Source of the DNA: Candidatus Aquidulcis sp.
GTDB lineage: Bacteria > Chloroflexota > Anaerolineae > UBA4142
DNA: 64,000 bases
Assembly (NCBI GenBank): GCA_020723345.1
Contig: DYJA01000001.1
Location: 117,602-181,601 of the forward strand
Direction: 5' to 3'
In this document: positions 1 through 64,000 of the stretch, in pieces
Layout: each line of letters starts with the position of its first letter
Position numbering within the stretch: position 1 is the stretch's first letter
The notes under the pieces: generated by a model
The model's database searches: none
Seen by the model: the letters and a program-made list of their open reading frames with translations, nothing else
What the model was told of the DNA's origin: nothing
Program-made: the position numbers and the translations under genes

Positions 1-404
1 ATAATCTGAGCACGATGATGCATATTATGAGTGACTACATGCCCAATTGCACCACCAAAGGTTTTTTTCACAGGCGGGTTGTCAAGAGTATCAATGAAAC
101 AATCATCATAACGTTTTTCTCGCGCAATATTATGCGCTAAATTGGCAAAATCTCGACTAACGATGCTCAAACGTTCAAGTAATTCTGAAATCGTGTTTCC
201 AGTTTTGTCCTGAACGGCTCGCTCATAAAGTAAATCTGTCCAAACTTCCATGTTTTCGATAACATGGATGAAAGTTTCGCGAAGCGACTTGTGGTCAATA
301 TCAAATTCCTTATCTAGCAAATCATCAGGTAATGACTGGCACGCTAAAAGAAGTTGGCGAGTTGTCCAAGTATCGTGACCAAGCAATCTATCAAGAATAT
401 CCAT
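1..404 (-). CDS. DinB-like protein, 3' end cut off by the window edge
   Basis: Reading the minus strand from an ATG at 404 gives an open frame to the window edge (134 codons, C-terminus missing). It starts MDILDRLLGHDTWTTRQLL and contains FIHVIENMEVW and, near the cut, GHVVTHNMHHRAQI. A first His in a helix about 45 residues in, and a later H-x3-HHRAQ cluster, are the metal-ligand pattern of the DinB/YfiT four-helix bundle. These proteins include thiol-dependent transferases; the substrate here is unknown. The minus-strand leader has GGAG about 8 bases before the ATG. The gene is AT-richer than the housekeeping block to the right and lies directly beyond an attC-like repeat, as a cassette gene would. 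Confidence 0.75.
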   Translation of the reverse strand, partial: MDILDRLLGHDTWTTRQLLLACQSLPDDLLDKEFDIDHKSLRETFIHVIENMEVWTDLLYERAVQDKTGNTISELLERLSIVSRDFANLAHNIAREKRYDDCFIDTLDNPPVKKTFGGAIGHVVTHNMHHRAQI

Positions 405-445
405 TAGGTCTCCGAAAGTTCAGTAGATGATGATGGTAAATGCCC

Positions 446-580
446 AGCGCCCAACGGCTTGCGCTACCCGCGTGTGGGCGGGCGTGGACAATGTTTGGGA
501 GCAGGAAAAACTCGAAGCCAGAAAAATGCTTGTAAATCGCGCAGAATCCCACACGTCAGGTGCACGCTTTGTTGGGCGCT
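446..580. repeat. attC-like inverted repeat (possible integron cassette site)
   Basis: The outer arms AGCGCCCAAC (446-455) and GTTGGGCGCT (571-580) are perfectly complementary. They contain GCCCAAC (449-455) and GTTGGGC (571-577), which match the integron core motifs RYYYAAC and GTTRRRY. A second perfect 8-bp pair, CGTGTGGG (471-478) with CCCACACG (548-555), lies inside, separated from the outer stem by a partly complementary stretch. This is the two-box folded layout of attC sites. The total of 135 bp is within the attC range. It sits just after the stop codon of the ATPase gene on the minus strand and before the DinB-like gene, the position expected for a cassette-associated attC. An unrelated palindromic repeat is the alternative. 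Confidence 0.5.
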
Positions 581-597
581 TTTATAAGACTTCACCT

Positions 598-1887
598 CTA
601 TTTTATTAAACTCTTAGCATATGCTTCAACTAACGTGGATGCACCTTTTTCTAGCCAATTACCAGCAATTTTTGCTGCTTGGCTAACTTGCCTAAGGTCG
701 CTACGTGAGACTGCTCCATGTATATATTGACGGTCTAGAATCCAATTTTCAAATGTAATATCATCTCTTACGATACGAACAATTTCATCTGCCAACCACC
801 AAAGCATGGCTTTTTGAGCCAATCTATAGCCGCTAGATGTTGAGTCATCTTCTTCAATTATTCCAGTCCGTAACAGATATCCAGTTTCTGGAGAAAGCCA
901 TACCAAATCTCTGCGAAAATCAAAAGTCTGCTTGCTGTTATCTTGTAGTGTTAATGGCGTTTGACTCAATCCTATTATTGCGATTGCTTTACGTATAGCG
1001 CCAGACCAACTTTCCCATAAATCCGAATAAAACAACTTGCTGCTTTCCCTAACTTTTTCTCCAACTGCTAAATGACGCTTAAAACGGTCTGTATTGTTTT
1101 GAAAAAACTCTTCCCACATAGCCGATGCAGATACTTGAACTAGATAAGGATGTCCTCCAGAAACATCATAAATATATTGGCAGTCTGTTGGAGAAAAATT
1201 ATTACTGAGAAGTATTTTTACATCATCGAAAGGAAGAGTTGACAATCGAATCTGGTGATACAAATTGAAAAATGGAGAGCCTGCTAATTCGACTTTTCCA
1301 GTACGGTTTTGGATTGCGTCAAGAGGATGGCGACTTGATATAAGAACTGCAAGGGTCCGAGGTGTATCGGAAAAAGAACGTAAACTCCACCAAAAATCAA
1401 AATCGTTCAATGCGTGTGAAAGAAGAATTTCGAACTCATCAAAAACAAGAATTAACCGTTTTTCTAGTTCTCCTAAGTTATAAATAAACTTGGATAAATA
1501 AAGAGATTCAAAGTTTTTTTCTTTAGATGTGTTATATGACTTGCTTAATTGAGAATCAGGATTCTTTTCTATCTCAGGCAGTATTGGAGATAGCGCATAC
1601 TCCCAGAATTCTGCTTGGGTAATCTTGCTGGGTAAAAGTTGACAATCTATGCGACTAAAAATTAGTTTTTCGCTGTTGTCTCCAAACAATGATTTACGAT
1701 TCTCTGGAGCCAGTAAATAATCAATCGTACTTGTCTTTGCAAGTCGTGGCTCACCAATCAATGCCACAGATACTCCATTACCCAGCCTTTCAGCCACAGA
1801 TAGGATTATTTGCCTTCGACTTGGAAGGTCGTTTAGGTTTACTGGAAAGCCATAAAGAAATGGGTTGCTCTTATTTTGATTATTCAT
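598..1887 (-). CDS. AAA/STAND-like P-loop ATPase
   Basis: The 429-residue protein has a Walker A-like loop ALIGEPRLAKTS at residues 42-53 and a Walker B LILVFDEFEILL at about 145-156. In Walker A the usual second glycine is Ala (GEPRLAKT instead of GxxxxGKT). The later segments DVSGGHPYLVQ and GYLLRTGIIEED followed by GYRLAQKAMLWW resemble the sensor and winged-helix parts of STAND/AAA_14-type ATPases. The last 60 residues are helical with no recognised domain. I prefer the ATG at 1887; a GTG at 1896 is in frame. It is AT-rich compared with rlmB and flanked by attC-like and hairpin elements, suggesting acquisition. A sensing or conflict role is inferred; no effector domain is visible. Confidence 0.7.
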   Translation of the reverse strand: MNNQNKSNPFLYGFPVNLNDLPSRRQIILSVAERLGNGVSVALIGEPRLAKTSTIDYLLAPENRKSLFGDNSEKLIFSRIDCQLLPSKITQAEFWEYALSPILPEIEKNPDSQLSKSYNTSKEKNFESLYLSKFIYNLGELEKRLILVFDEFEILLSHALNDFDFWWSLRSFSDTPRTLAVLISSRHPLDAIQNRTGKVELAGSPFFNLYHQIRLSTLPFDDVKILLSNNFSPTDCQYIYDVSGGHPYLVQVSASAMWEEFFQNNTDRFKRHLAVGEKVRESSKLFYSDLWESWSGAIRKAIAIIGLSQTPLTLQDNSKQTFDFRRDLVWLSPETGYLLRTGIIEEDDSTSSGYRLAQKAMLWWLADEIVRIVRDDITFENWILDRQYIHGAVSRSDLRQVSQAAKIAGNWLEKGASTLVEAYAKSLIK

Positions 1888-1934
1888 GAGTATCACTTAT
1901 CTGAAAATTCATTTTTGACGATTCTATTACGTTA

Positions 1935-1985
1935 GCACCCAACTACATCTTATGCGGAATCGTTTCCGCATAACAGACTAGGTGC
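1935..1985. repeat. Hairpin with partial attC-like ends at the cassette/chromosome boundary
   Basis: TTATGCGGAA (1950-1959) and TTCCGCATAA (1964-1973) form a perfect 10-bp stem with a 4-base loop. GCACC (1935-1939) pairs further out with GGTGC (1981-1985). On the minus strand the left end reads GTTGGGT, a perfect GTTRRRY core. The opposite end reads ACCTAGT, a poor RYYYAAC. It may be a degenerate attC or att site bounding the ATPase cassette, or a terminator for rlmB. Confidence 0.35.
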
Positions 1986-2048
1986 AGATTATACATCTCC
2001 GTTCTTGAAAGGACAACTCCCGCTCCTTGTATGAACAGCCAAGCCCAA

Positions 2049-2789
2049 TTACGACAGGGATGCCCGTTGCCTCTTCGCCGCGTACAACACGATCGAGCCC
2101 GCGATCGCGACGTTGAGCGAACTCACCTTCCCCCACATCGGCAAGCGAATCAGGAAATCGCATTTCTCGCGGACAAGTCGTCCCAGTCCTTCGCCTTCGC
2201 TGCCCAGCACGAGCGCGAGCGGCATCTTGAAATCCATCCGCGAAAAATCTTGCGCCTCGGGCACGTTCTCCACGCCGACGATCCAAATATTCGCGCGCTT
2301 CAACTCTTCGATTGTCCGCGCCAGGTTCGTCACACGCGCGATTTTCAAATGGTGCGCCGCGCCCGCCGATGCTTTGACGACTGCTGGGGTTACGCCGACC
2401 GCGCGCCGTTCCGCGATGATGACGCCGTGGATGCCGACGGCTTCGGCTGTTCGCAGCAGCGTACCGAAATTCTGCGGGTCTTGCACCGAGTCGAGCATCA
2501 ACAGAAATGCTGGCTCGTCGCGCGACTGCGCGACTGCCAGCACCTCTTCGATTTCCGCGTACACGTATTCGCCAATGCGCGCGACGATGCCTTGATGATT
2601 GCGCGCGATGCGATCCAATTCATCGCGCGCGACGCCGCGCACCGGCACGTTCGCGCTTTTCGCGAGCGATAGCAATTCGTCCAACGCGCCGCGCGTGTGA
2701 ACGCCGCGCGCGATCAAGATTTGTTCGATGGCGTTGCCGGCGCGGAGCGCTTCCAGAACCGCGTGACGACCGTAGAGATAGTCGGACAT
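2049..2789 (-). CDS. rlmB: 23S rRNA (guanosine-2'-O-)-methyltransferase RlmB
   Basis: The product begins MSDYLYGRHAVLEALRAG, like the SpoU substrate-binding domain of RlmB. It carries the SpoU/TrmH knot motifs: LDSVQDPQNFGTLLRTAEA (motif 1), ALVLGSEGEGL (motif 2) and IRLPMWGKVSSLNVAIAGSI (motif 3). RlmB 2'-O-methylates a conserved G in the peptidyl-transferase region of 23S rRNA; the exact position here is assumed from the family. I chose the ATG at 2789, one base beyond the cysS stop. A longer form from 2825 (MARKERRG...) would overlap cysS by 35 bases. It is in an apparent operon with cysS, a common pairing. Confidence 0.9.
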   Translation of the reverse strand: MSDYLYGRHAVLEALRAGNAIEQILIARGVHTRGALDELLSLAKSANVPVRGVARDELDRIARNHQGIVARIGEYVYAEIEEVLAVAQSRDEPAFLLMLDSVQDPQNFGTLLRTAEAVGIHGVIIAERRAVGVTPAVVKASAGAAHHLKIARVTNLARTIEELKRANIWIVGVENVPEAQDFSRMDFKMPLALVLGSEGEGLGRLVREKCDFLIRLPMWGKVSSLNVAIAGSIVLYAAKRQRASLS

Positions 2790-2790
2790 T

Positions 2791-4209
2791 TTACTGCGAC
2801 TTCCACGTCGTTCCTTGCGCGCCATCTTCCAGCGCGACGCCGAGTTTTGCGAGATCGGCGCGCACCTTGTCCGCGAGCGCGAATTGCTTTGCCGCGCGCA
2901 ACTCTTTGCGGATCGCGATCAGCAACTCGATGAACGGCGCGGCTTGCAGCATTTTCGATTTCGGTTCTTCGAGCGTCAGACCCAGCACGCCGGCAAGTTC
3001 GCGCAGCGTCGCTTGCGCGGGTGCGAGCGTTTCCGCAGTCGCGTTCTCATTCCGCGCGCGATTGATCTCGCGCGCCAGATCGTACAGCGCGGCAATCGCT
3101 TGCGGCGTACCGAAATCGTCGTCCATCGCGGCGATGAATTTTTCGCGCGTTTGATTCGCAAATTGCGTCAGCGCGCTCTCCCCTCCCCTGCTTGCGGGGG
3201 AGGGGCTGGGGGTGGGGGTTGCCACCGCCGCGCGCAATCGCTCCAGCCCACGCGCTGCCGCGTCCACATCGTCGTCCGTCCACGCGAGCGGCGTGCGATA
3301 GTGCGTCGAGAGCAAGTAAAGCCGAATCTCGTCGGCAGTGTGACGCGCGAGCGCGTCTTTGATCCACAACGTGTTGCCGACGTGCCGCGACATTTTGTCT
3401 TCGGCAGAAGAGTCACCGCTCAAACGCAGGAGCGCGTTGTGCATCCAATATTTCGCGAACGGCTTTTTGCCGGTGAACGATTCACTCTGCGCGATTTCAT
3501 TTTCGTGATGGGGAAAGATCACATCGTGTCCGCCGCCGTGAATGTCGATCTGCGGACCGTGTTCCACATAATTCATCGCCGAGCATTCGATATGCCAGCC
3601 GGGCCGTCCTTTGCCCCAAGGACTGTCCCACGCCGGTTCGCCGGGCTTGGACGCTTTCCACAGCGCGAAATCCATCGGGTCTTCTTTGCGCTCGTCGACT
3701 TGAATGCGCGCCCCGGCTTCCATCTCGTCGAGCGAGCGGTGCGCGAGTTTGCCATAGCCATCGGCTTTGCGGACGCGAAAGTACACGTCGCCATCCACTT
3801 CGTACGCGAATCCTTTGGCGATCAATCCTTGCGTGATTTCGATGATCGTCGGAATGACGCCGGTCGCGCGCGGGTACGCGTCGGCGCGCTGGATGTTGAG
3901 CGCGTCCATTTCGTCCATAAAGCGCGCGATGTACACTTGCGCGATTTCCTGGATCGTTTTGTTTTCGGCTTGCGCTTTCGCGATGATGCGATCTTCGATG
4001 TCGGTAAAGTTCTGGACGTGTCGCATCGTGTAGCCGCGATATTTGAAATAGCGTTTGACCACGTCGAAGACGATGTACGAGAACGCGTGCCCGACGTGGC
4101 ACGGATCGTAGAGGTTGGGTCCGCAGACGTACAGCGCGACGTGACCGGGTTTGTTCGGAACGAATTCTTCGGTTTGACGCGTGAGCGTGCTATGGATTTT
4201 GAGAGCCAT
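2791..4209 (-). CDS. cysS: Cysteinyl-tRNA synthetase with a repeat-derived insert
   Basis: This class I synthetase charges tRNA-Cys. Visible signatures are CGPNLYDPCHVGHA (zinc ligand C29, HIGH-like HVGH at 38-41), the zinc-site cysteine in HIECSAM (C209), GGGHDVIFPHHENEIAQSE, and the KMSKS equivalent at 272. That last motif reads KMSRHVGN, so the usual Lys-Ser after KMS is Arg-His. Residues 331-345 (TPTPSPSPASRGGES) are a low-complexity insert encoded by a GC-rich palindromic repeat, placed between the catalytic domain and the C-terminal helical part. Length (472) is normal. GGAG lies upstream of the ATG. rlmB follows immediately. Confidence 0.95.
   Translation of the reverse strand: MALKIHSTLTRQTEEFVPNKPGHVALYVCGPNLYDPCHVGHAFSYIVFDVVKRYFKYRGYTMRHVQNFTDIEDRIIAKAQAENKTIQEIAQVYIARFMDEMDALNIQRADAYPRATGVIPTIIEITQGLIAKGFAYEVDGDVYFRVRKADGYGKLAHRSLDEMEAGARIQVDERKEDPMDFALWKASKPGEPAWDSPWGKGRPGWHIECSAMNYVEHGPQIDIHGGGHDVIFPHHENEIAQSESFTGKKPFAKYWMHNALLRLSGDSSAEDKMSRHVGNTLWIKDALARHTADEIRLYLLSTHYRTPLAWTDDDVDAAARGLERLRAAVATPTPSPSPASRGGESALTQFANQTREKFIAAMDDDFGTPQAIAALYDLAREINRARNENATAETLAPAQATLRELAGVLGLTLEEPKSKMLQAAPFIELLIAIRKELRAAKQFALADKVRADLAKLGVALEDGAQGTTWKSQ
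3177..3220. repeat. GC-rich palindromic repeat inserted in frame in cysS
   Basis: CCCTCCCCTG followed by CGGGGGAGGGG and then CTGGGGGTGGGGG. The complement closely matches 22199-22241 inside another gene. It is translated in the same reading frame in both places (TPTPSPSP here, TPTLTLPR there). Confidence 0.8.
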
Positions 4210-4238
4210 CGTATTTTCTCCGGGGGTGTTTGATTTTT

Positions 4239-4310
4239 GAAAAGGCAGAAGGCAGAAGTATAAAGTATGAAAGAATACTTTTGCCTTCCGCCTTCATCCT
4301 TCATACTTTA
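4239..4310. repeat. Degenerate 7-bp-period repeat, inverted, between cysS and hepT
   Basis: AAGGCAG units and AAGTATA/AAGTATG units run into their inverted complement (CCTTCCGCCTTCATCCTTC then ATACTTT). The segment can form a long imperfect hairpin. It sits in the 186-bp gap downstream of hepT and upstream of cysS; nothing coding is seen in the rest of the gap. Confidence 0.75.
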
Positions 4311-4395
4311 CGACAAAACGGGGACGATGCGCGTTACGCGCATGTCCCCCGGAGACACAAGCAGTGGAGAATTCGAGGGGCGATTGCCAGAACGA

Positions 4396-4830
4396 TCATC
4401 TTCCTTGCTCAACCTCTATGAATTGCCGATATACCTGCGCGAGTTCCACCAAATCGTCAAGATGATCTTGCAGCACTTGGAAAACCTGAAAATGATCTAT
4501 TTCGGCGTACTCGTGAACCAGCAAATTCCGAAAGCCCGCCATTCCGTGGACGCGCCGCAGCAACTCTTTGGAAATTACGCCGTGCTGTTCCAGCGTCGTA
4601 AAGATACTCGCGTACTCTTCGGCGGGTTGCCAACCTGAACTGGCGATGATGTGCTGGCCAATATCGAGAACGGACTCTACCGCCAAATGCAAATTGCGTT
4701 CTACAATATCTTGCGTATCGCTATCTTCAAGGAACAATTCCACTGTGATGCGAGCGCGGATGGCGCGCAGTTTCTTGAGATAACCCTCTAATATGCGAAG
4801 GCGCCTTTGGACGACCTCAGGGCTGACCAA
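4396..4830 (-). CDS. hepT: HepT-like HEPN ribonuclease toxin
   Basis: The 144-residue all-helical protein carries the HEPN signature RNLLVHEY, the Rx4-6HxY motif with R101, H106 and Y108, typical of DUF86/HepT. Known HepT proteins are RNases neutralised when MntA transfers AMP onto the HEPN tyrosine. The start overlaps the end of the mntA-like gene by 14 bases, so the two are co-transcribed with the nucleotidyltransferase first, the usual arrangement. It is inserted between cysS and the PIN/TRAM gene with no mobility gene. Confidence 0.85.
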   Translation of the reverse strand: MVSPEVVQRRLRILEGYLKKLRAIRARITVELFLEDSDTQDIVERNLHLAVESVLDIGQHIIASSGWQPAEEYASIFTTLEQHGVISKELLRRVHGMAGFRNLLVHEYAEIDHFQVFQVLQDHLDDLVELAQVYRQFIEVEQGR

Positions 4831-5266
4831 AGGTACCCTCCTTCAGGCGCTGCCGCATATACGCATAATCAATCGCGTAAAACGATTTGAGATCGAGATA
4901 CCTTCGCTGAACGTCCACCGTGTAACGCACGCGCGCCTCAGGCGAACGCTCGAACAAGACGTGTCCCTTGATCGCTTCGTGCGCCAATAGGGGCGGCGCG
5001 GTATTCAGAATCACGACATCCACGCGATCATCGTGGAGGGCTTGCATTGCCGCCGTCGCGTAGTGGAGGCGATAATCCAGGTATTTCTCAGGGGGGATTT
5101 CGGATGAAAGCAGCAAGGCAAGATCAACGTCGCTCAACGTGTTCGCGCGATTCTGCGCGTACGACCCAAACAGAAACGCGAGGACGATCCCCGGATCTGC
5201 CGCAAACATTGGCGCGAGTTGTTCTATTCGATTGATTTCGATCTTTCCTGTTTGCTCACGCATCAC
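4817..5266 (-). CDS. mntA: MntA-like minimal nucleotidyltransferase antitoxin
   Basis: The 149-residue protein has the complete GSx10DxD motif of minimal nucleotidyltransferases: G34-S35, then D46-V-D48 (GSYAQNRANTLSDVDLALL). In characterised MntA proteins this catalyses AMPylation of HepT. A third acidic position is probably the Asp in DDRVDVVILN. It is upstream of and overlaps hepT. The second Met (MM...) is an equally good start. Other family 2 nucleotidyltransferases look similar, but the HEPN partner makes the pair clear. Confidence 0.85.
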   Translation of the reverse strand: MMREQTGKIEINRIEQLAPMFAADPGIVLAFLFGSYAQNRANTLSDVDLALLLSSEIPPEKYLDYRLHYATAAMQALHDDRVDVVILNTAPPLLAHEAIKGHVLFERSPEARVRYTVDVQRRYLDLKSFYAIDYAYMRQRLKEGTFGQP

Positions 5267-5311
5267 ACACTCTCGCCTTGAGCAATGCCGAACGAACGCT
5301 TTCGGTCGCGA

Positions 5312-6355
5312 CTATTTTTTCTCATCGAGCGGCGCGGCAAAAATCATCCGACCTTGGTTCGTCTGCAACATGCGCGTTACCGTCACGTCAATCGTGCTGC
5401 CGATGAATTTTTTGCCGTTGTCGATCACGACCATCGTCCCGTCGTCGAGATAGCCGACGCCTTGTCCCAACTCTTTGCCTTCTTGCACGACGCGCACGCG
5501 CATCCCTTCGCCGGGCAGAACGACCGCGCGAATCGCGTTCGCGAGTTCGTTGATGTTCAAGACGCGAATGCCTTGCAATTCGGCGACGCGGTTCAAGTTG
5601 TAATCGTTCGTGACAATCGGACAGTGCAGATTTTTCGCGAGCCGCACGAGTTTGTCGTCGACTTCGTGAACTTCTTCCACGTCGAGATCGGTGATTCGGA
5701 TCGGCACGATAGATTCTTTTTGCAATTTGTTCAGCATTTCCAAGCCGCGCCGTCCGCGGTTGCGCCGCAGCGAGTCCGGCGAATCGGCGATGTGCTGAAG
5801 TTCCTGCAAGACAAAACGCGGAATCATCATCGTCCCGTCGATGAAACCGGTGCGCGAAATATCCGCGATGCGTCCGTCGATGATGACGCTTGTATCGAGT
5901 AACACGGATTTTTCCGATGCCGCGCGCGCCAATCCTTCGCGTCCCAGTCGCCCACCCAGGATCGCAAAGAAATCGCGCTCGCGCATCATCATCACCCACG
6001 CGCCGAGATAGCCGAATAGAATCAACGAGACGAATGGCAAAATCGAGCCGAAGGGCGCGGGGAGAAATGACAGCGGAAACGCGGAGAGCGCGGCGATGAT
6101 CAAGCCGATCAGCAAACCGATGGTCGCGGCGAGAAGTTGTTGCGCGGGAACTTGGCGGATCGTGCGGCGCGCCCACACGTACGGGCGAATCGTGATCCAG
6201 GGTGTGATGATCAAACCGAGCGCGGCGCCTGCCAGCGCGAGCACGATGATGTAGCGCAGCGCGTCGCCGCTCGCGCCGAGCGCGTCGCCGATGCGCCAGC
6301 CGATCACCGCGAAGACGAGCATTCCGACAATGCGGAGGAGAAATTCGACGCCCAT
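5312..6355 (-). CDS. Membrane-anchored PIN/TRAM domain protein (YacL family)
   Basis: The 347-residue protein starts with about four membrane segments (residues 1-130). A PIN nuclease domain follows, with acidic residues in VLLDTSVIIDGRI, LDVEEVHEVDDKL and IVTNDYNL. A TRAM domain ends it (about 280-340, GEGMRVRVVQEGKELGQGVGYLDDGTMVVIDNG without a break). This is the order of Bacillus YacL, a putative membrane-bound RNase. The minus-strand leader GGGGAGGAGGCAACC gives a strong ribosome site before the ATG at 6355. It is divergent from era across a structured intergenic element. Confidence 0.9.
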   Translation of the reverse strand: MGVEFLLRIVGMLVFAVIGWRIGDALGASGDALRYIIVLALAGAALGLIITPWITIRPYVWARRTIRQVPAQQLLAATIGLLIGLIIAALSAFPLSFLPAPFGSILPFVSLILFGYLGAWVMMMRERDFFAILGGRLGREGLARAASEKSVLLDTSVIIDGRIADISRTGFIDGTMMIPRFVLQELQHIADSPDSLRRNRGRRGLEMLNKLQKESIVPIRITDLDVEEVHEVDDKLVRLAKNLHCPIVTNDYNLNRVAELQGIRVLNINELANAIRAVVLPGEGMRVRVVQEGKELGQGVGYLDDGTMVVIDNGKKFIGSTIDVTVTRMLQTNQGRMIFAAPLDEKK

Positions 6356-6528
6356 GGTTGCCTCCTCCCCGTCGCCTAACTAAATAAAAAGAGTGTGCCG
6401 CGGAGACACACTCAAGCGAGGGAAAAAGGACAAATTACAATTGCAAAACGACAAGCGATTTCAGACCGCTTTAGTAAAACCAAGTGCGTTGGGTGTCTCT
6501 CCGCAACGGTTTGTGTAGTTAGGCAACC
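6356..6528. repeat. Long imperfect inverted repeat between divergent genes
   Basis: GGTTGCC (6356-6362) pairs with GGCAACC (6522-6528), and GCCTAACTA (6374-6382) with TAGTTAGGC (6516-6524). Further in, CCGCGGAGACAC pairs loosely with GTGTCTCTCCGCAACGG. The roughly 75-bp AT-richer centre has its own small inverted repeat (AAGCGATTTCAGACCGCTTT). GCCTAAC and GTTAGGC also fit integron core motifs. It could be a MITE-like element, an attC-like site or a structured RNA/operator. It fills most of the 277-bp gap. Confidence 0.5.
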
Positions 6529-6598
6529 AGGGAATAAATTAGGATGGTTTTGATTGCGGCGTTATCTTATCACAGGACTGGGCAAATGTCAACGCCGC

Positions 6599-6626
6599 TT
6601 GCGTTTCTGCGCGCCTTGCGTATACT
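6599..6626 (+). promoter_or_regulatory. Promoter of era, probably giving a leaderless mRNA
   Basis: TTGCGT (6599-6604), 16 bases, TATACT (6621-6626). The ATG of era is at 6633, about where transcription would begin, and no Shine-Dalgarno is visible, so a leaderless message is likely. Confidence 0.5.
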
Positions 6627-6632
6627 ACGATC

Positions 6633-7553
6633 ATGCACAAAGTCGATCCCAATCGCGTCGCGCGCGATCATCAATCTGGCTTTGTCGCCGTCATCGGCAA
6701 ACCGAACGTCGGCAAGTCGACGCTCGTCAATGCGCTCGTCGGCGAACCAGTCGCCATCGTTTCGCCCAAGCCGCAGACGACGCGCCGCGTCATTCGCGGC
6801 ATTCTGACGCGTGACGACGCGCAAATCGTTTTTGTGGATACGCCCGGCATTCACAAACCGCAGCACAAACTCGGCAAGACGATGGTCGAATCCGCGTTGA
6901 ACGTCATCGACGAAGTGGACGTCGTCGTTTTTTTGACCGACGGCGCGCGCTTGCCGGACGAAGACGACAAACGCATCGGCAAATTGTTGAACGAAAAATG
7001 TCGCGCGCCCGTGCTCCTCGCGCTGAACAAAATGGATTTGCTCAAACCCGAAGACGTGCAAGCCGTGACGGAAGCGCACTGGGCGATTATCCAACACGCG
7101 GACTGGATGCGAATTTCCGCGACGCGCCAGACGAATCTCGACAAACTGCTCGCGCAAATTCTCGCGCGTCTGCCGGAGGGACCCGAACTGTACCCCGCCG
7201 ATCAAGTCACCGATCAAAACATGCAGGCGATTGCCGCCGAATTGATCCGCGAGCAAGTCTTTCTCCAGACGCGGCAGGAGATTCCGCATTCGATTGCCGT
7301 CGCCATCGAAACGTGGGAGGAGCGCCGCGACGATTTGACCCACATCGCCGCGACGATCTACGTCGAGCGCGATTCGCAAAAAGGGATTGTGATCGGCGCA
7401 GGCGGCGCGATGTTGAAAAAGATCGGACAAAACGCGCGCGTCAAAATCGAGCAATGGGTTGGACACAAAGTGTACCTGGAGTTGTGGGTCAAGGTGTGGG
7501 AAAAGTGGCGCGAGCGCGAAAGTAGTTTGCGCGAATTGGGATTGACAGAATAG
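6633..7553 (+). CDS. era: GTPase Era
   Basis: Era is an essential GTPase that binds 16S rRNA during 30S assembly. All G motifs are present: G1 GKPNVGKST (22-30), the TTRR segment (G2, 49-52), G3 DTPG (69-72) and G4 NKMD (132-135). The C-terminal KH domain has the GxxG-type loop GIVIGAGGAMLKKIG at about 250-264. Length (306) is typical. The neighbouring PIN/TRAM gene is divergent. A hairpin downstream (7573-7627) may end the transcript. Confidence 0.95.
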   Translation: MHKVDPNRVARDHQSGFVAVIGKPNVGKSTLVNALVGEPVAIVSPKPQTTRRVIRGILTRDDAQIVFVDTPGIHKPQHKLGKTMVESALNVIDEVDVVVFLTDGARLPDEDDKRIGKLLNEKCRAPVLLALNKMDLLKPEDVQAVTEAHWAIIQHADWMRISATRQTNLDKLLAQILARLPEGPELYPADQVTDQNMQAIAAELIREQVFLQTRQEIPHSIAVAIETWEERRDDLTHIAATIYVERDSQKGIVIGAGGAMLKKIGQNARVKIEQWVGHKVYLELWVKVWEKWRERESSLRELGLTE

Positions 7554-7572
7554 GTCGAGATCATTTGTAAAG

Positions 7573-7627
7573 GCGAGGCATCCGCGCGACCGATCGACCT
7601 GGGAAACGCATCGCGCCAATGCCTCGC
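7573..7627 (+). terminator. Possible hairpin terminator after era
   Basis: GCGAGGCAT (7573-7581) and ATGCCTCGC (7619-7627) form a perfect 9-bp stem around a 37-base loop, followed by TCTTGTTTTG. The long loop makes this uncertain. Confidence 0.35.
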
Positions 7628-7634
7628 TCTTGTT

Positions 7635-7735
7635 TTGTCCAAAATAAAAATCGGTGGTATACTCGCACACCGTCGATTATCTCGCCCGCGATGGAGCGGC
7701 GTTCTGCGATGCTCATTCAGGGACGCCGTTTTTTT
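7635..7735 (+). promoter_or_regulatory. Promoter and leader with terminator-like hairpin before a glycosyltransferase
   Basis: TTGTCC (7635-7640), 18 bases, TATACT (7659-7664). About 30 bases into the predicted transcript CGGCGT (7697-7702) pairs with ACGCCG (7723-7728), directly followed by seven Ts (7729-7735). The GTG start is 27 bases later. The layout suggests transcription attenuation; I do not recognise a known riboswitch class. Confidence 0.45.
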
Positions 7736-7761
7736 GTTTGGAATTTTTTGGAGGTTCTGGC

Positions 7762-9231
7762 GTGAGTGAGTTGCTGGGTCTGATTTATTTTCTTTCCGCG
7801 TTTGCGCTAGCGATTTATGGCTTTAATATTTTGTTGACCGCGTGGTTGTACTGGCGCGTGCGCGACCGCCGCGTCGCCACGCCGCCATTGACCGCGCAAC
7901 CGCGCGTCACCGTGCAGTTGCCGATCTACAACGAACTGTACGTCGTCGAACGCTTGATTGACGCGGCTGCCGCGCTCGCTTGGCAGCGCGCGCGTCTGCA
8001 AATTCAAGTGCTCGACGATTCGGACGACGAAACCACGGCGAAGGCGCGCGCGCGCGTCGAACACTATCGCCGCTGCGGGTTCGACATCGCGCTGATTCAG
8101 CGCGCCGACCGCGCGGGGTTCAAAGCCGGCGCGCTCGCCGCCGGGTTGGAGCGCGCTTCCGGCGATTTTATCGCAGTGTTCGACGCCGATTTCGTGCCGC
8201 CGCGCGATTTCCTCACACGCACGATCCCGCATTTCCAGACGCAAACCAATCTGGGTTTGGTGCAGACGCGCTGGGGGCATTTGAACGACGACTATTCGCT
8301 ATTGACGCGCGCGGAAGCGCTTGCGCTCGACGGGCATTTCGTCGTCGAGCAAACCGCGCGGCATCGCAATGACTTGTTCTTCAACTTCAACGGCACGGCA
8401 GGCGTGTGGCGGCGCGCGTGCATCGAAGACGCGGGCGGCTGGCAGGGCGACACGCTGAGCGAAGATCTCGACCTGAGTTATCGCGCGCAGATGCGCGGCT
8501 GGCAATTTTTGTTTTTGCCCGATGTCGTCGCCCCGGCGGAATTGCCGCCGCAAATTCACGCGTACAAACGACAGCAATATCGCTGGGCGAAGGGCTCGAC
8601 CCAGGTTTTGCTCAAACTGGGCGCGCCAGTTTTGACGACGCCCGGTCTTTCGTTATTCAAACGCGTCGAGGGCTTGTTGCACCTCTCCGGCTATTTGATG
8701 AACGTGCTGATGCTTGCGCTGCTGCTGACGCTCGTGCCGCTGCTCGCGCTCGACGCGCGCTTTCCCGACGCGATGATGTACTTGAGTTTCGCGATGTTCG
8801 GTCCGGTCGTGATGTACGCGTTGTCACAGCGCGCGCTTTATCCGGATTGGTTATCACGTCTGCGCTATTTTGGCGTGCTCTTGCTTTTGGGGACGGGAAT
8901 CGCGCTGAGCAATTCGTGCGCGGTGATCGAGGCATTCACGCGGCGCGGCAACACCTTTCGACGCACGCCCAAATTCAGCGTCGAAAACGAGACGGACGCG
9001 TGGCAGTCGAAGCGGTACGCGCTGCCGTTATCGTGGGAAACTTTCGCCGAATTGTCGCTCGCGGTGTACGCGTCGATCGGCGCGGCAATCGCGTGGCAGC
9101 AGCATCTCGTTTGGACGCTGCCGTTCCTGCTCTTGTACGCGACAAGTTTCGCGTTCGTCGGCGGGCTGTCGTTACTCCATTCGCTGCCCGCGCGACGGCG
9201 CGTCGTAGCATCGCCGATTTTCGATTTTTGA
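7762..9231 (+). CDS. Processive GT2 glycosyltransferase (cellulose/mannan synthase-like)
   Basis: This 489-residue membrane glycosyltransferase has an N-terminal membrane helix, then a GT-A domain with DDSDDE (85-90), DAD (141-143), the base motif TLSEDLDLS (about 231-239) and QQYRW (271-275), the Q/RxxRW signature of processive beta-glycan synthases. Four or so membrane helices follow. This pattern resembles CslA-type mannan synthases and bacterial cellulose-synthase-like enzymes; donor and product cannot be told. I chose GTG at 7762 because GGAGG precedes it; the frame also opens at 7654 but that would include the leader hairpin. The last codons (ADFDF) come from a degenerate tandem repeat. 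Confidence 0.85.
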   Translation: MSELLGLIYFLSAFALAIYGFNILLTAWLYWRVRDRRVATPPLTAQPRVTVQLPIYNELYVVERLIDAAAALAWQRARLQIQVLDDSDDETTAKARARVEHYRRCGFDIALIQRADRAGFKAGALAAGLERASGDFIAVFDADFVPPRDFLTRTIPHFQTQTNLGLVQTRWGHLNDDYSLLTRAEALALDGHFVVEQTARHRNDLFFNFNGTAGVWRRACIEDAGGWQGDTLSEDLDLSYRAQMRGWQFLFLPDVVAPAELPPQIHAYKRQQYRWAKGSTQVLLKLGAPVLTTPGLSLFKRVEGLLHLSGYLMNVLMLALLLTLVPLLALDARFPDAMMYLSFAMFGPVVMYALSQRALYPDWLSRLRYFGVLLLLGTGIALSNSCAVIEAFTRRGNTFRRTPKFSVENETDAWQSKRYALPLSWETFAELSLAVYASIGAAIAWQQHLVWTLPFLLLYATSFAFVGGLSLLHSLPARRRVVASPIFDF

Positions 9232-9334
9232 TTTTCGATTGCTCCGTGTGGACGCAATAAAACAGTCGAGCCAACGCACGTCGCGATGACTCGACTGATC
9301 CACTGATCGAAAATCTGAAATCCAAAATCGAAAA
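9216..9334. repeat. Inverted 7-bp-period repeats and hairpin between convergent genes
   Basis: GATTTTC/GATTTTT units (9216-9240) face ATCGAAA/ATCTGAA/ATCCAAA units (9306-9334), so the two arms are complementary. Inside, CAGTCGAG and CTCGACTG pair. The element includes the stop codon of the GT2 gene and ends next to the stop of the convergent DUF4446 gene, and may act as a two-way terminator. Confidence 0.7.
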
Positions 9335-9338
9335 TATT

Positions 9339-9812
9339 CTACGCGCGCGGTTTCATCGCGCGGGCAATCGCTTCTTTTTCCTCGGCGGTCAACGTGTAGG
9401 TGGATTGTCCGCCGACGACGGGCTTGGCGTAAACGCGCACGTCGGTCCGGGTGTGCAGCGATGAAAGCACGACGCCATCCGCGTGATTGTCCAAGATCGC
9501 GAGGACGAAACTTTGATCGCCGCCTTTGTCGGCGAACGGATTAAAGCGCACGACGCCGACGTGTTGCACGAGGTACGGCTGTTTCACTTCCAAGTCCGTA
9601 ACCCGGTGATCCATCGCTTGGGTGAGTTGTTCGTTGTGATTCAAGCGCGTGACAAAATCAAGCAGCGTCGCTTCCAAATCCGAACCGCCGCGCCCGGTCA
9701 TCAGCAAACGAAACGCGTTGGCAAGTTGGCGATGCCGCCATTCGAGAAGCGCGATCCAACCCGCCAAACCCAGAACGATCAGAAATAAAACGATCGGCAA
9801 AATAATTTCCAC
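9339..9812 (-). CDS. DUF4446 family membrane protein
   Basis: One N-terminal membrane helix (VEIILPIVLFLIVLGLAGW) precedes a basic/helical stretch. A soluble C-terminal domain follows, with RFNPFADKGGDQSFVLAILD, SSLHTRTDVRVYAKPV and a final EEKEAIARA, the typical DUF4446 pattern (for example near Bacillus YyaB). The function is unknown; the family is often encoded near chromosome-partitioning genes, which is not the case here. I prefer the GTG at 9812 with GGGGG before it; the frame extends to 9980 but would overlap the divergent neighbour. Confidence 0.75.
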   Translation of the reverse strand: MEIILPIVLFLIVLGLAGWIALLEWRHRQLANAFRLLMTGRGGSDLEATLLDFVTRLNHNEQLTQAMDHRVTDLEVKQPYLVQHVGVVRFNPFADKGGDQSFVLAILDNHADGVVLSSLHTRTDVRVYAKPVVGGQSTYTLTAEEKEAIARAMKPRA

Positions 9813-9888
9813 GCCAGCCCCCGCGAAATCTTCGACAAGTTTGTTTGCATTGTAGCGCGATATGCACAGAACGTCAAGGAGCGACTGA

Positions 9889-10227
9889 ATGAACCAGGAT
9901 ACGCTGATTCTCTGTACGCGTTTCGGCATGGGCGACGCGCCCGCCGAATTGCAGAAAAAACTCGCGTCAACTTTTTTCACGCTCGTAAGACAGGACGCGC
10001 CGCCCGGTGTTGTTGCGTTCTACGGTGAGGGAGTCAAACTCACTTGCGAAGGATCGCCGGTGCTCGATCAACTGCGCGCGTTATCGGAAAAAGGCGCGCG
10101 GCTCGTCATCTGCCAAACGTGCCTCGACTTTTTCGGTTTGCGCGAGCAAGTGCGCGTCGGCATCGTCGGCGGCATGGGCGATATCATCGCGGCGATGAAT
10201 GGCGCGGCAAAAGTGATTAGCGTGTAG
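9889..10227 (+). CDS. DsrE/YedF-like small sulfur-relay protein
   Basis: The 112-residue protein has DTLILCTRFGMGD at the start and LVICQTCLDFFGL at about residues 73-85. The CxxC-LDFFGL motif is that of the C-terminal half of YedF/DsrE-like proteins linked to sulfur or selenium transfer. The N-terminal TusA half of YedF is absent, so this is a stand-alone DsrE fold. GGAG lies upstream of the ATG. It is followed by the ITP/XTP pyrophosphatase; the two may be co-transcribed, separated by a perfect palindrome that begins at the stop codon. Confidence 0.75.
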   Translation: MNQDTLILCTRFGMGDAPAELQKKLASTFFTLVRQDAPPGVVAFYGEGVKLTCEGSPVLDQLRALSEKGARLVICQTCLDFFGLREQVRVGIVGGMGDIIAAMNGAAKVISV

Positions 10228-10247
10228 GACAAATTTCCAATTTGTCC
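10227..10247. repeat. Perfect palindrome GGACAAATT/AATTTGTCC
   Basis: 9-bp arms (10227-10235, 10239-10247) with TCC between, beginning on the last base of a TAG stop. It closely resembles the palindrome at 53569-53590, which also begins on the last base of a TAG stop (GTGTAGG in both). Confidence 0.8.
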
Positions 10248-10259
10248 GAGGACATATCA

Positions 10260-10871
10260 ATGATGCGTCTACTCATCGCCACTCACAATCGCGGCAAACT
10301 GATCGAATACCAGGAAATGTTTGCCGATCTGCCATTCGATCTAGTCACGCTCGACGATGTCGGCATTCGCGAGGATGTGGAAGAAACCGGCGCGACCTTC
10401 GCCGAGAACGCGCGCCTCAAAGCGATCGCGTACGCGCGGCAAAGTGGCTTGCTCACACTCGCCGACGATTCCGGTTTGCAAGTCGACGCGCTTGGCGGTG
10501 AGCCGGGCGTGCAATCGAAGCGGTACGCCGGAGCGGGCAAAAGCGACGCGGACCGGATCGCGTTTTTGCTGGACAAGTTGCGCGATGTGCCGGCAGGCAA
10601 GCGCGCCGCGCGCTTTCGCTGCGCGATCGCACTCGCGATGCCGGGCGGCAAACTCTGGGAAACCGACGGCGTGTGCGAAGGCGAAATCGCGTTCGAGCCG
10701 CGCGGCGAAAACGGCTTCGGCTACGATCCGATTTTCCAGGTCGCCGAGCGCGGTGTGCGGATGGCGGAACTCTCCACCGCCGAAAAAAATCGCGTGAGTC
10801 ATCGCGCGCGCGCGGCGGAGGGCGCAAGAAAAATCCTGGAACAAATCATCGCGCGGGAACGTGAGGCGTGA
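10260..10871 (+). CDS. rdgB: XTP/dITP diphosphatase (RdgB/HAM1)
   Basis: This enzyme hydrolyses non-canonical purine triphosphates (dITP, XTP) to monophosphates and keeps them out of DNA. Motifs are LLIATHNRGKL near the start, ETGATFAENARLKA, LTLADDSGLQVDALGGEPGV and FGYDPIF, ending in KNRVSHRARA (the SHR element). Length (203) is normal. I start at ATG 10260 (a second ATG follows) with GAGGAC just upstream; a TTG at 10242 is in frame. Confidence 0.93.
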   Translation: MMRLLIATHNRGKLIEYQEMFADLPFDLVTLDDVGIREDVEETGATFAENARLKAIAYARQSGLLTLADDSGLQVDALGGEPGVQSKRYAGAGKSDADRIAFLLDKLRDVPAGKRAARFRCAIALAMPGGKLWETDGVCEGEIAFEPRGENGFGYDPIFQVAERGVRMAELSTAEKNRVSHRARAAEGARKILEQIIAREREA

Positions 10872-10902
10872 TGCGTGATGCGTAAACGGAACACGAAACA
10901 CG
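10866..10902. repeat. Degenerate 7-bp-period repeat
   Basis: GCGTGAT-GCGTGAT-GCGTAAA followed by GGAACACGAAACACG, starting at the stop codon of the pyrophosphatase gene. Confidence 0.65.
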
Positions 10903-10921
10903 CTTGCGCGTTAATTGCCTT

Positions 10922-10950
10922 TTGTCGAAAACACAAGTCGGTGCTATAAT
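10922..10950 (+). promoter_or_regulatory. Strong promoter of the VapBC-like pair
   Basis: TTGTCG (10922-10927), 17 bases, TATAAT (10945-10950). AAGGAGG (10960-10966) precedes the ATG at 10972. Confidence 0.7.
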
Positions 10951-10971
10951 TTCGCGCCGAAGGAGGCGAAG

Positions 10972-11286
10972 ATGGTAATTCGTTTATCGCCGACGTTGGA
11001 AAAGCGGGTCGCGCGCGCGGCAAAAGCCCAGGGGATCAAGCCAGAGCGCTTGGTGCGGGTTGCCCTGGATCAATATCTTGCGCCAAAGCGCAAACCGCGC
11101 GAACAGGTTTCAGAAGCGCGGCTAAAATTGCGTCAGCTCGCGCGTTACAAAAGACCGGTGTCTGATTTTGACGCGGAGGTTCATGCCGCCCGGCGGTATG
11201 CCAGACAACTTGAAGAAGAGAATGCTGAATTCATCGAAGCAGCGGCTGGGCGTTTTGCCGGGTCAGAAAGTAGCGGATCAAAGTGA
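10972..11286 (+). CDS. VapB-like antitoxin (ribbon-helix-helix type)
   Basis: 104 residues. The N-terminus MVIRLSPTLEKRVARAAKAQGIKPERLVRVALDQYL (shown here in two parts: MVIRLSPTLEKRVARAAKA and the following helix) looks like a ribbon-helix-helix DNA-binding domain. The charged C-terminal half would wrap the toxin. Its stop overlaps the GTG of the PIN gene (GTGA). Autoregulation of the promoter at 10922 is likely by analogy. Confidence 0.75.
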   Translation: MVIRLSPTLEKRVARAAKAQGIKPERLVRVALDQYLAPKRKPREQVSEARLKLRQLARYKRPVSDFDAEVHAARRYARQLEEENAEFIEAAAGRFAGSESSGSK

Positions 11287-11744
11287 CCGCGTATTTGGAT
11301 TCGGGGATACTTGTTGCCTATCTCTATGAAGAAATTGACAATCGCGCGAAGGCCGAACAAGCCAAGCGATTGTTTGACGCCATCGTGGCTCGCCGCCTTC
11401 GAGGGATCGTAACATTCTATGTATTGCCCGAGCTATACGGTTATGTCCTTCGGAATTATCTCGCAGAAAAAGCGGATGAGACTTTTCGCAACAGTCTGGT
11501 CGAACTGTTTCGCATGCCATTGATCGTCAAACCCTATGTGGATCGCGCTGATGCTGAACGATTGCGACGGCGCTTTACCCTATCTGATTCAGCCGATATC
11601 CCACACGTTGTCGCTGCGTTGTTTTACGGTTGTTCAGAATTGATCACCTTCGACCATCACTTTAAACAAGTCGCCAATCTAATTCCCGTGTATACTCCCG
11701 ACGAGTTTCTCGCCACGCTCAAACCAAACTCCGATGTCCAATAA
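11283..11744 (+). CDS. PIN-domain toxin (VapC-like)
   Basis: 153 residues with the PIN acidic pattern: D5 in AYLDSGILVAYL, a mid-protein Glu (LPELYGY), and the late pair in TLSDSADIPHVVAALFYGC and LITFDHHF. The last resembles the VapC aSADilHvatA and lvTfDkhF motifs. VapC toxins cleave tRNA or rRNA. It starts with GTG four bases inside the antitoxin gene. Its end overlaps the GT2 gene by 11 bases, so the TA pair and the glycan operon may share a transcript. Confidence 0.8.
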   Translation: MTAYLDSGILVAYLYEEIDNRAKAEQAKRLFDAIVARRLRGIVTFYVLPELYGYVLRNYLAEKADETFRNSLVELFRMPLIVKPYVDRADAERLRRRFTLSDSADIPHVVAALFYGCSELITFDHHFKQVANLIPVYTPDEFLATLKPNSDVQ

Positions 11745-12684
11745 TGCCGCTCCCGCCATCTCTGTTTTCATTCCCGCGCGCAACGAAGCCGGCAACATCG
11801 CGCCGCTCTTCGACAAAATCGCGCGCGGACTCGACGCGCTGCGCGTCCCCGGCGAAATCATTTTCGTGGACGACGGTTCGACCGACGCGACCTGGGACGA
11901 AGCGAACGCGTCCGCCGCGCGGCATCCGTGCGCGCGGTTGTTCCGCCACCGCAAATCGCTCGGCTTGACCGAAGCGATGCGGACCGGCTTTCCGCGTTGC
12001 CGCGGCGACGTGGTGATTTTTCTCCCCAGCGATCTCGAATCCGATCCCGAAGAAGATATTCCCAAACTGTACGCCAAGATCAACGAAGGGTACGATGTCG
12101 TCGCGGGCTGGCGGCAGGGGCGACGCGACGGCAAAGTCTTCGCGTCGGCGATTGCGAACATCGTCTCGCGGCGGCTCTTCGGTTTGACGACGCGCGATCT
12201 GAATTGGATCAAGGCATTTCGCCGCGAGGTGATCGAGAACATTCGCCTCCGTTCCGATTGGCACCGCTACATTTTGATCCTCGCCGCCGCGCAGGGCTAC
12301 ACGATTGGCGAAACACCGGTGAATTATTATCCGCGCCAAAAAGGGAAATCGCACTACGGCTTGGGACGCCTGCCGGTTTCGTTTCTCGATGTTTTGGTCG
12401 TGTGGTTTCTGCTCACTTTTTCGCGCAAGCCGATGCTCTTTTTTGGCGGGATCGGCTTGGGCATCGTCGGCGTCGCGTTGACGACGTTCGTGGTCCTCGC
12501 GGTGATGTACCTCGTCAACCTGGGTCAGCGGCGTCCGATATTCGATTTTGCCGGAGTGCTCTTGCTGGTCGGCGTGTTGTTTTTCGTCGTCGGTTTTCTC
12601 GCGGAATTGATCGTGAGCCAGAACGAACGCGTCGACGAACTTTCGCAGCGACTGCAAGACTTGGACGAGCGATCGCGGCAATGA
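11734..12684 (+). CDS. GT2 glycosyltransferase, dolichyl-phosphate mannose synthase-like
   Basis: 316 residues. A GT-A domain opens with SVFIPARNEAGNI, then FVDDGSTDATW (DDG 46-48) and PSDLESDPEED for the second acidic site, and RDLNWIKAFRREVIE. Two membrane helices (about 230-290) and a short coiled tail (NERVDELSQRLQDLDERS) follow. This matches DPM1/ArnC-like enzymes that load a sugar onto a polyprenyl phosphate. It is the first gene of an operon with ATGA overlaps to the next three genes, which supports a role in making or exporting a lipid-linked glycan. Confidence 0.85.
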   Translation: MSNNAAPAISVFIPARNEAGNIAPLFDKIARGLDALRVPGEIIFVDDGSTDATWDEANASAARHPCARLFRHRKSLGLTEAMRTGFPRCRGDVVIFLPSDLESDPEEDIPKLYAKINEGYDVVAGWRQGRRDGKVFASAIANIVSRRLFGLTTRDLNWIKAFRREVIENIRLRSDWHRYILILAAAQGYTIGETPVNYYPRQKGKSHYGLGRLPVSFLDVLVVWFLLTFSRKPMLFFGGIGLGIVGVALTTFVVLAVMYLVNLGQRRPIFDFAGVLLLVGVLFFVVGFLAELIVSQNERVDELSQRLQDLDERSRQ

Positions 12685-13805
12685 ACCTCGCGGTTATCAC
12701 GCATCTTTATCCTGCCCATCCCCACGCGCCCCAGGAAATCCCCGGAAATTTTTTGCCGCCTTTTTTGCGCGAACTGACTCGGCGCGGAATTTCCGTGCGC
12801 GTCCTCGCGCCGCAGAGTACGCCGGAACCCGATGTCGCCGATCCTCTTTTGCCGGTCGAGCGATTTGCCGGATGGGGCGACGCGCGTCCGCTCGGCGCGC
12901 TCCGCGTCACTAATCCGCGCGACGCGCTGCGCGTGGCGCGCTTCGTCTGGCGCGGCATTCGCGCGCTGAACGCGCTGATTGCGCGCGAGCGAATCGACGC
13001 GGTGCTGGCGTGCTGGGCGATCCCTGCCGGTTTTATCGCGTCGTTTGCCGACAAGCCGTACGCGGTCTGGGGTTTGGGCACCGACATTCACACGAGCGCG
13101 CGCAATCCGATCACGCGCGCGTTCGTGCTGCGCGCGCTTAAACGCGCGCGCTGGCGCTATGCCAATTCGCACGCGCTCGCGCGGATGGTGGAAGAATTGA
13201 CCGGCGTGGATTGCGCGCTGCTTCCGAATATGCGCCCGCTGCCGCGCGATGTGCCGCCCGCCGATTTTCCGAGAGATCGAATGAACCTGCTCGTCGCGGC
13301 GCGGTTGGAGTACGTCAAAGGCATCGACGTGTTGCTCGACGCGCTGGCGCGCATTTCGCCGCCGCGTCCGCGCGTTTACATTGCCGGAGTCGGTACGCTC
13401 GAAGACGATTTGCGCGCGCAGACGACGCGCTTGAATTTGCAAGACGACGTGACGTTCCTGGGCTTTCTCGACGCGCGCGCGCTCGCGGCGGCTTTGCGCG
13501 CGTGCGATGCGCTCGTGATTCCGTCGCGCGCGGAAAGTGTCCCGATGATTTTCAAAGAAGGCGTGTGCTTGCGCGTCCCGGTCATCGCCACGGACGTGGG
13601 CGATTTGGGCGATTTCGTCCGCGAATTTGACGCGGGGCTGGTCGTTCCGCCGGGCGACGCGTCCGCGCTCGCCGATGCGCTGATCGAAATGCGGGACGCG
13701 CCGCGCGCGCGCTTCACCGCGCGTCACGACGAACTGGCGGCGCAGTTCGATCTTCATCGCGCCGTGGAAAAATTGGCGGCAGACCTTCAAGCGCTCCGAC
13801 GATGA
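12681..13805 (+). CDS. GT4 family glycosyltransferase
   Basis: 374 residues with the GT-B layout. The N-terminal domain starts MNLAVITHLYPAHPH and has the acceptor-side AVWGLGTDIH. The C-terminal domain has LLVAARLEYVKGIDVLLDAL, VTFLGFLDARALAAALRACD and PSRAESVPMIFKEG, the E-x7-E nucleotide-sugar motif region (with EGVCLRVPVIATDVG). The start ATG overlaps the previous stop (ATGA). The donor is unknown. Its place between a polyprenyl-sugar synthase and a flippase-like protein suggests assembly of a lipid-linked oligosaccharide. Confidence 0.88.
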   Translation: MNLAVITHLYPAHPHAPQEIPGNFLPPFLRELTRRGISVRVLAPQSTPEPDVADPLLPVERFAGWGDARPLGALRVTNPRDALRVARFVWRGIRALNALIARERIDAVLACWAIPAGFIASFADKPYAVWGLGTDIHTSARNPITRAFVLRALKRARWRYANSHALARMVEELTGVDCALLPNMRPLPRDVPPADFPRDRMNLLVAARLEYVKGIDVLLDALARISPPRPRVYIAGVGTLEDDLRAQTTRLNLQDDVTFLGFLDARALAAALRACDALVIPSRAESVPMIFKEGVCLRVPVIATDVGDLGDFVREFDAGLVVPPGDASALADALIEMRDAPRARFTARHDELAAQFDLHRAVEKLAADLQALRR

Positions 13806-14764
13806 AAAATTACAAACGACTGATCGGTTACGCGCTGACCGCGATCATCTTGTTCTTTCTGTTCCGCACGTTGTCCGCGACCTGGTCGCAGGTTGCGAAC
13901 AGCGGTTTTGAATTTTCGTTCAACGCGCCGATGCTCGCCGCCTCGCTCGCGCTGCTCGTCGTCGCGCGCGCGTTCGCGGTGGAAGCGTGGCGGCGCATTG
14001 TCATTTCGCTTGGCGATTATTTCGATTTCGGTTTCGGCGCGCGCGTGTGGTTCCTGTCTAATCTTACGCGCTATGTGCCCGGCAACATTTGGCAGGTCGC
14101 GACGATGATGGTGATGGTCGGCGAACGCGGCGTAAGCAAAACGAACGCGCTCTTGAGTCAGGTGATTTACACCGCGCTTGCGCTCGCGATTGCCGGATTG
14201 TTCGGCGTGATGTTTATTTTGGTGCGTCCCGATCTTTTCAGCGCGATTGTGCCGTCGTTCATCGCGGCGTCCGCGCCGATCATCGCCGCGTTCGCGCTCG
14301 TTCTCGTCGTCGTCGTTTTCGCGCTGCCGATCACGAATCGTTTGATCGTCGCGGTGACCGCGCGTCTGCTCCGCCGCGAAATCAGCGCGCCGGTACCGAC
14401 GTTTGCGCGTGGACTCGTCCCGCCGTTTTTTTCGATGTTGATGTGGCTGACGAATGGCGTCGCGTTTTTTCTTTTCATCGGCTCGATGACGCCGCCGACG
14501 CCGGAGCAACTGCCGGCATTTATCGCGATGAATGCGGGCGCGTACTGGATCGGCTACGTCTCGTTCGTCACGCCAAGCGGCTTGGGATTTCGCGAAAGCG
14601 CGCTCGCGTTGATGCTTGCGACCTTTTTTCCGACGCCGGTCGCGGTCGCTTTTTCGCTGGTCACGCGGCTGTGGTCGACCGCGGGCGAACTGCTCGGTGT
14701 GCTGCTCGTCTGGATCACGCCGGAACGTTTGCTCGCGCGACGACCGGGAAGCGAGACGCGATGA
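13802..14764 (+). CDS. Lysylphosphatidylglycerol synthase TM-region-like protein (possible flippase)
   Basis: 320 residues and about eight membrane helices. The segment WFLSNLTRYVPGNIWQ and the late TPSGLGFRESALALML are hallmarks of the LPG_synthase_TM/UPF0104 family. The family includes MprF membrane domains and AglD-like proteins implicated in lipid flipping or glycolipid synthesis. It overlaps both neighbours by 4 bp, so it is in the same operon as the two glycosyltransferases. Transport of their product is an inference. Confidence 0.8.
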   Translation: MKNYKRLIGYALTAIILFFLFRTLSATWSQVANSGFEFSFNAPMLAASLALLVVARAFAVEAWRRIVISLGDYFDFGFGARVWFLSNLTRYVPGNIWQVATMMVMVGERGVSKTNALLSQVIYTALALAIAGLFGVMFILVRPDLFSAIVPSFIAASAPIIAAFALVLVVVVFALPITNRLIVAVTARLLRREISAPVPTFARGLVPPFFSMLMWLTNGVAFFLFIGSMTPPTPEQLPAFIAMNAGAYWIGYVSFVTPSGLGFRESALALMLATFFPTPVAVAFSLVTRLWSTAGELLGVLLVWITPERLLARRPGSETR

Positions 14765-17343
14765 AACGCCGCGCCGATTGGATCGTCCTGGGAATTTACC
14801 TCGCGCTCGCGATTGCGCTGACGATGCCGCTCGCGTTGCATTTCGACGCGCACATCCCCGGCGACGGCGGCGACGGTTCGGCGCTCGTTTGGAATTTGTG
14901 GTGGATGAAGTACGCGCTCTTCAATTTGGAGACGAGTCCACTTTCCACCGATTACATTTTTTATCCGCTCGGCATCAACCTCGTCGCGTTTACCTCCACG
15001 TTTTTGAACGGCGTTCTCACGCTGCCGATTCAGTTTGCCTTCGGCGTGATCGTCGCGAACAACGGCGTGATTCTTTTCGCGCTCGTCGTTGGCGGCTACG
15101 GCGCGTTTCTGCTCGCGCGCGAGATTCTTTCTCGCGCGCGAATCCGCGCCGACGGCGTCGCCGCGCTCGCGGGGATGTTGTACGCGTTTGGCGCGTGGCA
15201 CATCAGTTACGTCGCGCAAGGCGATCCCAATTTGTTGAGCAACGAATGGCTGCCCTTCTACGCGCTATTTCTGATGCGCGCACAAGCCGCGCGGAAAAAT
15301 GGGATCCTGGCAGGACTGTTCGTCGCGCTGACGGCTTGGACTGAATTGACATTTGTTCCACTCATCGCGGTTTTCACTGGACTTTACTTACTCTATCTTT
15401 TTCTCGCCGATCGCGCGGCGTTGGACAAAAAATTTCTGCTGAATTTTCTTTTGCTTGGCGCCGTCGCGTTGCTGGGCGTCAGCCCGCTCATCGCCAGTTT
15501 GCTGAACGATTTCGCGCGCTATGGCTATTATCTCGCGCCGGGAATGGGACGCGTCGCGATCTTTTCCGCCGAACCGCTCAGTTTTTTTATTCCGCCCGCG
15601 CAGCATCCGATCTTGGGACAAGCCGCGCGACAGATCACCGATGTCAACACGCGCTATGCGTTCATCGGTTACGGCGCGCTGATCCTTGCCGCGCTCGGCG
15701 CGATTTTCCATCGCGCGAATCGCGACGCGCGATTTTGGATTTTCGCGGCACTCTCTTTCGCGTTGATCTTGCTGGGTCCAACATTGATCGTCGGCGGCAA
15801 TGCGACCGCGATCCCGATGCCTTTTGCTTTACTGCGCGCGATCCCGCTCGTCAACGCGGAGCGTCATCCCGTTCGTTACAACGCGATGTTGATGCTGTCG
15901 CTCGTTCCGCTGGTTGCGCTGGGCGCGTCGTATTTTTTGCGGCGTGTTCGTTGGCGCGGCGCGGCGTTCGGCGCGCTGAGCGCGCTCTTCATTTTCGAGC
16001 AACTCTTTTTGCCGATTCCACTGAGCGATCTGCGCGCGCCCGAAATTTTCCAAACGATCAGTCGCGAGCCGGGCGATTTTGCGATTCTCGATTTGCCGCT
16101 GGGTTGGCGCAACAGCGTGACTTTTCAAGGCAAGCTGGATTACAAGGCGCAATTTCTGCAAACTATTCACGCCAAGCGAATGATCAGCGGGCAAACGTCG
16201 CGCAACCCTGCTTTCAAATTTCAATATTTTCTCGAACTGCCGGTGATCAATTCGCTCGTCGCGCTGGAAAACGGCGGCGCGGTGGACGACACTCGCCGCG
16301 CGTTGGACGCGCGCGCCGCGCCGGAGTTGACGCGCTTTTTCGACATTCGCTACGTCGTCGCGCAGCGCGCGCTGACCGATCCGCGCGTGCTGGAGTACGC
16401 GCGCGCGATTTTTTCGCTGAACGAAATCTACCGCGACGAGACGTACCTGATTTATCGCGTTGCCGCCACGCCGCCGCCGACGACGATCCAGGTTGGCGAT
16501 GAAACCGCGCGGATATATTTCGACGACGGCTGGGGACGCGCGCAGTATTTTCCCGATGGCAGCGGCTATCGCTGGGCGACGCGCGGCGATTCCGCGCTGT
16601 GGCTGCCACTGACGCGCACAGATACCGCGCTCACGTTTCGCTTGCGCGGCGCGCGCGACGGGCAGAAGATCGTCGCGCGCGTAAATGAGGTCAACGTCGA
16701 CGAGATCATCGCGACAACGGAATGGAACACGTACACGATTCGGGTTCCTGGCGCGGTGACGCGCGAGGGCTTGAATGAATTTGTGTTTGTGACGGAGACG
16801 ACACTGCTTGGTGCGGCGCGGCGCGATGATTATGTGATTGGCGATACCGGCATTGTTGCGCCGGTCGACATTGCCGCGACCGGTGCGGGGTTCGACGCGG
16901 GCAAGTTCGGAGAGATTTTTGTCGCGGGGAAGAATGTGATCGAGAACAAGCGCGGCTATCATCTCGTCGCGATCCATCCACAAACCGGCGCGGTGGAACG
17001 CGTCGGTTGGTTTGACACATTCGCGTTGCCGGAGGAATCGGCGCGGCTCGCGCAGTTCATCGCGGAATTATCGCGTGGCGAAATCGTCGCGGGCGTGGCG
17101 ATTGACGAGGTATCGCGCAATTTACAGCCAAGCGCGGTCGATGCGTTGCGCGCGATCGGCGTGGAAAGCGATTTGCGTTTTCAATTTCGCGTGGGACACG
17201 CGTTTATCGGAGTCAAAGGCGCGCAGCCCGGACAGGCAATCGAAAGTGTGAACGGGCGATTCCCGGCGAATGTCGCGGTCGGCAAAAATGTGACGAGTGA
17301 TCGCGTCGCGTTTGCGCTGGTGGAAATAATAATCGATCGCTGA
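14761..17343 (+). CDS. Large GT-C-like membrane protein with C-terminal ILEI domain
   Basis: 860 residues. The first 450 form about ten membrane helices. The N-terminal loop HIPGDGGDGSALVWNLWWMK with STDYIFYPLGINLVAF resembles uncharacterised GT-C type glycosyltransferases. A soluble region follows (450-700). Residues about 728-825 read RGYHLVAIHPQTGAVE, WFDTFALPEESARLAQF, VAGVAIDEVSRNLQPSA and ALRAIGVESDLRFQFRVGHAF. This closely fits the ILEI (FAM3-like) domain known from animal cytokine-like proteins and some bacterial surface proteins. The ATG overlaps the upstream stop. Function is unknown; a lipid-linked sugar transferase is likely. Confidence 0.75.
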   Translation: MKRRADWIVLGIYLALAIALTMPLALHFDAHIPGDGGDGSALVWNLWWMKYALFNLETSPLSTDYIFYPLGINLVAFTSTFLNGVLTLPIQFAFGVIVANNGVILFALVVGGYGAFLLAREILSRARIRADGVAALAGMLYAFGAWHISYVAQGDPNLLSNEWLPFYALFLMRAQAARKNGILAGLFVALTAWTELTFVPLIAVFTGLYLLYLFLADRAALDKKFLLNFLLLGAVALLGVSPLIASLLNDFARYGYYLAPGMGRVAIFSAEPLSFFIPPAQHPILGQAARQITDVNTRYAFIGYGALILAALGAIFHRANRDARFWIFAALSFALILLGPTLIVGGNATAIPMPFALLRAIPLVNAERHPVRYNAMLMLSLVPLVALGASYFLRRVRWRGAAFGALSALFIFEQLFLPIPLSDLRAPEIFQTISREPGDFAILDLPLGWRNSVTFQGKLDYKAQFLQTIHAKRMISGQTSRNPAFKFQYFLELPVINSLVALENGGAVDDTRRALDARAAPELTRFFDIRYVVAQRALTDPRVLEYARAIFSLNEIYRDETYLIYRVAATPPPTTIQVGDETARIYFDDGWGRAQYFPDGSGYRWATRGDSALWLPLTRTDTALTFRLRGARDGQKIVARVNEVNVDEIIATTEWNTYTIRVPGAVTREGLNEFVFVTETTLLGAARRDDYVIGDTGIVAPVDIAATGAGFDAGKFGEIFVAGKNVIENKRGYHLVAIHPQTGAVERVGWFDTFALPEESARLAQFIAELSRGEIVAGVAIDEVSRNLQPSAVDALRAIGVESDLRFQFRVGHAFIGVKGAQPGQAIESVNGRFPANVAVGKNVTSDRVAFALVEIIIDR

Positions 17344-17351
17344 CCGCGCGT

Positions 17352-18851
17352 TCAGTACGCCACAGACCAAATCGAGTACAGTTGATTGTCGGTGGATGTG
17401 GCAAACTGGGTGAGCGGGGTGAATGTGACCGCGCGCTGCGTTTGCGTTTCAAAGCGCGCGAGGTACGGGTATTTCGCTTTCGCAAACGCGTTGCCGACCG
17501 GATAGATCACGAATTGGATTTTGTGATCGACGATGTACTGTTCGGGATTGGCGTCGGGCGCGTAGCGAAATTCGGTGAAAGCCAGTTGGATGCCGCGCTG
17601 GCGCGCGAACATATCGAGCGCGCCGGAGGTGCCGCCGTACGCGAGCACGTTCGTCGGTTGGTTCGCCGGAATAAAGTTCGTCAACTCATCTGCCATCTCG
17701 CGCATGGAAGATTGGCTGTTGTAGATAAATTGCATGCCTTTGGTGCCATCGCGATAACCAAAGTAGCAAAAGGCGATGACGAACAACAGAAGTACTGCCC
17801 AGCCGAGCATTTTTGAAAACTTCCAAATTCCCCCGAATACTCGCGCAAACGCAAATGCGGCAAACACGATTAACGGCAAACCGGGGTACATTAGGAAACG
17901 GACTTCGAGTGTTGTATAATTGAGCCATACCAACGTTTCAAAAAAAAGTAAGTACAGTGTTGTCGTGAGCACGAGTAATTCGACGACGCGGTTGCGGCGC
18001 CAGAGCAACGCGGCAATCGCTCCAGCGATTCCAAGGTAAGCCACCGGGGTAACGTCGGGGTAGCGTGTGACGAAAAACGCGGCGCGTTTGGCGAAATCAC
18101 CGGGCGCGAGAAAACGCAGCCAGATCGCCGCCATCGAATTGGTGCCGAGAAATTGGAGCGCGTTGCCGGTCGCGAGCGCGCCGGTCGCCATCAGCGTTAG
18201 CGGAAATCCGAACGCGCACGCGCCGCAGATCAACCAATCGGCGCGGCTAAATCTTCGCTCGCGCAGATCGCGAACTAACAGCAAGAGAAACGTCAGCGCG
18301 ATCAGGACGATGCCTTCGTACCGCGTGAGCGCGGCGAGCAGCGCGAGGAACGCGGCAAGGCGATAACGCGATTGCAGCAGCGCGAGCAGGACGGCGAGAT
18401 AGAGCGCGAGGAAAAGCGTCGAGCTGAGGATCGCGACGCTCTCCCACAAAAACGTTGGCGCGAACGCGAGGAAGAGCGCGGCAAACCACGCGGTATATCT
18501 CTCGAACGCGCGGCGTGTGAATTCGAACAGTACAATGATCGCCACGCACGCGATCAGCGACGAAAGCAGTCGCGCGGCAAAATAGAAATCGATGGACGCG
18601 GGCGTAACGATTCGCAGCGCGGCGAGCAAAAGCATATAGAGTGGGTGCAGAATAAAGCGGTCGATCAGATCGCGCGGCACCGCACCCGCGCCGTGCGTTT
18701 GCCAGATCGTCAACGTGCGAACCGCGTCAAAGCCGTCCTGCGACAGTTCGACATCGTACACGCGAAGCAGATAAAGCCGAGTTGTAAGCGCGATGATGGT
18801 GAGTGTGATCCACTCCCAGTGTTCCTTGAGCGCGCGCGAAAATGCTTGCAT
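17352..18851 (-). CDS. GT39-like membrane glycosyltransferase
   Basis: 499 residues with about eleven membrane helices, starting MQAFSRALKEHWEWITL. The first periplasmic loop has VYDVELSQDGFDAVRTL and later RFILHPLYMLLLAAL, the arrangement of PMT/ArnT (GT39-like) enzymes that use polyprenyl-phosphate sugars. Residues 390-499 form a soluble tail. It runs against the preceding operon, with only 8 bp between the convergent stops. On the minus strand TACAAT lies 8 bases before the ATG at 18851, so the message may be leaderless; the frame extends a few codons further up to 18869. Confidence 0.75.
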   Translation of the reverse strand: MQAFSRALKEHWEWITLTIIALTTRLYLLRVYDVELSQDGFDAVRTLTIWQTHGAGAVPRDLIDRFILHPLYMLLLAALRIVTPASIDFYFAARLLSSLIACVAIIVLFEFTRRAFERYTAWFAALFLAFAPTFLWESVAILSSTLFLALYLAVLLALLQSRYRLAAFLALLAALTRYEGIVLIALTFLLLLVRDLRERRFSRADWLICGACAFGFPLTLMATGALATGNALQFLGTNSMAAIWLRFLAPGDFAKRAAFFVTRYPDVTPVAYLGIAGAIAALLWRRNRVVELLVLTTTLYLLFFETLVWLNYTTLEVRFLMYPGLPLIVFAAFAFARVFGGIWKFSKMLGWAVLLLFVIAFCYFGYRDGTKGMQFIYNSQSSMREMADELTNFIPANQPTNVLAYGGTSGALDMFARQRGIQLAFTEFRYAPDANPEQYIVDHKIQFVIYPVGNAFAKAKYPYLARFETQTQRAVTFTPLTQFATSTDNQLYSIWSVAY

Positions 18852-18863
18852 CGCGCGATATTG

Positions 18864-18950
18864 TAGCACGTAAAACGTGAAACGTGAAATACTACAAACT
18901 TGGATTTCGCGATGAAATCAGAAATCGAAAATCGAAAATCGAAAATTGAT
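18864..18950. repeat. Two 7-bp-period repeats at a divergent promoter and gene start
   Basis: CACGTAAAACGTGAAACGTGAAA (18868-18889, shown in part) lies between the divergent genes. ATCGAAA-ATCGAAA-ATCGAAA units (18919-18946) encode residues 2-12 of the DUF2079 protein (KSEIENRKSKI). Confidence 0.75.
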
Positions 18951-20858
18951 TGGGGCTTGTTGATCGTCCTCGCGCTGATCGTCGCGTACAGCGCGTACTT
19001 TTCCACGCTCTCGATCCAGCGGCACAATTCATTTCGCACGCACGCGTCCGATATGGGGCAGATGGATCAGGCGTTGTGGAACACGGCGCACGGGAATTGG
19101 TTGGAGGACACCAAGCCCAGCGGACGTCAAGCCACGCGTCTCACCGATCACGTCGAGCCGATCTTTCTCGCCGTTTCACTCGTCTTTTTCGTTTACGACG
19201 GTATCGAGTCGCTGTTCGTCGCGCAATCCGTCGCGATCGCGCTCGGCGCGCTGCCGATCTACTGGATCGCGCGGCGGCGCTTGAAAAGCGAATGGGCGTC
19301 CGTCCTGTTCGCGGCGATGTACTTGCTCTTCCCCGCGCTGCAAGCCGCTAACCTGGCGGAGTTTCACGCGGTCACGTTTGCGCCCGCGCCGCTAATGTTC
19401 GCGTATAACTACGGCGAAGAACGCGCGTGGAGGCGGTACGCGCTCTTCGCGCTGATCGCGCTCGCGGTGAAAGAGGAAATCGCGCTGCTCGTGTTTGCGA
19501 TGGCGGCTTACTTTGCAATTGAGTCACCAGTCGCCAGTCGCCAGTCGCCAGTCAAAGAGTTCACGTTTCACGTATCACGCATCACGTTTAGAATCAGATG
19601 CGTGCCGTTGATGATCGCGCTATTTTCTCTCATCTGGTTCTATCTCGCCGTGTTCGTGATCATTCCGCATTTCAGCATCGCGGGGCAATCGCCGTACGTC
19701 AATCGGTACGAGAAATCGCCGCTGGCGATCATTGCAGGGTTGTTCATTCCCGAAAAACTCACGTACATCGCGCAGTTGCTCGCGTCGGTTGGATTTCTCG
19801 CGCTGCGCGATCCGATCGCGTTGCTTGTCGGAGCGCCGTTGCTTATTTTGAATCTGTTGAGCAACTATCCCGCGCAGTATTCGGGGACATATCACTATTC
19901 CGCGCCGGTCGCGCCGTACTTTGTGCTCGCGGCGATTGGCGGAGCGGCGGCGATTCAAAAATCGAAATTCAAAATTCGAAATTCATTCATTGTCGTTCCC
20001 GCGTTTGTTATCGCGTTGGGATACCAAGTGATTGCAGGGTACACGCCGATTGGTGGCGAGTTCTTGTTGCCCACCGTGACGCCGCATCAGCAATTGCTCG
20101 CGCGATTTACGAATCAGATTCCGCGCGATGCGCCCGCGATGACGACTTCGTCGCTTTTTCCGCATCTGAGTCATCGCCGCGTGCTGTACCGTTTCGGTCA
20201 ACTGGCGATTCCCGCCGACACGCAGTACATCTTGCTCGACGTGTCGCAGGCGACGACGAACCCGATTGATTACGTCAGTAATTATCGCGACGCGCTGAAC
20301 CAAGGTTTCGGGATCCGCGACGCGCTCGACGGTTACATTTTATTGCAGCGCGGTTTGCCGCAAAAGGAATTGCCCGACGAATTTTTCAACTATCTGCGCG
20401 TCTGTCCGTGTATCGCGCCGCAAAATCGCGTGACGATTGATTTCGACAACAAGTTGCGATTCCTGGGTTACGACATCAAGCAAGACGATTGGCAGCGCGT
20501 TTATCTGCGGATGTACTGGACGCGCCTGGCGGGGATGGACAACAATTTCGCGCTCTATCCGTTTTTCCCCGACGACAATGGCGCGGCGCGCGCGGACGCG
20601 CGACTGCCCGATCTGATGTTTCCGTTCTGGTATCCGACACTCAAATGGAAAGAAGGCGAAGTGATCGCGGTCGAAACAATCCCAATTGAAGTGGGCGCGC
20701 ACGCGAAGATCGGACTGGGCGTTTTCTTCGGCGCGACCTGGGACACGGCTGAGTTCTATCTCGCGCTGCGTACCGACGCGCTGATTGCGCCCGACGGCAG
20801 ATGGGTTTTGCTCGGCGAAATTGTGCGGAACGGGAAAAAGTACGAGGTCGTCAAATGA
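18912..20858 (+). CDS. DUF2079 multi-spanning membrane protein
   Basis: 648 residues. DUF2079 signatures near the start are SFRTHASDMGQMDQALWNT and LTDHVEPIFLAVSLVF, followed by about ten helices. The C-terminal 160 residues carry NKLRFLGYDIKQDDWQRVYL and a WKEGEV segment, a beta-sandwich module also present in two GT39 genes here. Two degenerate repeats are translated inside: about 205-228 (ESPVASRQSPVKEFTFHVSR) and about 348-358 (IQKSKFKIRNS). Both lie in loops between helices. DUF2079 proteins are unstudied but resemble GT-C enzymes. The first 12 codons come from a repeat. The stop overlaps the next ATG. Confidence 0.8.
   Translation: MKSEIENRKSKIDWGLLIVLALIVAYSAYFSTLSIQRHNSFRTHASDMGQMDQALWNTAHGNWLEDTKPSGRQATRLTDHVEPIFLAVSLVFFVYDGIESLFVAQSVAIALGALPIYWIARRRLKSEWASVLFAAMYLLFPALQAANLAEFHAVTFAPAPLMFAYNYGEERAWRRYALFALIALAVKEEIALLVFAMAAYFAIESPVASRQSPVKEFTFHVSRITFRIRCVPLMIALFSLIWFYLAVFVIIPHFSIAGQSPYVNRYEKSPLAIIAGLFIPEKLTYIAQLLASVGFLALRDPIALLVGAPLLILNLLSNYPAQYSGTYHYSAPVAPYFVLAAIGGAAAIQKSKFKIRNSFIVVPAFVIALGYQVIAGYTPIGGEFLLPTVTPHQQLLARFTNQIPRDAPAMTTSSLFPHLSHRRVLYRFGQLAIPADTQYILLDVSQATTNPIDYVSNYRDALNQGFGIRDALDGYILLQRGLPQKELPDEFFNYLRVCPCIAPQNRVTIDFDNKLRFLGYDIKQDDWQRVYLRMYWTRLAGMDNNFALYPFFPDDNGAARADARLPDLMFPFWYPTLKWKEGEVIAVETIPIEVGAHAKIGLGVFFGATWDTAEFYLALRTDALIAPDGRWVLLGEIVRNGKKYEVVK
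19521..19589. repeat. In-frame 7-bp-period repeats inside the DUF2079 gene
   Basis: CAGTCGC units (19527-19553) are followed by TTCACGT-TTCACGT-ATCACGC-ATCACGT (19560-19587). Both are translated within the membrane protein. Confidence 0.8.
19953..19991. repeat. In-frame AAATTC-type repeat inside the DUF2079 gene
   Basis: GATTCAAAAATCGAAATTC and two more similar units, AT-rich in a GC-rich gene, encode IQKSKFKIRNSF. Confidence 0.8.
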
Positions 20859-21835
20859 GCCGCGCGTTGCAATTGCCGCACAAGCGCGTGATCGAGATCG
20901 AGCCGACTGCGCCGTTCAATTTCGACGCGACGTTTCACAAACCCGATCACTTTCCGTCGTCGGACAACGCGTGGCAACCTGGAATGCGTTGGCAAACGAT
21001 GTTGTGGCAGGGCGAACGATTGGGACTCAAATTCGAAAATCGCGGGACGATTGCCCAGCCGCGCGCGCGCCTTTCGATTTGGTCGAAAACAAAATTGGAT
21101 CGCGCGTTTGTGGACGGATTCATCGCCGAAATCATTTATCGCTATAACCTCCACCTCGATCTGACCGATTTCAATCGGCGGTTTCACGCTGATCCACAAC
21201 TGGGTCCCATCATTTGCCAGTGGCGCGGGATGCGCCCGTTTTCAGCAGGTTCGCTCTACGAGTACCTCATCATCGCGATCATGCTGCAAAATTGCACGGT
21301 GCGGCGCTCGGTGAAGATGATGCAGGCGTTGTACGAAAAGTACGGAACGCGGCTGGAATACGACGACCGATCGTTTTACTGTTGCTGGGCGCCGGAGGAA
21401 ATACACCGCGCAACCGAACAAGAACTGCGCGCGCTCAAAGTCGGCTATCGCGCAAAATCGCTCAAGCGCGTGACGGCGGCGTTCGTCGGCAACGCGCTTG
21501 ACGAGATCGAATTGCGGAACAAATCGCGCGCGGAACAACGCGACGCGCTGCTGGGATTGTACGGTATCGGTCCCGCGTCGGTTGGGTATATTCTATTCGA
21601 CGTGTTCCATCACTACGAGATGGATCACATTTCGCCGTGGGAACAAAAAATCTACTCCAAACTTTTCTTTAACCGCGATCCCGAGAAACCGATTTCGACG
21701 GATCGCCTGATGCGGTTGTTCGCAAAACGCTTCAGCGGCTATCGCCTGTTGGCGGTGCATTACATCTGGGAAGACCTGTTCTGGAAACGTCAGTCCGCAA
21801 AAATTGACTGGCTGGAAAAACTGATTCGACTTTGA
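20855..21835 (+). CDS. AlkA/HhH-GPD family DNA glycosylase
   Basis: 326 residues. The helix-hairpin-helix is LLGLYGIGPASVGYILFD, and the catalytic Asp is probably in HHYEMDHISPWEQKIYSK downstream of it. PFSAGSLYEYLIIAIMLQNCTVRRSVKMM matches the start of the HhH-GPD fold (shown in overlapping parts: SLYEYLIIAIMLQNC). This would remove alkylated or otherwise damaged purines from DNA. It overlaps the DUF2079 stop by 4 bp (ATGA) though functionally unrelated. The four-cysteine Fe-S loop found in MutY/Nth is not seen. Confidence 0.8.
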   Translation: MSRALQLPHKRVIEIEPTAPFNFDATFHKPDHFPSSDNAWQPGMRWQTMLWQGERLGLKFENRGTIAQPRARLSIWSKTKLDRAFVDGFIAEIIYRYNLHLDLTDFNRRFHADPQLGPIICQWRGMRPFSAGSLYEYLIIAIMLQNCTVRRSVKMMQALYEKYGTRLEYDDRSFYCCWAPEEIHRATEQELRALKVGYRAKSLKRVTAAFVGNALDEIELRNKSRAEQRDALLGLYGIGPASVGYILFDVFHHYEMDHISPWEQKIYSKLFFNRDPEKPISTDRLMRLFAKRFSGYRLLAVHYIWEDLFWKRQSAKIDWLEKLIRL

Positions 21836-21864
21836 TTTTGCCCTTATTCCTTTCCTGTGATAAG

Positions 21865-24738
21865 ATGTTGACCATCAAATCACGGAGTTATCCTTTGCGC
21901 CGCGTTTCCTGGTTTACCGCGCTTTGCCTTTTCATCCTCGCTGCGTTTGCCCTGCGCGCCTTTCGTCTCGATGTTCAATCACTGTGGTACGACGAAGCGT
22001 TCAGCGCGTACCTCGCGCATTTCGATCTTGCCGCGATCACGGCGCGCACCGCCGCCGATATTCAGCCGCCGTTCTACTATTACCTCTTGCATTTCTGGAT
22101 CGCGCTGGCAGGCGACAGCGAATTCGCGCTGCGCTTCCTTTCGCTCTTCTTCGGTGTGCTGACAGTTCCACTGCTGTACGTCACCGCGCGGCGATTGTTC
22201 ACCCCCACCCTAACCCTCCCCCGCTCCGCAGGGGAGGGGATGATTGCCGCGCTGCTCGCGACGATCTCGCCGCTGTACATTTGGTACGTGCAAGAAGCGC
22301 GAATGTACACGCTGATCACGTTGCTGCTGTTGTTGTCGAGTTATGCACTGTTGAAATTGCAAGAGACTCTGGGGAACTCTGGGGAACTTGCAGGAACTGG
22401 GAGGAAATGGTGGGGCGTGTTTATTGTTGCGAATATCGCGGCGGTGTACACGCACTATTTTGCATTTGTCGTCATCGCGTTTCAATTGCTATACGCGCTT
22501 TTCGTCATTGTCACGCAACACGCAACACGCAACACGCAAGATGCATCACGCTTCACACTCGCCTTCACTGCGATCTTTGTCGCTTTCATACCGTGGTTGC
22601 CCTTCGTCCTCGCGCGCTTTGGGCAGGACGCGAGTTATTGGCGCGGCGCGCTCAAACTCGACGAAGCGCTGCGGCATATCCTGATCAATTTTTCCCTCGG
22701 CGAATCGGTGCTTGAAGATATCGCGCAGTATCTCGCGGCGGGCTGGCTAGGCGTTTTATTGATTGGCTTGCTCGCGTTAGCCATCCAGAATTCAAAATTC
22801 AAGATTCAAAATTCGAATCACCCAACCGCGTTCTTACTTCTTTATCTCGTCGTTCCACTCGCGCTTTTGCTTTTCCTGTTTTCCCGTAATCCGAAATTCA
22901 ACGCGCGCTATTTGATGATCGCGTCGCCTGCGTTCTTTCTTCTACTTGCGGCTGGCCTTGCAAGTTTGATCGCGTTTTTTCGTCGCGGCAAAATTTTGAC
23001 GCGCGCCATCATCGGTATTCTACTGTTCACTGTTCACTGTTTACTGTTCACTTCCGCGCTCTACGCCAACTACAACATTTATTTCGATCCCGCGTTCACC
23101 AAAGCGAGTTTCCGCGACGTCGCGCGCTACATCGAAAAACAGATCGCGCCGAACGAAGCGATCATCTTGACGAGCGGACATCTGTTCCCCGCGTTCAACT
23201 ATTATTATCGCGGCGACGCGCCGACGATTCGTCTGCCCGATGAACCGACGCTCAACGCCGAGCGCGTGCTGGGTTACGATACCGCGCGCGTGTTGAACGA
23301 AACGCTCGCGGGCAAGCGCGGCGCGTGGGTCGTGCTGTGGCAAGACGAAGTCGTCGATCCGAATGGTTTTGTGCCGATGCTGTTGTCGTCGCGCGGCGCG
23401 GAGCAGAAATTGGAGCCGACGAATTTTTATCAAGTGCGATTGCGACATTGGACGCTTGAACCGAACGCGCGCTTTGCGACCGAACCGGATCCGCGGAACA
23501 AGCGCGCCGCGAATTTCAAGAATCAAGTCCAGTTGCTCGGTTTTGATTTGCCCGCGCCAACGCCCGCCGATGTGGGCGCGTCGTTCAATTTGGATTGGCG
23601 CGCGCGCGACGCGTTCGACGACGATTACTACGTCGCGCTGCGCGTCGTGGATGCGGCAGGCAACTTGTGGGGCAAGCAGGATCGCCGTCCGGCGGGCTAC
23701 AATTATCCGACGACGCGCTGGAAGAAAGACGAAAATATTTTCGGCGCGTACACGGTGCCGCTGCTCGCGGGCGCGCCCGCAGGCGATTATTTTGCCGAAA
23801 TCACTTTTTATTCTAAAGCCAACGAAAGCGGACTCGACGTTCTCGCGCCGAACGGCGCGCCGCTTGGCAAGTCGGTGAAAGTCGGACCGATTCCGGTTTT
23901 GCCCGCGACCAAGCCCGCCACATTCGCGGCGTTGAACATTCAAAACACGATCAGCCAGCCACTGCCGCCGTTCACTTTGCTCGGCTATCAACTCGGACGC
24001 GACAAAGCGAGCGCGGGCGAAACGATTCCGCTCACGTTGTTCTGGCGCGCGGACGACAAGCCGACGCGCGATTACACATTTCGCGTCCAATTCGGCGACG
24101 CGCTGAGCGACGCGTTTCCAATCTCCAACTTCCAATTTCCAACTTCCAGATGGCGCGCGGGCGAAATCGTACGCGGGCAGTACGCCGTCGCGATTCCCGC
24201 GAATGTGAAAGACGGTGCGGTGAAATTGCGCGTCGTGTTGAGCGACAACCAGTCGGTCGAACTTGCGCCGTTCGCCATCGAAAAAACGGATCGTGTCTTC
24301 GTCAAACCGAACGCGCAGTTCGCGCAATCCGCGAATTTCAACAACTATCTCGCGCTCGTCGGTTACGATGTGCCAACGCCGAGTCTGAAACCATCCGAAA
24401 TTTTGAAACTCGTTTTGCACTGGCAAGCGCGCGCCAAGATCGACAAACCGTACACGATCTTTGTGCATCTGCTCGACAAGGACGGCAAGGTCGCCGCGCA
24501 GCAAGACGCGCAGCCGTTGCGCGGCGCGCGTCCGACGACAACCTGGGTCGCGAACGAGTACCTCGCCGACGCGTACGAACTCGCGCTCAAGCCCGATCTC
24601 GCGCCAGGCGTGTACCAAATCGAAATCGGGTGGTACGACGCGAAGGATCCATCGTTCGCGCGCTTGCAAGTGCTGGATGACGGCGGCGCGCCGATCGGCG
24701 ATCATGTGATTTTGCAAACAAAGATCGAAGTCAAATAG
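21865..24738 (+). CDS. GT39 family glycosyltransferase with three C-terminal beta-sandwich repeats
   Basis: 957 residues. The N-terminal PMT-like part has LWYDEAFSAYL (D43-E44, the catalytic-site DE of GT39/ArnT) and about eleven helices. The C-terminal 400 residues hold three similar modules, each with a core like VQLLGFDLPAPTP, FTLLGYQLGRDKASAGE or LALVGYDVPTPSLKPSE, then LxLxWRA and a WxxxE strand; they are probably extracytoplasmic and may bind glycan. Translated inserts are residues 113-125 (TPTLTLPRSAGEG, GC-rich repeat) and several 7-bp-period repeats at 22511, 22783, 23020 and 24116. I start at ATG 21865; a TTG at 21832 is in frame. Confidence 0.8.
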   Translation: MLTIKSRSYPLRRVSWFTALCLFILAAFALRAFRLDVQSLWYDEAFSAYLAHFDLAAITARTAADIQPPFYYYLLHFWIALAGDSEFALRFLSLFFGVLTVPLLYVTARRLFTPTLTLPRSAGEGMIAALLATISPLYIWYVQEARMYTLITLLLLLSSYALLKLQETLGNSGELAGTGRKWWGVFIVANIAAVYTHYFAFVVIAFQLLYALFVIVTQHATRNTQDASRFTLAFTAIFVAFIPWLPFVLARFGQDASYWRGALKLDEALRHILINFSLGESVLEDIAQYLAAGWLGVLLIGLLALAIQNSKFKIQNSNHPTAFLLLYLVVPLALLLFLFSRNPKFNARYLMIASPAFFLLLAAGLASLIAFFRRGKILTRAIIGILLFTVHCLLFTSALYANYNIYFDPAFTKASFRDVARYIEKQIAPNEAIILTSGHLFPAFNYYYRGDAPTIRLPDEPTLNAERVLGYDTARVLNETLAGKRGAWVVLWQDEVVDPNGFVPMLLSSRGAEQKLEPTNFYQVRLRHWTLEPNARFATEPDPRNKRAANFKNQVQLLGFDLPAPTPADVGASFNLDWRARDAFDDDYYVALRVVDAAGNLWGKQDRRPAGYNYPTTRWKKDENIFGAYTVPLLAGAPAGDYFAEITFYSKANESGLDVLAPNGAPLGKSVKVGPIPVLPATKPATFAALNIQNTISQPLPPFTLLGYQLGRDKASAGETIPLTLFWRADDKPTRDYTFRVQFGDALSDAFPISNFQFPTSRWRAGEIVRGQYAVAIPANVKDGAVKLRVVLSDNQSVELAPFAIEKTDRVFVKPNAQFAQSANFNNYLALVGYDVPTPSLKPSEILKLVLHWQARAKIDKPYTIFVHLLDKDGKVAAQQDAQPLRGARPTTTWVANEYLADAYELALKPDLAPGVYQIEIGWYDAKDPSFARLQVLDDGGAPIGDHVILQTKIEVK
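22199..22241. repeat. GC-rich palindromic repeat inserted in frame in a GT39 gene
   Basis: CACCCCCACCCTAACCCTCC then CCCGCTCCGCAGGGGAGGGG. Same family and same reading frame as the insert in cysS (3177-3220). Confidence 0.8.
22511..22555. repeat. In-frame CACGCAA repeat in the GT39 gene
   Basis: CACGCAA-CACGCAA-CACGCAA-CACGCAA, exact 7-bp units, then ATGCATCACGC. Encodes TQHATRNTQDASR. Confidence 0.85.
22783..22820. repeat. In-frame AAAATTC-type repeat in the GT39 gene
   Basis: CAGAATT-CAAAATT-CAAGATT-CAAAATT-CGAATC, 7-bp period, encoding IQNSKFKIQNSN. Close to 19953-19991 in sequence. Confidence 0.85.
23020..23053. repeat. In-frame CACTGTT repeat in the GT39 gene
   Basis: TACTGTT-CACTGTT-CACTGTT-TACTGTT-CACTT encodes LLFTVHCLLFTS inside a membrane helix. 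Confidence 0.85.
24116..24150. repeat. In-frame CCAATTT/CCAACTT repeat in the GT39 gene
   Basis: TTTCCAATCTCCAACTTCC then AATTTCCAACTTCCAG, encoding FPISNFQFPTSR between strands of the second C-terminal module. Confidence 0.8.
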
Positions 24739-24812
24739 TCGGATAGTCGCGTGGTCGGATAGTCAACCGATCACGCGACCAGATGACTATCTGACTCAGT
24801 GACTCTGAGACT
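24736..24812. repeat. Degenerate inverted repeats in the gap before a GT2 gene
   Basis: GTCGGATAGTC pairs with GACTATCTGAC, and CGCGTGGTCGG with CCGATCACGCG (10 of 11 each). The repeat-like GACTATGCGACC contains the start codon of the next gene, which lacks a clear ribosome site. Confidence 0.7.
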
Positions 24813-25577
24813 ATGCGACCAAGCATTACTGTTTTCTTCCCATGTTACAACGACGCGGGCACGATTGCCGCGATGGTGATTCGCGCGCTGCAAACGCTGC
24901 GCGAGATAACCGACGACTACGAAGTGATCGTCGTCAACGATGCGAGTCCCGACGACGCACTGCAAATTCTGAACGAGTTGGCATGCGTTTTGCCGCCGAC
25001 ATTTCGGATCGTCAATCACGAAAAAAATCGCGGGTACGGCGGCGTACTCCGCTCCGGCATCGCCGCGGCGACGAAAGAGTGGGTGTTCTACACCGACGGC
25101 GACGCGCAGTACGATGTGCGCGAATTGAAATTGCTCGTCGAAAAAATTTCGGACGACGTGGACTTTATCAACGGCTGGAAGATCAAGCGGCGCGATCCGT
25201 GGTATCGAATCGTCATTGGCATCCTGTACCAGTATTTCATCAAATTGATTTTCGGTTTGAAGATCAGGGACGTGGATTGCGATTTTCGGTTGATGCGCCG
25301 CGAGATTTTCGATGTCGTGCAGTTGGAGTCATCCACGGGAACGATTACATTTGAGTTGGTGAAGAAAGCGCAGGACGCGGGCTATCGCTTTGTCGAGGTC
25401 CCCGTGCATCATTACTTTCGGATGTACGGCACGTCGCAATTTTTCAACGTATCGCGCGTCGGCGCGACCTTGATTCGCGTTTTCAAATGGTGGTGGCGGC
25501 TCGTCGTCAAGCAGGAAGCGGTCAAAGCGTACCGCGCCAAGCGCGACGCGCAACTCGCGGCAAGGCGCGCCAAGTAG
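24813..25577 (+). CDS. GT2 glycosyltransferase (polyprenyl-phosphate sugar synthase-like)
   Basis: 254 residues. A GT-A domain opens with ITVFFPCYNDAGTIAAMV, has EVIVVNDASPDDAL (VND acidic site), NHEKNRGYGGVLRSGIAAA and TDGDAQYD (DGD), then RDVDCDFRLMRREIF. It resembles DPM/GtrB-like enzymes but lacks their C-terminal membrane helices, so it is probably a peripheral protein. The start lies within a degenerate repeat. A DUF692 gene begins two bases after the stop, so the two are co-transcribed. Confidence 0.85.
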   Translation: MRPSITVFFPCYNDAGTIAAMVIRALQTLREITDDYEVIVVNDASPDDALQILNELACVLPPTFRIVNHEKNRGYGGVLRSGIAAATKEWVFYTDGDAQYDVRELKLLVEKISDDVDFINGWKIKRRDPWYRIVIGILYQYFIKLIFGLKIRDVDCDFRLMRREIFDVVQLESSTGTITFELVKKAQDAGYRFVEVPVHHYFRMYGTSQFFNVSRVGATLIRVFKWWWRLVVKQEAVKAYRAKRDAQLAARRAK

Positions 25578-25579
25578 CG

Positions 25580-26536
25580 ATGCAATTCGCGGTCAACTAT
25601 TCGCGCGACGCGGCGGAATTATTGCGCGCGGGCAAAATTTGCGTCGACCGTTTCAAGTGTCCCGCGTGGCAAGATTTGGTGACGACGGTCCAGCGCGCGC
25701 ATCCCGTCTACGTCCATTTTCCGCTCTTGGTCGGTTCCGGCATCGGCGACGCGATTGACGCGGAGACGCACGCGCCCGCCGATTGGCGCAAAGTCGAAAC
25801 GCTGCTCGCGCAAACCGATACACCGTTCGTCAATCTGCACGTCGCGCCGACGACGAAAGATTATCCGAACGTACCGTCGCGGACAACCGATCCCGCGCAG
25901 ATCGAAATGATCATCGAAAACCTGCTGCGCGATGTGCGCGCGGTGACGCGGCGTTTCGGCGCGGATCGCGTGATCGTCGAAAATATCGCGTCGGACGGCG
26001 GCGCGACGATGCTGCCCGCGCTGCTGCCGCACAACATCGCGCGCATCGTCGCCGAAACGGGCTGCGGTTTCTTGCTCGATCTCGCGCACGTTCGGATCGC
26101 CGCAAAATATCTTGGCATGGACGAGCGCGAGTACGTCCGCGCGCTGCCCGTCGAGAAAATCCGCGAAGTTCACATCACGGGTGTGCAGCGTCTCGCGGGG
26201 CATTTTCTCAAATTGCTGCATCTCACAGGCGTACAGCGCATGGCGGGGCGCGTTGCCGAATTGTTACATCGCGCCAAAGTAGAGTATAATTTCTTCGAGT
26301 CGCTCATCGGTCACGAGATCGATCATCTGCCGATGACCGAACCCGATTGGTCGTTTGCCGAATGGGCGCTCGCGCAAATCCACGCGGGCGCGTGGCGCGA
26401 ACCCTGGATCGTGTCGTTCGAGTACGGCGGCGTCGGCGCGCTGTGGGAGGCGATCACGGAGCGCGCGGTGGTGGAGAGGGATGTGCCGCGATTGGGTGAG
26501 ATGCTAAATCGGCAAATGCGACAAACTACAAATTGA
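25580..26536 (+). CDS. DUF692 (MbnB-like) family protein
   Basis: 318 residues with the pattern of the DUF692 TIM barrel: VNLHVAPTTKDYP, RVIVENIASDGG, LLDLAHVRIAAKYLG, IREVHITGVQ, HEIDHLPMTEPDW and SFEYGG. These supply the His, Glu and Asp ligands that hold two or three iron ions in MbnB-type oxidases, which modify cysteine or aspartate in peptides. No candidate peptide gene is adjacent. A short tandem duplication is visible: HITGVQRLAGHFLKLL is followed by HLTGVQRMAGRVAELL. It follows a GT2 gene by 2 bp. Confidence 0.7.
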   Translation: MQFAVNYSRDAAELLRAGKICVDRFKCPAWQDLVTTVQRAHPVYVHFPLLVGSGIGDAIDAETHAPADWRKVETLLAQTDTPFVNLHVAPTTKDYPNVPSRTTDPAQIEMIIENLLRDVRAVTRRFGADRVIVENIASDGGATMLPALLPHNIARIVAETGCGFLLDLAHVRIAAKYLGMDEREYVRALPVEKIREVHITGVQRLAGHFLKLLHLTGVQRMAGRVAELLHRAKVEYNFFESLIGHEIDHLPMTEPDWSFAEWALAQIHAGAWREPWIVSFEYGGVGALWEAITERAVVERDVPRLGEMLNRQMRQTTN

Positions 26537-26539
26537 CTT

Positions 26540-26568
26540 TTGCTTTTCGTCGTCAAATGCGATATACT
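26540..26568 (+). promoter_or_regulatory. Promoter of the AbrB/PIN pair
   Basis: TTGCTT (26540-26545), 17 bases, TATACT (26563-26568); GGGAGG precedes the ATG at 26596. Confidence 0.5.
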
Positions 26569-26595
26569 AACCCCAAGAGAATGTGGGAGGCAGCA

Positions 26596-26862
26596 ATGGA
26601 CGCGACGATTCAAATTCAGCAGAGCGGCACATTGACTTTGCCCGCTGAAATACAATCCAAGTACGGCATCAAACAAGGCGATACGTTTCGACTGGTTGAC
26701 CTCGACGGCATTTTGGTTTTGACGCCAATAGCCCCAATGTTACCCGAACTTGCGCGCGAGATCGAACGCGCGCGTCTCGAAGCGGGTTTGACCGTCGAAG
26801 AAATGCTCAAAGGATTGCGGGAGCAACGTGAACGCTACAACCAAGAAAAGTACTCCCGCTAG
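26596..26862 (+). CDS. AbrB/SpoVT-type antitoxin
   Basis: 88 residues. The N-terminal swapped-hairpin domain reads ATIQIQQSGTLTLPAEIQSK followed by YGIKQGDTFRLVDLDGILVLTP, the MazE/AbrB pattern. The charged C-terminal helix (about 50-88) would contact the toxin. The ATG at 26596 has GGGAGG upstream; an in-frame ATG at 26581 would include that ribosome site. It overlaps the PIN gene by 35 bases. Confidence 0.8.
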   Translation: MDATIQIQQSGTLTLPAEIQSKYGIKQGDTFRLVDLDGILVLTPIAPMLPELAREIERARLEAGLTVEEMLKGLREQRERYNQEKYSR

Positions 26863-27319
26863 CGCAAGTCAGAAACTCAAGGTGTTTGTAGATGCCGATG
26901 TGATCTTTGCCGGATCGGCTGCTCCGTCCGAACATGGCGCGAGTCACGTCGTGTTGCAGATGGGCGAAATCACGTTGCTTGATTGCATCACCTCACAGCA
27001 GGCGATTGTCGAAGTCGAGCGCAATCTTGCGGACAAGTTGCCTGCCAAACTCCCCGCCTTTCGTCAAATTGTCAGCCGTTGTCTTCGCGTTGTGCCAGAC
27101 CCAGAACCCGCCGACATCGCCCACTGTGAAAGTCAGGCAGATTCCAAAGATGCGCCAATTCTCGCGGCGGCTTTGCGCGAAGGTTGCGCGTACCTGCTAA
27201 CTTTCAACACGCGCGATTTTTATCCCCCCAGCGAAGAAATCGTCGTGCTGAAACCTGGCGATTTCGTTGTGGTGGTTCGACAACAACTGGGCGCGTTGGC
27301 GGCAGAAGAGGAGAGTTGA
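26828..27319 (+). CDS. PIN-domain toxin partner of the AbrB-type antitoxin
   Basis: 163 residues. PIN acidic sites are KVFVDADVIFAGS (D22, D24) and, late, ADSKDAPILAAALREGCAYLL (written in two overlapping parts: ADSKDAPILAAA and REGCAYLLTFNTRDF). It starts with GTG inside the antitoxin gene. The MTase gene begins 2 bases after its stop, so the toxin-antitoxin pair and the methyltransferase form one transcript. Confidence 0.75.
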   Translation: MNATTKKSTPASASQKLKVFVDADVIFAGSAAPSEHGASHVVLQMGEITLLDCITSQQAIVEVERNLADKLPAKLPAFRQIVSRCLRVVPDPEPADIAHCESQADSKDAPILAAALREGCAYLLTFNTRDFYPPSEEIVVLKPGDFVVVVRQQLGALAAEEES

Positions 27320-27321
27320 CG

Positions 27322-28299
27322 ATGCCGCTGTTTGTAAAGTCCAAGAAGATCGAGAGCAGTTTTGCCCCTGACGCCGATGTGGTTTTGTACCACGGCGACG
27401 TAAAGGATTTTCTCGCTACGATCCCGAATGACACAGTCAGTCTTGTCATCACCTCGCCACCGTACAATCTGGGCAAAGAGTACGAAGACCGCGTTTCAAT
27501 CGGAAAATATTTGGAAACGCAATCAGGAATCATTGCCCAACTCTATCGCGTCTTGCGCGAAGATGGAAGTATTTGCTGGCAAGTGGGCAACTTTGTTGAA
27601 GATGGACAAGTCCTCCCACTCGACATCTACTACTACCCCATTTTCAAAAAACTTGGTCTGTTCTTGCGGAACAGAATCATCTGGCACTTTGAACATGGCT
27701 TGCACGCGTCAAAACGATTTTCGGGACGCTACGAAACTATTTTGTGGTTCACCAAGAGCGATGATTACGTTTTCAATCTCGATCCAGTGCGCGTACCATC
27801 TAAATATCCGGGCAAACGACATTTCAAAGGACCGAACAAAGGTAAACCGTCGGGCAATCCGCTCGGCAAAAATCCATCCGATCTTTGGAAAATCGTCGCA
27901 CAAGATTGGAATGCGGAAATCTGGGAGATTCCAAACGTCAAGGCGAATCATCCCGAAAAGACAATTCATCCGTGCCAATTTCCAATCGAACTCGTCGAGC
28001 GGTGCATTCTTGCGTTGACGAATGAAGACGATTGGGTTTTCGATCCATACGCGGGCGTTGGTTCAACATTGATTGCCGCGACGAAACACAATCGCCGCGC
28101 GATGGGCTGCGAGAAGGAATCTGAATACGTTGCGATTGCGCGTCAACGTCTAGCCGCGTTCTTCAACGGTGAACTTGCAATTCGACCGCTGGGCAAGCCA
28201 GTGTTCGTACCGACGGGCAAGGAAAAAGTCTCGCAGATTCCAGACGAGTGGAAGCGTAACGCGACGAAAAGAGCGCGGTGGCACACAAGCACAAATTGA
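27322..28299 (+). CDS. Site-specific DNA methyltransferase (TSPPY type)
   Basis: 325 residues. Motif IV is VITSPPYNLG (about residues 47-56) and motif I FDPYAGVGSTLIAA lies near the C-terminus, so it is a beta-class enzyme (IV before I). TSPPY is common in N4-cytosine and some N6-adenine methyltransferases. GAGGAG precedes the ATG. No restriction endonuclease is recognisable nearby; the downstream gene is a membrane protein. It is therefore an orphan methyltransferase as far as the window shows, with AT-richer sequence than the glycan genes. Confidence 0.88.
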   Translation: MPLFVKSKKIESSFAPDADVVLYHGDVKDFLATIPNDTVSLVITSPPYNLGKEYEDRVSIGKYLETQSGIIAQLYRVLREDGSICWQVGNFVEDGQVLPLDIYYYPIFKKLGLFLRNRIIWHFEHGLHASKRFSGRYETILWFTKSDDYVFNLDPVRVPSKYPGKRHFKGPNKGKPSGNPLGKNPSDLWKIVAQDWNAEIWEIPNVKANHPEKTIHPCQFPIELVERCILALTNEDDWVFDPYAGVGSTLIAATKHNRRAMGCEKESEYVAIARQRLAAFFNGELAIRPLGKPVFVPTGKEKVSQIPDEWKRNATKRARWHTSTN

Positions 28300-28446
28300 G
28301 GGAAGATAGCAAGCCAGATCACAACAACGTTGGTGTGGTTGAGATGGGGATCGGAGTGCTGTAGGGCTAACTTGGTTTCGCTGGCAAGCAGGAAGGCATG
28401 TTGCCACCACTACGGAAACATACAGTGGTAGACACGGGGAGGATCA

Positions 28447-29188
28447 ATGGGCACAGATTGGGTAGGATTCTTTTTACCTGCGACACTTGCTCTAATCCAC
28501 GGGGAAGGATTACATCCCGATATCTTCAATCCGCCTTGGGCATTATTCCCCTTGATCCCATTTGCTTTGTTGCCAATTGAGATTGGGAAACCGTTGCTGA
28601 TCGGATTGGAGATTTTGTCTTTCGCTTTTGTCGCGTGGAAATTTGGTGCCAAACCTTTAGCATTGGCAGCATTCCTCCTAAATCCGATGACTTTTAACGC
28701 GTTGATGTGTGGCAACATCGAGTGGTTAGTTGTTTTGGGATTGGCATTACCCCCCCATTGGACTGTTCTTGTTAGTTCTTAAACCACAGATGACATTTGT
28801 AGTGATCCTTGTGTGGACGTTGAATGCTTGGCAATCAGATAAAATGCGTGGAGTGCTTGTATTGTTGATGCCAACTTTTACTGCAACACTTTTCTCGTTT
28901 GTGATTTTCGGTTTTTGGGTGGAACGACTGTTGCGCTATTCACAGACAATTCCGCAAGTACTGAATCTGAGTTTCTTTCCATACTCAGTGCCGATTGGAG
29001 TTGGGCTGACGGTGGCGGCTTTGAGACTACGACATATCGGTTTCGCACTCCCAGCTTCACCCGTGCTTGCACCAATGATTACCCCTCAATCTTGGGTCAT
29101 TGCTTTTCTGACGACAGTTCGTTCGGCGCCAGAAACTATTGCGGTGACCTTGGCTATGTGGTGGATTGTGATAATGACAAGAATGTGA
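28447..29188 (+). pseudogene. GT87/DUF2029-like membrane protein, frameshifted in a C7 run
   Basis: The first frame (MGTDWVGFFLPATLALIHG, then FNPPWALFPLIPFALLP and CGNIEWLVVLGLALPP) stops at 28782. The second frame resumes with GLFLLVLKPQMTFVVILVW and runs to 29188. The break is at ATTACCCCCCCATTGG. With six Cs instead of seven (run 28750-28756) the protein reads LALPPIGLFLLVLKPQ without interruption. The joined product (about 247 residues, several helices) resembles mannosyltransferases of the GT87/DUF2029 family but is shorter than usual. It may be a real mutation, a switchable tract, or an assembly error. The 147 bases upstream hold nothing recognisable. Confidence 0.75.
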
Positions 29189-29194
29189 TTTGAT

Positions 29195-30193
29195 ATGAAC
29201 CAAGACATTTATTCTCTGCATACCAACGCCGACTGCCTCATCACCGGCGGTCTCGGCTTTGTCGGCTCGAATCTCGCGCGACGGCTCGTCGAACTCGGCG
29301 CGCGCGTCACGCTCGTGGACTCGCTCATTCCCGAGTACGGCGGCAACTTGTTCAATATCGCCGGCATCGAGGACAAAGTGCGCGTCAACATCGCCGATGT
29401 GCGCGACGAGTACTCGATGGACTATCTCGTGCGCGGACGCGACTATCTCTTCAATCTCGCGGGGCAAACGTCGCATCTGGATTCGATGCAAAACCCGTAC
29501 CGCGATCTTGAAATCAATTGCCGCGCGCAACTCGCGATCCTCGAAGCGTGCCGCCAGCACAACCCGCGCGTCAAAATCGTCTTCACCAGCACGCGCCAAA
29601 TCTACGGCAAGCCCGACTATTTGCCGGTGGACGAACGTCACCTCGTGCATCCCACCGACGTGAACGGCATCAACAAAATGGCGGGCGAGTGGTATCACAT
29701 CATTTACAATAATGTCTACGGCATTCGCGCGGTGTCACTCCGCATGACGAACACGTACGGGCCGCACATGCGCGTCAAAGACGCGCGCCAAACTTTTCTC
29801 GGCGATTGGGTTCGTCGCCTAGTAGACGGCGTGCCGATTGAAGTGTGGGGCGACGGCTTGCAGATTCGCGACTTTAATTTCGTGGACGATGCCGTCGACG
29901 CGATTTTGCTGTCCGCGACGATGGACGACGCGAACGGGCAAATCTTCAATCTCGGCAGCGATGAGCGGATCAATTTGCGCGATCTCGCCGCGCTGTGCGT
30001 CGAGGTGAACGGCGGCGGCAGTTACCAGATCATTCCGTATCCGCACGACCGCAAACCGATTGAAATCGGCGACTATTACACCGACTATCGCAAGATTCGC
30101 GGCGCGCTTGGTTGGTCGCCGCGCGTGAATTTGCGCGAAGGGTTGGCGCAAACACTGGAATTTTATCGCGCGAATAAAGACAAATATTGGTGA
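29195..30193 (+). CDS. NAD-dependent sugar epimerase/dehydratase with altered catalytic Tyr
   Basis: 332 residues, extended SDR fold. The NAD-binding loop is ITGGLGFVGSNLARRL. VFTSTRQIYGKP supplies the Ser/Thr. The region of the catalytic YxxxK reads VNGINKMAGEWYHIIYN, so the Tyr position is Asn while Lys is kept. SLRMTNTYGPHMRVKDAR and FNFVDDAVDAILLS are standard later motifs. This family makes nucleotide-sugar intermediates such as 4-keto-6-deoxy sugars or epimers. The neighbour is a sugar aminotransferase, suggesting an amino-deoxy sugar. Start overlaps no neighbour and has no strong ribosome site. Confidence 0.82.
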   Translation: MNQDIYSLHTNADCLITGGLGFVGSNLARRLVELGARVTLVDSLIPEYGGNLFNIAGIEDKVRVNIADVRDEYSMDYLVRGRDYLFNLAGQTSHLDSMQNPYRDLEINCRAQLAILEACRQHNPRVKIVFTSTRQIYGKPDYLPVDERHLVHPTDVNGINKMAGEWYHIIYNNVYGIRAVSLRMTNTYGPHMRVKDARQTFLGDWVRRLVDGVPIEVWGDGLQIRDFNFVDDAVDAILLSATMDDANGQIFNLGSDERINLRDLAALCVEVNGGGSYQIIPYPHDRKPIEIGDYYTDYRKIRGALGWSPRVNLREGLAQTLEFYRANKDKYW

Positions 30194-30197
30194 TTTT

Positions 30198-30226
30198 GTA
30201 GGGGCGCAATTCAATTGCGCCCCAAC
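30198..30226. repeat. GTAGGGGCGCAATT palindrome, family copy 1
   Basis: GTAGGGGCGCAATT and AATTGCGCCCC around a single C. The same palindrome is at 56708-56740. It lies in the 41-bp gap before the aminotransferase and would form a stable hairpin. Confidence 0.85.
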
Positions 30227-30234
30227 GAGGTAGA

Positions 30235-31323
30235 ATGATTCCCTTCTTCGATCTCACTAAACAGTACGCAACAATCAAATCCGAAATCGACGACGCGACC
30301 GCGCACGTACTGAAAAGCGGCTGGTTCATTCTCGGACCCGAAGTGCGCGCGTTCGAAAAAGAATTCGCTGAATATCACGGCGTTCAACACGCGCTCGGCG
30401 TCGGATCCGGCACCGAAGCGATTCACATCGCGCTCCTCGCGCTCGGCGTTGGCGCGGGCGACGAAGTGATTACCGTGCCGAACACCGCGGTCGCCACCGT
30501 CGCGGCAATCGAACTGACCGGCGCGCGCGCGGTGTTGTGCGACGTGCGCGCTGATTCGATGCTGCTGGATGTCGCGCAACTCGAACGCGCGATTACGCCG
30601 CGCACGAAAGCGATCATTCCCGTCCATCTATTTGGGCAAAGTTGCGATCTCGACCCGATCTTGCGGATCGCGCGCGCGCGCAAAATTCTCGTGCTCGAAG
30701 ATTGCGCGCAGGCGCACGGCGCGACCTATCGCGGCAAGCGCGTCGGCAGTTACGGCGACATCGCCGCGTTCAGTTTCTATCCGACGAAAAATCTCGGCGC
30801 GTACGGCGACGGCGGCGCGATCATCACGAACGACGCCGCGCTCGCCGAACGCGTGAACTTGCTGCGGCAGTACGGCTGGCGCGAACGGTATGCCAGCGAC
30901 ATCAAGGGCATGAACTCGCGCCTCGACGAACTCCAAGCCGCGATTTTGCGCGTCAAACTGCGTCACCTCGACGCGTGGAATGCGGCGCGGCGCGGGCACG
31001 CGGCGCTGTACACCGAATTACTGCGCGCCGTCACGCCGCCGCGCGAACTGGCGTACGGGCAATCGGTTTATCATCTGTACGTCATCCAATCGTCCAATCG
31101 CCAATCTCTAATCTCCCATTTGAAATCGCGCGGCATCGGCACGGCGATTCATTATCCGCAAATGATCCATCGCCAAGCGGCGTACACGAATCTCGGTTAC
31201 GGCGCGGGCAGTCTGCCTGTGGCGGAAAAACTCGAACGCGAAATTTTGTCGCTGCCGCTGTACCCCGAACTAGCGTTGGACGATGTGCGCGCAGTCGCGC
31301 AAGCGGTCAATGAATTTGTCTGA
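30235..31323 (+). CDS. DegT/DnrJ/EryC1/StrS sugar aminotransferase
   Basis: 362 residues, PLP enzyme of fold type I. Motifs: [18 protein letters not shown] at the start, [24 protein letters not shown] and [15 protein letters not shown] with the PLP lysine. It would transfer an amino group to a keto-sugar nucleotide, as in 3- or 4-amino-deoxyhexose synthesis. Residues about 284-297 ([17 protein letters not shown]) are encoded by a degenerate repeat. It follows the epimerase and precedes a small transporter. Confidence 0.92.
31084..31124. repeat. In-frame degenerate repeat in the aminotransferase gene
   Basis: ATCCAAT-CGTCCAAT-CGCCAATC-TCTAATC-TCCC, about 7-bp period, within the C-terminal third of the gene. 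Confidence 0.65.
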
Positions 31324-31329
31324 TACCGC

Positions 31330-31377
31330 ACGGAACACGCAGCACGCAACACGTGTTTCGTGTTCCGTATTCCGTCA
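31330..31377. repeat. Inverted 7-bp-period repeat after the aminotransferase gene
   Basis: ACGGAACACGCAGCACG and CGTGTTTCGTGTTCCGT pair across a short loop. It ends at the start of the next gene. Confidence 0.7.
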
Positions 31378-31784
31378 TGGAGGATACCTTGTCCCGAGAA
31401 ACCATCACCGCGCTTTTGTGGCTCATTCCCGCGATCTTGCTCAGCACCACAGGCGAACTGTTTTTGAAACGCGGGATGAACGAAATCGGCTCACTCGATT
31501 TTGCGTCGGTCGAAACAATCGTCCCGACGTTCATCCGCATGATCCAGAATTACAATTTGTGGCTCGGCTTTGCGGGTTTTATGGGCGGCTCGATCTTTTG
31601 GCTATCGGTCATTTCGCGCGTGCCGCTCTCGCTCGCGTACCCGATGCTCGGTCTCGGCTACGTCATCATCGCGATCGAATCGTGGCTCATTCTCGGCGAG
31701 GGATTTCATCCGCTGCGCGTCGTCGGTTCAGTCGTCGTCGGGATCGGCGTCGCGCTCGTCGGCTTGAGCGGCGCGGAAAAATAG
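31377..31784 (+). CDS. Small multidrug-resistance/ArnE-like membrane protein
   Basis: 135 residues with four membrane helices. SRVPLSLAYPMLGLGYVIIA (overlapping end IIAIESWLILGE) matches the SMR/ArnE pattern. ArnE with ArnF flips undecaprenyl-phosphate aminoarabinose; a polyprenyl-sugar flippase role here is inferred from the amino-sugar genes upstream. I start at ATG 31377; an earlier ATG at 31353 lies inside the repeat. Confidence 0.72.
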   Translation: MEDTLSRETITALLWLIPAILLSTTGELFLKRGMNEIGSLDFASVETIVPTFIRMIQNYNLWLGFAGFMGGSIFWLSVISRVPLSLAYPMLGLGYVIIAIESWLILGEGFHPLRVVGSVVVGIGVALVGLSGAEK

Positions 31785-31807
31785 GACGCGGTTGAACGCG
31801 GACAACT

Positions 31808-34123
31808 GTGCTTCCAAATTCTAGTCGTGCTATGCGGCATTACGTTTCACGTATCACGTTTCACGTCACGCATCACCTGTCCCTTGTCACTTACGCGACG
31901 CTTTTCGTCGCGTTCTTTTTGCGCGTCTACCGCCTTGCCGATAAAAATGTTTGGTGGGACGAGGGCTGGAGTATTTGGCTGTCGCGGCAAGACCTGATCG
32001 CGATCGCGCTGCGAACTGCATCCGACGAACATCCGCCGCTGCATTACTGGATGCTGCACTTTTGGAATTTCGTCGCGGGGACCGACGCGTTCGCGGGGCG
32101 ATTCATTTCCGTCGCGTTCGGCGTGCTGACGATTGCGCTGATCTATCGGATCGGCAAACGCGTCGGCGGCGCGTGGGTTGGCGTCCTCGCGGCGTTCTTT
32201 CTCGCGCTGGCGCGCTTTCACATCTGGTGGTCGCAGGACATCAAGAACTACACGCCTTCGATTTTTTTTGCGTTCGCGGCGGTGTGGTTCGGACTCCAGA
32301 TTTTAGATTTCAGATTTCAGATTTCAGATTTGTCTGCCCGCCATTCGCCATTCGCCATTCGCTATTCGCTATTTGCCTATGCGCTCTGCGCCGCGCTCGC
32401 ACTCTGGACGCATTATCTCGCCGCGCTGGTTCTGCTCGCGCTCAACATTTACGCGCTCGCAATTTTCGTAACAGACAAATCGAAAATCCTAAATTGGTTC
32501 ATCGCAAATCTTCTGGGCGCGCTCCTCTTTCTGCCCTGGCTCGCGCTCTATCTCCAAAACGCCGCCGCGTGGACTGCCGCGCCCGCGTTCGATTTTGCGC
32601 TCTTTCTCAAACTCGTCGCGACTGTTTTGCCGCTCGGCGTCACGACGAACATTGACGATTACGCCGCGCTGACGGTGGCGTTCACCGTGTTAGTTGTGCT
32701 GGGATGTGGTTGGCTTGTAATCAAGTCGCCAGTCGGATCACGCATCACGCATCACGCATTACTTTTCATACTCATCGTTTTATTGCCGCCCGTTTTGATC
32801 TATCTTCTTTCCTTGACACCTGTCTCTTTCTTCGCGCCGAAAATCCAAGCGCGCTATTTGCTGATTTTGCTGCCCGCGTACGTCATGCTTCTCGCGCTCG
32901 GCATTGCTTTTCTTTCGCGGCTTTCGCGCGCTTTCGCGGTTTTCGCGATCCTATTTGTCCTTACCGCCAACGCGCTCGTGCTGAACGACTATTACGCCGA
33001 CCGCCGCCTGCGCGACGATTACGCGACGCTCGCTAACACGATCAATGCGTTCGCGCGGCAAGACGACTTGGTTTTGCTCGACACGGATCAGGAATGGCCC
33101 ACGTTTTTGTACTATCTGCGCGCGCCGCGCGCTTGGCTCGGCGCGCCGAACGGCAAAGCGATGGACGCAGCAAGCGCGGACGCGCTGACGCGGCGCGCGC
33201 TCACGCGCCACAACGCGATCTGGCTCGTCGCGATTCCCGACGCGCTCGCGACCGACCCGCAGAAATTGTTAGAGACGCGCGTCGCGCGCGATCTATCGCA
33301 GCAGTACGAGCGCGTCGTCAGTGACAAACGATTGACGCTGTACGCGCCCGCGCCGCGCGATTTCGTCAACGTCGCGCGCGAAAATTTCGCGCCGCAAATC
33401 GTGCGCGCGGAAAAAATCGGCGATACGCTTCAACTGCTTGGTTTCGATTTGCCGACGCGCGAATTGAACGCGGGCGATACGCTGCGCCTCGTCACGTACT
33501 GGCGCGCGACATATCCCGCGATGGTCTCGGTGCGCGTCGGCGGTCTTATCACGACGACACTGCAAATGCCTCGCGGCGATCTGTTGCGCTACGAAAATGA
33601 TTTCGCGATTCCACCCACTGCGTCGGGCGAATTTCCGATTCAGGTCGATCAACTCGAACTCGCGCGGGTGCGCGTCGCGCCACGCGCAGATCGCGGCCGC
33701 GTCGGCGAAATCGCGCAGCGCGTCGACTATCGGCTGGGCGACGCGATTCATCTGATCGGCTATGACTTGCCGCAGACGAAATTTCGCGCAGGCGAAAGCA
33801 TGCCGCTCACATTGTACTGGCGCGCGGACCGGCAAATCGAGACAAGTTACACCGTGTTCGCGCAAATCGTCGGCGAACAATTCAATCCCAAGAAAAACAA
33901 TCCGCTGTGGGGACAAGTGGATCGCGCGCCGCAACCGCCGACGCGCGCGTGGTTGATCGGCGAAACTATTCCTGACGCGTATCGCATTTCGATTGACGCG
34001 GACGCGCCTGCGGGCAAATACAAAATCATCGTCGGAATGTACGACGCGGCAACCGGCGCGCGCCTCGCGGTAGACCACGGTGGCGACAGCATCGTCGTCG
34101 CGGAAATCGAAATTTATCCCTGA
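31808..34123 (+). CDS. GT39 family glycosyltransferase with repeat-derived N-terminus
   Basis: 771 residues. KNVWWDEGWSIWL gives the DE motif of GT39 enzymes, followed by about eleven helices. The C-terminal region carries two beta-sandwich modules (LQLLGFDLPTRELNAGDTLR and IHLIGYDLPQTKFRAGESMP) like those in the 21865 gene. The first 20 residues (MRHYVSRITFHVTHHLS) come from a CACGT/TCACG repeat, and two more repeats are translated at 32296-32380 and 32721-32762. The start is either GTG 31808 or ATG 31832. Confidence 0.78.
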   Translation: MLPNSSRAMRHYVSRITFHVTHHLSLVTYATLFVAFFLRVYRLADKNVWWDEGWSIWLSRQDLIAIALRTASDEHPPLHYWMLHFWNFVAGTDAFAGRFISVAFGVLTIALIYRIGKRVGGAWVGVLAAFFLALARFHIWWSQDIKNYTPSIFFAFAAVWFGLQILDFRFQISDLSARHSPFAIRYSLFAYALCAALALWTHYLAALVLLALNIYALAIFVTDKSKILNWFIANLLGALLFLPWLALYLQNAAAWTAAPAFDFALFLKLVATVLPLGVTTNIDDYAALTVAFTVLVVLGCGWLVIKSPVGSRITHHALLFILIVLLPPVLIYLLSLTPVSFFAPKIQARYLLILLPAYVMLLALGIAFLSRLSRAFAVFAILFVLTANALVLNDYYADRRLRDDYATLANTINAFARQDDLVLLDTDQEWPTFLYYLRAPRAWLGAPNGKAMDAASADALTRRALTRHNAIWLVAIPDALATDPQKLLETRVARDLSQQYERVVSDKRLTLYAPAPRDFVNVARENFAPQIVRAEKIGDTLQLLGFDLPTRELNAGDTLRLVTYWRATYPAMVSVRVGGLITTTLQMPRGDLLRYENDFAIPPTASGEFPIQVDQLELARVRVAPRADRGRVGEIAQRVDYRLGDAIHLIGYDLPQTKFRAGESMPLTLYWRADRQIETSYTVFAQIVGEQFNPKKNNPLWGQVDRAPQPPTRAWLIGETIPDAYRISIDADAPAGKYKIIVGMYDAATGARLAVDHGGDSIVVAEIEIYP
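31837..31890. repeat. 7-bp-period repeat forming the N-terminus of a GT39 gene
   Basis: TTACGTT-TCACGTA-TCACGTT-TCACGTC-ACGCATC units, coding YVSRITFHVTHH. Confidence 0.75.
32296..32380. repeat. In-frame repeats in the second GT39 gene
   Basis: Five copies of about TTTCAGA (32303-32330) followed by CCATTCG/CTATTCG units (32341-32371). They encode LDFRFQISDL and RHSPFAIRYSLFA between two membrane helices. Confidence 0.85.
32721..32762. repeat. In-frame CGCATCA repeat in the second GT39 gene
   Basis: AGTCGCCAGTCGGATCACG then CATCACG-CATCACG-CATTAC encodes KSPVGSRITHHALL. Confidence 0.8.
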
Positions 34124-34160
34124 TCGACTAATTGACCAATTGACTAATCGACTAATTGCC
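34123..34160. repeat. GACTAATT repeat that supplies a -35 box
   Basis: GACTAATT-GACCAATT-GACTAATC-GACTAATT (8-bp period). TTGACT at 34140-34145 lies 16 bases before TATACT (34162-34167), so the repeat provides the -35 element of the following promoter. Confidence 0.65.
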
Positions 34161-34167
34161 TTATACT
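34140..34167 (+). promoter_or_regulatory. Promoter of the lipoprotein gene
   Basis: TTGACT (34140-34145), 16 bases, TATACT (34162-34167); GGAGG follows at 34174-34178 and the TTG start is at 34186. Confidence 0.5.
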
Positions 34168-34185
34168 TGGCTTGGAGGTTCGACC

Positions 34186-35418
34186 TTGTTCAAACGCGTT
34201 TTGCTCATCCTTCTGCTCGCGCTGACCGCGTGTTCATCCGGCGCGCTGCTCGATCAGGTTTCGCTCAACCCCGACGCGATTTCGCCGTTCGCCGGCAGTC
34301 CGACCATCGCGACGACGATTCGGTACACGCTCGCGCACGACGCGACCGTTTCGATTTATTTGATCGACGCGCAAGGCAAGCGGCACGATTTTCGCGCCGA
34401 CCAGCCGCGCGCGGCAGGATCGTACGATTCGCTTTTCGGCGGCGCGGTGAATAATCGCGTGTTGCCGGATGGCAAGTACACCGTCGTCGTCGAAGCGAAA
34501 GACGCGGCGGGACAAATTGCGCAAGCAGAAAAAACGCTGACGATCACGCAAGCCGATTCCACGCCGCCCGAGTTTTTGAGTTTCACCGTTTATCCGGATC
34601 GTTTCACGCCGAACCAGGACGGTATTGACGACCGCGTGACAATTCGTTATTATTTGACCAAGCCCGCGCAAGTCGACGTTTATTTGACCGATGGCAAAAA
34701 GCGGTACGAAGTCGCGGAAAAGCGCACGACGATTTGCGTCAAGGACGACAAGTTCTGCGTCGGCGCGCACGAGTACGATTACGACGGCGGCATCGATTTG
34801 CTTGCGACGCCGCCGCCTGATGGCACGTACGATGTGATCGCGGAAGCGGTGGACGCGATTGGCAATCGGACGCGCGTCACAAAAAAATTGACGATTGCCG
34901 ACGGCGGCATTCCGCGCGCGACGATCACCAACTCCGGTGTGGATTGGGCGCCGCTCACCGTGCCGACGCTGAAACTCGATCAGGGTCCGATTCTCGTCGC
35001 GCTCGGCGGGACGCTCACGTTCACGGTGACGGTGCAAAACATTGGACCGGTGCCGGTTCGCACGAAGGGTCCCGAACCCGGCACGATTTTCACGACGAGC
35101 GAAAATTTCAACACGAAGAAAGAATACGAAGAGCCGGGCGTGTGGCGCGTCGGCTTGGATTATCAGGGCAACAGCGTCGGACGACCGTACCCGTTTCGCT
35201 GGCAGTTAGGCGCGACCAAGGATTTGAAACGCGTCGTGGTTGACGGCAAGGAATATTTTTACTTGATGCCTGGTCAGCGCGTCACGGTCAGCGGCACCGT
35301 TCGCATCATCGACAAGCCGCCGCGCATCAACACCGAGTTCTGGGTCGGCTTGATTCAAGAAGATGTCCGCATCGTCGAAGATCACGTCGAGCCGCGGATC
35401 GTGACTATCGAATATTAA
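34186..35418 (+). CDS. Lipoprotein with FlgD-like Ig domains
   Basis: 410 residues from a TTG start with GGAGG upstream. The lipoprotein signal is FKRVLLILLLALTAC, with the lipid-modified Cys around residue 16. Two or more beta domains follow: LPDGKYTVVVEAKDAAGQIA and FTPNQDGIDDRVTIRYYLTK, typical of FlgD/CHU-type immunoglobulin-like folds. A conserved C-terminal region has WRVGLDYQGNSVGRPYPFRW. It is probably an exported glycan- or protein-binding factor. It follows the GT39 gene and precedes a conserved unknown, each after a short repeat. Confidence 0.72.
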   Translation: MFKRVLLILLLALTACSSGALLDQVSLNPDAISPFAGSPTIATTIRYTLAHDATVSIYLIDAQGKRHDFRADQPRAAGSYDSLFGGAVNNRVLPDGKYTVVVEAKDAAGQIAQAEKTLTITQADSTPPEFLSFTVYPDRFTPNQDGIDDRVTIRYYLTKPAQVDVYLTDGKKRYEVAEKRTTICVKDDKFCVGAHEYDYDGGIDLLATPPPDGTYDVIAEAVDAIGNRTRVTKKLTIADGGIPRATITNSGVDWAPLTVPTLKLDQGPILVALGGTLTFTVTVQNIGPVPVRTKGPEPGTIFTTSENFNTKKEYEEPGVWRVGLDYQGNSVGRPYPFRWQLGATKDLKRVVVDGKEYFYLMPGQRVTVSGTVRIIDKPPRINTEFWVGLIQEDVRIVEDHVEPRIVTIEY

Positions 35419-35455
35419 TGACAAATGACCAATGACAAGCGCAATTTGTCATTTT
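35418..35455. repeat. Degenerate ATGACAA repeat with inverted end
   Basis: AATGACAAATGACCAATGAC then TTTGTCATT; the last unit is inverted to give a hairpin. It begins at the lipoprotein stop codon. Confidence 0.65.
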
Positions 35456-35471
35456 CACGGAAAGGAGTGTC

Positions 35472-36557
35472 ATGGGCGAATCGAAATCGTTTTTCTCCGC
35501 GTTGTTAGATTTCTTTGCGCGCCTCTTTCAATCTCCCACCGCGCCGCCAGTGACAGAACCTCCGCCATCGGATAACGGCGCGCTCACGCCACTCCAACCG
35601 CGCGTGTTGATGATCGTGTACAATCCGGTCGTGGACGGCGCGTCGGGCAAAAAATTGATCCAAGCGATGCGCTGGAGCGATCCGGATCAACTCGCGGCGG
35701 ATTACATCGCCGATGTGCATGAGTGTAGCGACGGGCTGATCAATTACCAAATCGTGCAGCGGATCGAAGTGGACGCGCTGCCCGTGAAGCGAGACGGCTT
35801 TCGGTACACGCCGCAGGAATACGTCGCCGTTGTCCAAACGCATCGCGGCGCGCACGATCCCGACGCGGTCGATTACGGCGCGATCCTCGCGCAATTCAGC
35901 ATCCTTCAGCGTGTCGCGGCAAATGACTTTGACGAAGTGTGGCTGTTCGGCGGGCCCTATTTCGGTTTCTGGGAAGCGGCGATGGGCGGCGCGGGCGCAT
36001 TCTTCTCCAATGGCGGACCGATTCCGAATACCGCGCAGTGCCCGCGCAAATTTGTCGTGATGGGATTCAACTACGAGCGCGGTGTGGGCGAAATGTTGGA
36101 AGACCTGGGACATCGCGCCGAAGCGATTCTCGCGCGCGTCTTCGGATCGGAGAATTTCTTGCAGTGGGCGTACACGCGCGACCGTTCGCCCGCGACGGTG
36201 ACGGGAACGAATCTCAATTTGCTCGAACGCTTTTTGTCCTTCGATCAGATCGCGCCGGGCAAGGCGAACATTGGCACCGTGCATTACGCGCCGAACAGTC
36301 CAGCCGATTACGAATGGGGCATTGCCACGCCCATTCCATCGTGCGCGGATGATTGGCGGCAATTTCCAAACTTGCCCGACCCGCCCAACTATCGCGCGAT
36401 GGACACGCGCGATTGGGGCGGCGGCGACATTCGCGCGCATCACAAGTGGTGGCTCGCGCACTTGCCCAAGGTTGCCGGGACGACGAATGGCATCGCGCAT
36501 AATTGGTGGAAATACACAATTGATGTCAACGATCCTATTTTTCAAAATCGACTTTGA
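35472..36557 (+). CDS. Conserved protein of unknown function
   Basis: 361 residues, not recognised. It starts MGESKSFFSALLDFFARLFQ, an amphipathic or short membrane-associated segment, then a proline-rich stretch (TAPPVTEPPPSDN). The globular part has VLMIVYNPVVDG, VWLFGGPYFGFWEAAMGG, FVVMGFNYERGVGEMLEDLG and TRDWGGGDIRAHHKWWLAHL. The Gly-rich GGAGAFFSNGGPI and repeated conserved aromatics suggest an enzyme or a carbohydrate-binding fold. GGAG lies just before the ATG. It may be exported without a classical signal. It is the last gene before the usp-ndvB block. Confidence 0.6.
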   Translation: MGESKSFFSALLDFFARLFQSPTAPPVTEPPPSDNGALTPLQPRVLMIVYNPVVDGASGKKLIQAMRWSDPDQLAADYIADVHECSDGLINYQIVQRIEVDALPVKRDGFRYTPQEYVAVVQTHRGAHDPDAVDYGAILAQFSILQRVAANDFDEVWLFGGPYFGFWEAAMGGAGAFFSNGGPIPNTAQCPRKFVVMGFNYERGVGEMLEDLGHRAEAILARVFGSENFLQWAYTRDRSPATVTGTNLNLLERFLSFDQIAPGKANIGTVHYAPNSPADYEWGIATPIPSCADDWRQFPNLPDPPNYRAMDTRDWGGGDIRAHHKWWLAHLPKVAGTTNGIAHNWWKYTIDVNDPIFQNRL

Positions 36558-36668
36558 GCCAGGCGGCAACGACTTCGCAAAGTCGCCCTGCGGCGACTAA
36601 CCAGCCGACGAAGGTCGGCTTCGTGCTTCTGTTGCTGCGACTTCGAGTCGCCCGATCCGAGATGCCGT
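36558..36668. repeat. Cluster of short palindromes (REP-like)
   Basis: Four hairpins in a row: CGACTTCGCAAAGTCG (36570-36585), GTCGCCCTGCGGCGAC (36582-36597, overlapping), AGCCGACGAAGGTCGGCT (36603-36620) and GCGACTTCGAGTCGC (36637-36651). The first two overlap and so are mutually exclusive. They follow the stop of the unknown gene and may end its transcript. Confidence 0.7.
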
Positions 36669-36818
36669 TGACGCATGTTCTGACTCGATCTATAATCAAT
36701 TGACAATCGCTTCCGGACCCTGAAGGGCAAAACAGGCGCCGCTCAAAGCGCAATCCCACATAATCGACCAAACCCAGATACCTTCGCTTCCGAAAGGCGT
36801 GCGAGGGTATCTTTTTTT
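36669..36818 (+). promoter_or_regulatory. Strong promoter and attenuator-type leader of usp-ndvB
   Basis: TTGACG (36669-36674), 17 bases, TATAAT (36692-36697). About 75 bases after the predicted start, GATACCTTCGC (36777-36787) pairs with GCGAGGGTATC (36801-36811), followed by seven Ts (36812-36818): a textbook intrinsic terminator in the leader, 40 bases before the USP start. Either the leader RNA controls read-through or a small RNA of about 115 nt is made. No known riboswitch was recognised. Confidence 0.65.
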
Positions 36819-36857
36819 GCAGAGCGACGATCGATCGTCGCTGGAGAGGAGAGCCCC

Positions 36858-37814
36858 ATGTTCAATCGAATCCTCCTGCCGTTGGATCACTCGGCGCTGG
36901 CTGAGTGTGTCTTGCCCCACAGTATCGCCATGGCGCGCGCGTTTGAATCCCAGGTCACGCTCTTGCACGTGATGGAAACCGTCCACGGCGCGCACTGGCG
37001 CCGCGCGATGGACCCGCTCAATTGGCAAATCCGAAAAACCGAAATGACCACGTACCTGCACGACCTGGGTTGCCACTTGCAACAATCCGGCGTGCGCGCC
37101 GAAACGCAAATTCTGGAAGGATGGGGCGCCGATCAGGTCATCGAATTCAGCCGCGCCAACCGGATCCCCCTCATCCTGCTCAGCAGTCACGGGCAGAGCG
37201 GTTTGAGCGGCTGGAATGTCAGCAGCGTCGTGCAGAAAATCGTCCTGCGCGCCTGCACGTCGATCATGATCGTGCGCGCGTATCAACCGGCGACGCCGAT
37301 TGTAACCGACTTGCGGTACCGGCGCATCCTCGTGCCGATGGATGGATCGCAACGCGCCGAATGTATTCTCCCTGTCGCGATGACGCTGGCGCGCGCGTAC
37401 GACGCGCCGATCGTTTTGGTCCACGTCGTCCGACGACCGGAAATGCCGCGCCGGACGCCGCCGACGCGCGAAGATGTCGAATTGGCTGAACGATTGGTCG
37501 CGCGCAATCGGACGGAGGCAGAGCAGTACATGGACGATCTGCGCGCGCGGCTCGGCGAAAAAATCGAAACGCGCGTCATCATCAGCGATCACGTCGCGAC
37601 CACTTTGCACGAATTGGTCGAGCAAGAACAATTCGATCTCGTGTTGCTCAGCGCGCATGGTTGTTCGGGACAGATGCGCTGGCCCCACGGCAGCGTGGTC
37701 AGCAGTTTCATTTCGTACGGAACGACTCCGCTTTTCATCATGCAAGATGTTTTGCCGGAGCGACCCGCGCCGACGCCCGCCGAAGTCGCGGCGCGGGAAC
37801 ACGGAAGATCATAG
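36858..37814 (+). CDS. Tandem UspA-domain universal stress protein
   Basis: 318 residues with two UspA domains. The first starts MFNRILLPLDHSALAE, the second RRILVPMDGSQRAE at about residue 154. ATP-binding G-2x-G-9x-G-(S/T) loops are only partly seen (LLSSHGQSGLSGWNVSS and LLSAHGCSGQMRWPHGS). USP proteins respond to starvation and stress. Pairing with ndvB, three bases between stop and start, suggests joint control of glucan synthesis in stress. GGAGAGGAGAG precedes the ATG. Confidence 0.88.
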   Translation: MFNRILLPLDHSALAECVLPHSIAMARAFESQVTLLHVMETVHGAHWRRAMDPLNWQIRKTEMTTYLHDLGCHLQQSGVRAETQILEGWGADQVIEFSRANRIPLILLSSHGQSGLSGWNVSSVVQKIVLRACTSIMIVRAYQPATPIVTDLRYRRILVPMDGSQRAECILPVAMTLARAYDAPIVLVHVVRRPEMPRRTPPTREDVELAERLVARNRTEAEQYMDDLRARLGEKIETRVIISDHVATTLHELVEQEQFDLVLLSAHGCSGQMRWPHGSVVSSFISYGTTPLFIMQDVLPERPAPTPAEVAAREHGRS

Positions 37815-37817
37815 CGC

Positions 37818-40800
37818 ATGGCGAATCCATCGGTCGATCTCAAGTTAGCGGAATATCTGCAAGCGCAGCAGTCGCTGTTCCGATCCGCCACACAGCAATT
37901 TAGAGAAAAATCCAGCCAAGCATCGCTCTCGAACGCCGCCGAGTGGATGGCGGATAATTTTTCTTTGGTGCAACAAACGTGCCGTCAAACCCGCGAAGAT
38001 ATGCCGCTCGGTTTCTATCGCCAGTTGCCGAAGATTGCGACGGGCGATCTCACGGGCTATCCGCGCATCTATGCCGTCGCGCAAGAATTGGTGGTCACGA
38101 GTCAAGCGCACCTCGACCTGAGCCGCGTCAACCGCTTTGTCCATCTGTATCAAGACCTCACGCCGTTGACGACGGGCGAACTGTGGGCGCTGCCGGTGAT
38201 GCTGCGGCTCGCGCTCGTCGAGTTTTTGGCGCGCGCGCTCAGCCGCCTCACCGGTCTGCCGCGTCCGCGCGCGCTTGCCGCGCTGCCGATGGCTCACGCG
38301 ATCGGCGACGATGTGATGGTCGCCAACTGCATCATCAGTTTGCGGTTGCTCGCGCTCCAGGACTGGCAAAACTTTTTTGAAAGCGTCAGCCGCGTCGAGC
38401 AAATTTTACGCGGCGATCCGGCGAACGTCTACGCCAAAATGGATCGCGAAACGCGCGACCGCTATCGCAAGGTGATCGAGGAACTCGCGCGTGCGACCGG
38501 CCAGGACGAGCAGCGCGTCGCGCGCGACGCGATTGACCTGGCGCGGGCGTACGCGTCGTCCACGACGCCGCGCGCCGCGCATGTCGGCTATTTCTTGATC
38601 GACGCGGGACGCGCGCAACTCGAAGCGCGTGTGGACTATCGCGTGCCGCGGCGCGCGCGGGTGGGACATTGGGTCTTGAATCACTCGACGTTCGTGTACC
38701 TGGGCAGCATCTGGCTCCTGGCGGCGGTCATTTTGTTCGGCGGAATAAATTATGCCCAAAGTGTCGGCGGCGATTTTTGGCAGTTGCTCCGCGTGATTTT
38801 GCTGCTGCTCATTCCGTCGCTCGCCGTTTCCTCCAGTTTGATCAATTGGCTCATCTCACAGACTCTTTCTCCGCGCGTTTTGCCCAAGATGGATTTCAGC
38901 GACGGCATTTCGGCGGATTGCAAGACCTTGGTTGTCGTTCCTTCGCTCTTGTCCAGCGCCGCCGAAGTGCAATCCTTACTCCAACAATTGGAACTCCACT
39001 ATTTGCGAAATCAGGATCCGCATTTGTATTTTGCGCTGCTCACCGATTTGCCGGACGCGCTCCAACCGGCAAGGTCGGTCGATCGTCCGTTGGTCGAGCA
39101 AGCCGCCGCGGGAATCCGCGCGCTCAACGCGAGATACCATCGCGCCACGACCGATCCATTTTATCTGTTCCATCGCGATCCCAAATGGAATCCGCGCGAG
39201 GAATGTTGGATGGGCTGGGAACGCAAGCGCGGCAAATTGCACCAGTTGAATCTCTTGCTGCGCAGCGGCGGCGATCCCGCGTTCAGCGTGCAGACCGGCG
39301 ATCTGACGGTCCTCCCGGCGATCAAATACGTCATCACGTTGGACGGCGATACGCTCATGCCGCGCGGCGCGGCGGCGCGACTCGTCGCTACATTCGCGCA
39401 TCCGCTGAATCGCGCCGAGTTCGATCCGCGCAGCGGCAACGTGATTGCCGGATACACCATTCTGCAACCTGGGATCGAAGTCATGCTCGCCAGCGCCAAT
39501 CGCTCGCGGTTCACGCGCATTTTCGCCGGAGATGTTGGCTTGGATCTGTACACGCACGCGGTCTCCAACACGTATCAGGATTTGTTCGGCGAAGGCATTT
39601 ACGTCGGCAAAGGCATTTACGATATCGACGCGTTCGAGCGCAGTCTGGCGGGGCGGATGCCGGAGAACGCGCTGCTCAGTCACGATCTGATCGAAGGCAT
39701 TCACGGGCGCGTCGGCTTGGTGAGCGACGTCGTATTGTTCGAAGATTATCCGCCCGGCTATTTTGTCTACGTGCGCCGCTCGCGGCGATGGATTCGCGGC
39801 GACTGGCAGTTGTTGCCCTGGCTGATGCCACACGTTCCCGATGTGAAAGGCAAACCGATTCCGAACGCGCTTTCGATCATCGCGCGCTGGAAAATTTTGG
39901 ACAATCTGTTGCGGAGTCTATTTTCGCCGGCGTTGTTATTCTTGTTGATTGCCGGTTGGTTGTGGCTGCCCGGCTCGCCGTTGGCGTGGACCTTGGTGGG
40001 ATTGCTGATCCCAGCCGTGCCGGTGCTCACGGGCTTGATCGGATTGACGCAGCGCGCGCCAGCCACACCGTGGCGTCATCTCTTTCAATCGATGCTCTCC
40101 GGCACGGCGCGCTGGATTTTGGCGCTCGCGTTCCTCCCCTATGAAACGATGGTGACCCTGGGTGGAATTCTGATTACGCTCGTCCGTTTGTTCGTCACGC
40201 GCAAACATCTGTTGCAGTGGACGAGTTACGCGGACACGGTGCGCGTCTTTGCCGGTGAGATCACGGGGCGGCAGATTTTTATCGCGCTTGGGCTGACCAT
40301 CGCGCTCGTCGGATCGATTGCTATGCTCGATCCGGATATGCTGTTCCATCTTCCGACGATGCTTCTTGTGCTGCCGCTTTTGATCGCGTGGATGCTTTCG
40401 CCGGAGCTCGCGTACTGGATCAGCCAGCCATATCATCACGCGCCGGTGACGCTCTCCGCGGGCGAACGCGCGCGCTTGCGCCGTTTGGCGCGGCGCACTT
40501 GGTTCTTCTTCGAGCAGTTCGTCGGACCCGAAGATCACTGGCTGCCGCCGGATCATTTTCAGCAAGCGCCGCGCGGCGTCGTGGCGCACAGCACATCGCC
40601 CACGAACCTGGGTTTGCTCCTCCTTTCGACCTTGTCGGCGCACGATTTGGGTTACATCGGCTTGCTCGATCTTTCTGCGCGTTTGCGCGCGACATTGGAA
40701 ACGATGGCGCGCCTTGAAAAATATCAAGGGCATTTTCTAAATTGGTACGATACGCGTACGCTCGAACCGCTGCTGCCGCGCTACGTTTCGACGGTGGACA

Positions 40801-43800
40801 GCGGCAACTTGATCGCCTGCCTCCAAACGCTCAGTCAGGGTTGCCAAGATTTGGCGCGCGCGCCGATCCCGCGTTGGCAGCGATGGGTGGGTTTGCTCGA
40901 TACAATCGGTTTGCTGGACGACCTGACGCACGATCTGCAAACGGAGACTGACGCGCGTCTGCAATCGCACCTGGGGCAAGTGCGCCGGCAAATTCAGGCG
41001 GCGCAAAACGATCCCGCCGCCTGGGTGCCTTTGCTTAACCAACTGATCGAAAAGGGCTGGGATGAACTCAGCCAGGCATTGCTGATCTTGGTCAGATCGA
41101 GCGCGGCGGCGGGAAACGCTGCGCGGCTGCACCAGATCAGTTTCGCCGCTGACCGCGTGCGAAATCATCTGTACGGAATGCGCCGCGAGATCGATCAACT
41201 TGCGCCGTGGCTCGTCGCGCAGAGTCAACCACCCGCGTTGTTCGCGCGCGCGGACGCGCCGCCCGCGCTGCGCGACGCGTGGCGCGCCTTGAGCGCGGGC
41301 TTGCCGCCGGCGTCAAGTCTCGAGGTGTTGCCCAATGTCTGCGATGCCGCGCTCGCGCGCTTGGCAGACCTGACGGCGCGGCTTGACCACGCCAGTCCCG
41401 ACGCGCAGATTCGAGAGGCGCGTGATTGGTGTGCGCGCCTTGCCGCCAAGATCGAACTTGCCGCGCAGACCGCCGACGATCTGTTGGTCGGTTTGCAAGA
41501 ATTGGAGCAACAAGCCGAGCAATATTTTCAGACGACCGATTTTCGTTTTCTATTCGATTCGCAGCGTCAGTTGTTTCATATCGGCTACAATGTCACCGCG
41601 GAAAAATTGGACGGCAACTATTATGATTTGCTTGCCTCCGAAGCGCGGCTGGCGAGCATCGTCGCGATTGCCCAGAATCAAGCGCCGCCGAGTCACTGGC
41701 TGCACCTCGGACGCCCGCTGACCCAGGCGGACGGCGCGCGTTTTCTTTTGTCGTGGGGCGGCACGATGTTCGAGTACCTGATGCCGCTCTTGCTGACGCG
41801 AAATTACGCGGGGACGTTATTGCAGCGCAGTTGCCAGGCGGCGGTAGATGGTCAAATGGCGTACGGCAATCAGAAAAATGTTCCTTGGGGCATCTCCGAG
41901 TCGGGTTATTATGCGTTCGACGCGAATCAGAATTACCAATATCGCACCTTCGGCGTGCCGGGGCAGGGATTCAAACGAAACCTCGACGACGATTTGGTGA
42001 TCGCGCCGTACGCGTCGCTCATGGCGCTCGCGCTGCGCCCGCGCAAGGTGATGGAGAACATCGCGCGCCTGGTCAAATTGCAAATGCTCGATATGTACGG
42101 TTTTTTCGAGTCGGTGGATTTTTCATCCGCCCATCTGCCTTTGGGAGAAACGCACGCCATCGTGCGGTCGTACATGGCGCATCACCAAGGCATGATCCTG
42201 GTATCGCTCGTCAACTATTTGCGCGATGACGTGATGGTGCAGCGTTTCCACGCCGACCCGCGCGTACGCAGCGTCGAACTGCTTTTGCAAGAAAGAGTGC
42301 CGTATGACGCGCCGCTCGCCGAGGTTCAAGCGGAAGACACGCGCGCGACGCGCCGCGAACCAACCCAGCGCGAAATCGCCGCGTCGCCGTGGAGTGTACT
42401 GGCGCAGTCGCCCGCGCCCCAGGTTCATTTTCTTTCGAACGGACGTTACGGCGTGCTGATCACGAGCGCAGGCGCGGGGTACAGTTGTTGGGGCGACACG
42501 CCCGACGGTTCCCGGATCGATCTCACGCGTTGGCGCGCCGATACGACTTGCGAAGACGCCGGAACCTGGGTCTATCTGCAAGACGTCGAAAGCGGCGACT
42601 TGTGGTCGGCGGGTTATCAACCGACTGCCGCGCCGCCGGACACGCCGAACGTGCAATTCTATCCGCACATGGCGGAGTTCGTGCGTCACGATCATGGCAT
42701 TGGTCTGACGATGGAGATCACCGTCGCGCCGGACGACGATGTCGAGATTCGCCGGATCTCGCTCACCAATCACACCGATCGCGTTCGCCGGATCGCGCTG
42801 ACAAGTTACGGCGAAGTGATTCTCGCGCCGCAAGCCGACGACGCGCGGCATCCGGCGTTCAATAAACTATTCATCGAAAGCGAGTACGCGCCGATGGTGA
42901 ACGCGCTCATCTTCCGGCGGCGTCCGCGCGCGGCGACGGAAGAGCCGATTTACCTGGCACATTCCGTCGTCGTTTCGCCCGGACATTCGATCACCGGCGC
43001 GTACGAAACTGATCGCGCGCGCTTCCTGGGTCGCGGCGGTACGCTGCGTGCTCCGGCGGCGCGCTCTTCGACCGGCAAGTTATCGGGAACGACCGGCGCG
43101 ACGTTGGATCCGATCATGGCGCTGAGTCAAGCCGTCGAACTGTCGCCGCACGCGTCGGCGCAGGTGAGTTTCATTACGCTCGCGGCGCGGTCGCGCGACA
43201 AGGCGTTGCGATTAGCCCGGCGCTATCAAGACGGGCGCGTCATCGTCCGCGCGTTCGAGCAAGCGCGCGCACACGCGCAAGCGGAACTCCGCGACCTTGA
43301 TCTGACGACCGCGGATTTGGAACAGTTCGGCAAACTCGTGTCGGTTTTGCTTTATCCGCGCGCCGCGTTGCGCGCCGCGCCCGCCACGCTCGCGGCGAAT
43401 CGCCAAGGGCAACCTGGGTTGTGGCCCTTTAGCATCTCCGGCGATTATCCGATTCTGTTGGTGCGGATCGACAAAACGGACGACCTGGTGCTCGCGCAAC
43501 AAGCGCTGCAGGCGCACGCGTACTGGCGCAAGCGGCATATCCAAATCGATTTGGTGATTCTTAACGAGCAAGGCACGACGTACGGGCAAGAGTTGCGCGC
43601 ACAGTTGCAGCGCATTCTCGTCCACCAGAATAGCGAGGATTGGTTCAGTCGGCGCGGCGGCATTTTCATTTTGTATGCCGATCAATTGAGCGCGGCGGAT
43701 CGCGTGTTGTTGGAAACGGCGGCGCGTGCGGTGCTCGACGGCGGCAAGGGATCGCTGACGCAACAATTGCAAGCGCTCCGCAAACAGCCGATGCGCCTGC

Positions 43801-46268
43801 CGCCGTTTATTCCAGTCCCCTCCGATGCAAAACCAGAAGCCACACCGCCATTGCCGCGTCCGCGCGATTTGCTTTTCGATAACGGGCTGGGCGGCTTTAG
43901 CGCGGATGGACGCGAGTATGTCATTTATTTGGAGCCAGGTCAAACGACTCCGGCGCCGTGGATCAATGTCATCGCGAATCCCGATTTTGGTTTCGTCGTT
44001 TCCGAAACCGGCAGCGGGTACACCTGGTTCGGCAACAGCAGCGAAAACCGGCTCACGCCTTGGTCGAACGATCCGGTCGTCGATCCGCCGGGCGAAGCGA
44101 TCTATTTGCGCGACGAAGAGACCGGGGAATTTTGGTCGCCGACGCCACTGCCGCGCCGCGCGTCTGCGCCGTACTTGATTCGTCACGGCGCGGGCTATTC
44201 GATTTTTGAGCACAACAGTCACGGACTCGTTCAGCGATTGCGACTGTTTGCCGCGCCGGACGCGCCGGTCAAGATCGTCCAACTCCGTTTGGAAAACGCG
44301 TGGACGCGCCCGCGCCGCATCACCGCGACGTTTTATGCGGAATGGGTGTTGGGCGTGACGCGCGATCTCGCGCAACAGTACATCGTCTCCGAATTCGACG
44401 GCGATCATCACGCGCTCTTGGCGCGCAACACCTACAACCCGGAATTTGGCGAGCGCGTCGCGTTCGTCGCCGCGAACAAACGGCTGCACGGTCTGACCGC
44501 CGATCGGACCGAGTTCCTGGGTCGGATGGGAAATGTCGATCATCCCGCCGCGCTCGACCGCATCGGATTGGCGGGCGCGGTCGAACCCGGTCTCGATCCG
44601 TGCGCCGCGCTGCAACTGCACGTCGATCTCAACCCGGGCGAGGCGGAGCAAATCTTTTTCCTGATCGGCGAGGGCGCGCCGCGCGACGACGCGCGGCGAT
44701 TGATCGAGCGATATCAAAACGCGTACCAAATCGAGGCGACCTGGGATCGCGTGAACGAATCCTGGGATGAGTTGTTGAACGCCGTTCAAGTGCAAACGCC
44801 GGATTCGGCAATGAATCTTTTGTTGAATCGCTGGCTGCTTTACCAAACGTTGGCGTGCCGCGTGTGGGCGCGCTCGGCGTTCTATCAATCGTCCGGCGCG
44901 TTCGGTTTTCGCGATCAGTTGCAGGATGTGCTGGCGTTGGTTCACGCCGCGCCGCACCTCGCGCGCGAACATATTTTGCAAGCCGCGCGCCATCAGTTTG
45001 AAGCGGGCGATGTGTTGCACTGGTGGCATCCGCCCTCCGGTCGCGGCGTGCGGACGCGCTTTTCCGACGATCTGTTGTGGCTGCCGTTCGTTACCGCGCA
45101 TTACGTCACGACGACCGGCGACGCGTCGATCTTGGACGAGACCGCGCCGTTTCGCAAAGCCGCGTCGTTGGAGCCGGGCCAAGTGGAACGCTATGATCAC
45201 TATCCGACCACGACCCAGGTCTTTACGTTGTACGAACATTGCCGGCGCGCGCTAGAAAAAGAGACGACGACCGGCGCGCATGCTTTGCCGTTGATCGGCA
45301 GCGGCGATTGGAATGACGGAATGAATCGCGTGGGCGTCGAGGGACGCGGCGAAAGTGTGTGGCTGGGTTGGTTCTTGTGCGCGACCTTGACGCGTTTTGC
45401 GGAGTTGTGCGATGGCAAAGGCGATCGCGAACAAGCCGCGCAATATCGCCAGCGCGCGGCGGATTTGCGCGCGGCAATCGAAGCGAACGCGTGGGATGGC
45501 GCGTGGTATCGGCGCGCCTATTTCGACGACGGTACGCCGCTCGGATCCGCGACGAACCCGGAATGCCAGATCGATTCCATCGCGCAATCGTGGGCGGTCC
45601 TGTCGCGCGCGGGCGATCCGGCGCGCGCGGCGCAAGCGATGGAATCGGCGGCGAAACGACTCGTGCGCGCAGAAGGCCAACTCGTGCTGCTGCTCGCGCC
45701 GCCGTTCGATCAAGCGACGAACGATCCGGGGTACATCAAAGGTTATCCACCCGGTATTCGCGAGAATGGCGGTCAATACACTCACGCCGCGCTGTGGCTG
45801 GTCTGGGCATTCGCGGAATTGGGAGACGGTGATCGTGCCGAAGTGTTGTTCCGTCTGCTCAATCCGATTTACCACGGCGACACGCCCGAAAAAATCGCGC
45901 GGTATCGCGTGGAGCCGTACGTCGTCGCGGCGGATGTGTACAGCGCGGCGTCGCACGTCGGTCGCGGCGGGTGGACGTGGTACACCGGATCGAGTGGCTG
46001 GATGTATCGCGTCGGACTTGAAGCCATTTTGGGAATCCAACGCGCGGGACAGATTTTGAAAATCAATCCGTGCATTCCCAAACGCTGGTCGGACTTTCAA
46101 GTCGTCTATCGCGTTGATGGCGCGTGTTATCAAATTCGCGTGAACAATCCAGCGCGAGTCAATCGCGGCGTCAAGCAGGTGCTGCTGGACGGTAAACCGC
46201 TGCCCGATAATCGTATCCCACTCGCGCGCGACGACGGTCAACATCAAGTCGATGTGCTGATGGGGTAA
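37818..46268 (+). CDS. ndvB: Cyclic beta-1,2-glucan synthase (NdvB/ChvB type, GT84-GH94)
   Basis: 2816 residues. Order: N-terminal cytosolic region; membrane helices at about 290-340; GT84 domain (about 370-680) with VVVPSLLSSAAEVQSLLQQL, YVITLDGDTLMPRGAA (DxD) and RRSRRWIRGDWQLLPW; more helices (690-870); a glycoamylase-like region (about 880-1430) with NVTAEKLDGNYYDLLASE and GTMFEYLMPLL; two GH94 N-terminal sandwich regions (SNGRYGVLITSAGAGYSCWG and VSETGSGYTWFGNSSENR); and the catalytic alpha/alpha barrel with GFRDQLQDVLALVH and GSGDWNDGMNRVG (catalytic Asp). This matches enzymes that make, trim and cyclise the glucan. No frameshift is seen. Confidence 0.93.
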   Translation: MANPSVDLKLAEYLQAQQSLFRSATQQFREKSSQASLSNAAEWMADNFSLVQQTCRQTREDMPLGFYRQLPKIATGDLTGYPRIYAVAQELVVTSQAHLDLSRVNRFVHLYQDLTPLTTGELWALPVMLRLALVEFLARALSRLTGLPRPRALAALPMAHAIGDDVMVANCIISLRLLALQDWQNFFESVSRVEQILRGDPANVYAKMDRETRDRYRKVIEELARATGQDEQRVARDAIDLARAYASSTTPRAAHVGYFLIDAGRAQLEARVDYRVPRRARVGHWVLNHSTFVYLGSIWLLAAVILFGGINYAQSVGGDFWQLLRVILLLLIPSLAVSSSLINWLISQTLSPRVLPKMDFSDGISADCKTLVVVPSLLSSAAEVQSLLQQLELHYLRNQDPHLYFALLTDLPDALQPARSVDRPLVEQAAAGIRALNARYHRATTDPFYLFHRDPKWNPREECWMGWERKRGKLHQLNLLLRSGGDPAFSVQTGDLTVLPAIKYVITLDGDTLMPRGAAARLVATFAHPLNRAEFDPRSGNVIAGYTILQPGIEVMLASANRSRFTRIFAGDVGLDLYTHAVSNTYQDLFGEGIYVGKGIYDIDAFERSLAGRMPENALLSHDLIEGIHGRVGLVSDVVLFEDYPPGYFVYVRRSRRWIRGDWQLLPWLMPHVPDVKGKPIPNALSIIARWKILDNLLRSLFSPALLFLLIAGWLWLPGSPLAWTLVGLLIPAVPVLTGLIGLTQRAPATPWRHLFQSMLSGTARWILALAFLPYETMVTLGGILITLVRLFVTRKHLLQWTSYADTVRVFAGEITGRQIFIALGLTIALVGSIAMLDPDMLFHLPTMLLVLPLLIAWMLSPELAYWISQPYHHAPVTLSAGERARLRRLARRTWFFFEQFVGPEDHWLPPDHFQQAPRGVVAHSTSPTNLGLLLLSTLSAHDLGYIGLLDLSARLRATLETMARLEKYQGHFLNWYDTRTLEPLLPRYVSTVDSGNLIACLQTLSQGCQDLARAPIPRWQRWVGLLDTIGLLDDLTHDLQTETDARLQSHLGQVRRQIQAAQNDPAAWVPLLNQLIEKGWDELSQALLILVRSSAAAGNAARLHQISFAADRVRNHLYGMRREIDQLAPWLVAQSQPPALFARADAPPALRDAWRALSAGLPPASSLEVLPNVCDAALARLADLTARLDHASPDAQIREARDWCARLAAKIELAAQTADDLLVGLQELEQQAEQYFQTTDFRFLFDSQRQLFHIGYNVTAEKLDGNYYDLLASEARLASIVAIAQNQAPPSHWLHLGRPLTQADGARFLLSWGGTMFEYLMPLLLTRNYAGTLLQRSCQAAVDGQMAYGNQKNVPWGISESGYYAFDANQNYQYRTFGVPGQGFKRNLDDDLVIAPYASLMALALRPRKVMENIARLVKLQMLDMYGFFESVDFSSAHLPLGETHAIVRSYMAHHQGMILVSLVNYLRDDVMVQRFHADPRVRSVELLLQERVPYDAPLAEVQAEDTRATRREPTQREIAASPWSVLAQSPAPQVHFLSNGRYGVLITSAGAGYSCWGDTPDGSRIDLTRWRADTTCEDAGTWVYLQDVESGDLWSAGYQPTAAPPDTPNVQFYPHMAEFVRHDHGIGLTMEITVAPDDDVEIRRISLTNHTDRVRRIALTSYGEVILAPQADDARHPAFNKLFIESEYAPMVNALIFRRRPRAATEEPIYLAHSVVVSPGHSITGAYETDRARFLGRGGTLRAPAARSSTGKLSGTTGATLDPIMALSQAVELSPHASAQVSFITLAARSRDKALRLARRYQDGRVIVRAFEQARAHAQAELRDLDLTTADLEQFGKLVSVLLYPRAALRAAPATLAANRQGQPGLWPFSISGDYPILLVRIDKTDDLVLAQQALQAHAYWRKRHIQIDLVILNEQGTTYGQELRAQLQRILVHQNSEDWFSRRGGIFILYADQLSAADRVLLETAARAVLDGGKGSLTQQLQALRKQPMRLPPFIPVPSDAKPEATPPLPRPRDLLFDNGLGGFSADGREYVIYLEPGQTTPAPWINVIANPDFGFVVSETGSGYTWFGNSSENRLTPWSNDPVVDPPGEAIYLRDEETGEFWSPTPLPRRASAPYLIRHGAGYSIFEHNSHGLVQRLRLFAAPDAPVKIVQLRLENAWTRPRRITATFYAEWVLGVTRDLAQQYIVSEFDGDHHALLARNTYNPEFGERVAFVAANKRLHGLTADRTEFLGRMGNVDHPAALDRIGLAGAVEPGLDPCAALQLHVDLNPGEAEQIFFLIGEGAPRDDARRLIERYQNAYQIEATWDRVNESWDELLNAVQVQTPDSAMNLLLNRWLLYQTLACRVWARSAFYQSSGAFGFRDQLQDVLALVHAAPHLAREHILQAARHQFEAGDVLHWWHPPSGRGVRTRFSDDLLWLPFVTAHYVTTTGDASILDETAPFRKAASLEPGQVERYDHYPTTTQVFTLYEHCRRALEKETTTGAHALPLIGSGDWNDGMNRVGVEGRGESVWLGWFLCATLTRFAELCDGKGDREQAAQYRQRAADLRAAIEANAWDGAWYRRAYFDDGTPLGSATNPECQIDSIAQSWAVLSRAGDPARAAQAMESAAKRLVRAEGQLVLLLAPPFDQATNDPGYIKGYPPGIRENGGQYTHAALWLVWAFAELGDGDRAEVLFRLLNPIYHGDTPEKIARYRVEPYVVAADVYSAASHVGRGGWTWYTGSSGWMYRVGLEAILGIQRAGQILKINPCIPKRWSDFQVVYRVDGACYQIRVNNPARVNRGVKQVLLDGKPLPDNRIPLARDDGQHQVDVLMG

Positions 46269-46349
46269 TGCAAGAAAAGTGTGGTCGGGTTGTCCACTAC
46301 TAGACGTATTACGCTGATCCCAATAACTTGAGATAATCAAGGTACAATC

Positions 46350-46388
46350 AAAAAGATGGGGTTCGCAATTGTGAGTCGCATCTTTTTT
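46350..46388. terminator. Two-way intrinsic terminator between ndvB and the nSTAND gene
   Basis: AAAAAGATG (46350-46358) and CATCTTTTT (46379-46387) pair around a 20-base loop, with A- and T-runs on each side, so it can end transcription from both convergent genes. The other parts of the 134-bp gap hold nothing recognisable. Confidence 0.65.
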
Positions 46389-46402
46389 GAAGCGGTATTT
46401 TT

Positions 46403-48538
46403 CTATTGAGCAGTATCTGGCGCTTGAGTGTCATAGACCTCGTTAATGTCGCCGAAGAAGATCATCTGGATTTTCTTCGCCGTGTGGGGGATAATGGCGC
46501 AGATCCTGCTTTCCTTTTTTTGTCCGGGTCCAAGTTCAAACTTGGGTTGGCAATCAGGTGCCTCGGTGAAAGCCGCGCCAACAATCCCATCATCACCGAT
46601 GGGAAGGAATCGTATGGAAAGTATCGTATCGGTTGCAGAAATGGCGCTTGATACTGTAATTGTTGCACTGATTCTATCGTGAATGGGGGACGCCCCAGGT
46701 TTGCGATCAAATTTGCCGACAGTGAGTGTCGCTTGGCCCGATATATCTGTCTGATAATTAGGAGCTCGGAGCGGCGCGAAATCCAAGTCGCGCGGAAAAA
46801 CTAGAGGAGGATTCGAATAGACCTGGATTTCCCCGGTGTAACCAGGGATCTGGATGGACTTGGGCTTGCTCCCAACCGGAATTTTCGCTTGGAAAACGTA
46901 TGTCACGACCGCATCGCCGCGATATTCTCCCTTCATTCGATAGCCATGCGGTATTTTCGCCAAGAAACTAATCTCGGTGGCACGGATGAATGTGGTACCA
47001 GTGGTTCGGAACGTTTCAACAGGGTAGGAGTTCACCGAGTCTGTAAATACTCTTGCGCCTGCTGTCTTGATCGTCGGCGATCCGAACGCGTATGTTTTGT
47101 TCTCAACTGCAATGTTTATTTGGACTGTCTTCCAACCTTCTTCTGGCGGGAATTCTCGAGAATCGAAAGCAATGATTTCCCAACGCCCGAGAGCCGATGC
47201 AGTAGCGATGGCTTGGGGTGCCCCAGGGCTATACTTCTGGAGGAACACAAAGCAAGCAGTTGGAGACCAAAAAGATATGAATACAAATAATAAGACTGCA
47301 ATTGTACACACGACCGTCAGGCTTGTTACTTTCTTCCGACCACGGGCATTGAATTGCTTGAACCATTCCCGATTGGATTCAAGAATAGGTGAAACAAAAC
47401 GGTCATGTGTTAGTTCGTACCAACGTCCTCCCATTCGTGTCTCAGCCCTGACCAGGTGATTATCTTCCAATGACTTGACCACTTTGTTCGGGATACCCTC
47501 GGTTGCGTTTTCCCCTTGAAAGACTGTGCCACGGGTTCGGGCAGGCGTGATGAGTTTCTTGTCGAACCAATCGCGTAACCGTTTTTCATCAACAAGACGC
47601 CGAGTAAGAACCGTGCTGATTGATGTTTCATAGTATTCTGTGAGAGCTTCGTCGACATTTGCATACGCTTGACGGTGTGCTGATGTGATGGTTGTGACTT
47701 CTGGTGGCAGTGTGTCCCATAGTCTCCTGCATACAACCTGCAGCGACAACGGTTCAATGTATTGCCCAGCAACCTCAGATGTCTGGGCATCTTTGCCTAC
47801 GCTTCGAACTCGCCCCAGTTCTTTGACAAGTTCTTCGGCGACGCCTTCACCAAACGCGTACCCCGTACCCTCAAGCGGCTTTTCAATAGCCAAACGAGCG
47901 GCATCGGCATCCAATAGGTTTAGCCGGTACCTTGTACGCAATCGGTCAGGCAATAGATCGGCATGAGGATCGAGGTTTGCTAAGAAATCTTCGCGGATAA
48001 CGAACAAACATCGAAAGAGAGGGTCCCTTGTCAAAGCAACCGCGACTTGATCGAAAAACTTGTCTCTTTCTTGCCAGCGTTCTGGATAGGATGTAAACAA
48101 CTCTTCAAACTGATCAAATATAGCCACCAGGGGCAATGGAAATCCGCGTTTGTCTTTTGGATGTTCTCGTCTCTGTATAAAATCCCAGAGCGACAGTGCG
48201 GTGAGGGATGATTGGAGGTCTGTAGTACTCTCTGCCCAGGTTCCAAGGACATTATAAACGTATATGTTTTGGATTTGAATATCCGGTGAAACCGAGGTAC
48301 CTACGCGGGCAATCGGCAAGACCGCAAAACCCTCTTTCTTAAGTTGAGGGATGACACCTGCGTTTAAGAGGGATGTCTTGCCTGCTCCTGATTGAGCATA
48401 CAGGAGAACGACTTGATGAGCGGTGATCAACGAAGTGAGGTCTGAAATTTCACGCGCGCGTCCGAAGAATCGGTTTTGTTCGTCCTCTTCGAAAGGTCGA
48501 GGACCCGGATATGGGTTCTGGTTGAATGTTGGGGTCAT
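46403..48538 (-). CDS. nSTAND1 ATPase with one membrane helix and a C-terminal beta domain
   Basis: 711 residues. The start NPYPGPRPFEEDEQNRFFGR (about residues 8-27) is the nSTAND1 entry signature. Walker A-like AQSGAGKTS is at 48-56 and Walker B LVAIFDQFEELF at about 137-148. WYELTHDRFVSPIL (373-386) is the STAND winged-helix motif. A single membrane helix follows (about 404-426), then 285 residues of beta-rich sequence with no recognised fold and no WD or TPR repeats. The ATG overlaps the SIR2 stop (ATGA). Probably an inner-membrane sensor that controls the SIR2 effector. I start at 48538; the frame extends to 48556 inside the SIR2 gene. Confidence 0.8.
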   Translation of the reverse strand: MTPTFNQNPYPGPRPFEEDEQNRFFGRAREISDLTSLITAHQVVLLYAQSGAGKTSLLNAGVIPQLKKEGFAVLPIARVGTSVSPDIQIQNIYVYNVLGTWAESTTDLQSSLTALSLWDFIQRREHPKDKRGFPLPLVAIFDQFEELFTSYPERWQERDKFFDQVAVALTRDPLFRCLFVIREDFLANLDPHADLLPDRLRTRYRLNLLDADAARLAIEKPLEGTGYAFGEGVAEELVKELGRVRSVGKDAQTSEVAGQYIEPLSLQVVCRRLWDTLPPEVTTITSAHRQAYANVDEALTEYYETSISTVLTRRLVDEKRLRDWFDKKLITPARTRGTVFQGENATEGIPNKVVKSLEDNHLVRAETRMGGRWYELTHDRFVSPILESNREWFKQFNARGRKKVTSLTVVCTIAVLLFVFISFWSPTACFVFLQKYSPGAPQAIATASALGRWEIIAFDSREFPPEEGWKTVQINIAVENKTYAFGSPTIKTAGARVFTDSVNSYPVETFRTTGTTFIRATEISFLAKIPHGYRMKGEYRGDAVVTYVFQAKIPVGSKPKSIQIPGYTGEIQVYSNPPLVFPRDLDFAPLRAPNYQTDISGQATLTVGKFDRKPGASPIHDRISATITVSSAISATDTILSIRFLPIGDDGIVGAAFTEAPDCQPKFELGPGQKKESRICAIIPHTAKKIQMIFFGDINEVYDTQAPDTAQ

Positions 48539-49419
48539 TGCTTGAATTTCCTCCAACGCTCACGTAACTCAAGCGCGAACTCTTTGGCGGTTCCCCAATA
48601 AACCCGGATCTTCATGTCGCCAAAATATTTGTTGAGGTACGCTTGCGCGCTCACGGGTTGAGCAACATCAGGAAGTAATTGTACTGCAACGTTCGCGCGG
48701 CGCAAACTGCCTTCCAAAGAGCAGACCAACCCTCGGAACAACACGCGGAAACTCCAATCCGATAGGCGATAGCCAATAAACAGGAGCGAAGCTCGGCTCA
48801 TCGCTTTTTCGATACGCGCTGGGATGAGTTTTCTATCGTTCCTATTTGTTGAGATATTGACGAGAAAATCCAGGTAGTCATCCTCAGTTAGTACCATTGA
48901 GTCTATTTCATCAACGTGTCCATGTAAATGAAAGACCACTGGATTTGCAGGTGTGGGTTCAGACCCCGATGGAGAGTCGAAAATGGAAGGGCAATTCTTG
49001 AGTGCATTGTTCCATCTACATAATTCCCTATGCGGCTCTCGTCTGCGACTTTTCAACGCTCCAACCATCAGGTTATCATAGTTTGTGGTCAAATAAATCG
49101 AGAGTGGCAGTTCGGCTAGGACTCCATGGGGGTCATTAGGTGCGTGAAAATTCGGCATGGCAACGTTTCTGAATAGTTTTCTGATCTCTCTCTTTGGAAA
49201 AATCCCATCTCCTCGATCCACCGCCAAGAATTGAGCAACTCGCGCAAGATCTGCACAGTCTTCCAGGGGATAATTGTGTTCTTTTGCCCATCGCGTCGCG
49301 ATATCCGCACCTTTCGGTAATATTCCATCATTGATACCAGCACCAAGGAACGGAGTACATTCGCCATCTTCAATCGTCCCCAGAAGAGTTCCCCAATCCT
49401 TTTCAGTTAATGTGTTCAT
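48535..49419 (-). CDS. SIR2-like NADase (SIR2_2 family)
   Basis: 294 residues. TPFLGAGIN (residues 22-30) binds NAD; TTNYD (111-115) holds the conserved Asn; FHLHGHVD (163-170) holds the catalytic His; LTEDDYLDFL (178-187) and LFIGYRLSDWSFR (213-225) complete the SIR2_2 pattern. This group depletes NAD in abortive anti-phage systems (ThsA, DSR, Avs5) and does not deacetylate. The partner is the overlapping nSTAND gene. The region is AT-richer than ndvB and RNase J. GGAG precedes the ATG on the minus strand. Confidence 0.85.
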   Translation of the reverse strand: MNTLTEKDWGTLLGTIEDGECTPFLGAGINDGILPKGADIATRWAKEHNYPLEDCADLARVAQFLAVDRGDGIFPKREIRKLFRNVAMPNFHAPNDPHGVLAELPLSIYLTTNYDNLMVGALKSRRREPHRELCRWNNALKNCPSIFDSPSGSEPTPANPVVFHLHGHVDEIDSMVLTEDDYLDFLVNISTNRNDRKLIPARIEKAMSRASLLFIGYRLSDWSFRVLFRGLVCSLEGSLRRANVAVQLLPDVAQPVSAQAYLNKYFGDMKIRVYWGTAKEFALELRERWRKFKQ

Positions 49420-49471
49420 CTTCGCAATCTCCGGAAATTACCAATTGGTTCTAAAAGAGACTTGCGGGCAT

Positions 49472-49500
49472 ATTATACGGCAGACACCTAGAAAAATCAA
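49472..49500 (-). promoter_or_regulatory. Promoter of the SIR2/nSTAND pair
   Basis: On the minus strand TTGATT (49500-49495), 17 bases, TATAAT (49477-49472), about 50 bases before the SIR2 start. Confidence 0.6.
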
Positions 49501-49548
49501 AGTTTACTCAAAGTAAGAACTTGTCTAACTGTACGGTTTGTGTTTGCT

Positions 49549-49577
49549 AGACAAAAAAACTGACTTGATATACAATC
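49549..49577 (+). promoter_or_regulatory. Promoter of the zinc-ribbon gene
   Basis: TAGACA (49549-49554), 17 bases, TACAAT (49572-49577); AAGGAGG precedes the ATG at 49598. Confidence 0.6.
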
Positions 49578-49597
49578 CGTGACGACAAGGAGGCACA

Positions 49598-50227
49598 ATG
49601 GCGCTCATTAAATTCACGCGCAACCACAATGACAAAAGCACGGATACCGGTTTTCAGTTTGAATTTTTCTGCGACCGTTGCGGGAACGGATACGAAAGTA
49701 CGTTTCAAACTTCGGCGACCGGAATGTTGAGCGAAGGATTGAATACCGCCGCGAGTATCTTGGGCGGCGTCTTTGGCGGCGCGGCGCGTCTCGGCGAAGG
49801 TGTGCATTCCGCCGCGTGGCATCAGCAAAAAGACGCGGCGTTCGCCAAAGCAATCGACGAAGTCAAGCCGCAATTTATCCAGTGCCGCCGCTGCGGCAAG
49901 TGGGTGTGCAAAGAAGTGTGCTGGAACAACGAGCGCGGCATGTGCAAAGAATGTGCGCCCGACCTGGAGCAAGAATATTCCGCGATTCAAACCGAAGCCG
50001 CGATTCAAGACGCGCGCGAAAAAGCGTCGAGCGTCGATTACGTTTCCGCCGATAAATTCAAGCAAACGATTGTCGGGACGTGCGCGTTTTGCGGCGCGGA
50101 TTTGAAAGGCGGCAAGTTTTGTCCCGAATGCGGCAAGCCGGTCAAGCAAAACAAATTCTGTAAAGAGTGCGGCAAGCCGATGGAAGGCGCGGTCAAGTTC
50201 TGTCCGGAATGCGGCGCGAAGCAGTGA
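49598..50227 (+). CDS. Multi-zinc-ribbon protein
   Basis: 209 residues. CxxC pairs: FFCDRCGNGY near the N-terminus, CRRCGKWVC (about 95-103), CKEC, CAFCGADL, FCPECGKP, FCKECGKP and FCPECGAK at the end. The N-terminal 70 residues include a small Gly/Ala-rich segment (GVFGGAARLGEGV) that may sit in a membrane or be flexible. The C-terminal half is a double zinc ribbon (DZANK/zinc_ribbon_2 type). Function is unknown; similar proteins occur widely in Chloroflexota and Firmicutes. It is transcribed away from the SIR2 gene. Confidence 0.7.
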   Translation: MALIKFTRNHNDKSTDTGFQFEFFCDRCGNGYESTFQTSATGMLSEGLNTAASILGGVFGGAARLGEGVHSAAWHQQKDAAFAKAIDEVKPQFIQCRRCGKWVCKEVCWNNERGMCKECAPDLEQEYSAIQTEAAIQDAREKASSVDYVSADKFKQTIVGTCAFCGADLKGGKFCPECGKPVKQNKFCKECGKPMEGAVKFCPECGAKQ

Positions 50228-50229
50228 GG

Positions 50230-50309
50230 AGTGAACAGTAAACAGTGTTCAGTGTTCAGTATTCAATCGTAGATTCTATTCTGAACACTGGATACTGAAA
50301 ACTGAATAC
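50230..50309. repeat. Inverted 7-bp-period GAACAGT repeat
   Basis: GTGAACAGTAAACAGTGTTC then AGTGTTCAGTATTCA, and after a spacer CTGAACACTGGATACTG then AAAACTGAATAC. The halves are complementary. It lies between the zinc-ribbon and TumA-like genes. Confidence 0.75.
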
Positions 50310-50318
50310 GGGGGATTT

Positions 50319-50636
50319 ATGGAACGAGTGATGCTTTCCAAGAGAATATCCGCGCGGTTGAAGAATTTCGCTGGTGAAACGGTCGAAGCGAAAATTGACT
50401 ATCTCGCCGAACGAACCGCAACGGCGAATTTGCGCGAATGCAACGAGCGAATCTCGCAATTCGAATCGCGCTATGGCAGAATATTCTCTGAATTTGAATC
50501 GGCGTGGCGGCGCGGAGAAATTCCGCATGCCCATGCTTATCAAACCGAAACTGACTATATCGAGTGGGAGGCGCTCGGGCAGGAAAAGGAACACTGGTTG
50601 AAACGAATTGTCGAATCCCAATCGAACGGAGAATAA
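50319..50636 (+). CDS. Lone TumA-like (antitoxin-type) protein
   Basis: 105 residues, charged and helical. The second half (GRIFSEFESAWRRGEIPHAH, then TDYIEWEAL) follows the same plan as the antitoxin at 51263 (GFAAFTKRLQHR then EDEWMEWETTLEML): an aromatic-rich helix, a gap and a WEW/IEW motif. It is followed by the uracil-DNA glycosylase, not a toxin, so if it belongs to the family it is an orphan. GGGGG lies upstream of the ATG. Confidence 0.5.
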   Translation: MERVMLSKRISARLKNFAGETVEAKIDYLAERTATANLRECNERISQFESRYGRIFSEFESAWRRGEIPHAHAYQTETDYIEWEALGQEKEHWLKRIVESQSNGE

Positions 50637-50637
50637 G

Positions 50638-51249
50638 ATGTCTGAGTTGACTACCCTGTACGACCAAGTCCGCGCGTGCAAAAAATGCGATCTCTCGAAA
50701 GGACGCACGAACGCGGTGCCGGGCGAAGGACCCGCAAACGCCGAGATCATGTTCATCGGCGAAGCGCCGGGCTTTCACGAAGACCGCGAAGGACGACCGT
50801 TCGTCGGCGCGGCGGGAAAATATTTGGACGAGTTGCTCGCGTTGATCGGCATGCAGCGCGAACAGGTGTACATTTGCAATGTGATCAAGTGCCGCCCGCC
50901 GCAGAACCGCGATCCGCTCCCGGAAGAGATGGCGGCGTGCAAGGCGTACCTCGACAAACAGATCGAATTGATCAAGCCCAAAGTCGTTCTTACGATCAGT
51001 CGTTTCGCGATGGCGCGCTGGTTTCCCGATAAAAAAATTTCCGAAATTCATGGCAAGCCGCGCAAATTCGGCAACCTCGTCGTTTTGCCGATGTATCATC
51101 CGGCTGCCGCGCTGCACCAACCCAGTTTGAAACGTGTGCTGGAAGAAGATTTCAAGCGCGTTCCGCAGGTTTTGAAAGAGATGGCAAGTTTGAAAGAGGA
51201 ACAGGCAGAAAAGCCGAAACCGCCGCCGCAACAGATGAGTATGTTCTAG
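50638..51249 (+). CDS. Family 4 uracil-DNA glycosylase (4Fe-4S)
   Basis: 203 residues. The four cluster cysteines are C14 and C17 (RACKKCDL), C85 (VIKCRPPQ) and C101 (MAACKAY), almost identical in spacing to Thermus UDGa. Active-site motifs are GEAPGFHEDREGRPFVG (41-57) and YHPAAAL near the C-terminus. It removes uracil from DNA. The C-terminal tail (KPKPPPQQMSMF) looks like a beta-clamp-type short peptide (QMSMF), an inference. It begins 1 base after the TumA-like stop. Confidence 0.92.
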   Translation: MSELTTLYDQVRACKKCDLSKGRTNAVPGEGPANAEIMFIGEAPGFHEDREGRPFVGAAGKYLDELLALIGMQREQVYICNVIKCRPPQNRDPLPEEMAACKAYLDKQIELIKPKVVLTISRFAMARWFPDKKISEIHGKPRKFGNLVVLPMYHPAAALHQPSLKRVLEEDFKRVPQVLKEMASLKEEQAEKPKPPPQQMSMF

Positions 51250-51262
51250 AGAGGGAATAGCA

Positions 51263-51568
51263 ATGCGCGAGCAGCCCGCAGTCAAGACACTCGAAACCAT
51301 CGCGAATACGTTAGTTGGTTTGGGGCGATATCCATCCCAAACCGATGCTATCCGCGCGATCGCGCTCGACCAAATTGATCGAAAAATCGCGCTTTACGAA
51401 CGTCGCGCGAAAAGATTCGAGCGAAAACATCGCGCCGGTTTTGCCGCGTTCACCAAGCGTCTGCAACACCGCGCGACGATCCGTCAAGAAGACGAATGGA
51501 TGGAATGGGAAACCACACTTGAGATGTTGAATGAGTGGCGCAACGCCAAGAAGGCGCTTGAAGATTGA
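51263..51568 (+). CDS. TumA-like antitoxin
   Basis: 101 residues, helical, with LDQIDRKIALYERRAKRFER in the centre and the EDEWMEWETTLEML motif near the end. This and its adjoining TumE-like gene form a pair: the toxin frame begins with TTG inside the stop of this gene (TTGA). GAGAGG precedes the ATG. Confidence 0.65.
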   Translation: MREQPAVKTLETIANTLVGLGRYPSQTDAIRAIALDQIDRKIALYERRAKRFERKHRAGFAAFTKRLQHRATIRQEDEWMEWETTLEMLNEWRNAKKALED

Positions 51569-51930
51569 TCGAGGAAATCTTAGATCTGCTAAAGCGCTCG
51601 CCCATTCTGCGCGATTGTCGGGTCTGGCAGCGTGATGAAGCGCCCAGCGGCGCGTTCGCGCTCAAAGCGCGTTGCCGTGTTGAGGCGCGTTTTACTTTTC
51701 AGATTTGGGTCAGACGGAGTTCGCGGGGATTGCGATACGCCTACCAGTTGATTTCCGGCGACGAATCGATTTTGCGTTGGGATAACGCGCCGCATTTTCC
51801 GAACCTGAAGAATTTCCCACAGCATTTTCACGATGGTAAAGATAAACCCAGTTCATCAGCGCTGACGGGCGATCCTCTGAGCGATCTTGAAATTGTTTTA
51901 TCTGAGGTAGGACAGTACTTTGAAACCTAA
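51565..51930 (+). CDS. TumE-like toxin (DUF6516)
   Basis: 121 residues with YAYQLISGDESILRWDNAPH then FPNLKNFPQHFHDGKD and SDLEIVLSEV. The WDN-PH...PHH-type motif is the TumE/DUF6516 signature. TumE proteins are toxins thought to act on nucleic acids, paired with TumA. The TTG start overlaps the antitoxin stop by 4 bp, and its 3' end overlaps the RNase J start by 11 bases. Confidence 0.75.
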   Translation: MIEEILDLLKRSPILRDCRVWQRDEAPSGAFALKARCRVEARFTFQIWVRRSSRGLRYAYQLISGDESILRWDNAPHFPNLKNFPQHFHDGKDKPSSSALTGDPLSDLEIVLSEVGQYFET

Positions 51931-53569
51931 ACTTAAAATCATCCCCCTCGGCGGCGCGGGCGAGATCGGCAAAAACATGACGCTCGTCGAATACGACGGC
52001 GCGATTCTCGTCATCGACGCCGGGCTGATGTTCCCCGAAAGCGATATGCTCGGCGTGGACATCGTCATTCCCGACATCACGTACTTGCTCGAGCGCCGCG
52101 AACAAGTGCGCGGCATTGTCATCACGCACGGACACGAAGATCACATCGGCGCGCTGCCGCATATCCTCCCGCGCATCAACGCGCCGATTTACGCGACGCC
52201 GCTCACGCGCGGCTTGATCGAAGTCAAGTTAAAAACGCACAAACTTTTGAAAGACGCGACGCTCCATACGATTTCGACGCGCGACACGCTTTGCCTCGAA
52301 CCGTTCACCGTCGAAACATTTCACGTGTGCCACAGCGTGCCCGACGGCATCGGCTTGGCGATCACGACGCCGCTCGGTACCATCGTCCATTCCAGCGATT
52401 TCAAATTCGATCCCAGTCCGGTCGACGGACAACTCACCGATTTTGCGAAACTTGCCGAACTCGGCGGGCGCGGCGTCCTCGCGCTGACGAGCGACAGTAC
52501 GAACGCCGATTCGCCCGGACACACGCCCTCCGAAACATCGATCAACGATAATTTTTCGCGCGTGTTCGCGCTCGCGGAAGGACGCGTCATCGTCGCGACG
52601 TTCGCGTCGAACATTTCGCGCATCCAGCAGATCATTGACATCGCCGCGCGGTTCAATCGCAAAGTCACGATCATCGGGCGTTCGATGCAGGACAACGTCA
52701 AGATGGCGGCGCAACTTGGCTACCTGCGAATTCCCGACGGCGCGTTGATCCGCGTGGAACAGATGCACCAATACGCCTTGAACGAAATCGTCATCGTTTG
52801 CACCGGCGGACAAGGCGAGCCGACGAGCGCGCTCGTGCGAATGGCGAATCACGATCACAAGCAGGTGTCGCTTACACCGGGCGACACGGTGATTCTGTCT
52901 GCGACGCCGATTCCCGGCAACGAAGAAATGATCAATCGCACGCTGAACAACTTGTTCCGCGCAGGCGCGTTTGTCTACTATTCCGATTTGATGCACGTCC
53001 ACGTTTCGGGGCATGCGAGCCAGGAAGAACAAAAGTTGCTGATCAATTTGGTGCGCCCCAAGTATTTCATTCCGCTGCACGGCGAATATCGGCACCTGGT
53101 TTTGCACGCGCGCCTCGCGCAGTCCATCGGCATTCCGCAAGAAAATATTTTCGTGATCGAAAACGGCGCAGTCGTCGAATTCGACGAGCACCGCAACGCG
53201 CGCGTCGCGCGCGAAAAGGTCACCGCGAGCGACGTGCTGGTCGACGGCATCGGCATCGGCGATGTCGGCACGACGGTGCTGCGCGAGCGGCATCATTTGT
53301 CGGAAGACGGTTTCCTCGTCGCCGTGTTGACGCTCGACGCGCACACCGGCGAAGTCGTTTTTGGTCCTGAGATCATCACGCACGGTTTTGTGTACCTGGA
53401 AAAATCCGAAGAGATCATCGCGGGCGCGCGGGAAGTGATGTTGGGCGCGCTCAAGAAAGGCGGCAGCGGCGCCGCGCTCAGCGTGAAACTCAAAGACGAA
53501 TTGAGCCGGTATCTGTATCAGCAAACGCACCGCCGTCCGATGGTGATTCCGGTGGTGACCGAGGTGTAG
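51920..53569 (+). CDS. rnj: Ribonuclease J
   Basis: 549 residues of the metallo-beta-lactamase/beta-CASP class. Metal motif HGHEDH is at 70-75 (VITHGHEDHIGALP), CHSVPDGIGLAI holds a further His, and SDFKFDPSP the Asp. The beta-CASP part has TSDSTNADSPGHTPSE, ATFASNISRIQQI and LHGEYRHLVLHA. It is the 5'-3' exo/endonuclease of RNA processing and decay in bacteria lacking RNase E. It starts with TTG, with GAGG about 11 bases before, inside the TumE gene, so its expression may depend on the toxin-antitoxin transcript. Confidence 0.95.
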   Translation: MKPKLKIIPLGGAGEIGKNMTLVEYDGAILVIDAGLMFPESDMLGVDIVIPDITYLLERREQVRGIVITHGHEDHIGALPHILPRINAPIYATPLTRGLIEVKLKTHKLLKDATLHTISTRDTLCLEPFTVETFHVCHSVPDGIGLAITTPLGTIVHSSDFKFDPSPVDGQLTDFAKLAELGGRGVLALTSDSTNADSPGHTPSETSINDNFSRVFALAEGRVIVATFASNISRIQQIIDIAARFNRKVTIIGRSMQDNVKMAAQLGYLRIPDGALIRVEQMHQYALNEIVIVCTGGQGEPTSALVRMANHDHKQVSLTPGDTVILSATPIPGNEEMINRTLNNLFRAGAFVYYSDLMHVHVSGHASQEEQKLLINLVRPKYFIPLHGEYRHLVLHARLAQSIGIPQENIFVIENGAVVEFDEHRNARVAREKVTASDVLVDGIGIGDVGTTVLRERHHLSEDGFLVAVLTLDAHTGEVVFGPEIITHGFVYLEKSEEIIAGAREVMLGALKKGGSGAALSVKLKDELSRYLYQQTHRRPMVIPVVTEV

Positions 53570-53590
53570 GGCAAATTTGGAAATTTGCCC
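53569..53590. repeat. Perfect palindrome GGGCAAATTT/AAATTTGCCC
   Basis: 10-bp arms with GG between, beginning on the last base of the RNase J TAG stop. Same design as 10227-10247. Confidence 0.85.
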
Positions 53591-53603
53591 AACGGTGAAC
53601 ACG

Positions 53604-55949
53604 ATGGCAAACGAAAAAATTCTCGTGCTCGAAGATCACGCGCCGCTGCGCGAGCAACTTGAGCGCGCGCTGACCGATGCGGGCTTTCAACCGCAGTCGG
53701 TGGGGACGGCGGCGGACGCGCTCGCGCTCGCGCGCCGCACCCCATTCGATTTGTTGATCGCCGACATTTTCTTGCCCGACGGTTCCGGCATTCAAACGTT
53801 TCGCGAAATTCGCGCGATCGCGCCGGATGTGGCAGGCGTCGTCATTACCGGGCACAGCACCTGGGAACTCGCGGTCGAGGCGTTGAACGCGGGCTTTGTC
53901 GGCTTTCTCGTCAAACCGGTGGTGACGGAGCAACTTGTGGCTGCCGTCGTCAACGCGCTCGAACAAGAAAAATTGCGCCGCGAGAACGCGCGCCTGCGCG
54001 CCATCGTTCCCTTGTTCGAACTCTCGCACTCGTTCATGGGAAATTTTCCCCTCGACGAATTGCTGCATCGCATCGTCGCCGCCGCGCAACACGAGACCCA
54101 AGCCCAGATTGTTTCGCTGATGCTGCTCGATCCAACCGGGCGCGAACTTGCCATCGCCGCGGCGGTCGGTTTGTCCGGCGAGATCATCGAAACCGAGCGT
54201 GTGGTGGTGGGGCGCGGCATTGCCGGACGCGTCGCGGAAAGCGGCGAACCGTTGATGCTCACCGAAAGCGTGCCGCTCGATCCGGAAATCCGGCAATTGA
54301 TGAAAAAGCCGGAGGTGTTGTCGTCGTTGTCGCTGCCGTTGCGCGTCCGCAGTCGCGTGATCGGCGTGCTCAACTTGTCGCGCATGCATGGCGACGAGCC
54401 GTTCAACACCGGCGATCTGGAAATCGCGACGGTGTTTGCGGGGCAAGCCGCCATGGCGATCAGCCAGGCGCGTTTGTTCGATCAACTCAAAGCCCTGAAC
54501 GAGATTACGCAAGGGCTGGCGAGCACGACCGAGTTGGGCGACGCGCTCACGGCGCTGCTCCGCGCGCCGCAGCGACTGGTGAACGCGCGCGCGACGACGC
54601 TCTGGTTGATCGAAGGCGCCATGCAATCGGCTTGGCTCGGCGCACCGGAACTGAAAGATCACGTTGAAATTTTGCCGCGCGAAAAAATCCTCGCGCAATT
54701 CACGGCGAGCCAGGATGCGGATTGTCTGCTCCTCCCGTTGCAACACGGCGACAAGTTGTTTGGCGCGCTGCGCGTGCGCGTGCCTTCCTTGATCGCGACG
54801 AGCGAGGAGAACCTGGGCGCGCTGCGGACGCTGGCGCACGCCGCCAGCGCGGTGATCGAATCGCTCAGTCTGCGCGCGCGCGAATTGGGCGCGTTCCGCG
54901 AAGTTGACGACGCGATTCACGCCGATCTGAATTTGCAGCAACTGTTGAGCCGGTTGTTGAATGAAATGATCAGCGCATGCGAAGCGGAGGGCGGCGCGAT
55001 TTATTTTCGCACTGCGGAGAATGCGCGGGTGGAAGCGTGGAACGCGATTCGATTTACCGGCAGTGATGCGCTCGCGCAGACGATTTTGCAGGGCGGGCGC
55101 GCCGGGGGGCTAAGCGATCCCGATGATCCAACGCAATCTTTCATCGGCGCGCCGATGAGTATTGGCGGGCGCACCGATGGCGCGATCATCTTGGCGCGCG
55201 CCGCGCAATCCGGTCGATTTACGCGGCGTCACATCGACTGGCTCGCCACGCTCGCGAGTACCGCCGCGCTCGCCGTGCGCAACGCGCAGTTGTACGCGCG
55301 CTCGGAAGAAGCGGCGATCATCGAAGAGCGCACGCGCATCGCGCGCGAAATTCACGACGGCTTGGCGCAAGACCTGACGTACCTCGTGCTCAAAATCAGC
55401 GCGGCGCAAAAACTCGCGAGCCAGGGCAAGGAAAAGGAATTGCGCCGCGAATTGGACGAGGTGTCCAGTCAACTGCGGCACGATCTGCGCGACGTACGTC
55501 ATACGATTTTCGCGCTGCGCCCACTGGACATCGAGACCGAAGGATTTTTGCCCGCGCTCAAAAAATTCACCAAGGATTTCGGACAGTCGAACGAAATCGA
55601 GTTGCAGTTGCAGGTGCAAGGCGACGCGGGTCGTCTCACGCCGAAGATGGAGACTGCGCTGTTTCGCTTGACCCAGGAAGCGCTGAACAATATTCGCAAG
55701 CACGCGCGCGCGCGGCGCGTGTGGGTCGAGTTGACTTTGGACGATCACCGGATGGCGGTGTTGCGCGTGCGGGACGACGGCATGGGTTTTGATCTGGAAA
55801 AAGCGATGACCGCCGCGCGCGCGCGCGGTAGCGTCGGCTTGATTCAAATGCGCGAGCGCGCCGAACGCGCGGGCGGTCGCTTTGCGATTGAGACGGCGCC
55901 GGGCAAAGGCACGCAAATTCAAGTCGAGTTGCCGATGCGCGCAAGTTGA
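53604..55949 (+). CDS. Receiver-GAF-GAF NarL-type sensor histidine kinase
   Basis: 781 residues. A response-regulator receiver domain comes first, with LLIADIFLPDGSG (phosphoacceptor D54) and VVITGH. GAF domains follow (about 140-300 and 300-560; a third partial one is possible). HisKA_3 is RIAREIHDGLAQDLTYLVLK (phosphoacceptor His) and HATPase_c has LTQEALNNIRKHARARRV, VRDDGMGFD and SVGLIQMRERAERAGG. It is soluble, without membrane helices. The receiver domain at the N-terminus makes it a reversed hybrid: likely an intermediate in a phosphorelay. No partner regulator is adjacent. The ATG at 53604 follows the palindrome. Confidence 0.9.
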   Translation: MANEKILVLEDHAPLREQLERALTDAGFQPQSVGTAADALALARRTPFDLLIADIFLPDGSGIQTFREIRAIAPDVAGVVITGHSTWELAVEALNAGFVGFLVKPVVTEQLVAAVVNALEQEKLRRENARLRAIVPLFELSHSFMGNFPLDELLHRIVAAAQHETQAQIVSLMLLDPTGRELAIAAAVGLSGEIIETERVVVGRGIAGRVAESGEPLMLTESVPLDPEIRQLMKKPEVLSSLSLPLRVRSRVIGVLNLSRMHGDEPFNTGDLEIATVFAGQAAMAISQARLFDQLKALNEITQGLASTTELGDALTALLRAPQRLVNARATTLWLIEGAMQSAWLGAPELKDHVEILPREKILAQFTASQDADCLLLPLQHGDKLFGALRVRVPSLIATSEENLGALRTLAHAASAVIESLSLRARELGAFREVDDAIHADLNLQQLLSRLLNEMISACEAEGGAIYFRTAENARVEAWNAIRFTGSDALAQTILQGGRAGGLSDPDDPTQSFIGAPMSIGGRTDGAIILARAAQSGRFTRRHIDWLATLASTAALAVRNAQLYARSEEAAIIEERTRIAREIHDGLAQDLTYLVLKISAAQKLASQGKEKELRRELDEVSSQLRHDLRDVRHTIFALRPLDIETEGFLPALKKFTKDFGQSNEIELQLQVQGDAGRLTPKMETALFRLTQEALNNIRKHARARRVWVELTLDDHRMAVLRVRDDGMGFDLEKAMTAARARGSVGLIQMRERAERAGGRFAIETAPGKGTQIQVELPMRAS

Positions 55950-55956
55950 AAATTCA

Positions 55957-55993
55957 GAAACCCGTTTTCCCCGCAGGGGAGAAAACGGGTTTC
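55957..55993 (+). terminator. Strong hairpin after the histidine kinase gene
   Basis: GAAACCCGTTTTC (55957-55969) pairs with GAAAACGGGTTTC (55981-55993). No T-run follows, so it may act with the next leader or as a bound-protein stop. Confidence 0.5.
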
Positions 55994-56010
55994 TCACGTC
56001 ACGGAGGAAA

Positions 56011-56703
56011 ATGCTCTCATTCTCAACATTCGTCTTTGATGTCGGGGGAACGTTACTTCGACTCGATTACGCCGCCGTCGCGCAGATATACGTCGATGCG
56101 GGCGCGGCGCGCGGAATCACGTTGAATCGCGCAAAGGCGGGCGCGGTGCTGGAGGAGTTGGAAAACCAAGTGCCGCTGCGGCAGAAACAACGTCAAGTCA
56201 GTTTGGAGAACGACAACGGAAAAAGTTTTTGGGGCGAATTTTTCACTGAAGGGTTTCGGCGGCTCGGCGTGCGCGGCGATGTGTCGCGCGAGGTAACCGA
56301 GATCCGCGAACGCTTTCAGCGCGGCGAGTTTGAAGCGCTGTTCGACGATGTGATTCCCGCGCTCACCGCGCTCTACGCGCGCGGCAAACAACTTGGCATC
56401 CTCTCGAATTTTTCTCCCAATCTCGAAAACCTTTTGCGCCAACTCGACATTCATCACTATTTTTCATTCTTCGTCGTCTCCGGCATTGTCGGCGTCGAAA
56501 AACCCGATCCACGCATTTTCGATTGGGCAGTGGGCGCGGCAAAGCGTCCGTGCCACGAGATCGTCTACGTCGGCGACAGCATTTTTCACGACATCGAAGG
56601 CGCGCAGCGCGCCGGCGTCGCGGCTATTCTGGTGGATCGGCAAGATCGATATCACGAATTTAGCGGCGCGCGGGTGTGTGATTTGAGAGAGTTGGCGATA
56701 TGA
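56011..56703 (+). CDS. HAD-superfamily hydrolase lacking the usual second Asp
   Basis: 230 residues. Motif I is FVFDVGGTLLRLD: the nucleophile Asp is present (D10) but the D+2 residue of DxDGT is Gly, as in some dehalogenase-like and HDHD3-like HAD proteins. Motif II is ILSNF, motif III VGVEKPDPRIF with the Lys, and motif IV YVGDSIFHDIEGA. A helical cap (20-110) is present. Phosphatase activity usually needs D+2, so the substrate class is open. GGAGG precedes the ATG. Confidence 0.8.
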   Translation: MLSFSTFVFDVGGTLLRLDYAAVAQIYVDAGAARGITLNRAKAGAVLEELENQVPLRQKQRQVSLENDNGKSFWGEFFTEGFRRLGVRGDVSREVTEIRERFQRGEFEALFDDVIPALTALYARGKQLGILSNFSPNLENLLRQLDIHHYFSFFVVSGIVGVEKPDPRIFDWAVGAAKRPCHEIVYVGDSIFHDIEGAQRAGVAAILVDRQDRYHEFSGARVCDLRELAI

Positions 56704-56707
56704 AAAT

Positions 56708-56740
56708 CGTAGGGGGCGCAATTCAATTGCGCCCCCTACG
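56708..56740. repeat. CGTAGGGGGCGCAATT palindrome, family copy 2
   Basis: 16-bp perfect arms around a single C, filling the gap between convergent genes. Close copy at 30198-30226. A strong two-way hairpin. Confidence 0.9.
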
Positions 56741-56743
56741 TCG

Positions 56744-57862
56744 TTACCGCGTCGCGCCGCCTTCGGCTTTGTGCGATGGCACGATCTCGACGATCAATTT
56801 TTGAAAATGACTGTTGGGCGGATGATTCGCGTTCGTCGCGTACACCAACTCGACGATTTGCGCGTCGACACGCAGCGACGCGGTTTCAAAACGCAAGGTC
56901 TTGCCTTTTTCGACGAGCACGGCTTCGCCTTTCGTCGCGAGTTTGGTGCGGAGCGCTTGATCTTTGAACGCGTATTCGCTCATCAAAATTTGCGTCACGG
57001 TCCGCACGTCGGCTTTGTCGAACAGCCAGAGATCGAACGCGACGACCTTGTCCGGCTTGCCTTCGCCAATCGTTTCCGAAATGCCCATGCCGCACTCGCC
57101 AAGAAATTCGCCGCGTCCGGTTTCGAGACTGTACGACGTATCGTAATTGTCGTTGCCCAACGTGTATGATGGGACAAAGCGCCCCAAGCCGCCGGGGCTG
57201 GTCGTCGCGGGCGGCGATGGCACCGGCGGCGCAGGACGTTCGCCTTCAAACGCCGCCGCGGGCGCGCTCGGTTCCGCCGCCGCGGCGGCGCGCGGAGCCG
57301 GACGGCGCGCGCGGAGCGACGGCAGAATCCGCAAGACAAAAATCACGATGATCGCCGCGATCAGCAAAAAGGCAAAGACGATCAGCACAATCGGGACGAG
57401 CGCGCCGATGTCAAAGGCAGGCGCGGCGCCGGGCGTGGGAGAGCCAGGAATACGCGTCGTAATGCCGGTCGCGGCGGGAGTAATTCCGGGCAAGGGCGTA
57501 GTGATCGGGAGCGGGGTGATCGCGGCGCCCGGTGTCAGAGGAATGCCGAGGGCGGAGGCGAGGTTGTTCAATCGCTCGACTTCGCGCGTCAAACCGCGCG
57601 CCGTCCGATCCTGGATCAGTGATTTGATCAGGCGTTCCTGATCAACTTTCGGCAAGTTCTTGAGACGCGCGCGCGCCAACACCGGATCGTTATTGAGCGA
57701 GTACGAATCCGCGACCGCCAAAACATCATCCGCGTTCGGAATCCAATTGACCGCCAGGGGACCCCAGCCGAGAGCCAAACCCAGAACGACGCCGATCAAC
57801 AAACCGATCAGCAATCCAATAATCCAGATACGACGCTGTAAGAGTCCGACGAGTGTATTCAT
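56744..57862 (-). CDS. Two-segment membrane protein of unknown function
   Basis: 372 residues, not recognised. One helix lies near the N-terminus (IWIIGLLIGLLIGVVLGLAL). A short extracytoplasmic part follows, with RARLKNLPKVDQERLIKSLI, then a Pro/Thr linker and a second helix (about 165-190, VLIVFAFLLIAAIIVIFVL). An Ala/Pro-rich linker leads to a soluble C-terminal domain (about 245-365) with TSYSLETGRGEFLGECGMG and VVAFDLWLFDKADVRT. The domain keeps a conserved ETGRGEFLGECGMGISE-like centre (see the overlap). Possibly a Chloroflexota-specific envelope protein. Both hydrophobic parts and the linkers argue for an anchor between cytoplasm and cell surface. Confidence 0.65.
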   Translation of the reverse strand: MNTLVGLLQRRIWIIGLLIGLLIGVVLGLALGWGPLAVNWIPNADDVLAVADSYSLNNDPVLARARLKNLPKVDQERLIKSLIQDRTARGLTREVERLNNLASALGIPLTPGAAITPLPITTPLPGITPAATGITTRIPGSPTPGAAPAFDIGALVPIVLIVFAFLLIAAIIVIFVLRILPSLRARRPAPRAAAAAEPSAPAAAFEGERPAPPVPSPPATTSPGGLGRFVPSYTLGNDNYDTSYSLETGRGEFLGECGMGISETIGEGKPDKVVAFDLWLFDKADVRTVTQILMSEYAFKDQALRTKLATKGEAVLVEKGKTLRFETASLRVDAQIVELVYATNANHPPNSHFQKLIVEIVPSHKAEGGATR

Positions 57863-58164
57863 GACGCCTCCCGATTCATCCGAACCGTCTGGATCGCTCG
57901 CGCGTGCGTTTGCGAGTGTCGCGCCGGCAAAACCCTTCGGGTTTTCAGAAACTAGAAAGGTTTCCGTACTTGCAGTGGTTACCTAATTTTATTATAACAC
58001 AAGATTGGTCACGCGGCAAGATGTTTTATAACGATTCAACCTTGCGAAGGTTCCAGCGTATCTTGAATCGAGATGCGTTCTTCTGCGCCAAGCCCTCTTG
58101 CCTCACGGATATTCCCGCAACCTTCGCAAGGATGGCTGACTCGTCACGCTCTTTTCGCGCGAAT
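57863..58164. other. Intergenic region: promoter and three hairpins, no gene
   Basis: The 302-bp gap holds a minus-strand promoter (TTGCCG at 58019-58014, 17 bases, TATAAT at 57996-57991). It also holds a leader hairpin (AAAACCC/GGGTTTT, 57929-57945). A long stem, CCTTGCGAAGGTT (58040-58052) with AACCTTCGCAAGG (58119-58131), probably ends the upstream solute-binding-protein transcript. GAAAC...GTTTC (57948-57963) is a further small inverted pair. Confidence 0.6.
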
Positions 58165-60273
58165 TCAGTTCGCCACGGTCACGCGCACCTGGCACGGCGC
58201 GCTCGCGTTGCCGGTCGTATCCACGACGGTCAGTTGCAGCCAGTAGACGCCGTTCGGCACAGTCTTGGTTGACCAGAGCGACAGCGCGCCGTCGTTCACC
58301 GGCTGATCGGAACGGAACAACTGGGTGTACGTCGTCGCGGCATCCGCGCGATATTCCAGTTTCCAGTACGCGAGATTCGGACGCGTCGTGCTGCCGCGCA
58401 CGTCGACCGTGCCGGACACGGTGCTGTCTTGCAGCGGCGATTTGATGATGCCCGGTAGATTCGCGCATTGCGACGTCGGTGTAATTGGAGTCGGCGAGCT
58501 GGGCGGTGCAAGCGTCGGCGGGACGGTCGGCGCGACGGAGGGCGTGGGCATCGGCGTCGCCGTCGCGGTGGGAGGGCGCGTCGGCAGCGCGCGCGTGAGG
58601 GTAGGCGCGGGCGTTGGTTCGCCGGTGTCCGCGCTGAACGCGATCCGTTTCGTTTTGATGTACCACTGCGCGACGTTCCGAAAACGGTCGCTCGGCGTAA
58701 GCAGCGGCGCGAGTTGCACGTTGCGAACGCGCGCGTCGATGCCGTACGTGTACACCGGATAATAGAGCAGCAACGCCGGCACGCGGTCGGCGAATAATTC
58801 CTGAAAGCGGCGGTACAACTCCGCGCGCTTGCTTTGATCGTTCGTCTTGCGCGCGGTTTCGAGCGCCTCGCTAATATCGCGGTCGTTCAAGCCGCTGTAA
58901 TTTTGTCCCAGTCCCGCGCCGCCGGGAATTTGCGTTTGATGCCAATTCTCGTACTGATCCGGATCGTTCGACAGCGTGCGCCATTCGTACAGCGCCGCGT
59001 CGAATTGGCGCGGGCGCAGAACGTTTTGGACGAGGAGCGAAGTCGGGACCGCCTGCACGGTCGCTTTGACGCCGATCGCTTGCCAACTTTTGGCGATTTC
59101 GTTCGCGAGCGCGACGCGCGCCGGATCGTCCGGCGTGGTCAGGTTGAACGCGAGATCGGCGCGATCTTTTTCGCGCGTGCCGTCGTTGTTCGCGTCGCGC
59201 CAGCCCGCGTTGTCGAGCAACTGCTTGGCTTTTTCCGGATCGAAAGGATAGACCGGCATGGCGGAATTGTACGCCCAGGTACCCGGTTCGATTGGACTCG
59301 ACGCGATCAGTCCTTGCCCTTGCAGCAAATCGTTGACGATGCGCTGGCGATTCAGCGCGTACAACAGCGCCTGCCGCACGGCTTTGTCCTGAAACATCGG
59401 CTTGCTCAGATTGAGATAGACCAGCGAATAGCCGGTGATGCGCGCGTTGTACAGCGTGAGGCGATCGAGCGCGCGCGCTTTGGGCAAGTACGCCGGCAGA
59501 ATGCGCGCGATCCCTTCGACTTCGTCGCGCGTGTACGCGGCAAAGACCGATTCATAGTCGGGATAGAACTTGAGTTGGAGGCGACCCAGGTACGGGCGCG
59601 CGTTGTAATACCGCGGATTCGCGTCGAGCGTAATTTGCGCGGCGGTGATTTCCGCGACTTGGAACGGTCCCGTGCCGACCGGACGGCGATTGAAGGGATT
59701 TTGAAACAACTCGACGGAGGGAATATCTTTGAGCAAGTGCGCGGGCAACATGCCGATGGTCGTGTAATCGAGGAAAGGCGCGTACGGCTGCGTGAGTTGA
59801 AAGCGCACGGTCGTATCGTCGACGCGCGTGACCGCGACGGTGCGCCAGAACGCGCCGAGGTCGGGCGGACCTTTGTACGCCGGGTCTTGGATCGCGTGAA
59901 TCGTGTACAGCACATCGTCGGCGGAGAAAAACGCGCCGTCGTGCCACAACACGTCGGCGCGCAGTGTGAAGGTATAGACGAGTCCGTCGGGCGAGATCGT
60001 CCAGCGCGTCGCGAGGTCGGGCTTGAGCGCGCCGTTTTCGTCCGCGCGCGTCAAGCCGGAAAAGACGAGCGCGGCAATATCGCGGTCGACGTCGTTGTAC
60101 TGACTGAAGATCGGATTGATCGTGTTCGGTCGCCCGGCGACGCCTTCGATGTACGTGCCGCCGAAATCCGGGCGTTCGACCAACGTGGTGCTCAGCGTGA
60201 GGTACGCCAGAATCGCACTGAGAAAAGCGACGCCCACGAGGGCGATCAGCAATTGCCAGCGAATGTGCCTCAC
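58165..60273 (-). CDS. Membrane-anchored family 5 solute-binding protein
   Basis: 702 residues. An N-terminal hydrophobic segment (WQLLIALVGVAFLSAILAYL) with no lipobox seems to be an uncleaved anchor. The SBP_bac_5 fold shows GVAGRPNTINPIFSQYNDVD, PDLATRWTISPDGLVYTFTL and RQALLYALNRQRIV. A Thr/Pro-rich linker (about 549-600) leads to a C-terminal beta domain (SPLQDSTVSGTVDVRGS ... GVYWLQLTVVDTTG). Such proteins feed oligopeptide/dipeptide ABC importers, but no permease or ATPase gene is adjacent, so it may be an orphan receptor. The extra C-terminal domain is unusual. Confidence 0.85.
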   Translation of the reverse strand: MRHIRWQLLIALVGVAFLSAILAYLTLSTTLVERPDFGGTYIEGVAGRPNTINPIFSQYNDVDRDIAALVFSGLTRADENGALKPDLATRWTISPDGLVYTFTLRADVLWHDGAFFSADDVLYTIHAIQDPAYKGPPDLGAFWRTVAVTRVDDTTVRFQLTQPYAPFLDYTTIGMLPAHLLKDIPSVELFQNPFNRRPVGTGPFQVAEITAAQITLDANPRYYNARPYLGRLQLKFYPDYESVFAAYTRDEVEGIARILPAYLPKARALDRLTLYNARITGYSLVYLNLSKPMFQDKAVRQALLYALNRQRIVNDLLQGQGLIASSPIEPGTWAYNSAMPVYPFDPEKAKQLLDNAGWRDANNDGTREKDRADLAFNLTTPDDPARVALANEIAKSWQAIGVKATVQAVPTSLLVQNVLRPRQFDAALYEWRTLSNDPDQYENWHQTQIPGGAGLGQNYSGLNDRDISEALETARKTNDQSKRAELYRRFQELFADRVPALLLYYPVYTYGIDARVRNVQLAPLLTPSDRFRNVAQWYIKTKRIAFSADTGEPTPAPTLTRALPTRPPTATATPMPTPSVAPTVPPTLAPPSSPTPITPTSQCANLPGIIKSPLQDSTVSGTVDVRGSTTRPNLAYWKLEYRADAATTYTQLFRSDQPVNDGALSLWSTKTVPNGVYWLQLTVVDTTGNASAPCQVRVTVAN

Positions 60274-60309
60274 GACATCGCCTCGCTCATGGGGAAATCA
60301 ATCGGCGTG

Positions 60310-60537
60310 TTAGCCCTGCCCGCCGAGGAAAGCGCTGAGGAATGACATAAGGAGAAAGACGGCTGCCAGAATGATCGTCACATTGTAGAGCGTGCGTTCC
60401 AAGCCGCGTCGCGTGCGCGCCACGCCGACGCCGCCGCCAAACATGCCGCCGCCACCTTCGCCTTTGACCTGAATCAAAATGATCGCCATCAACGTGACGG
60501 AGATAATGATCTGGATGATGTTGAGATACGGTCCCAC
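60310..60537 (-). CDS. secG: Preprotein translocase subunit SecG
   Basis: 75 residues with two helices: NIIQIIISVTLMAIILIQ and VTIILAAVFLLMSFLSAF. Between them is the Gly-rich loop GEGGGGMFGGGVGVARTRRG, the SecG hallmark. It is the small auxiliary subunit of the SecYEG channel. A minus-strand promoter (TTGCCG at 60654-60649, 17 bases, TATAAT at 60631-60626) lies just upstream, beyond the inverted repeat. The solute-binding-protein gene follows 36 bases downstream. Confidence 0.95.
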   Translation of the reverse strand: MGPYLNIIQIIISVTLMAIILIQVKGEGGGGMFGGGVGVARTRRGLERTLYNVTIILAAVFLLMSFLSAFLGGQG

Positions 60538-60550
60538 GAAATTTGTCCTT

Positions 60551-60617
60551 TAGATTAGAGATTGGAGATTAGAGATTGGAGACGTTGTGCGAATCTCCAA
60601 TCTCTAATCTCTAATTT
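60551..60617. repeat. Inverted GATTAGA/GATTGGA 7-bp repeat
   Basis: GATTAGA-GATTGGA-GATTAGA-GATTGGA (60553-60580) faces TCTCCAATCTCTAATCTC then TAATTT (60593-60617). The arms are fully complementary for about 22 bp and would form a cruciform or a strong hairpin in the SecG leader. Confidence 0.85.
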
Positions 60618-60625
60618 ACGGGCGC

Positions 60626-60654
60626 ATTATAACACCAGACAAGTCATTCGGCAA
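60626..60654 (-). promoter_or_regulatory. Promoter of secG
   Basis: Minus-strand TTGCCG, 17 bases, TATAAT. It is the same pair of boxes as upstream of the 56744 gene. In the rest of the 265-bp gap a plus-strand TATAAT at 60755-60760 precedes the GEVED gene without a clear -35. Confidence 0.6.
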
Positions 60655-60802
60655 ATTGAAATCGTTTGTGACTGACTCAACGACGTGCGTGGGCTGTTAC
60701 GGAATTGGTATGAAATAGCAATGCTTCATAACGCAATCTGTCCGCCGGTCGTGTTATAATCGCGGTGCTCACAGATCGGAATGTTTAGAAAGAAATCGCC
60801 AA

Positions 60803-62959
60803 ATGAATAAGACTCGCGTACCTCGATGGCTAACCGTACGACTTGTCGTCCTAGAACTTGTGCTCCTCACTGTCCCACTCATCCTCTTTACGATTGACTC
60901 TCACCCCGTTCACGCGCAAGGAACTTGTACTGGCAGCAAAGATTATGGCGACGCGCCGAGTTCGTACGGCGATGCTTGCGCCACGCCGAGCGCCACGCTC
61001 CGGATCGGCGGGACGACGCCCGATAGTGAAAGCGGTAGCCAGTATAGTGCCGGCGCGACCGGCGACGGCGCAGACGAGTGTTTTCTCAACCCACTTACGC
61101 CAATTGATCTCGCCTATCCCCAGTACGTTTGGACAGTGCCGGTCAGCAACACGACCGGCAGCAGCAGGACGCTCGCCGGGTGGATTGATTTCAACGGCAA
61201 CGGAACATTCGAGGCGAACGAGCGCGCCACCGCCGCAGTTCCAAATGGGGCGACCACCGCCACATTGACGTGGAATATTCCAATCACCGCGACGCCCAAT
61301 ATCGCGACGTACGTTCGCTTGCGGATCTCAACCGATTCGAATGTTGGACCCACGGGCAGCTATGGCTCACCAGATATTGGCGAAGTCGAGGATTACGCGG
61401 TCACGACCGTTCAAAGCATCGTGTGCGCGCCCGGCACGACGTTCTATTTCATCGACGGAACGACCGCGGATAACGCCACCATCCGAACCTTCGATGTTTC
61501 CACCGGGGTAGCGACGACGGTCAATAATCCTCCCTCTCAAGGTCGTATCAACGGGATTGCCGTAGATCAGACCAGAGGATTCGTGTACTATCAAGATGCG
61601 AGTACGGATGGTACAGCGGATGGCATCTATTACTGGGATGCTGTCGCCGGCACCCTGACGAGCGGCAACGGCACTGTGACCAACGATGCAGCAACTGCGC
61701 CTCTCAATCTCCCGCTATCCAACGGTTGGCGAACGGCGTCCGGCGCGTTCGCCAACGGCAAATACTATGCCGGGATCGACGGCGGCGATCTGGGAACGAT
61801 TTATGAAATCACGTTCGACGCGGCAGGCACTGCGCCTGTCGCAAGCCGCGCTCTCTTTACTCCGAATGCCGGTTGTGGTCAGACTTATTGTAATGACTAT
61901 GGCGATCTGATCGTGATCGGCAATCGGATGTACGTCGCGTACTGGAGCGCTGGCGGAAGTACACAGGTACAACACTTGGACGTGTACGACATCAACAGCC
62001 AGCGCAGGATCAGTGCTTGGTCTAGTTCGTATTACTACAGTGGGAATAATGCCTGGGCATATCAACTCGGGCGCGATGGGAATGGTACGGTTTACGCGGT
62101 CCGTCAAAACACCGGAGGCGTTTATGCGGTCGATCAGGCATCCGGCGTGATCAATGAGGGGACTTTGATCCGTTCTATCGGGGTCACCGTTTTTGACGCG
62201 TCCGAATGTCCGGTCGTCCCGATGGATTTCGGCGACGCGCCAACGTCGTATGGCTGGGACGCGGGTCCCCGCGCCGCGCGGCATGGCATTGTGTCGGATT
62301 TATATCTCGGTTCCTCCCGCACCGTGACCGAGACGCGCGATTTACGCGGTTTTTCGTCCACCAACGCCGACGGAGACGACACGCACACCTATAATGGCGG
62401 CACGGCGACGGTTGATGATGAAAACGCCGTCTCGAACATTCCAAGAATGACCGTCGACAGTACGACCTATGTCCTTACCAACGTCGTCGTCTACAACAAC
62501 ACGGGCAGAAACGCGACGCTGTATGGCTGGGTCGACTTTAATCGCGATGGCACATTCGCGACGACCGAGCGCGTCAACGTTACAGTCCCTTCCAGCGCGG
62601 CAACCCAATCCATCACCTTGACCTGGAGTGGCTTGAGCGGACTGGTGTACGGACAATCCTACTTGCGTCTACGCCTTTCAACTTCGACTGTGACGACCAG
62701 CACCTGGGGCACAAGTAATGATGGCGCGTTCCTCGCCACCGGCTACGCGCCCAATGGCGAAGTGGAGGATTATCCTGTACAGATCGATAACCGCCCCACG
62801 GCGGTCACCATTTCGACATTCAGCGCGCGCAACGTTCCGCCGAACCGGAGTATTGAATGGATACCGCTTGGGCTAATCACAGGCATCGTCGCGAGCGGCA
62901 TTGGTGGCTTGATCATTTATCGGCGCGACCGGTTAACCCGGCGCAGGAGAAATTTGTAA
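60803..62959 (+). CDS. Secreted GEVED-domain surface protein with C-terminal anchor
   Basis: 718 residues. A signal peptide (basic start, then LVVLELVLLTVPLILFTI, cut near HAQG) leads to a first GEVED domain ending GEVEDYAV (about 190-197). A propeller-like middle follows (TTFYFIDGTTADNATIRTFD and later repeats, DUF6923-like), and a second GEVED domain ends GEVEDYPVQ (about 650). IEWIPLGLITGIVASGIGGL is a C-terminal helix followed by RRDRLTRRRRNL, a membrane-anchored tail. Such Asp/Asn-rich adhesin-like domains often bind calcium. No sortase motif (LPxTG) is seen. Confidence 0.82.
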   Translation: MNKTRVPRWLTVRLVVLELVLLTVPLILFTIDSHPVHAQGTCTGSKDYGDAPSSYGDACATPSATLRIGGTTPDSESGSQYSAGATGDGADECFLNPLTPIDLAYPQYVWTVPVSNTTGSSRTLAGWIDFNGNGTFEANERATAAVPNGATTATLTWNIPITATPNIATYVRLRISTDSNVGPTGSYGSPDIGEVEDYAVTTVQSIVCAPGTTFYFIDGTTADNATIRTFDVSTGVATTVNNPPSQGRINGIAVDQTRGFVYYQDASTDGTADGIYYWDAVAGTLTSGNGTVTNDAATAPLNLPLSNGWRTASGAFANGKYYAGIDGGDLGTIYEITFDAAGTAPVASRALFTPNAGCGQTYCNDYGDLIVIGNRMYVAYWSAGGSTQVQHLDVYDINSQRRISAWSSSYYYSGNNAWAYQLGRDGNGTVYAVRQNTGGVYAVDQASGVINEGTLIRSIGVTVFDASECPVVPMDFGDAPTSYGWDAGPRAARHGIVSDLYLGSSRTVTETRDLRGFSSTNADGDDTHTYNGGTATVDDENAVSNIPRMTVDSTTYVLTNVVVYNNTGRNATLYGWVDFNRDGTFATTERVNVTVPSSAATQSITLTWSGLSGLVYGQSYLRLRLSTSTVTTSTWGTSNDGAFLATGYAPNGEVEDYPVQIDNRPTAVTISTFSARNVPPNRSIEWIPLGLITGIVASGIGGLIIYRRDRLTRRRRNL

Positions 62960-63002
62960 ATCGCAAGTGACCAAAGTCAATGACCGCGCGCCTGCGTTGT
63001 GG

Positions 63003-63079
63003 TATAATCCATCTCGTGGACGCCAAGCAACCTTGAAGCATGAACACCTCTCTGATGCGTTTCACCGTCGGAGAGGTGT
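63003..63079 (+). promoter_or_regulatory. Promoter and leader hairpin of the last gene
   Basis: TATAAT (63003-63008) with a weak ATGACC at 62980-62985. In the leader ACACCTCTC (63044-63052) pairs with GAGAGGTGT (63071-63079), placed just before the ribosome site GGGAGG. Folding could hide the start; no known riboswitch was recognised. Confidence 0.5.
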
Positions 63080-63094
63080 CTTTATGGGAGGTCT

Positions 63095-64000
63095 ATGCAA
63101 GCGGCTCTCGATCGCTACGATTTCCTGTTTCGTTCGACGAAAGGTCTCATTCTCGTCGCGATTGCGCTGGTCGCACTCGTCACGGCAATTTGGGGAATGA
63201 TTTCGGGACCGATGGCAGATTTGGGCGTGCGCGATGTCGTCGTGCGTTTGACCGGAATGATTCTCAAGCCCGCGGAGCGCGAAGGGCGCATCGTGATGCT
63301 CTACCACGCGATTGCGATGGCGATTGTCGCGATTGAGACGTACATCATCACCGCGCTCGTGAAAATGAAAGCGCACCAGCGCGCGAACATCAACGCGACG
63401 ATCACGGTCGGGTACATCGCGGCGATGTTTGGTGGGCTGGGTTTCGCCTACTTTGGTCACAACTGGATTTTGCACGGTATCTTTATCGCCGGGCAGTCGC
63501 TGATTTTCTTCGCGGGCATTTTGCTTGCCGCCGCGCTGAATCCATGGAACCAGGACTATCGCGCGACGCGTTCAGAGTACGCGGCGTGGCGCGGTATCGA
63601 TCTGGAGCGCGCCGCGTTTTTCACGATGGCAGTCGCGACGCTTGGTTCCGCGCTCTTCGGCGCGATTCCCGGCGCGTACTCCGGCAACGGTTTCAATATA
63701 TTTCTCGCCGAAGATGTTGTGCGCCAAGTCCACAAGGACACGCTGCAACTCGCGGTAATCGGACACTTGCACATCATGCTTACGCTGATCGCGGTCGCGC
63801 TCGCGCTCATCGTCGGACGCTGGCTCGATTTCAAGGGGCGACTGCACAAGATCGCAATACCGCTGATGATCGCCGGTACGATTGTCATCACGCTCGGTGT
63901 GTGGCTCGTCGTGCCCTTCGAGGAAATCGCGCATTACATTATTTACGTCGGCTCGGTGCTCATTTTGCTTGCCGCGCTCTTCCTCGTGATCTTTGGTTTC
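63095..64000 (+). CDS. Multi-spanning membrane protein, 3' end cut off by the window edge
   Basis: 302 codons open to the edge, starting MQAALDRYDFLFRSTKGLIL. At least seven helices are visible, for example GLILVAIALVALVTAIWGMI and AIAMAIVAIETYIITALV. The segment VHKDTLQLAVIGHLHIMLTL and the nearby KGRLHKIAIPLM contain several His residues within helices, so heme or metal binding is possible. GGGAGG lies 5 bases before the ATG. The family is not recognised; distant similarity to heme-copper-oxidase-like or cytochrome b-type proteins is only a guess. Confidence 0.65.
   Translation, partial: MQAALDRYDFLFRSTKGLILVAIALVALVTAIWGMISGPMADLGVRDVVVRLTGMILKPAEREGRIVMLYHAIAMAIVAIETYIITALVKMKAHQRANINATITVGYIAAMFGGLGFAYFGHNWILHGIFIAGQSLIFFAGILLAAALNPWNQDYRATRSEYAAWRGIDLERAAFFTMAVATLGSALFGAIPGAYSGNGFNIFLAEDVVRQVHKDTLQLAVIGHLHIMLTLIAVALALIVGRWLDFKGRLHKIAIPLMIAGTIVITLGVWLVVPFEEIAHYIIYVGSVLILLAALFLVIFGF

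Follow-up and report, generated by a model that had tools for sequence, protein, structure and literature searches.

Two integron cassettes next to an attI-type sequence at an integrase-less chromosomal locus of Candidatus Aquidulcis sp.

The cassette array and its attC sites

The window, i.e. the whole stretch of DNA analysed, covers 64,000 nucleotides of a contig (C66) of Candidatus Aquidulcis sp. (genome G000). At its left end, the minus strand displayed from right to left an RlmB-type gene, a promoter-like box, a dyad, a core site, a STAND ATPase gene, an attC site, a DinB-superfamily gene, a second attC site and a glycosyltransferase gene. The features are given below in window positions, or in L009 coordinates where they lie to the left of the window.

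L009:14581-13589, minus strand: glycosyltransferase gene, left border, beyond the second attC
1..404, minus strand: cassette 2 gene, DinB superfamily (PF05163, E 2.4e-14), 5' part; continues left of the window to L009:14916
454 to about -273 (L009:14727), minus strand: extent of cassette 2, 728 bp, ending in the attC at L009:14721-14849, outside the window
449..577, minus strand: attC of the ATPase cassette, 129 nt; R'' GCCCAAC at 577-571, R' GTTGGGC at 455-449, inner stem GTGTGGG/CCCACAC
455..1942, minus strand: cassette 1 (1488 bp) as delimited by the G^TT rule, core sites read directly
598..1896, minus strand: cassette 1 gene, STAND-type ATPase (nSTAND2, PF20702, E 3.5e-11), 432 aa from GTG 1896
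1937..1943, minus strand: attI core GTTGGGT, marking where cassette 1 is inserted; the C42 and C25 platforms have it at the same place and in the same context (TAGTTGGG)
1937-1994, minus strand: attI-type sequence shortened to one dyad (alignment; blastn E 8e-10 to C25 and 1.4e-6 to C42)
1950..1973, no strand assigned: 24-bp dyad TTATGCGGAA-N4-TTCCGCATAA, characteristic of the attI region; its only occurrences in 6.3 Mb are at C25, C42 and C66
1988..2016, minus strand: putative cassette promoter Pc, TTGTCC-17-TATAAT (consensus scan), reading into the cassettes
2049..2825, minus strand: RlmB-type 23S rRNA methyltransferase gene, right border, stop at 2049; orthologues lie beside an integron or the glycosyltransferase gene in relatives

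Both cassette genes were read from the attI side. For the ATPase gene, an ATG at 1887 is also a possible start; the gene is not assigned to a defence system, since a PADLOC search with the ATPase returned no match. The second gene (L009:15404-14916) is "DinB" in the sense of superfamily PF05163, not of DNA polymerase IV. The initial annotation had placed an attC-like element at 446-580, directly after a minus-strand ATPase gene and before a DinB-like gene; both domain matches agreed with this placement, and the element itself was the same apart from 3 extra bases per side, its exact limits being 449-577. The contrast in composition between these two genes and the chromosome on their right, also pointed out there, was borne out: their G+C contents were 38% (ATPase) and 40% (DinB superfamily) versus 57.5% for the remaining window, where no 1.3-kb tile fell below 47.6%.

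The RYYYAAC/GTTRRRY ends and paired boxes reported earlier were likewise recovered. Read on the minus strand from 577 to 449, the element is GCCCAAC-AAAGCGTGCACCTGACGTGTGGG-(loop)-CCCACACGCGGGTAGCGCAAGCC-GTTGGGC, i.e. an imperfect palindrome opened by R'' and closed by R', with consensus stems of 7 and 17 pairs. Over 18 kb of the contig, a box-and-stem scan at threshold 11 retrieved 2 elements, against 0 in mononucleotide shuffles. Single-strand folding energies were only mildly unusual (z -1.3 and -2.3), which is too weak to prove an attC, and identity was therefore not rested on them. Covariance models were built from the attC sites of relatives rather than taken from IntegronFinder, and one of them (CM R2, leave-own-genome-out) was free of any sequence from the Candidatus Aquidulcis genome. 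The window attC scored 144.6 bits with CM R1 and 136.1 bits with CM R2 (E about 1e-38), so that the possibility of a mere background score with no further site to the left, by which the first reading could have fallen, did not materialize: a second attC was present on that side. On the stated structure, 41 alignment cells had changed on both sides of a pair, compared with 13.4 +/- 3.7 in shuffles (0/500 as high), and 89.9% of cells were paired versus 24-39% with slid partners. Among the 25 aligned sites, inner stems displayed compensatory changes (GTGTGGG/CCCACAC, GGGTGGG/CCCACCC, GCTGGGG/CCCCAGC and TGGTGGG/CCCACCA) and CGTT at the recombination point was invariant. The bases after it varied at several sites (GTTCGAG, GTTCGTC, GTTGAAA), as expected if they belong to the neighbouring unit. 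An Rfam scan of the whole window gave no match. Judged from its sequence, the element at 449-577 is a genuine attC site, the leave-own-genome-out model and the covariation being the decisive tests, and it is predicted to recombine as a bottom strand folded and recognized by IntI.

The second attC (L009:14721-14849, C66:117322-117450) lies 728 bp to the left of the first, a little beyond the edge of the window. It was 93% identical to the first and scored 135.7 bits with CM R2 (E 1e-38 being given for both copies). The DinB cassette consists of one gene followed by an attC of the same orientation, with G^TTRRRY cores at its bounds. The R'' of its attC (GCCCAAC) exactly complements the GTTGGGC core at the cassette's own 5' end, and its R' reads GTTAGGC; this departure from the 5' core is what one would predict if its final bases are part of the following unit.

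Two tandem attC sites with no integron integrase found nearby constitute by definition a CALIN, in support of the integrase-less attC cluster originally suspected. The absence of an integrase from the window was confirmed by tblastn, two IntI queries yielding nothing significant over the window and L009. As to the continuation of the cluster to the left, a further attC was indeed found there, but the array ends with it, against an ordinary glycosyltransferase gene. A search for an intI gene had also been recommended; none was detected beside the window attC, and an intact one was located elsewhere, on contig C42. The initial annotation missed the attI-type and promoter-like sequence retained to the right (1937-2016), the C42 integrase of the same genome, and the chromosomal locus shared with relatives, which points to the source of this CALIN.

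The attI-type sequence and other integron loci of the genome

The intI gene on C42 (329 aa, full length, no stops) scored 449 bits with TIGR02249, whose cut-off is 265, and was the only integrase of the genome above that cut-off among those listed. It diverges from an attI and a first cassette in the classical layout, with an attC at L017:13031-13154. Directly after this attC of the complete integron lies an ANT(6)-type aminoglycoside adenylyltransferase-like gene (L017:13340-14209; PF04439, 393 bits), after which no attC was found.

Positions 1938-1994 of the window partly matched the C42 interval between intI and the first cassette, as well as a similar place on C25. This homologous sequence ends in a GTTRRRY core exactly where the first cassette begins. 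An attI-type sequence is retained at the window locus; an adjacent intI is absent. C66, C42 and C25 displayed a common order: a TATAAT box, one or two 24-bp dyads, then TAGTTGGG(C/T). The counterparts of the promoter-like box at C42 and C25 read TTGCCT-16/17-TATAAT. The pattern TTATRCRGAA-N2-8-TTCYGYATAA occurred at five positions in 6.3 Mb, two on C25, two on C42 and one on C66, while a reversed control pattern had 0 occurrences in the same genome. These three loci are all integron loci, with an intact intI beside the dyads at C42 and without one at C25 and C66. A role of the dyad as a general host (SOS-type) operator was rejected, the pattern being found nowhere else in the genome. At C66, it looks as if two dyads had collapsed into one, and this attI, with one dyad lost, may be inactive. 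A looser dyad pattern was present in 8/14 genomes of the family (G000 included), in 0/6 of the neighbouring family and in 2/40 other genomes of the class, and an attC lay within about 1 kb at several of its places.

On C25 (L102), an attI, cassettes and three attC were found without intI. This second integrase-less platform (L102:6940-9230, G000:C25:51939-54229) comprises a promoter-like box, two dyads and a core, followed by cassette genes, namely a membrane-protein gene, a second gene and a RidA-like gene. Upstream of its attI, the intI strand reads ATGAATCAA, resembling the opening three codons of the C42 intI, before an RtcB-like gene. Both the C66 and the C25 platforms lie well inside long contigs, so that the missing intI is not a contig-end effect. 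An attI-like sequence was also observed on C80 (L186:3914-3980, G000:C80:26913-26979), between a LacI-family regulator gene, which it follows directly, and a methyltransferase-like gene; neither attC nor intI was detected beside it. By eye, the upstream gene was co-oriented with the intI-less platform in about 8/11 cases, a number too small to support a claim.

The locus in related genomes and distribution of the attC family

All results, comparisons across loci and relatives included, were obtained on draft genomes. In G013, of the same family, the locus (L091) carries a complete integron between the orthologous glycosyltransferase and RlmB genes: glycosyltransferase gene, array of at least seven attC, attI, gene for an intact 331-aa IntI and RlmB gene, in the same orientation. 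In G001, of the same genus, a 5'-truncated intI without start was found near RlmB, with two genes between them. On another contig of G001, an attC lies beside the glycosyltransferase gene, where homology with G000 stops; flank homology between the two genomes ends about 15 bp from the attC. The RlmB and glycosyltransferase genes are directly adjacent in G007 (83 bp apart) and G005 (55 bp apart).

In an IntI tree, the integrases at the locus in G001 and G013 and the C42 integrase formed no single supported clade. The tree gave no support to a single intI inherited vertically at this place, a scenario that was rejected; since the three integrases were not joined, whole integrons may have been replaced here, with more than one occupation of the locus. 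Although G013 carries its attI at the corresponding chromosomal position, the attI of C66 is closer in type to those of C42 and C25. In another relative, G008 (97% complete), attI-attC platforms were observed at two loci (L182, L183) and no gene exceeded the integron-integrase cut-off; there seem to be more platforms than integrases in its family.

BLAST with the 129 nt revealed the same attC family in 20/60 genomes searched (G000 included). Tandem copies were frequent, and in G013 and G014 members of the family immediately adjoin genes above the integron-integrase cut-off. A 34-nt piece of the window attC matched 90 stretches in a species-level genome collection, mostly from Anaerolineales and other Chloroflexota, a phylum in which integrons were previously reported (PMC8618304). 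The exact 34-nt pattern had no match in a viral contig collection, and a virus-borne attC was rejected on this ground. The family was also recorded on mostly short contigs (L207, L223, L240, L243, L247, L254, L255, L267 and L272) of MAGs named Kapaibacterium, Bacteroidetes/Bacteroidales, Chitinophagales, Brocadia, Methylococcales and Draconibacterium, which reflects either cassette transfer between phyla or mis-binned contigs. Several attC of relatives end in GTTCGAG, GTTCGTC or GTTGAAA instead of GTTRRRY (L047:1497-1625, L048:1497-1625, L103:3594-3723 and 4729-4858); such non-canonical ends suggest insertion at G^TT sites other than attI. In G046, a one-contig genome of the same class, several internal attC pieces (G046:C1:2740000-2818000; L100, L101), up to 95% identical over positions 33-108, occurred in two clusters of opposite strand.

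Origin of the locus and comparison with known systems

The left end of the window is very probably the integrase-less remnant of a sedentary chromosomal integron. The simplest reading of the complete integron in G013, the truncated intI in G001 and the adjacent genes in G007 and G005 is that the locus has long served as a chromosomal integron site and lost its integrase in the G000 lineage. That an intI was present at this locus in an ancestor and lost in situ appears likely from these comparisons. Among the three mechanisms proposed for CALINs, integrase loss is mechanism (ii) (PMC8618304).

The proposed functioning of the locus can be outlined as follows. IntI-family tyrosine recombinases join a folded bottom-strand attC with attI at G^TTRRRY. 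IntI would thus add cassettes at the attI end by working on attC in its folded bottom-strand form, and Pc, whose activity we infer, would read from attI into them. The remaining C42 IntI, which lies beside a closely similar attI, could still exchange cassettes at C66; the chances that it can act in trans on the C66 attI and these attC seem about even. Such action in trans on CALIN cassettes was previously put forward as possible (PMC9668308). A further step would be a distributed system of integrons in this Chloroflexota family, in which a single distant IntI serves, in trans, several promoter-bearing, integrase-less attI platforms scattered over the chromosome, filling them and shuffling their cassettes; the attI would be of a new type, made of two 24-bp dyads and found almost only next to integron parts. 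This broader proposal is tentative and rather doubtful at present.

The strongest competing explanation, to which we give somewhat less than an even chance, is that no integrase recombines attI and attC any longer, the genes being ordinary residents and the sites decaying. It overlaps the integron remnant on structure and differs only in the continued activity of the one-dyad attI. The loss of one of two dyads, the lack of an intI beside attI and the presence of only two cassettes, compared with an average of almost 6 attC per CALIN (PMC9024848), are in its favour, whereas both attC retain all boxes and the stem and are 93% identical to each other, both genes are open and far more AT-rich than the chromosome, and an intact IntI still exists in the genome. 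That intact enzyme could also have put two cassettes at a chance chromosomal site where no integron ever stood, and the GTTCGAG, GTTCGTC and GTTGAAA ends of relatives' attC would fit secondary G^TT insertion, a process that may well happen in the clade. Yet an off-target insertion would not bring an attI, whereas here the first cassette has an attI-type core, a dyad and a promoter-like box precisely at its 5' end. This counts against such an origin, as do the complete integron that G013 carries at this position and the truncated intI nearby in G001; we regard it as unlikely here. A REP- or MITE-type repeated hairpin that flanks a gene by chance, outside any integron, would account for an imperfect palindrome in several copies but has next to no probability left, given the few genomic copies (3 good BLAST matches), all tandem with small genes and in one orientation, the compensatory stem changes and invariant CGTT, and the occurrence of family members in intI-adjacent arrays of G013 and G014 and of a related site at the C42 integron, positions in complete integrons by which the hairpin reading is already contradicted.

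The origins proposed for CALINs (intI loss, off-target insertion, rearrangement) have rarely been traceable. An integron remnant in an Anaerolineales-like Chloroflexota genome with one integrase elsewhere is a good case for how orphan arrays form: across related genomes, a single locus can be compared when empty, when bearing an intact intI, when a truncated one lies close by and when it holds just attI and cassettes. This case also offers a recognisable attI outside the mobile classes, and one IntI with three attI loci is a natural set-up in which action in trans is directly testable. The attC family could moreover serve as a taxon marker for Anaerolineales cassettes.

As in the taxon-specific attC families described previously, attC sequence and fold are conserved within a taxon; those models cover 11 taxa (Vibrionales, Xanthomonadales and nine others), whereas the present family, mostly from Anaerolineales and other Chloroflexota, has no model among them (PMC8352920). 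With sedentary chromosomal integrons the locus shares a homogeneous attC family, a position common with the complete integron of a relative and the attI/cassette layout of G013, and it differs by its lack of intI and its only two cassettes. With CALINs it shares two tandem attC, which reach the two-attC threshold of IntegronFinder 2.0, co-oriented genes and no intI beside them; in contrast, it keeps an attI-type site and promoter-like sequence, which the CALIN definition does not consider (PMC9024848). IntegronFinder does not detect attI outside class 1, and such sites are poorly described (PMC9024848). The known kind is a CALIN, and what is distinctive here is the retained attI and the layout of one integrase and three loci.
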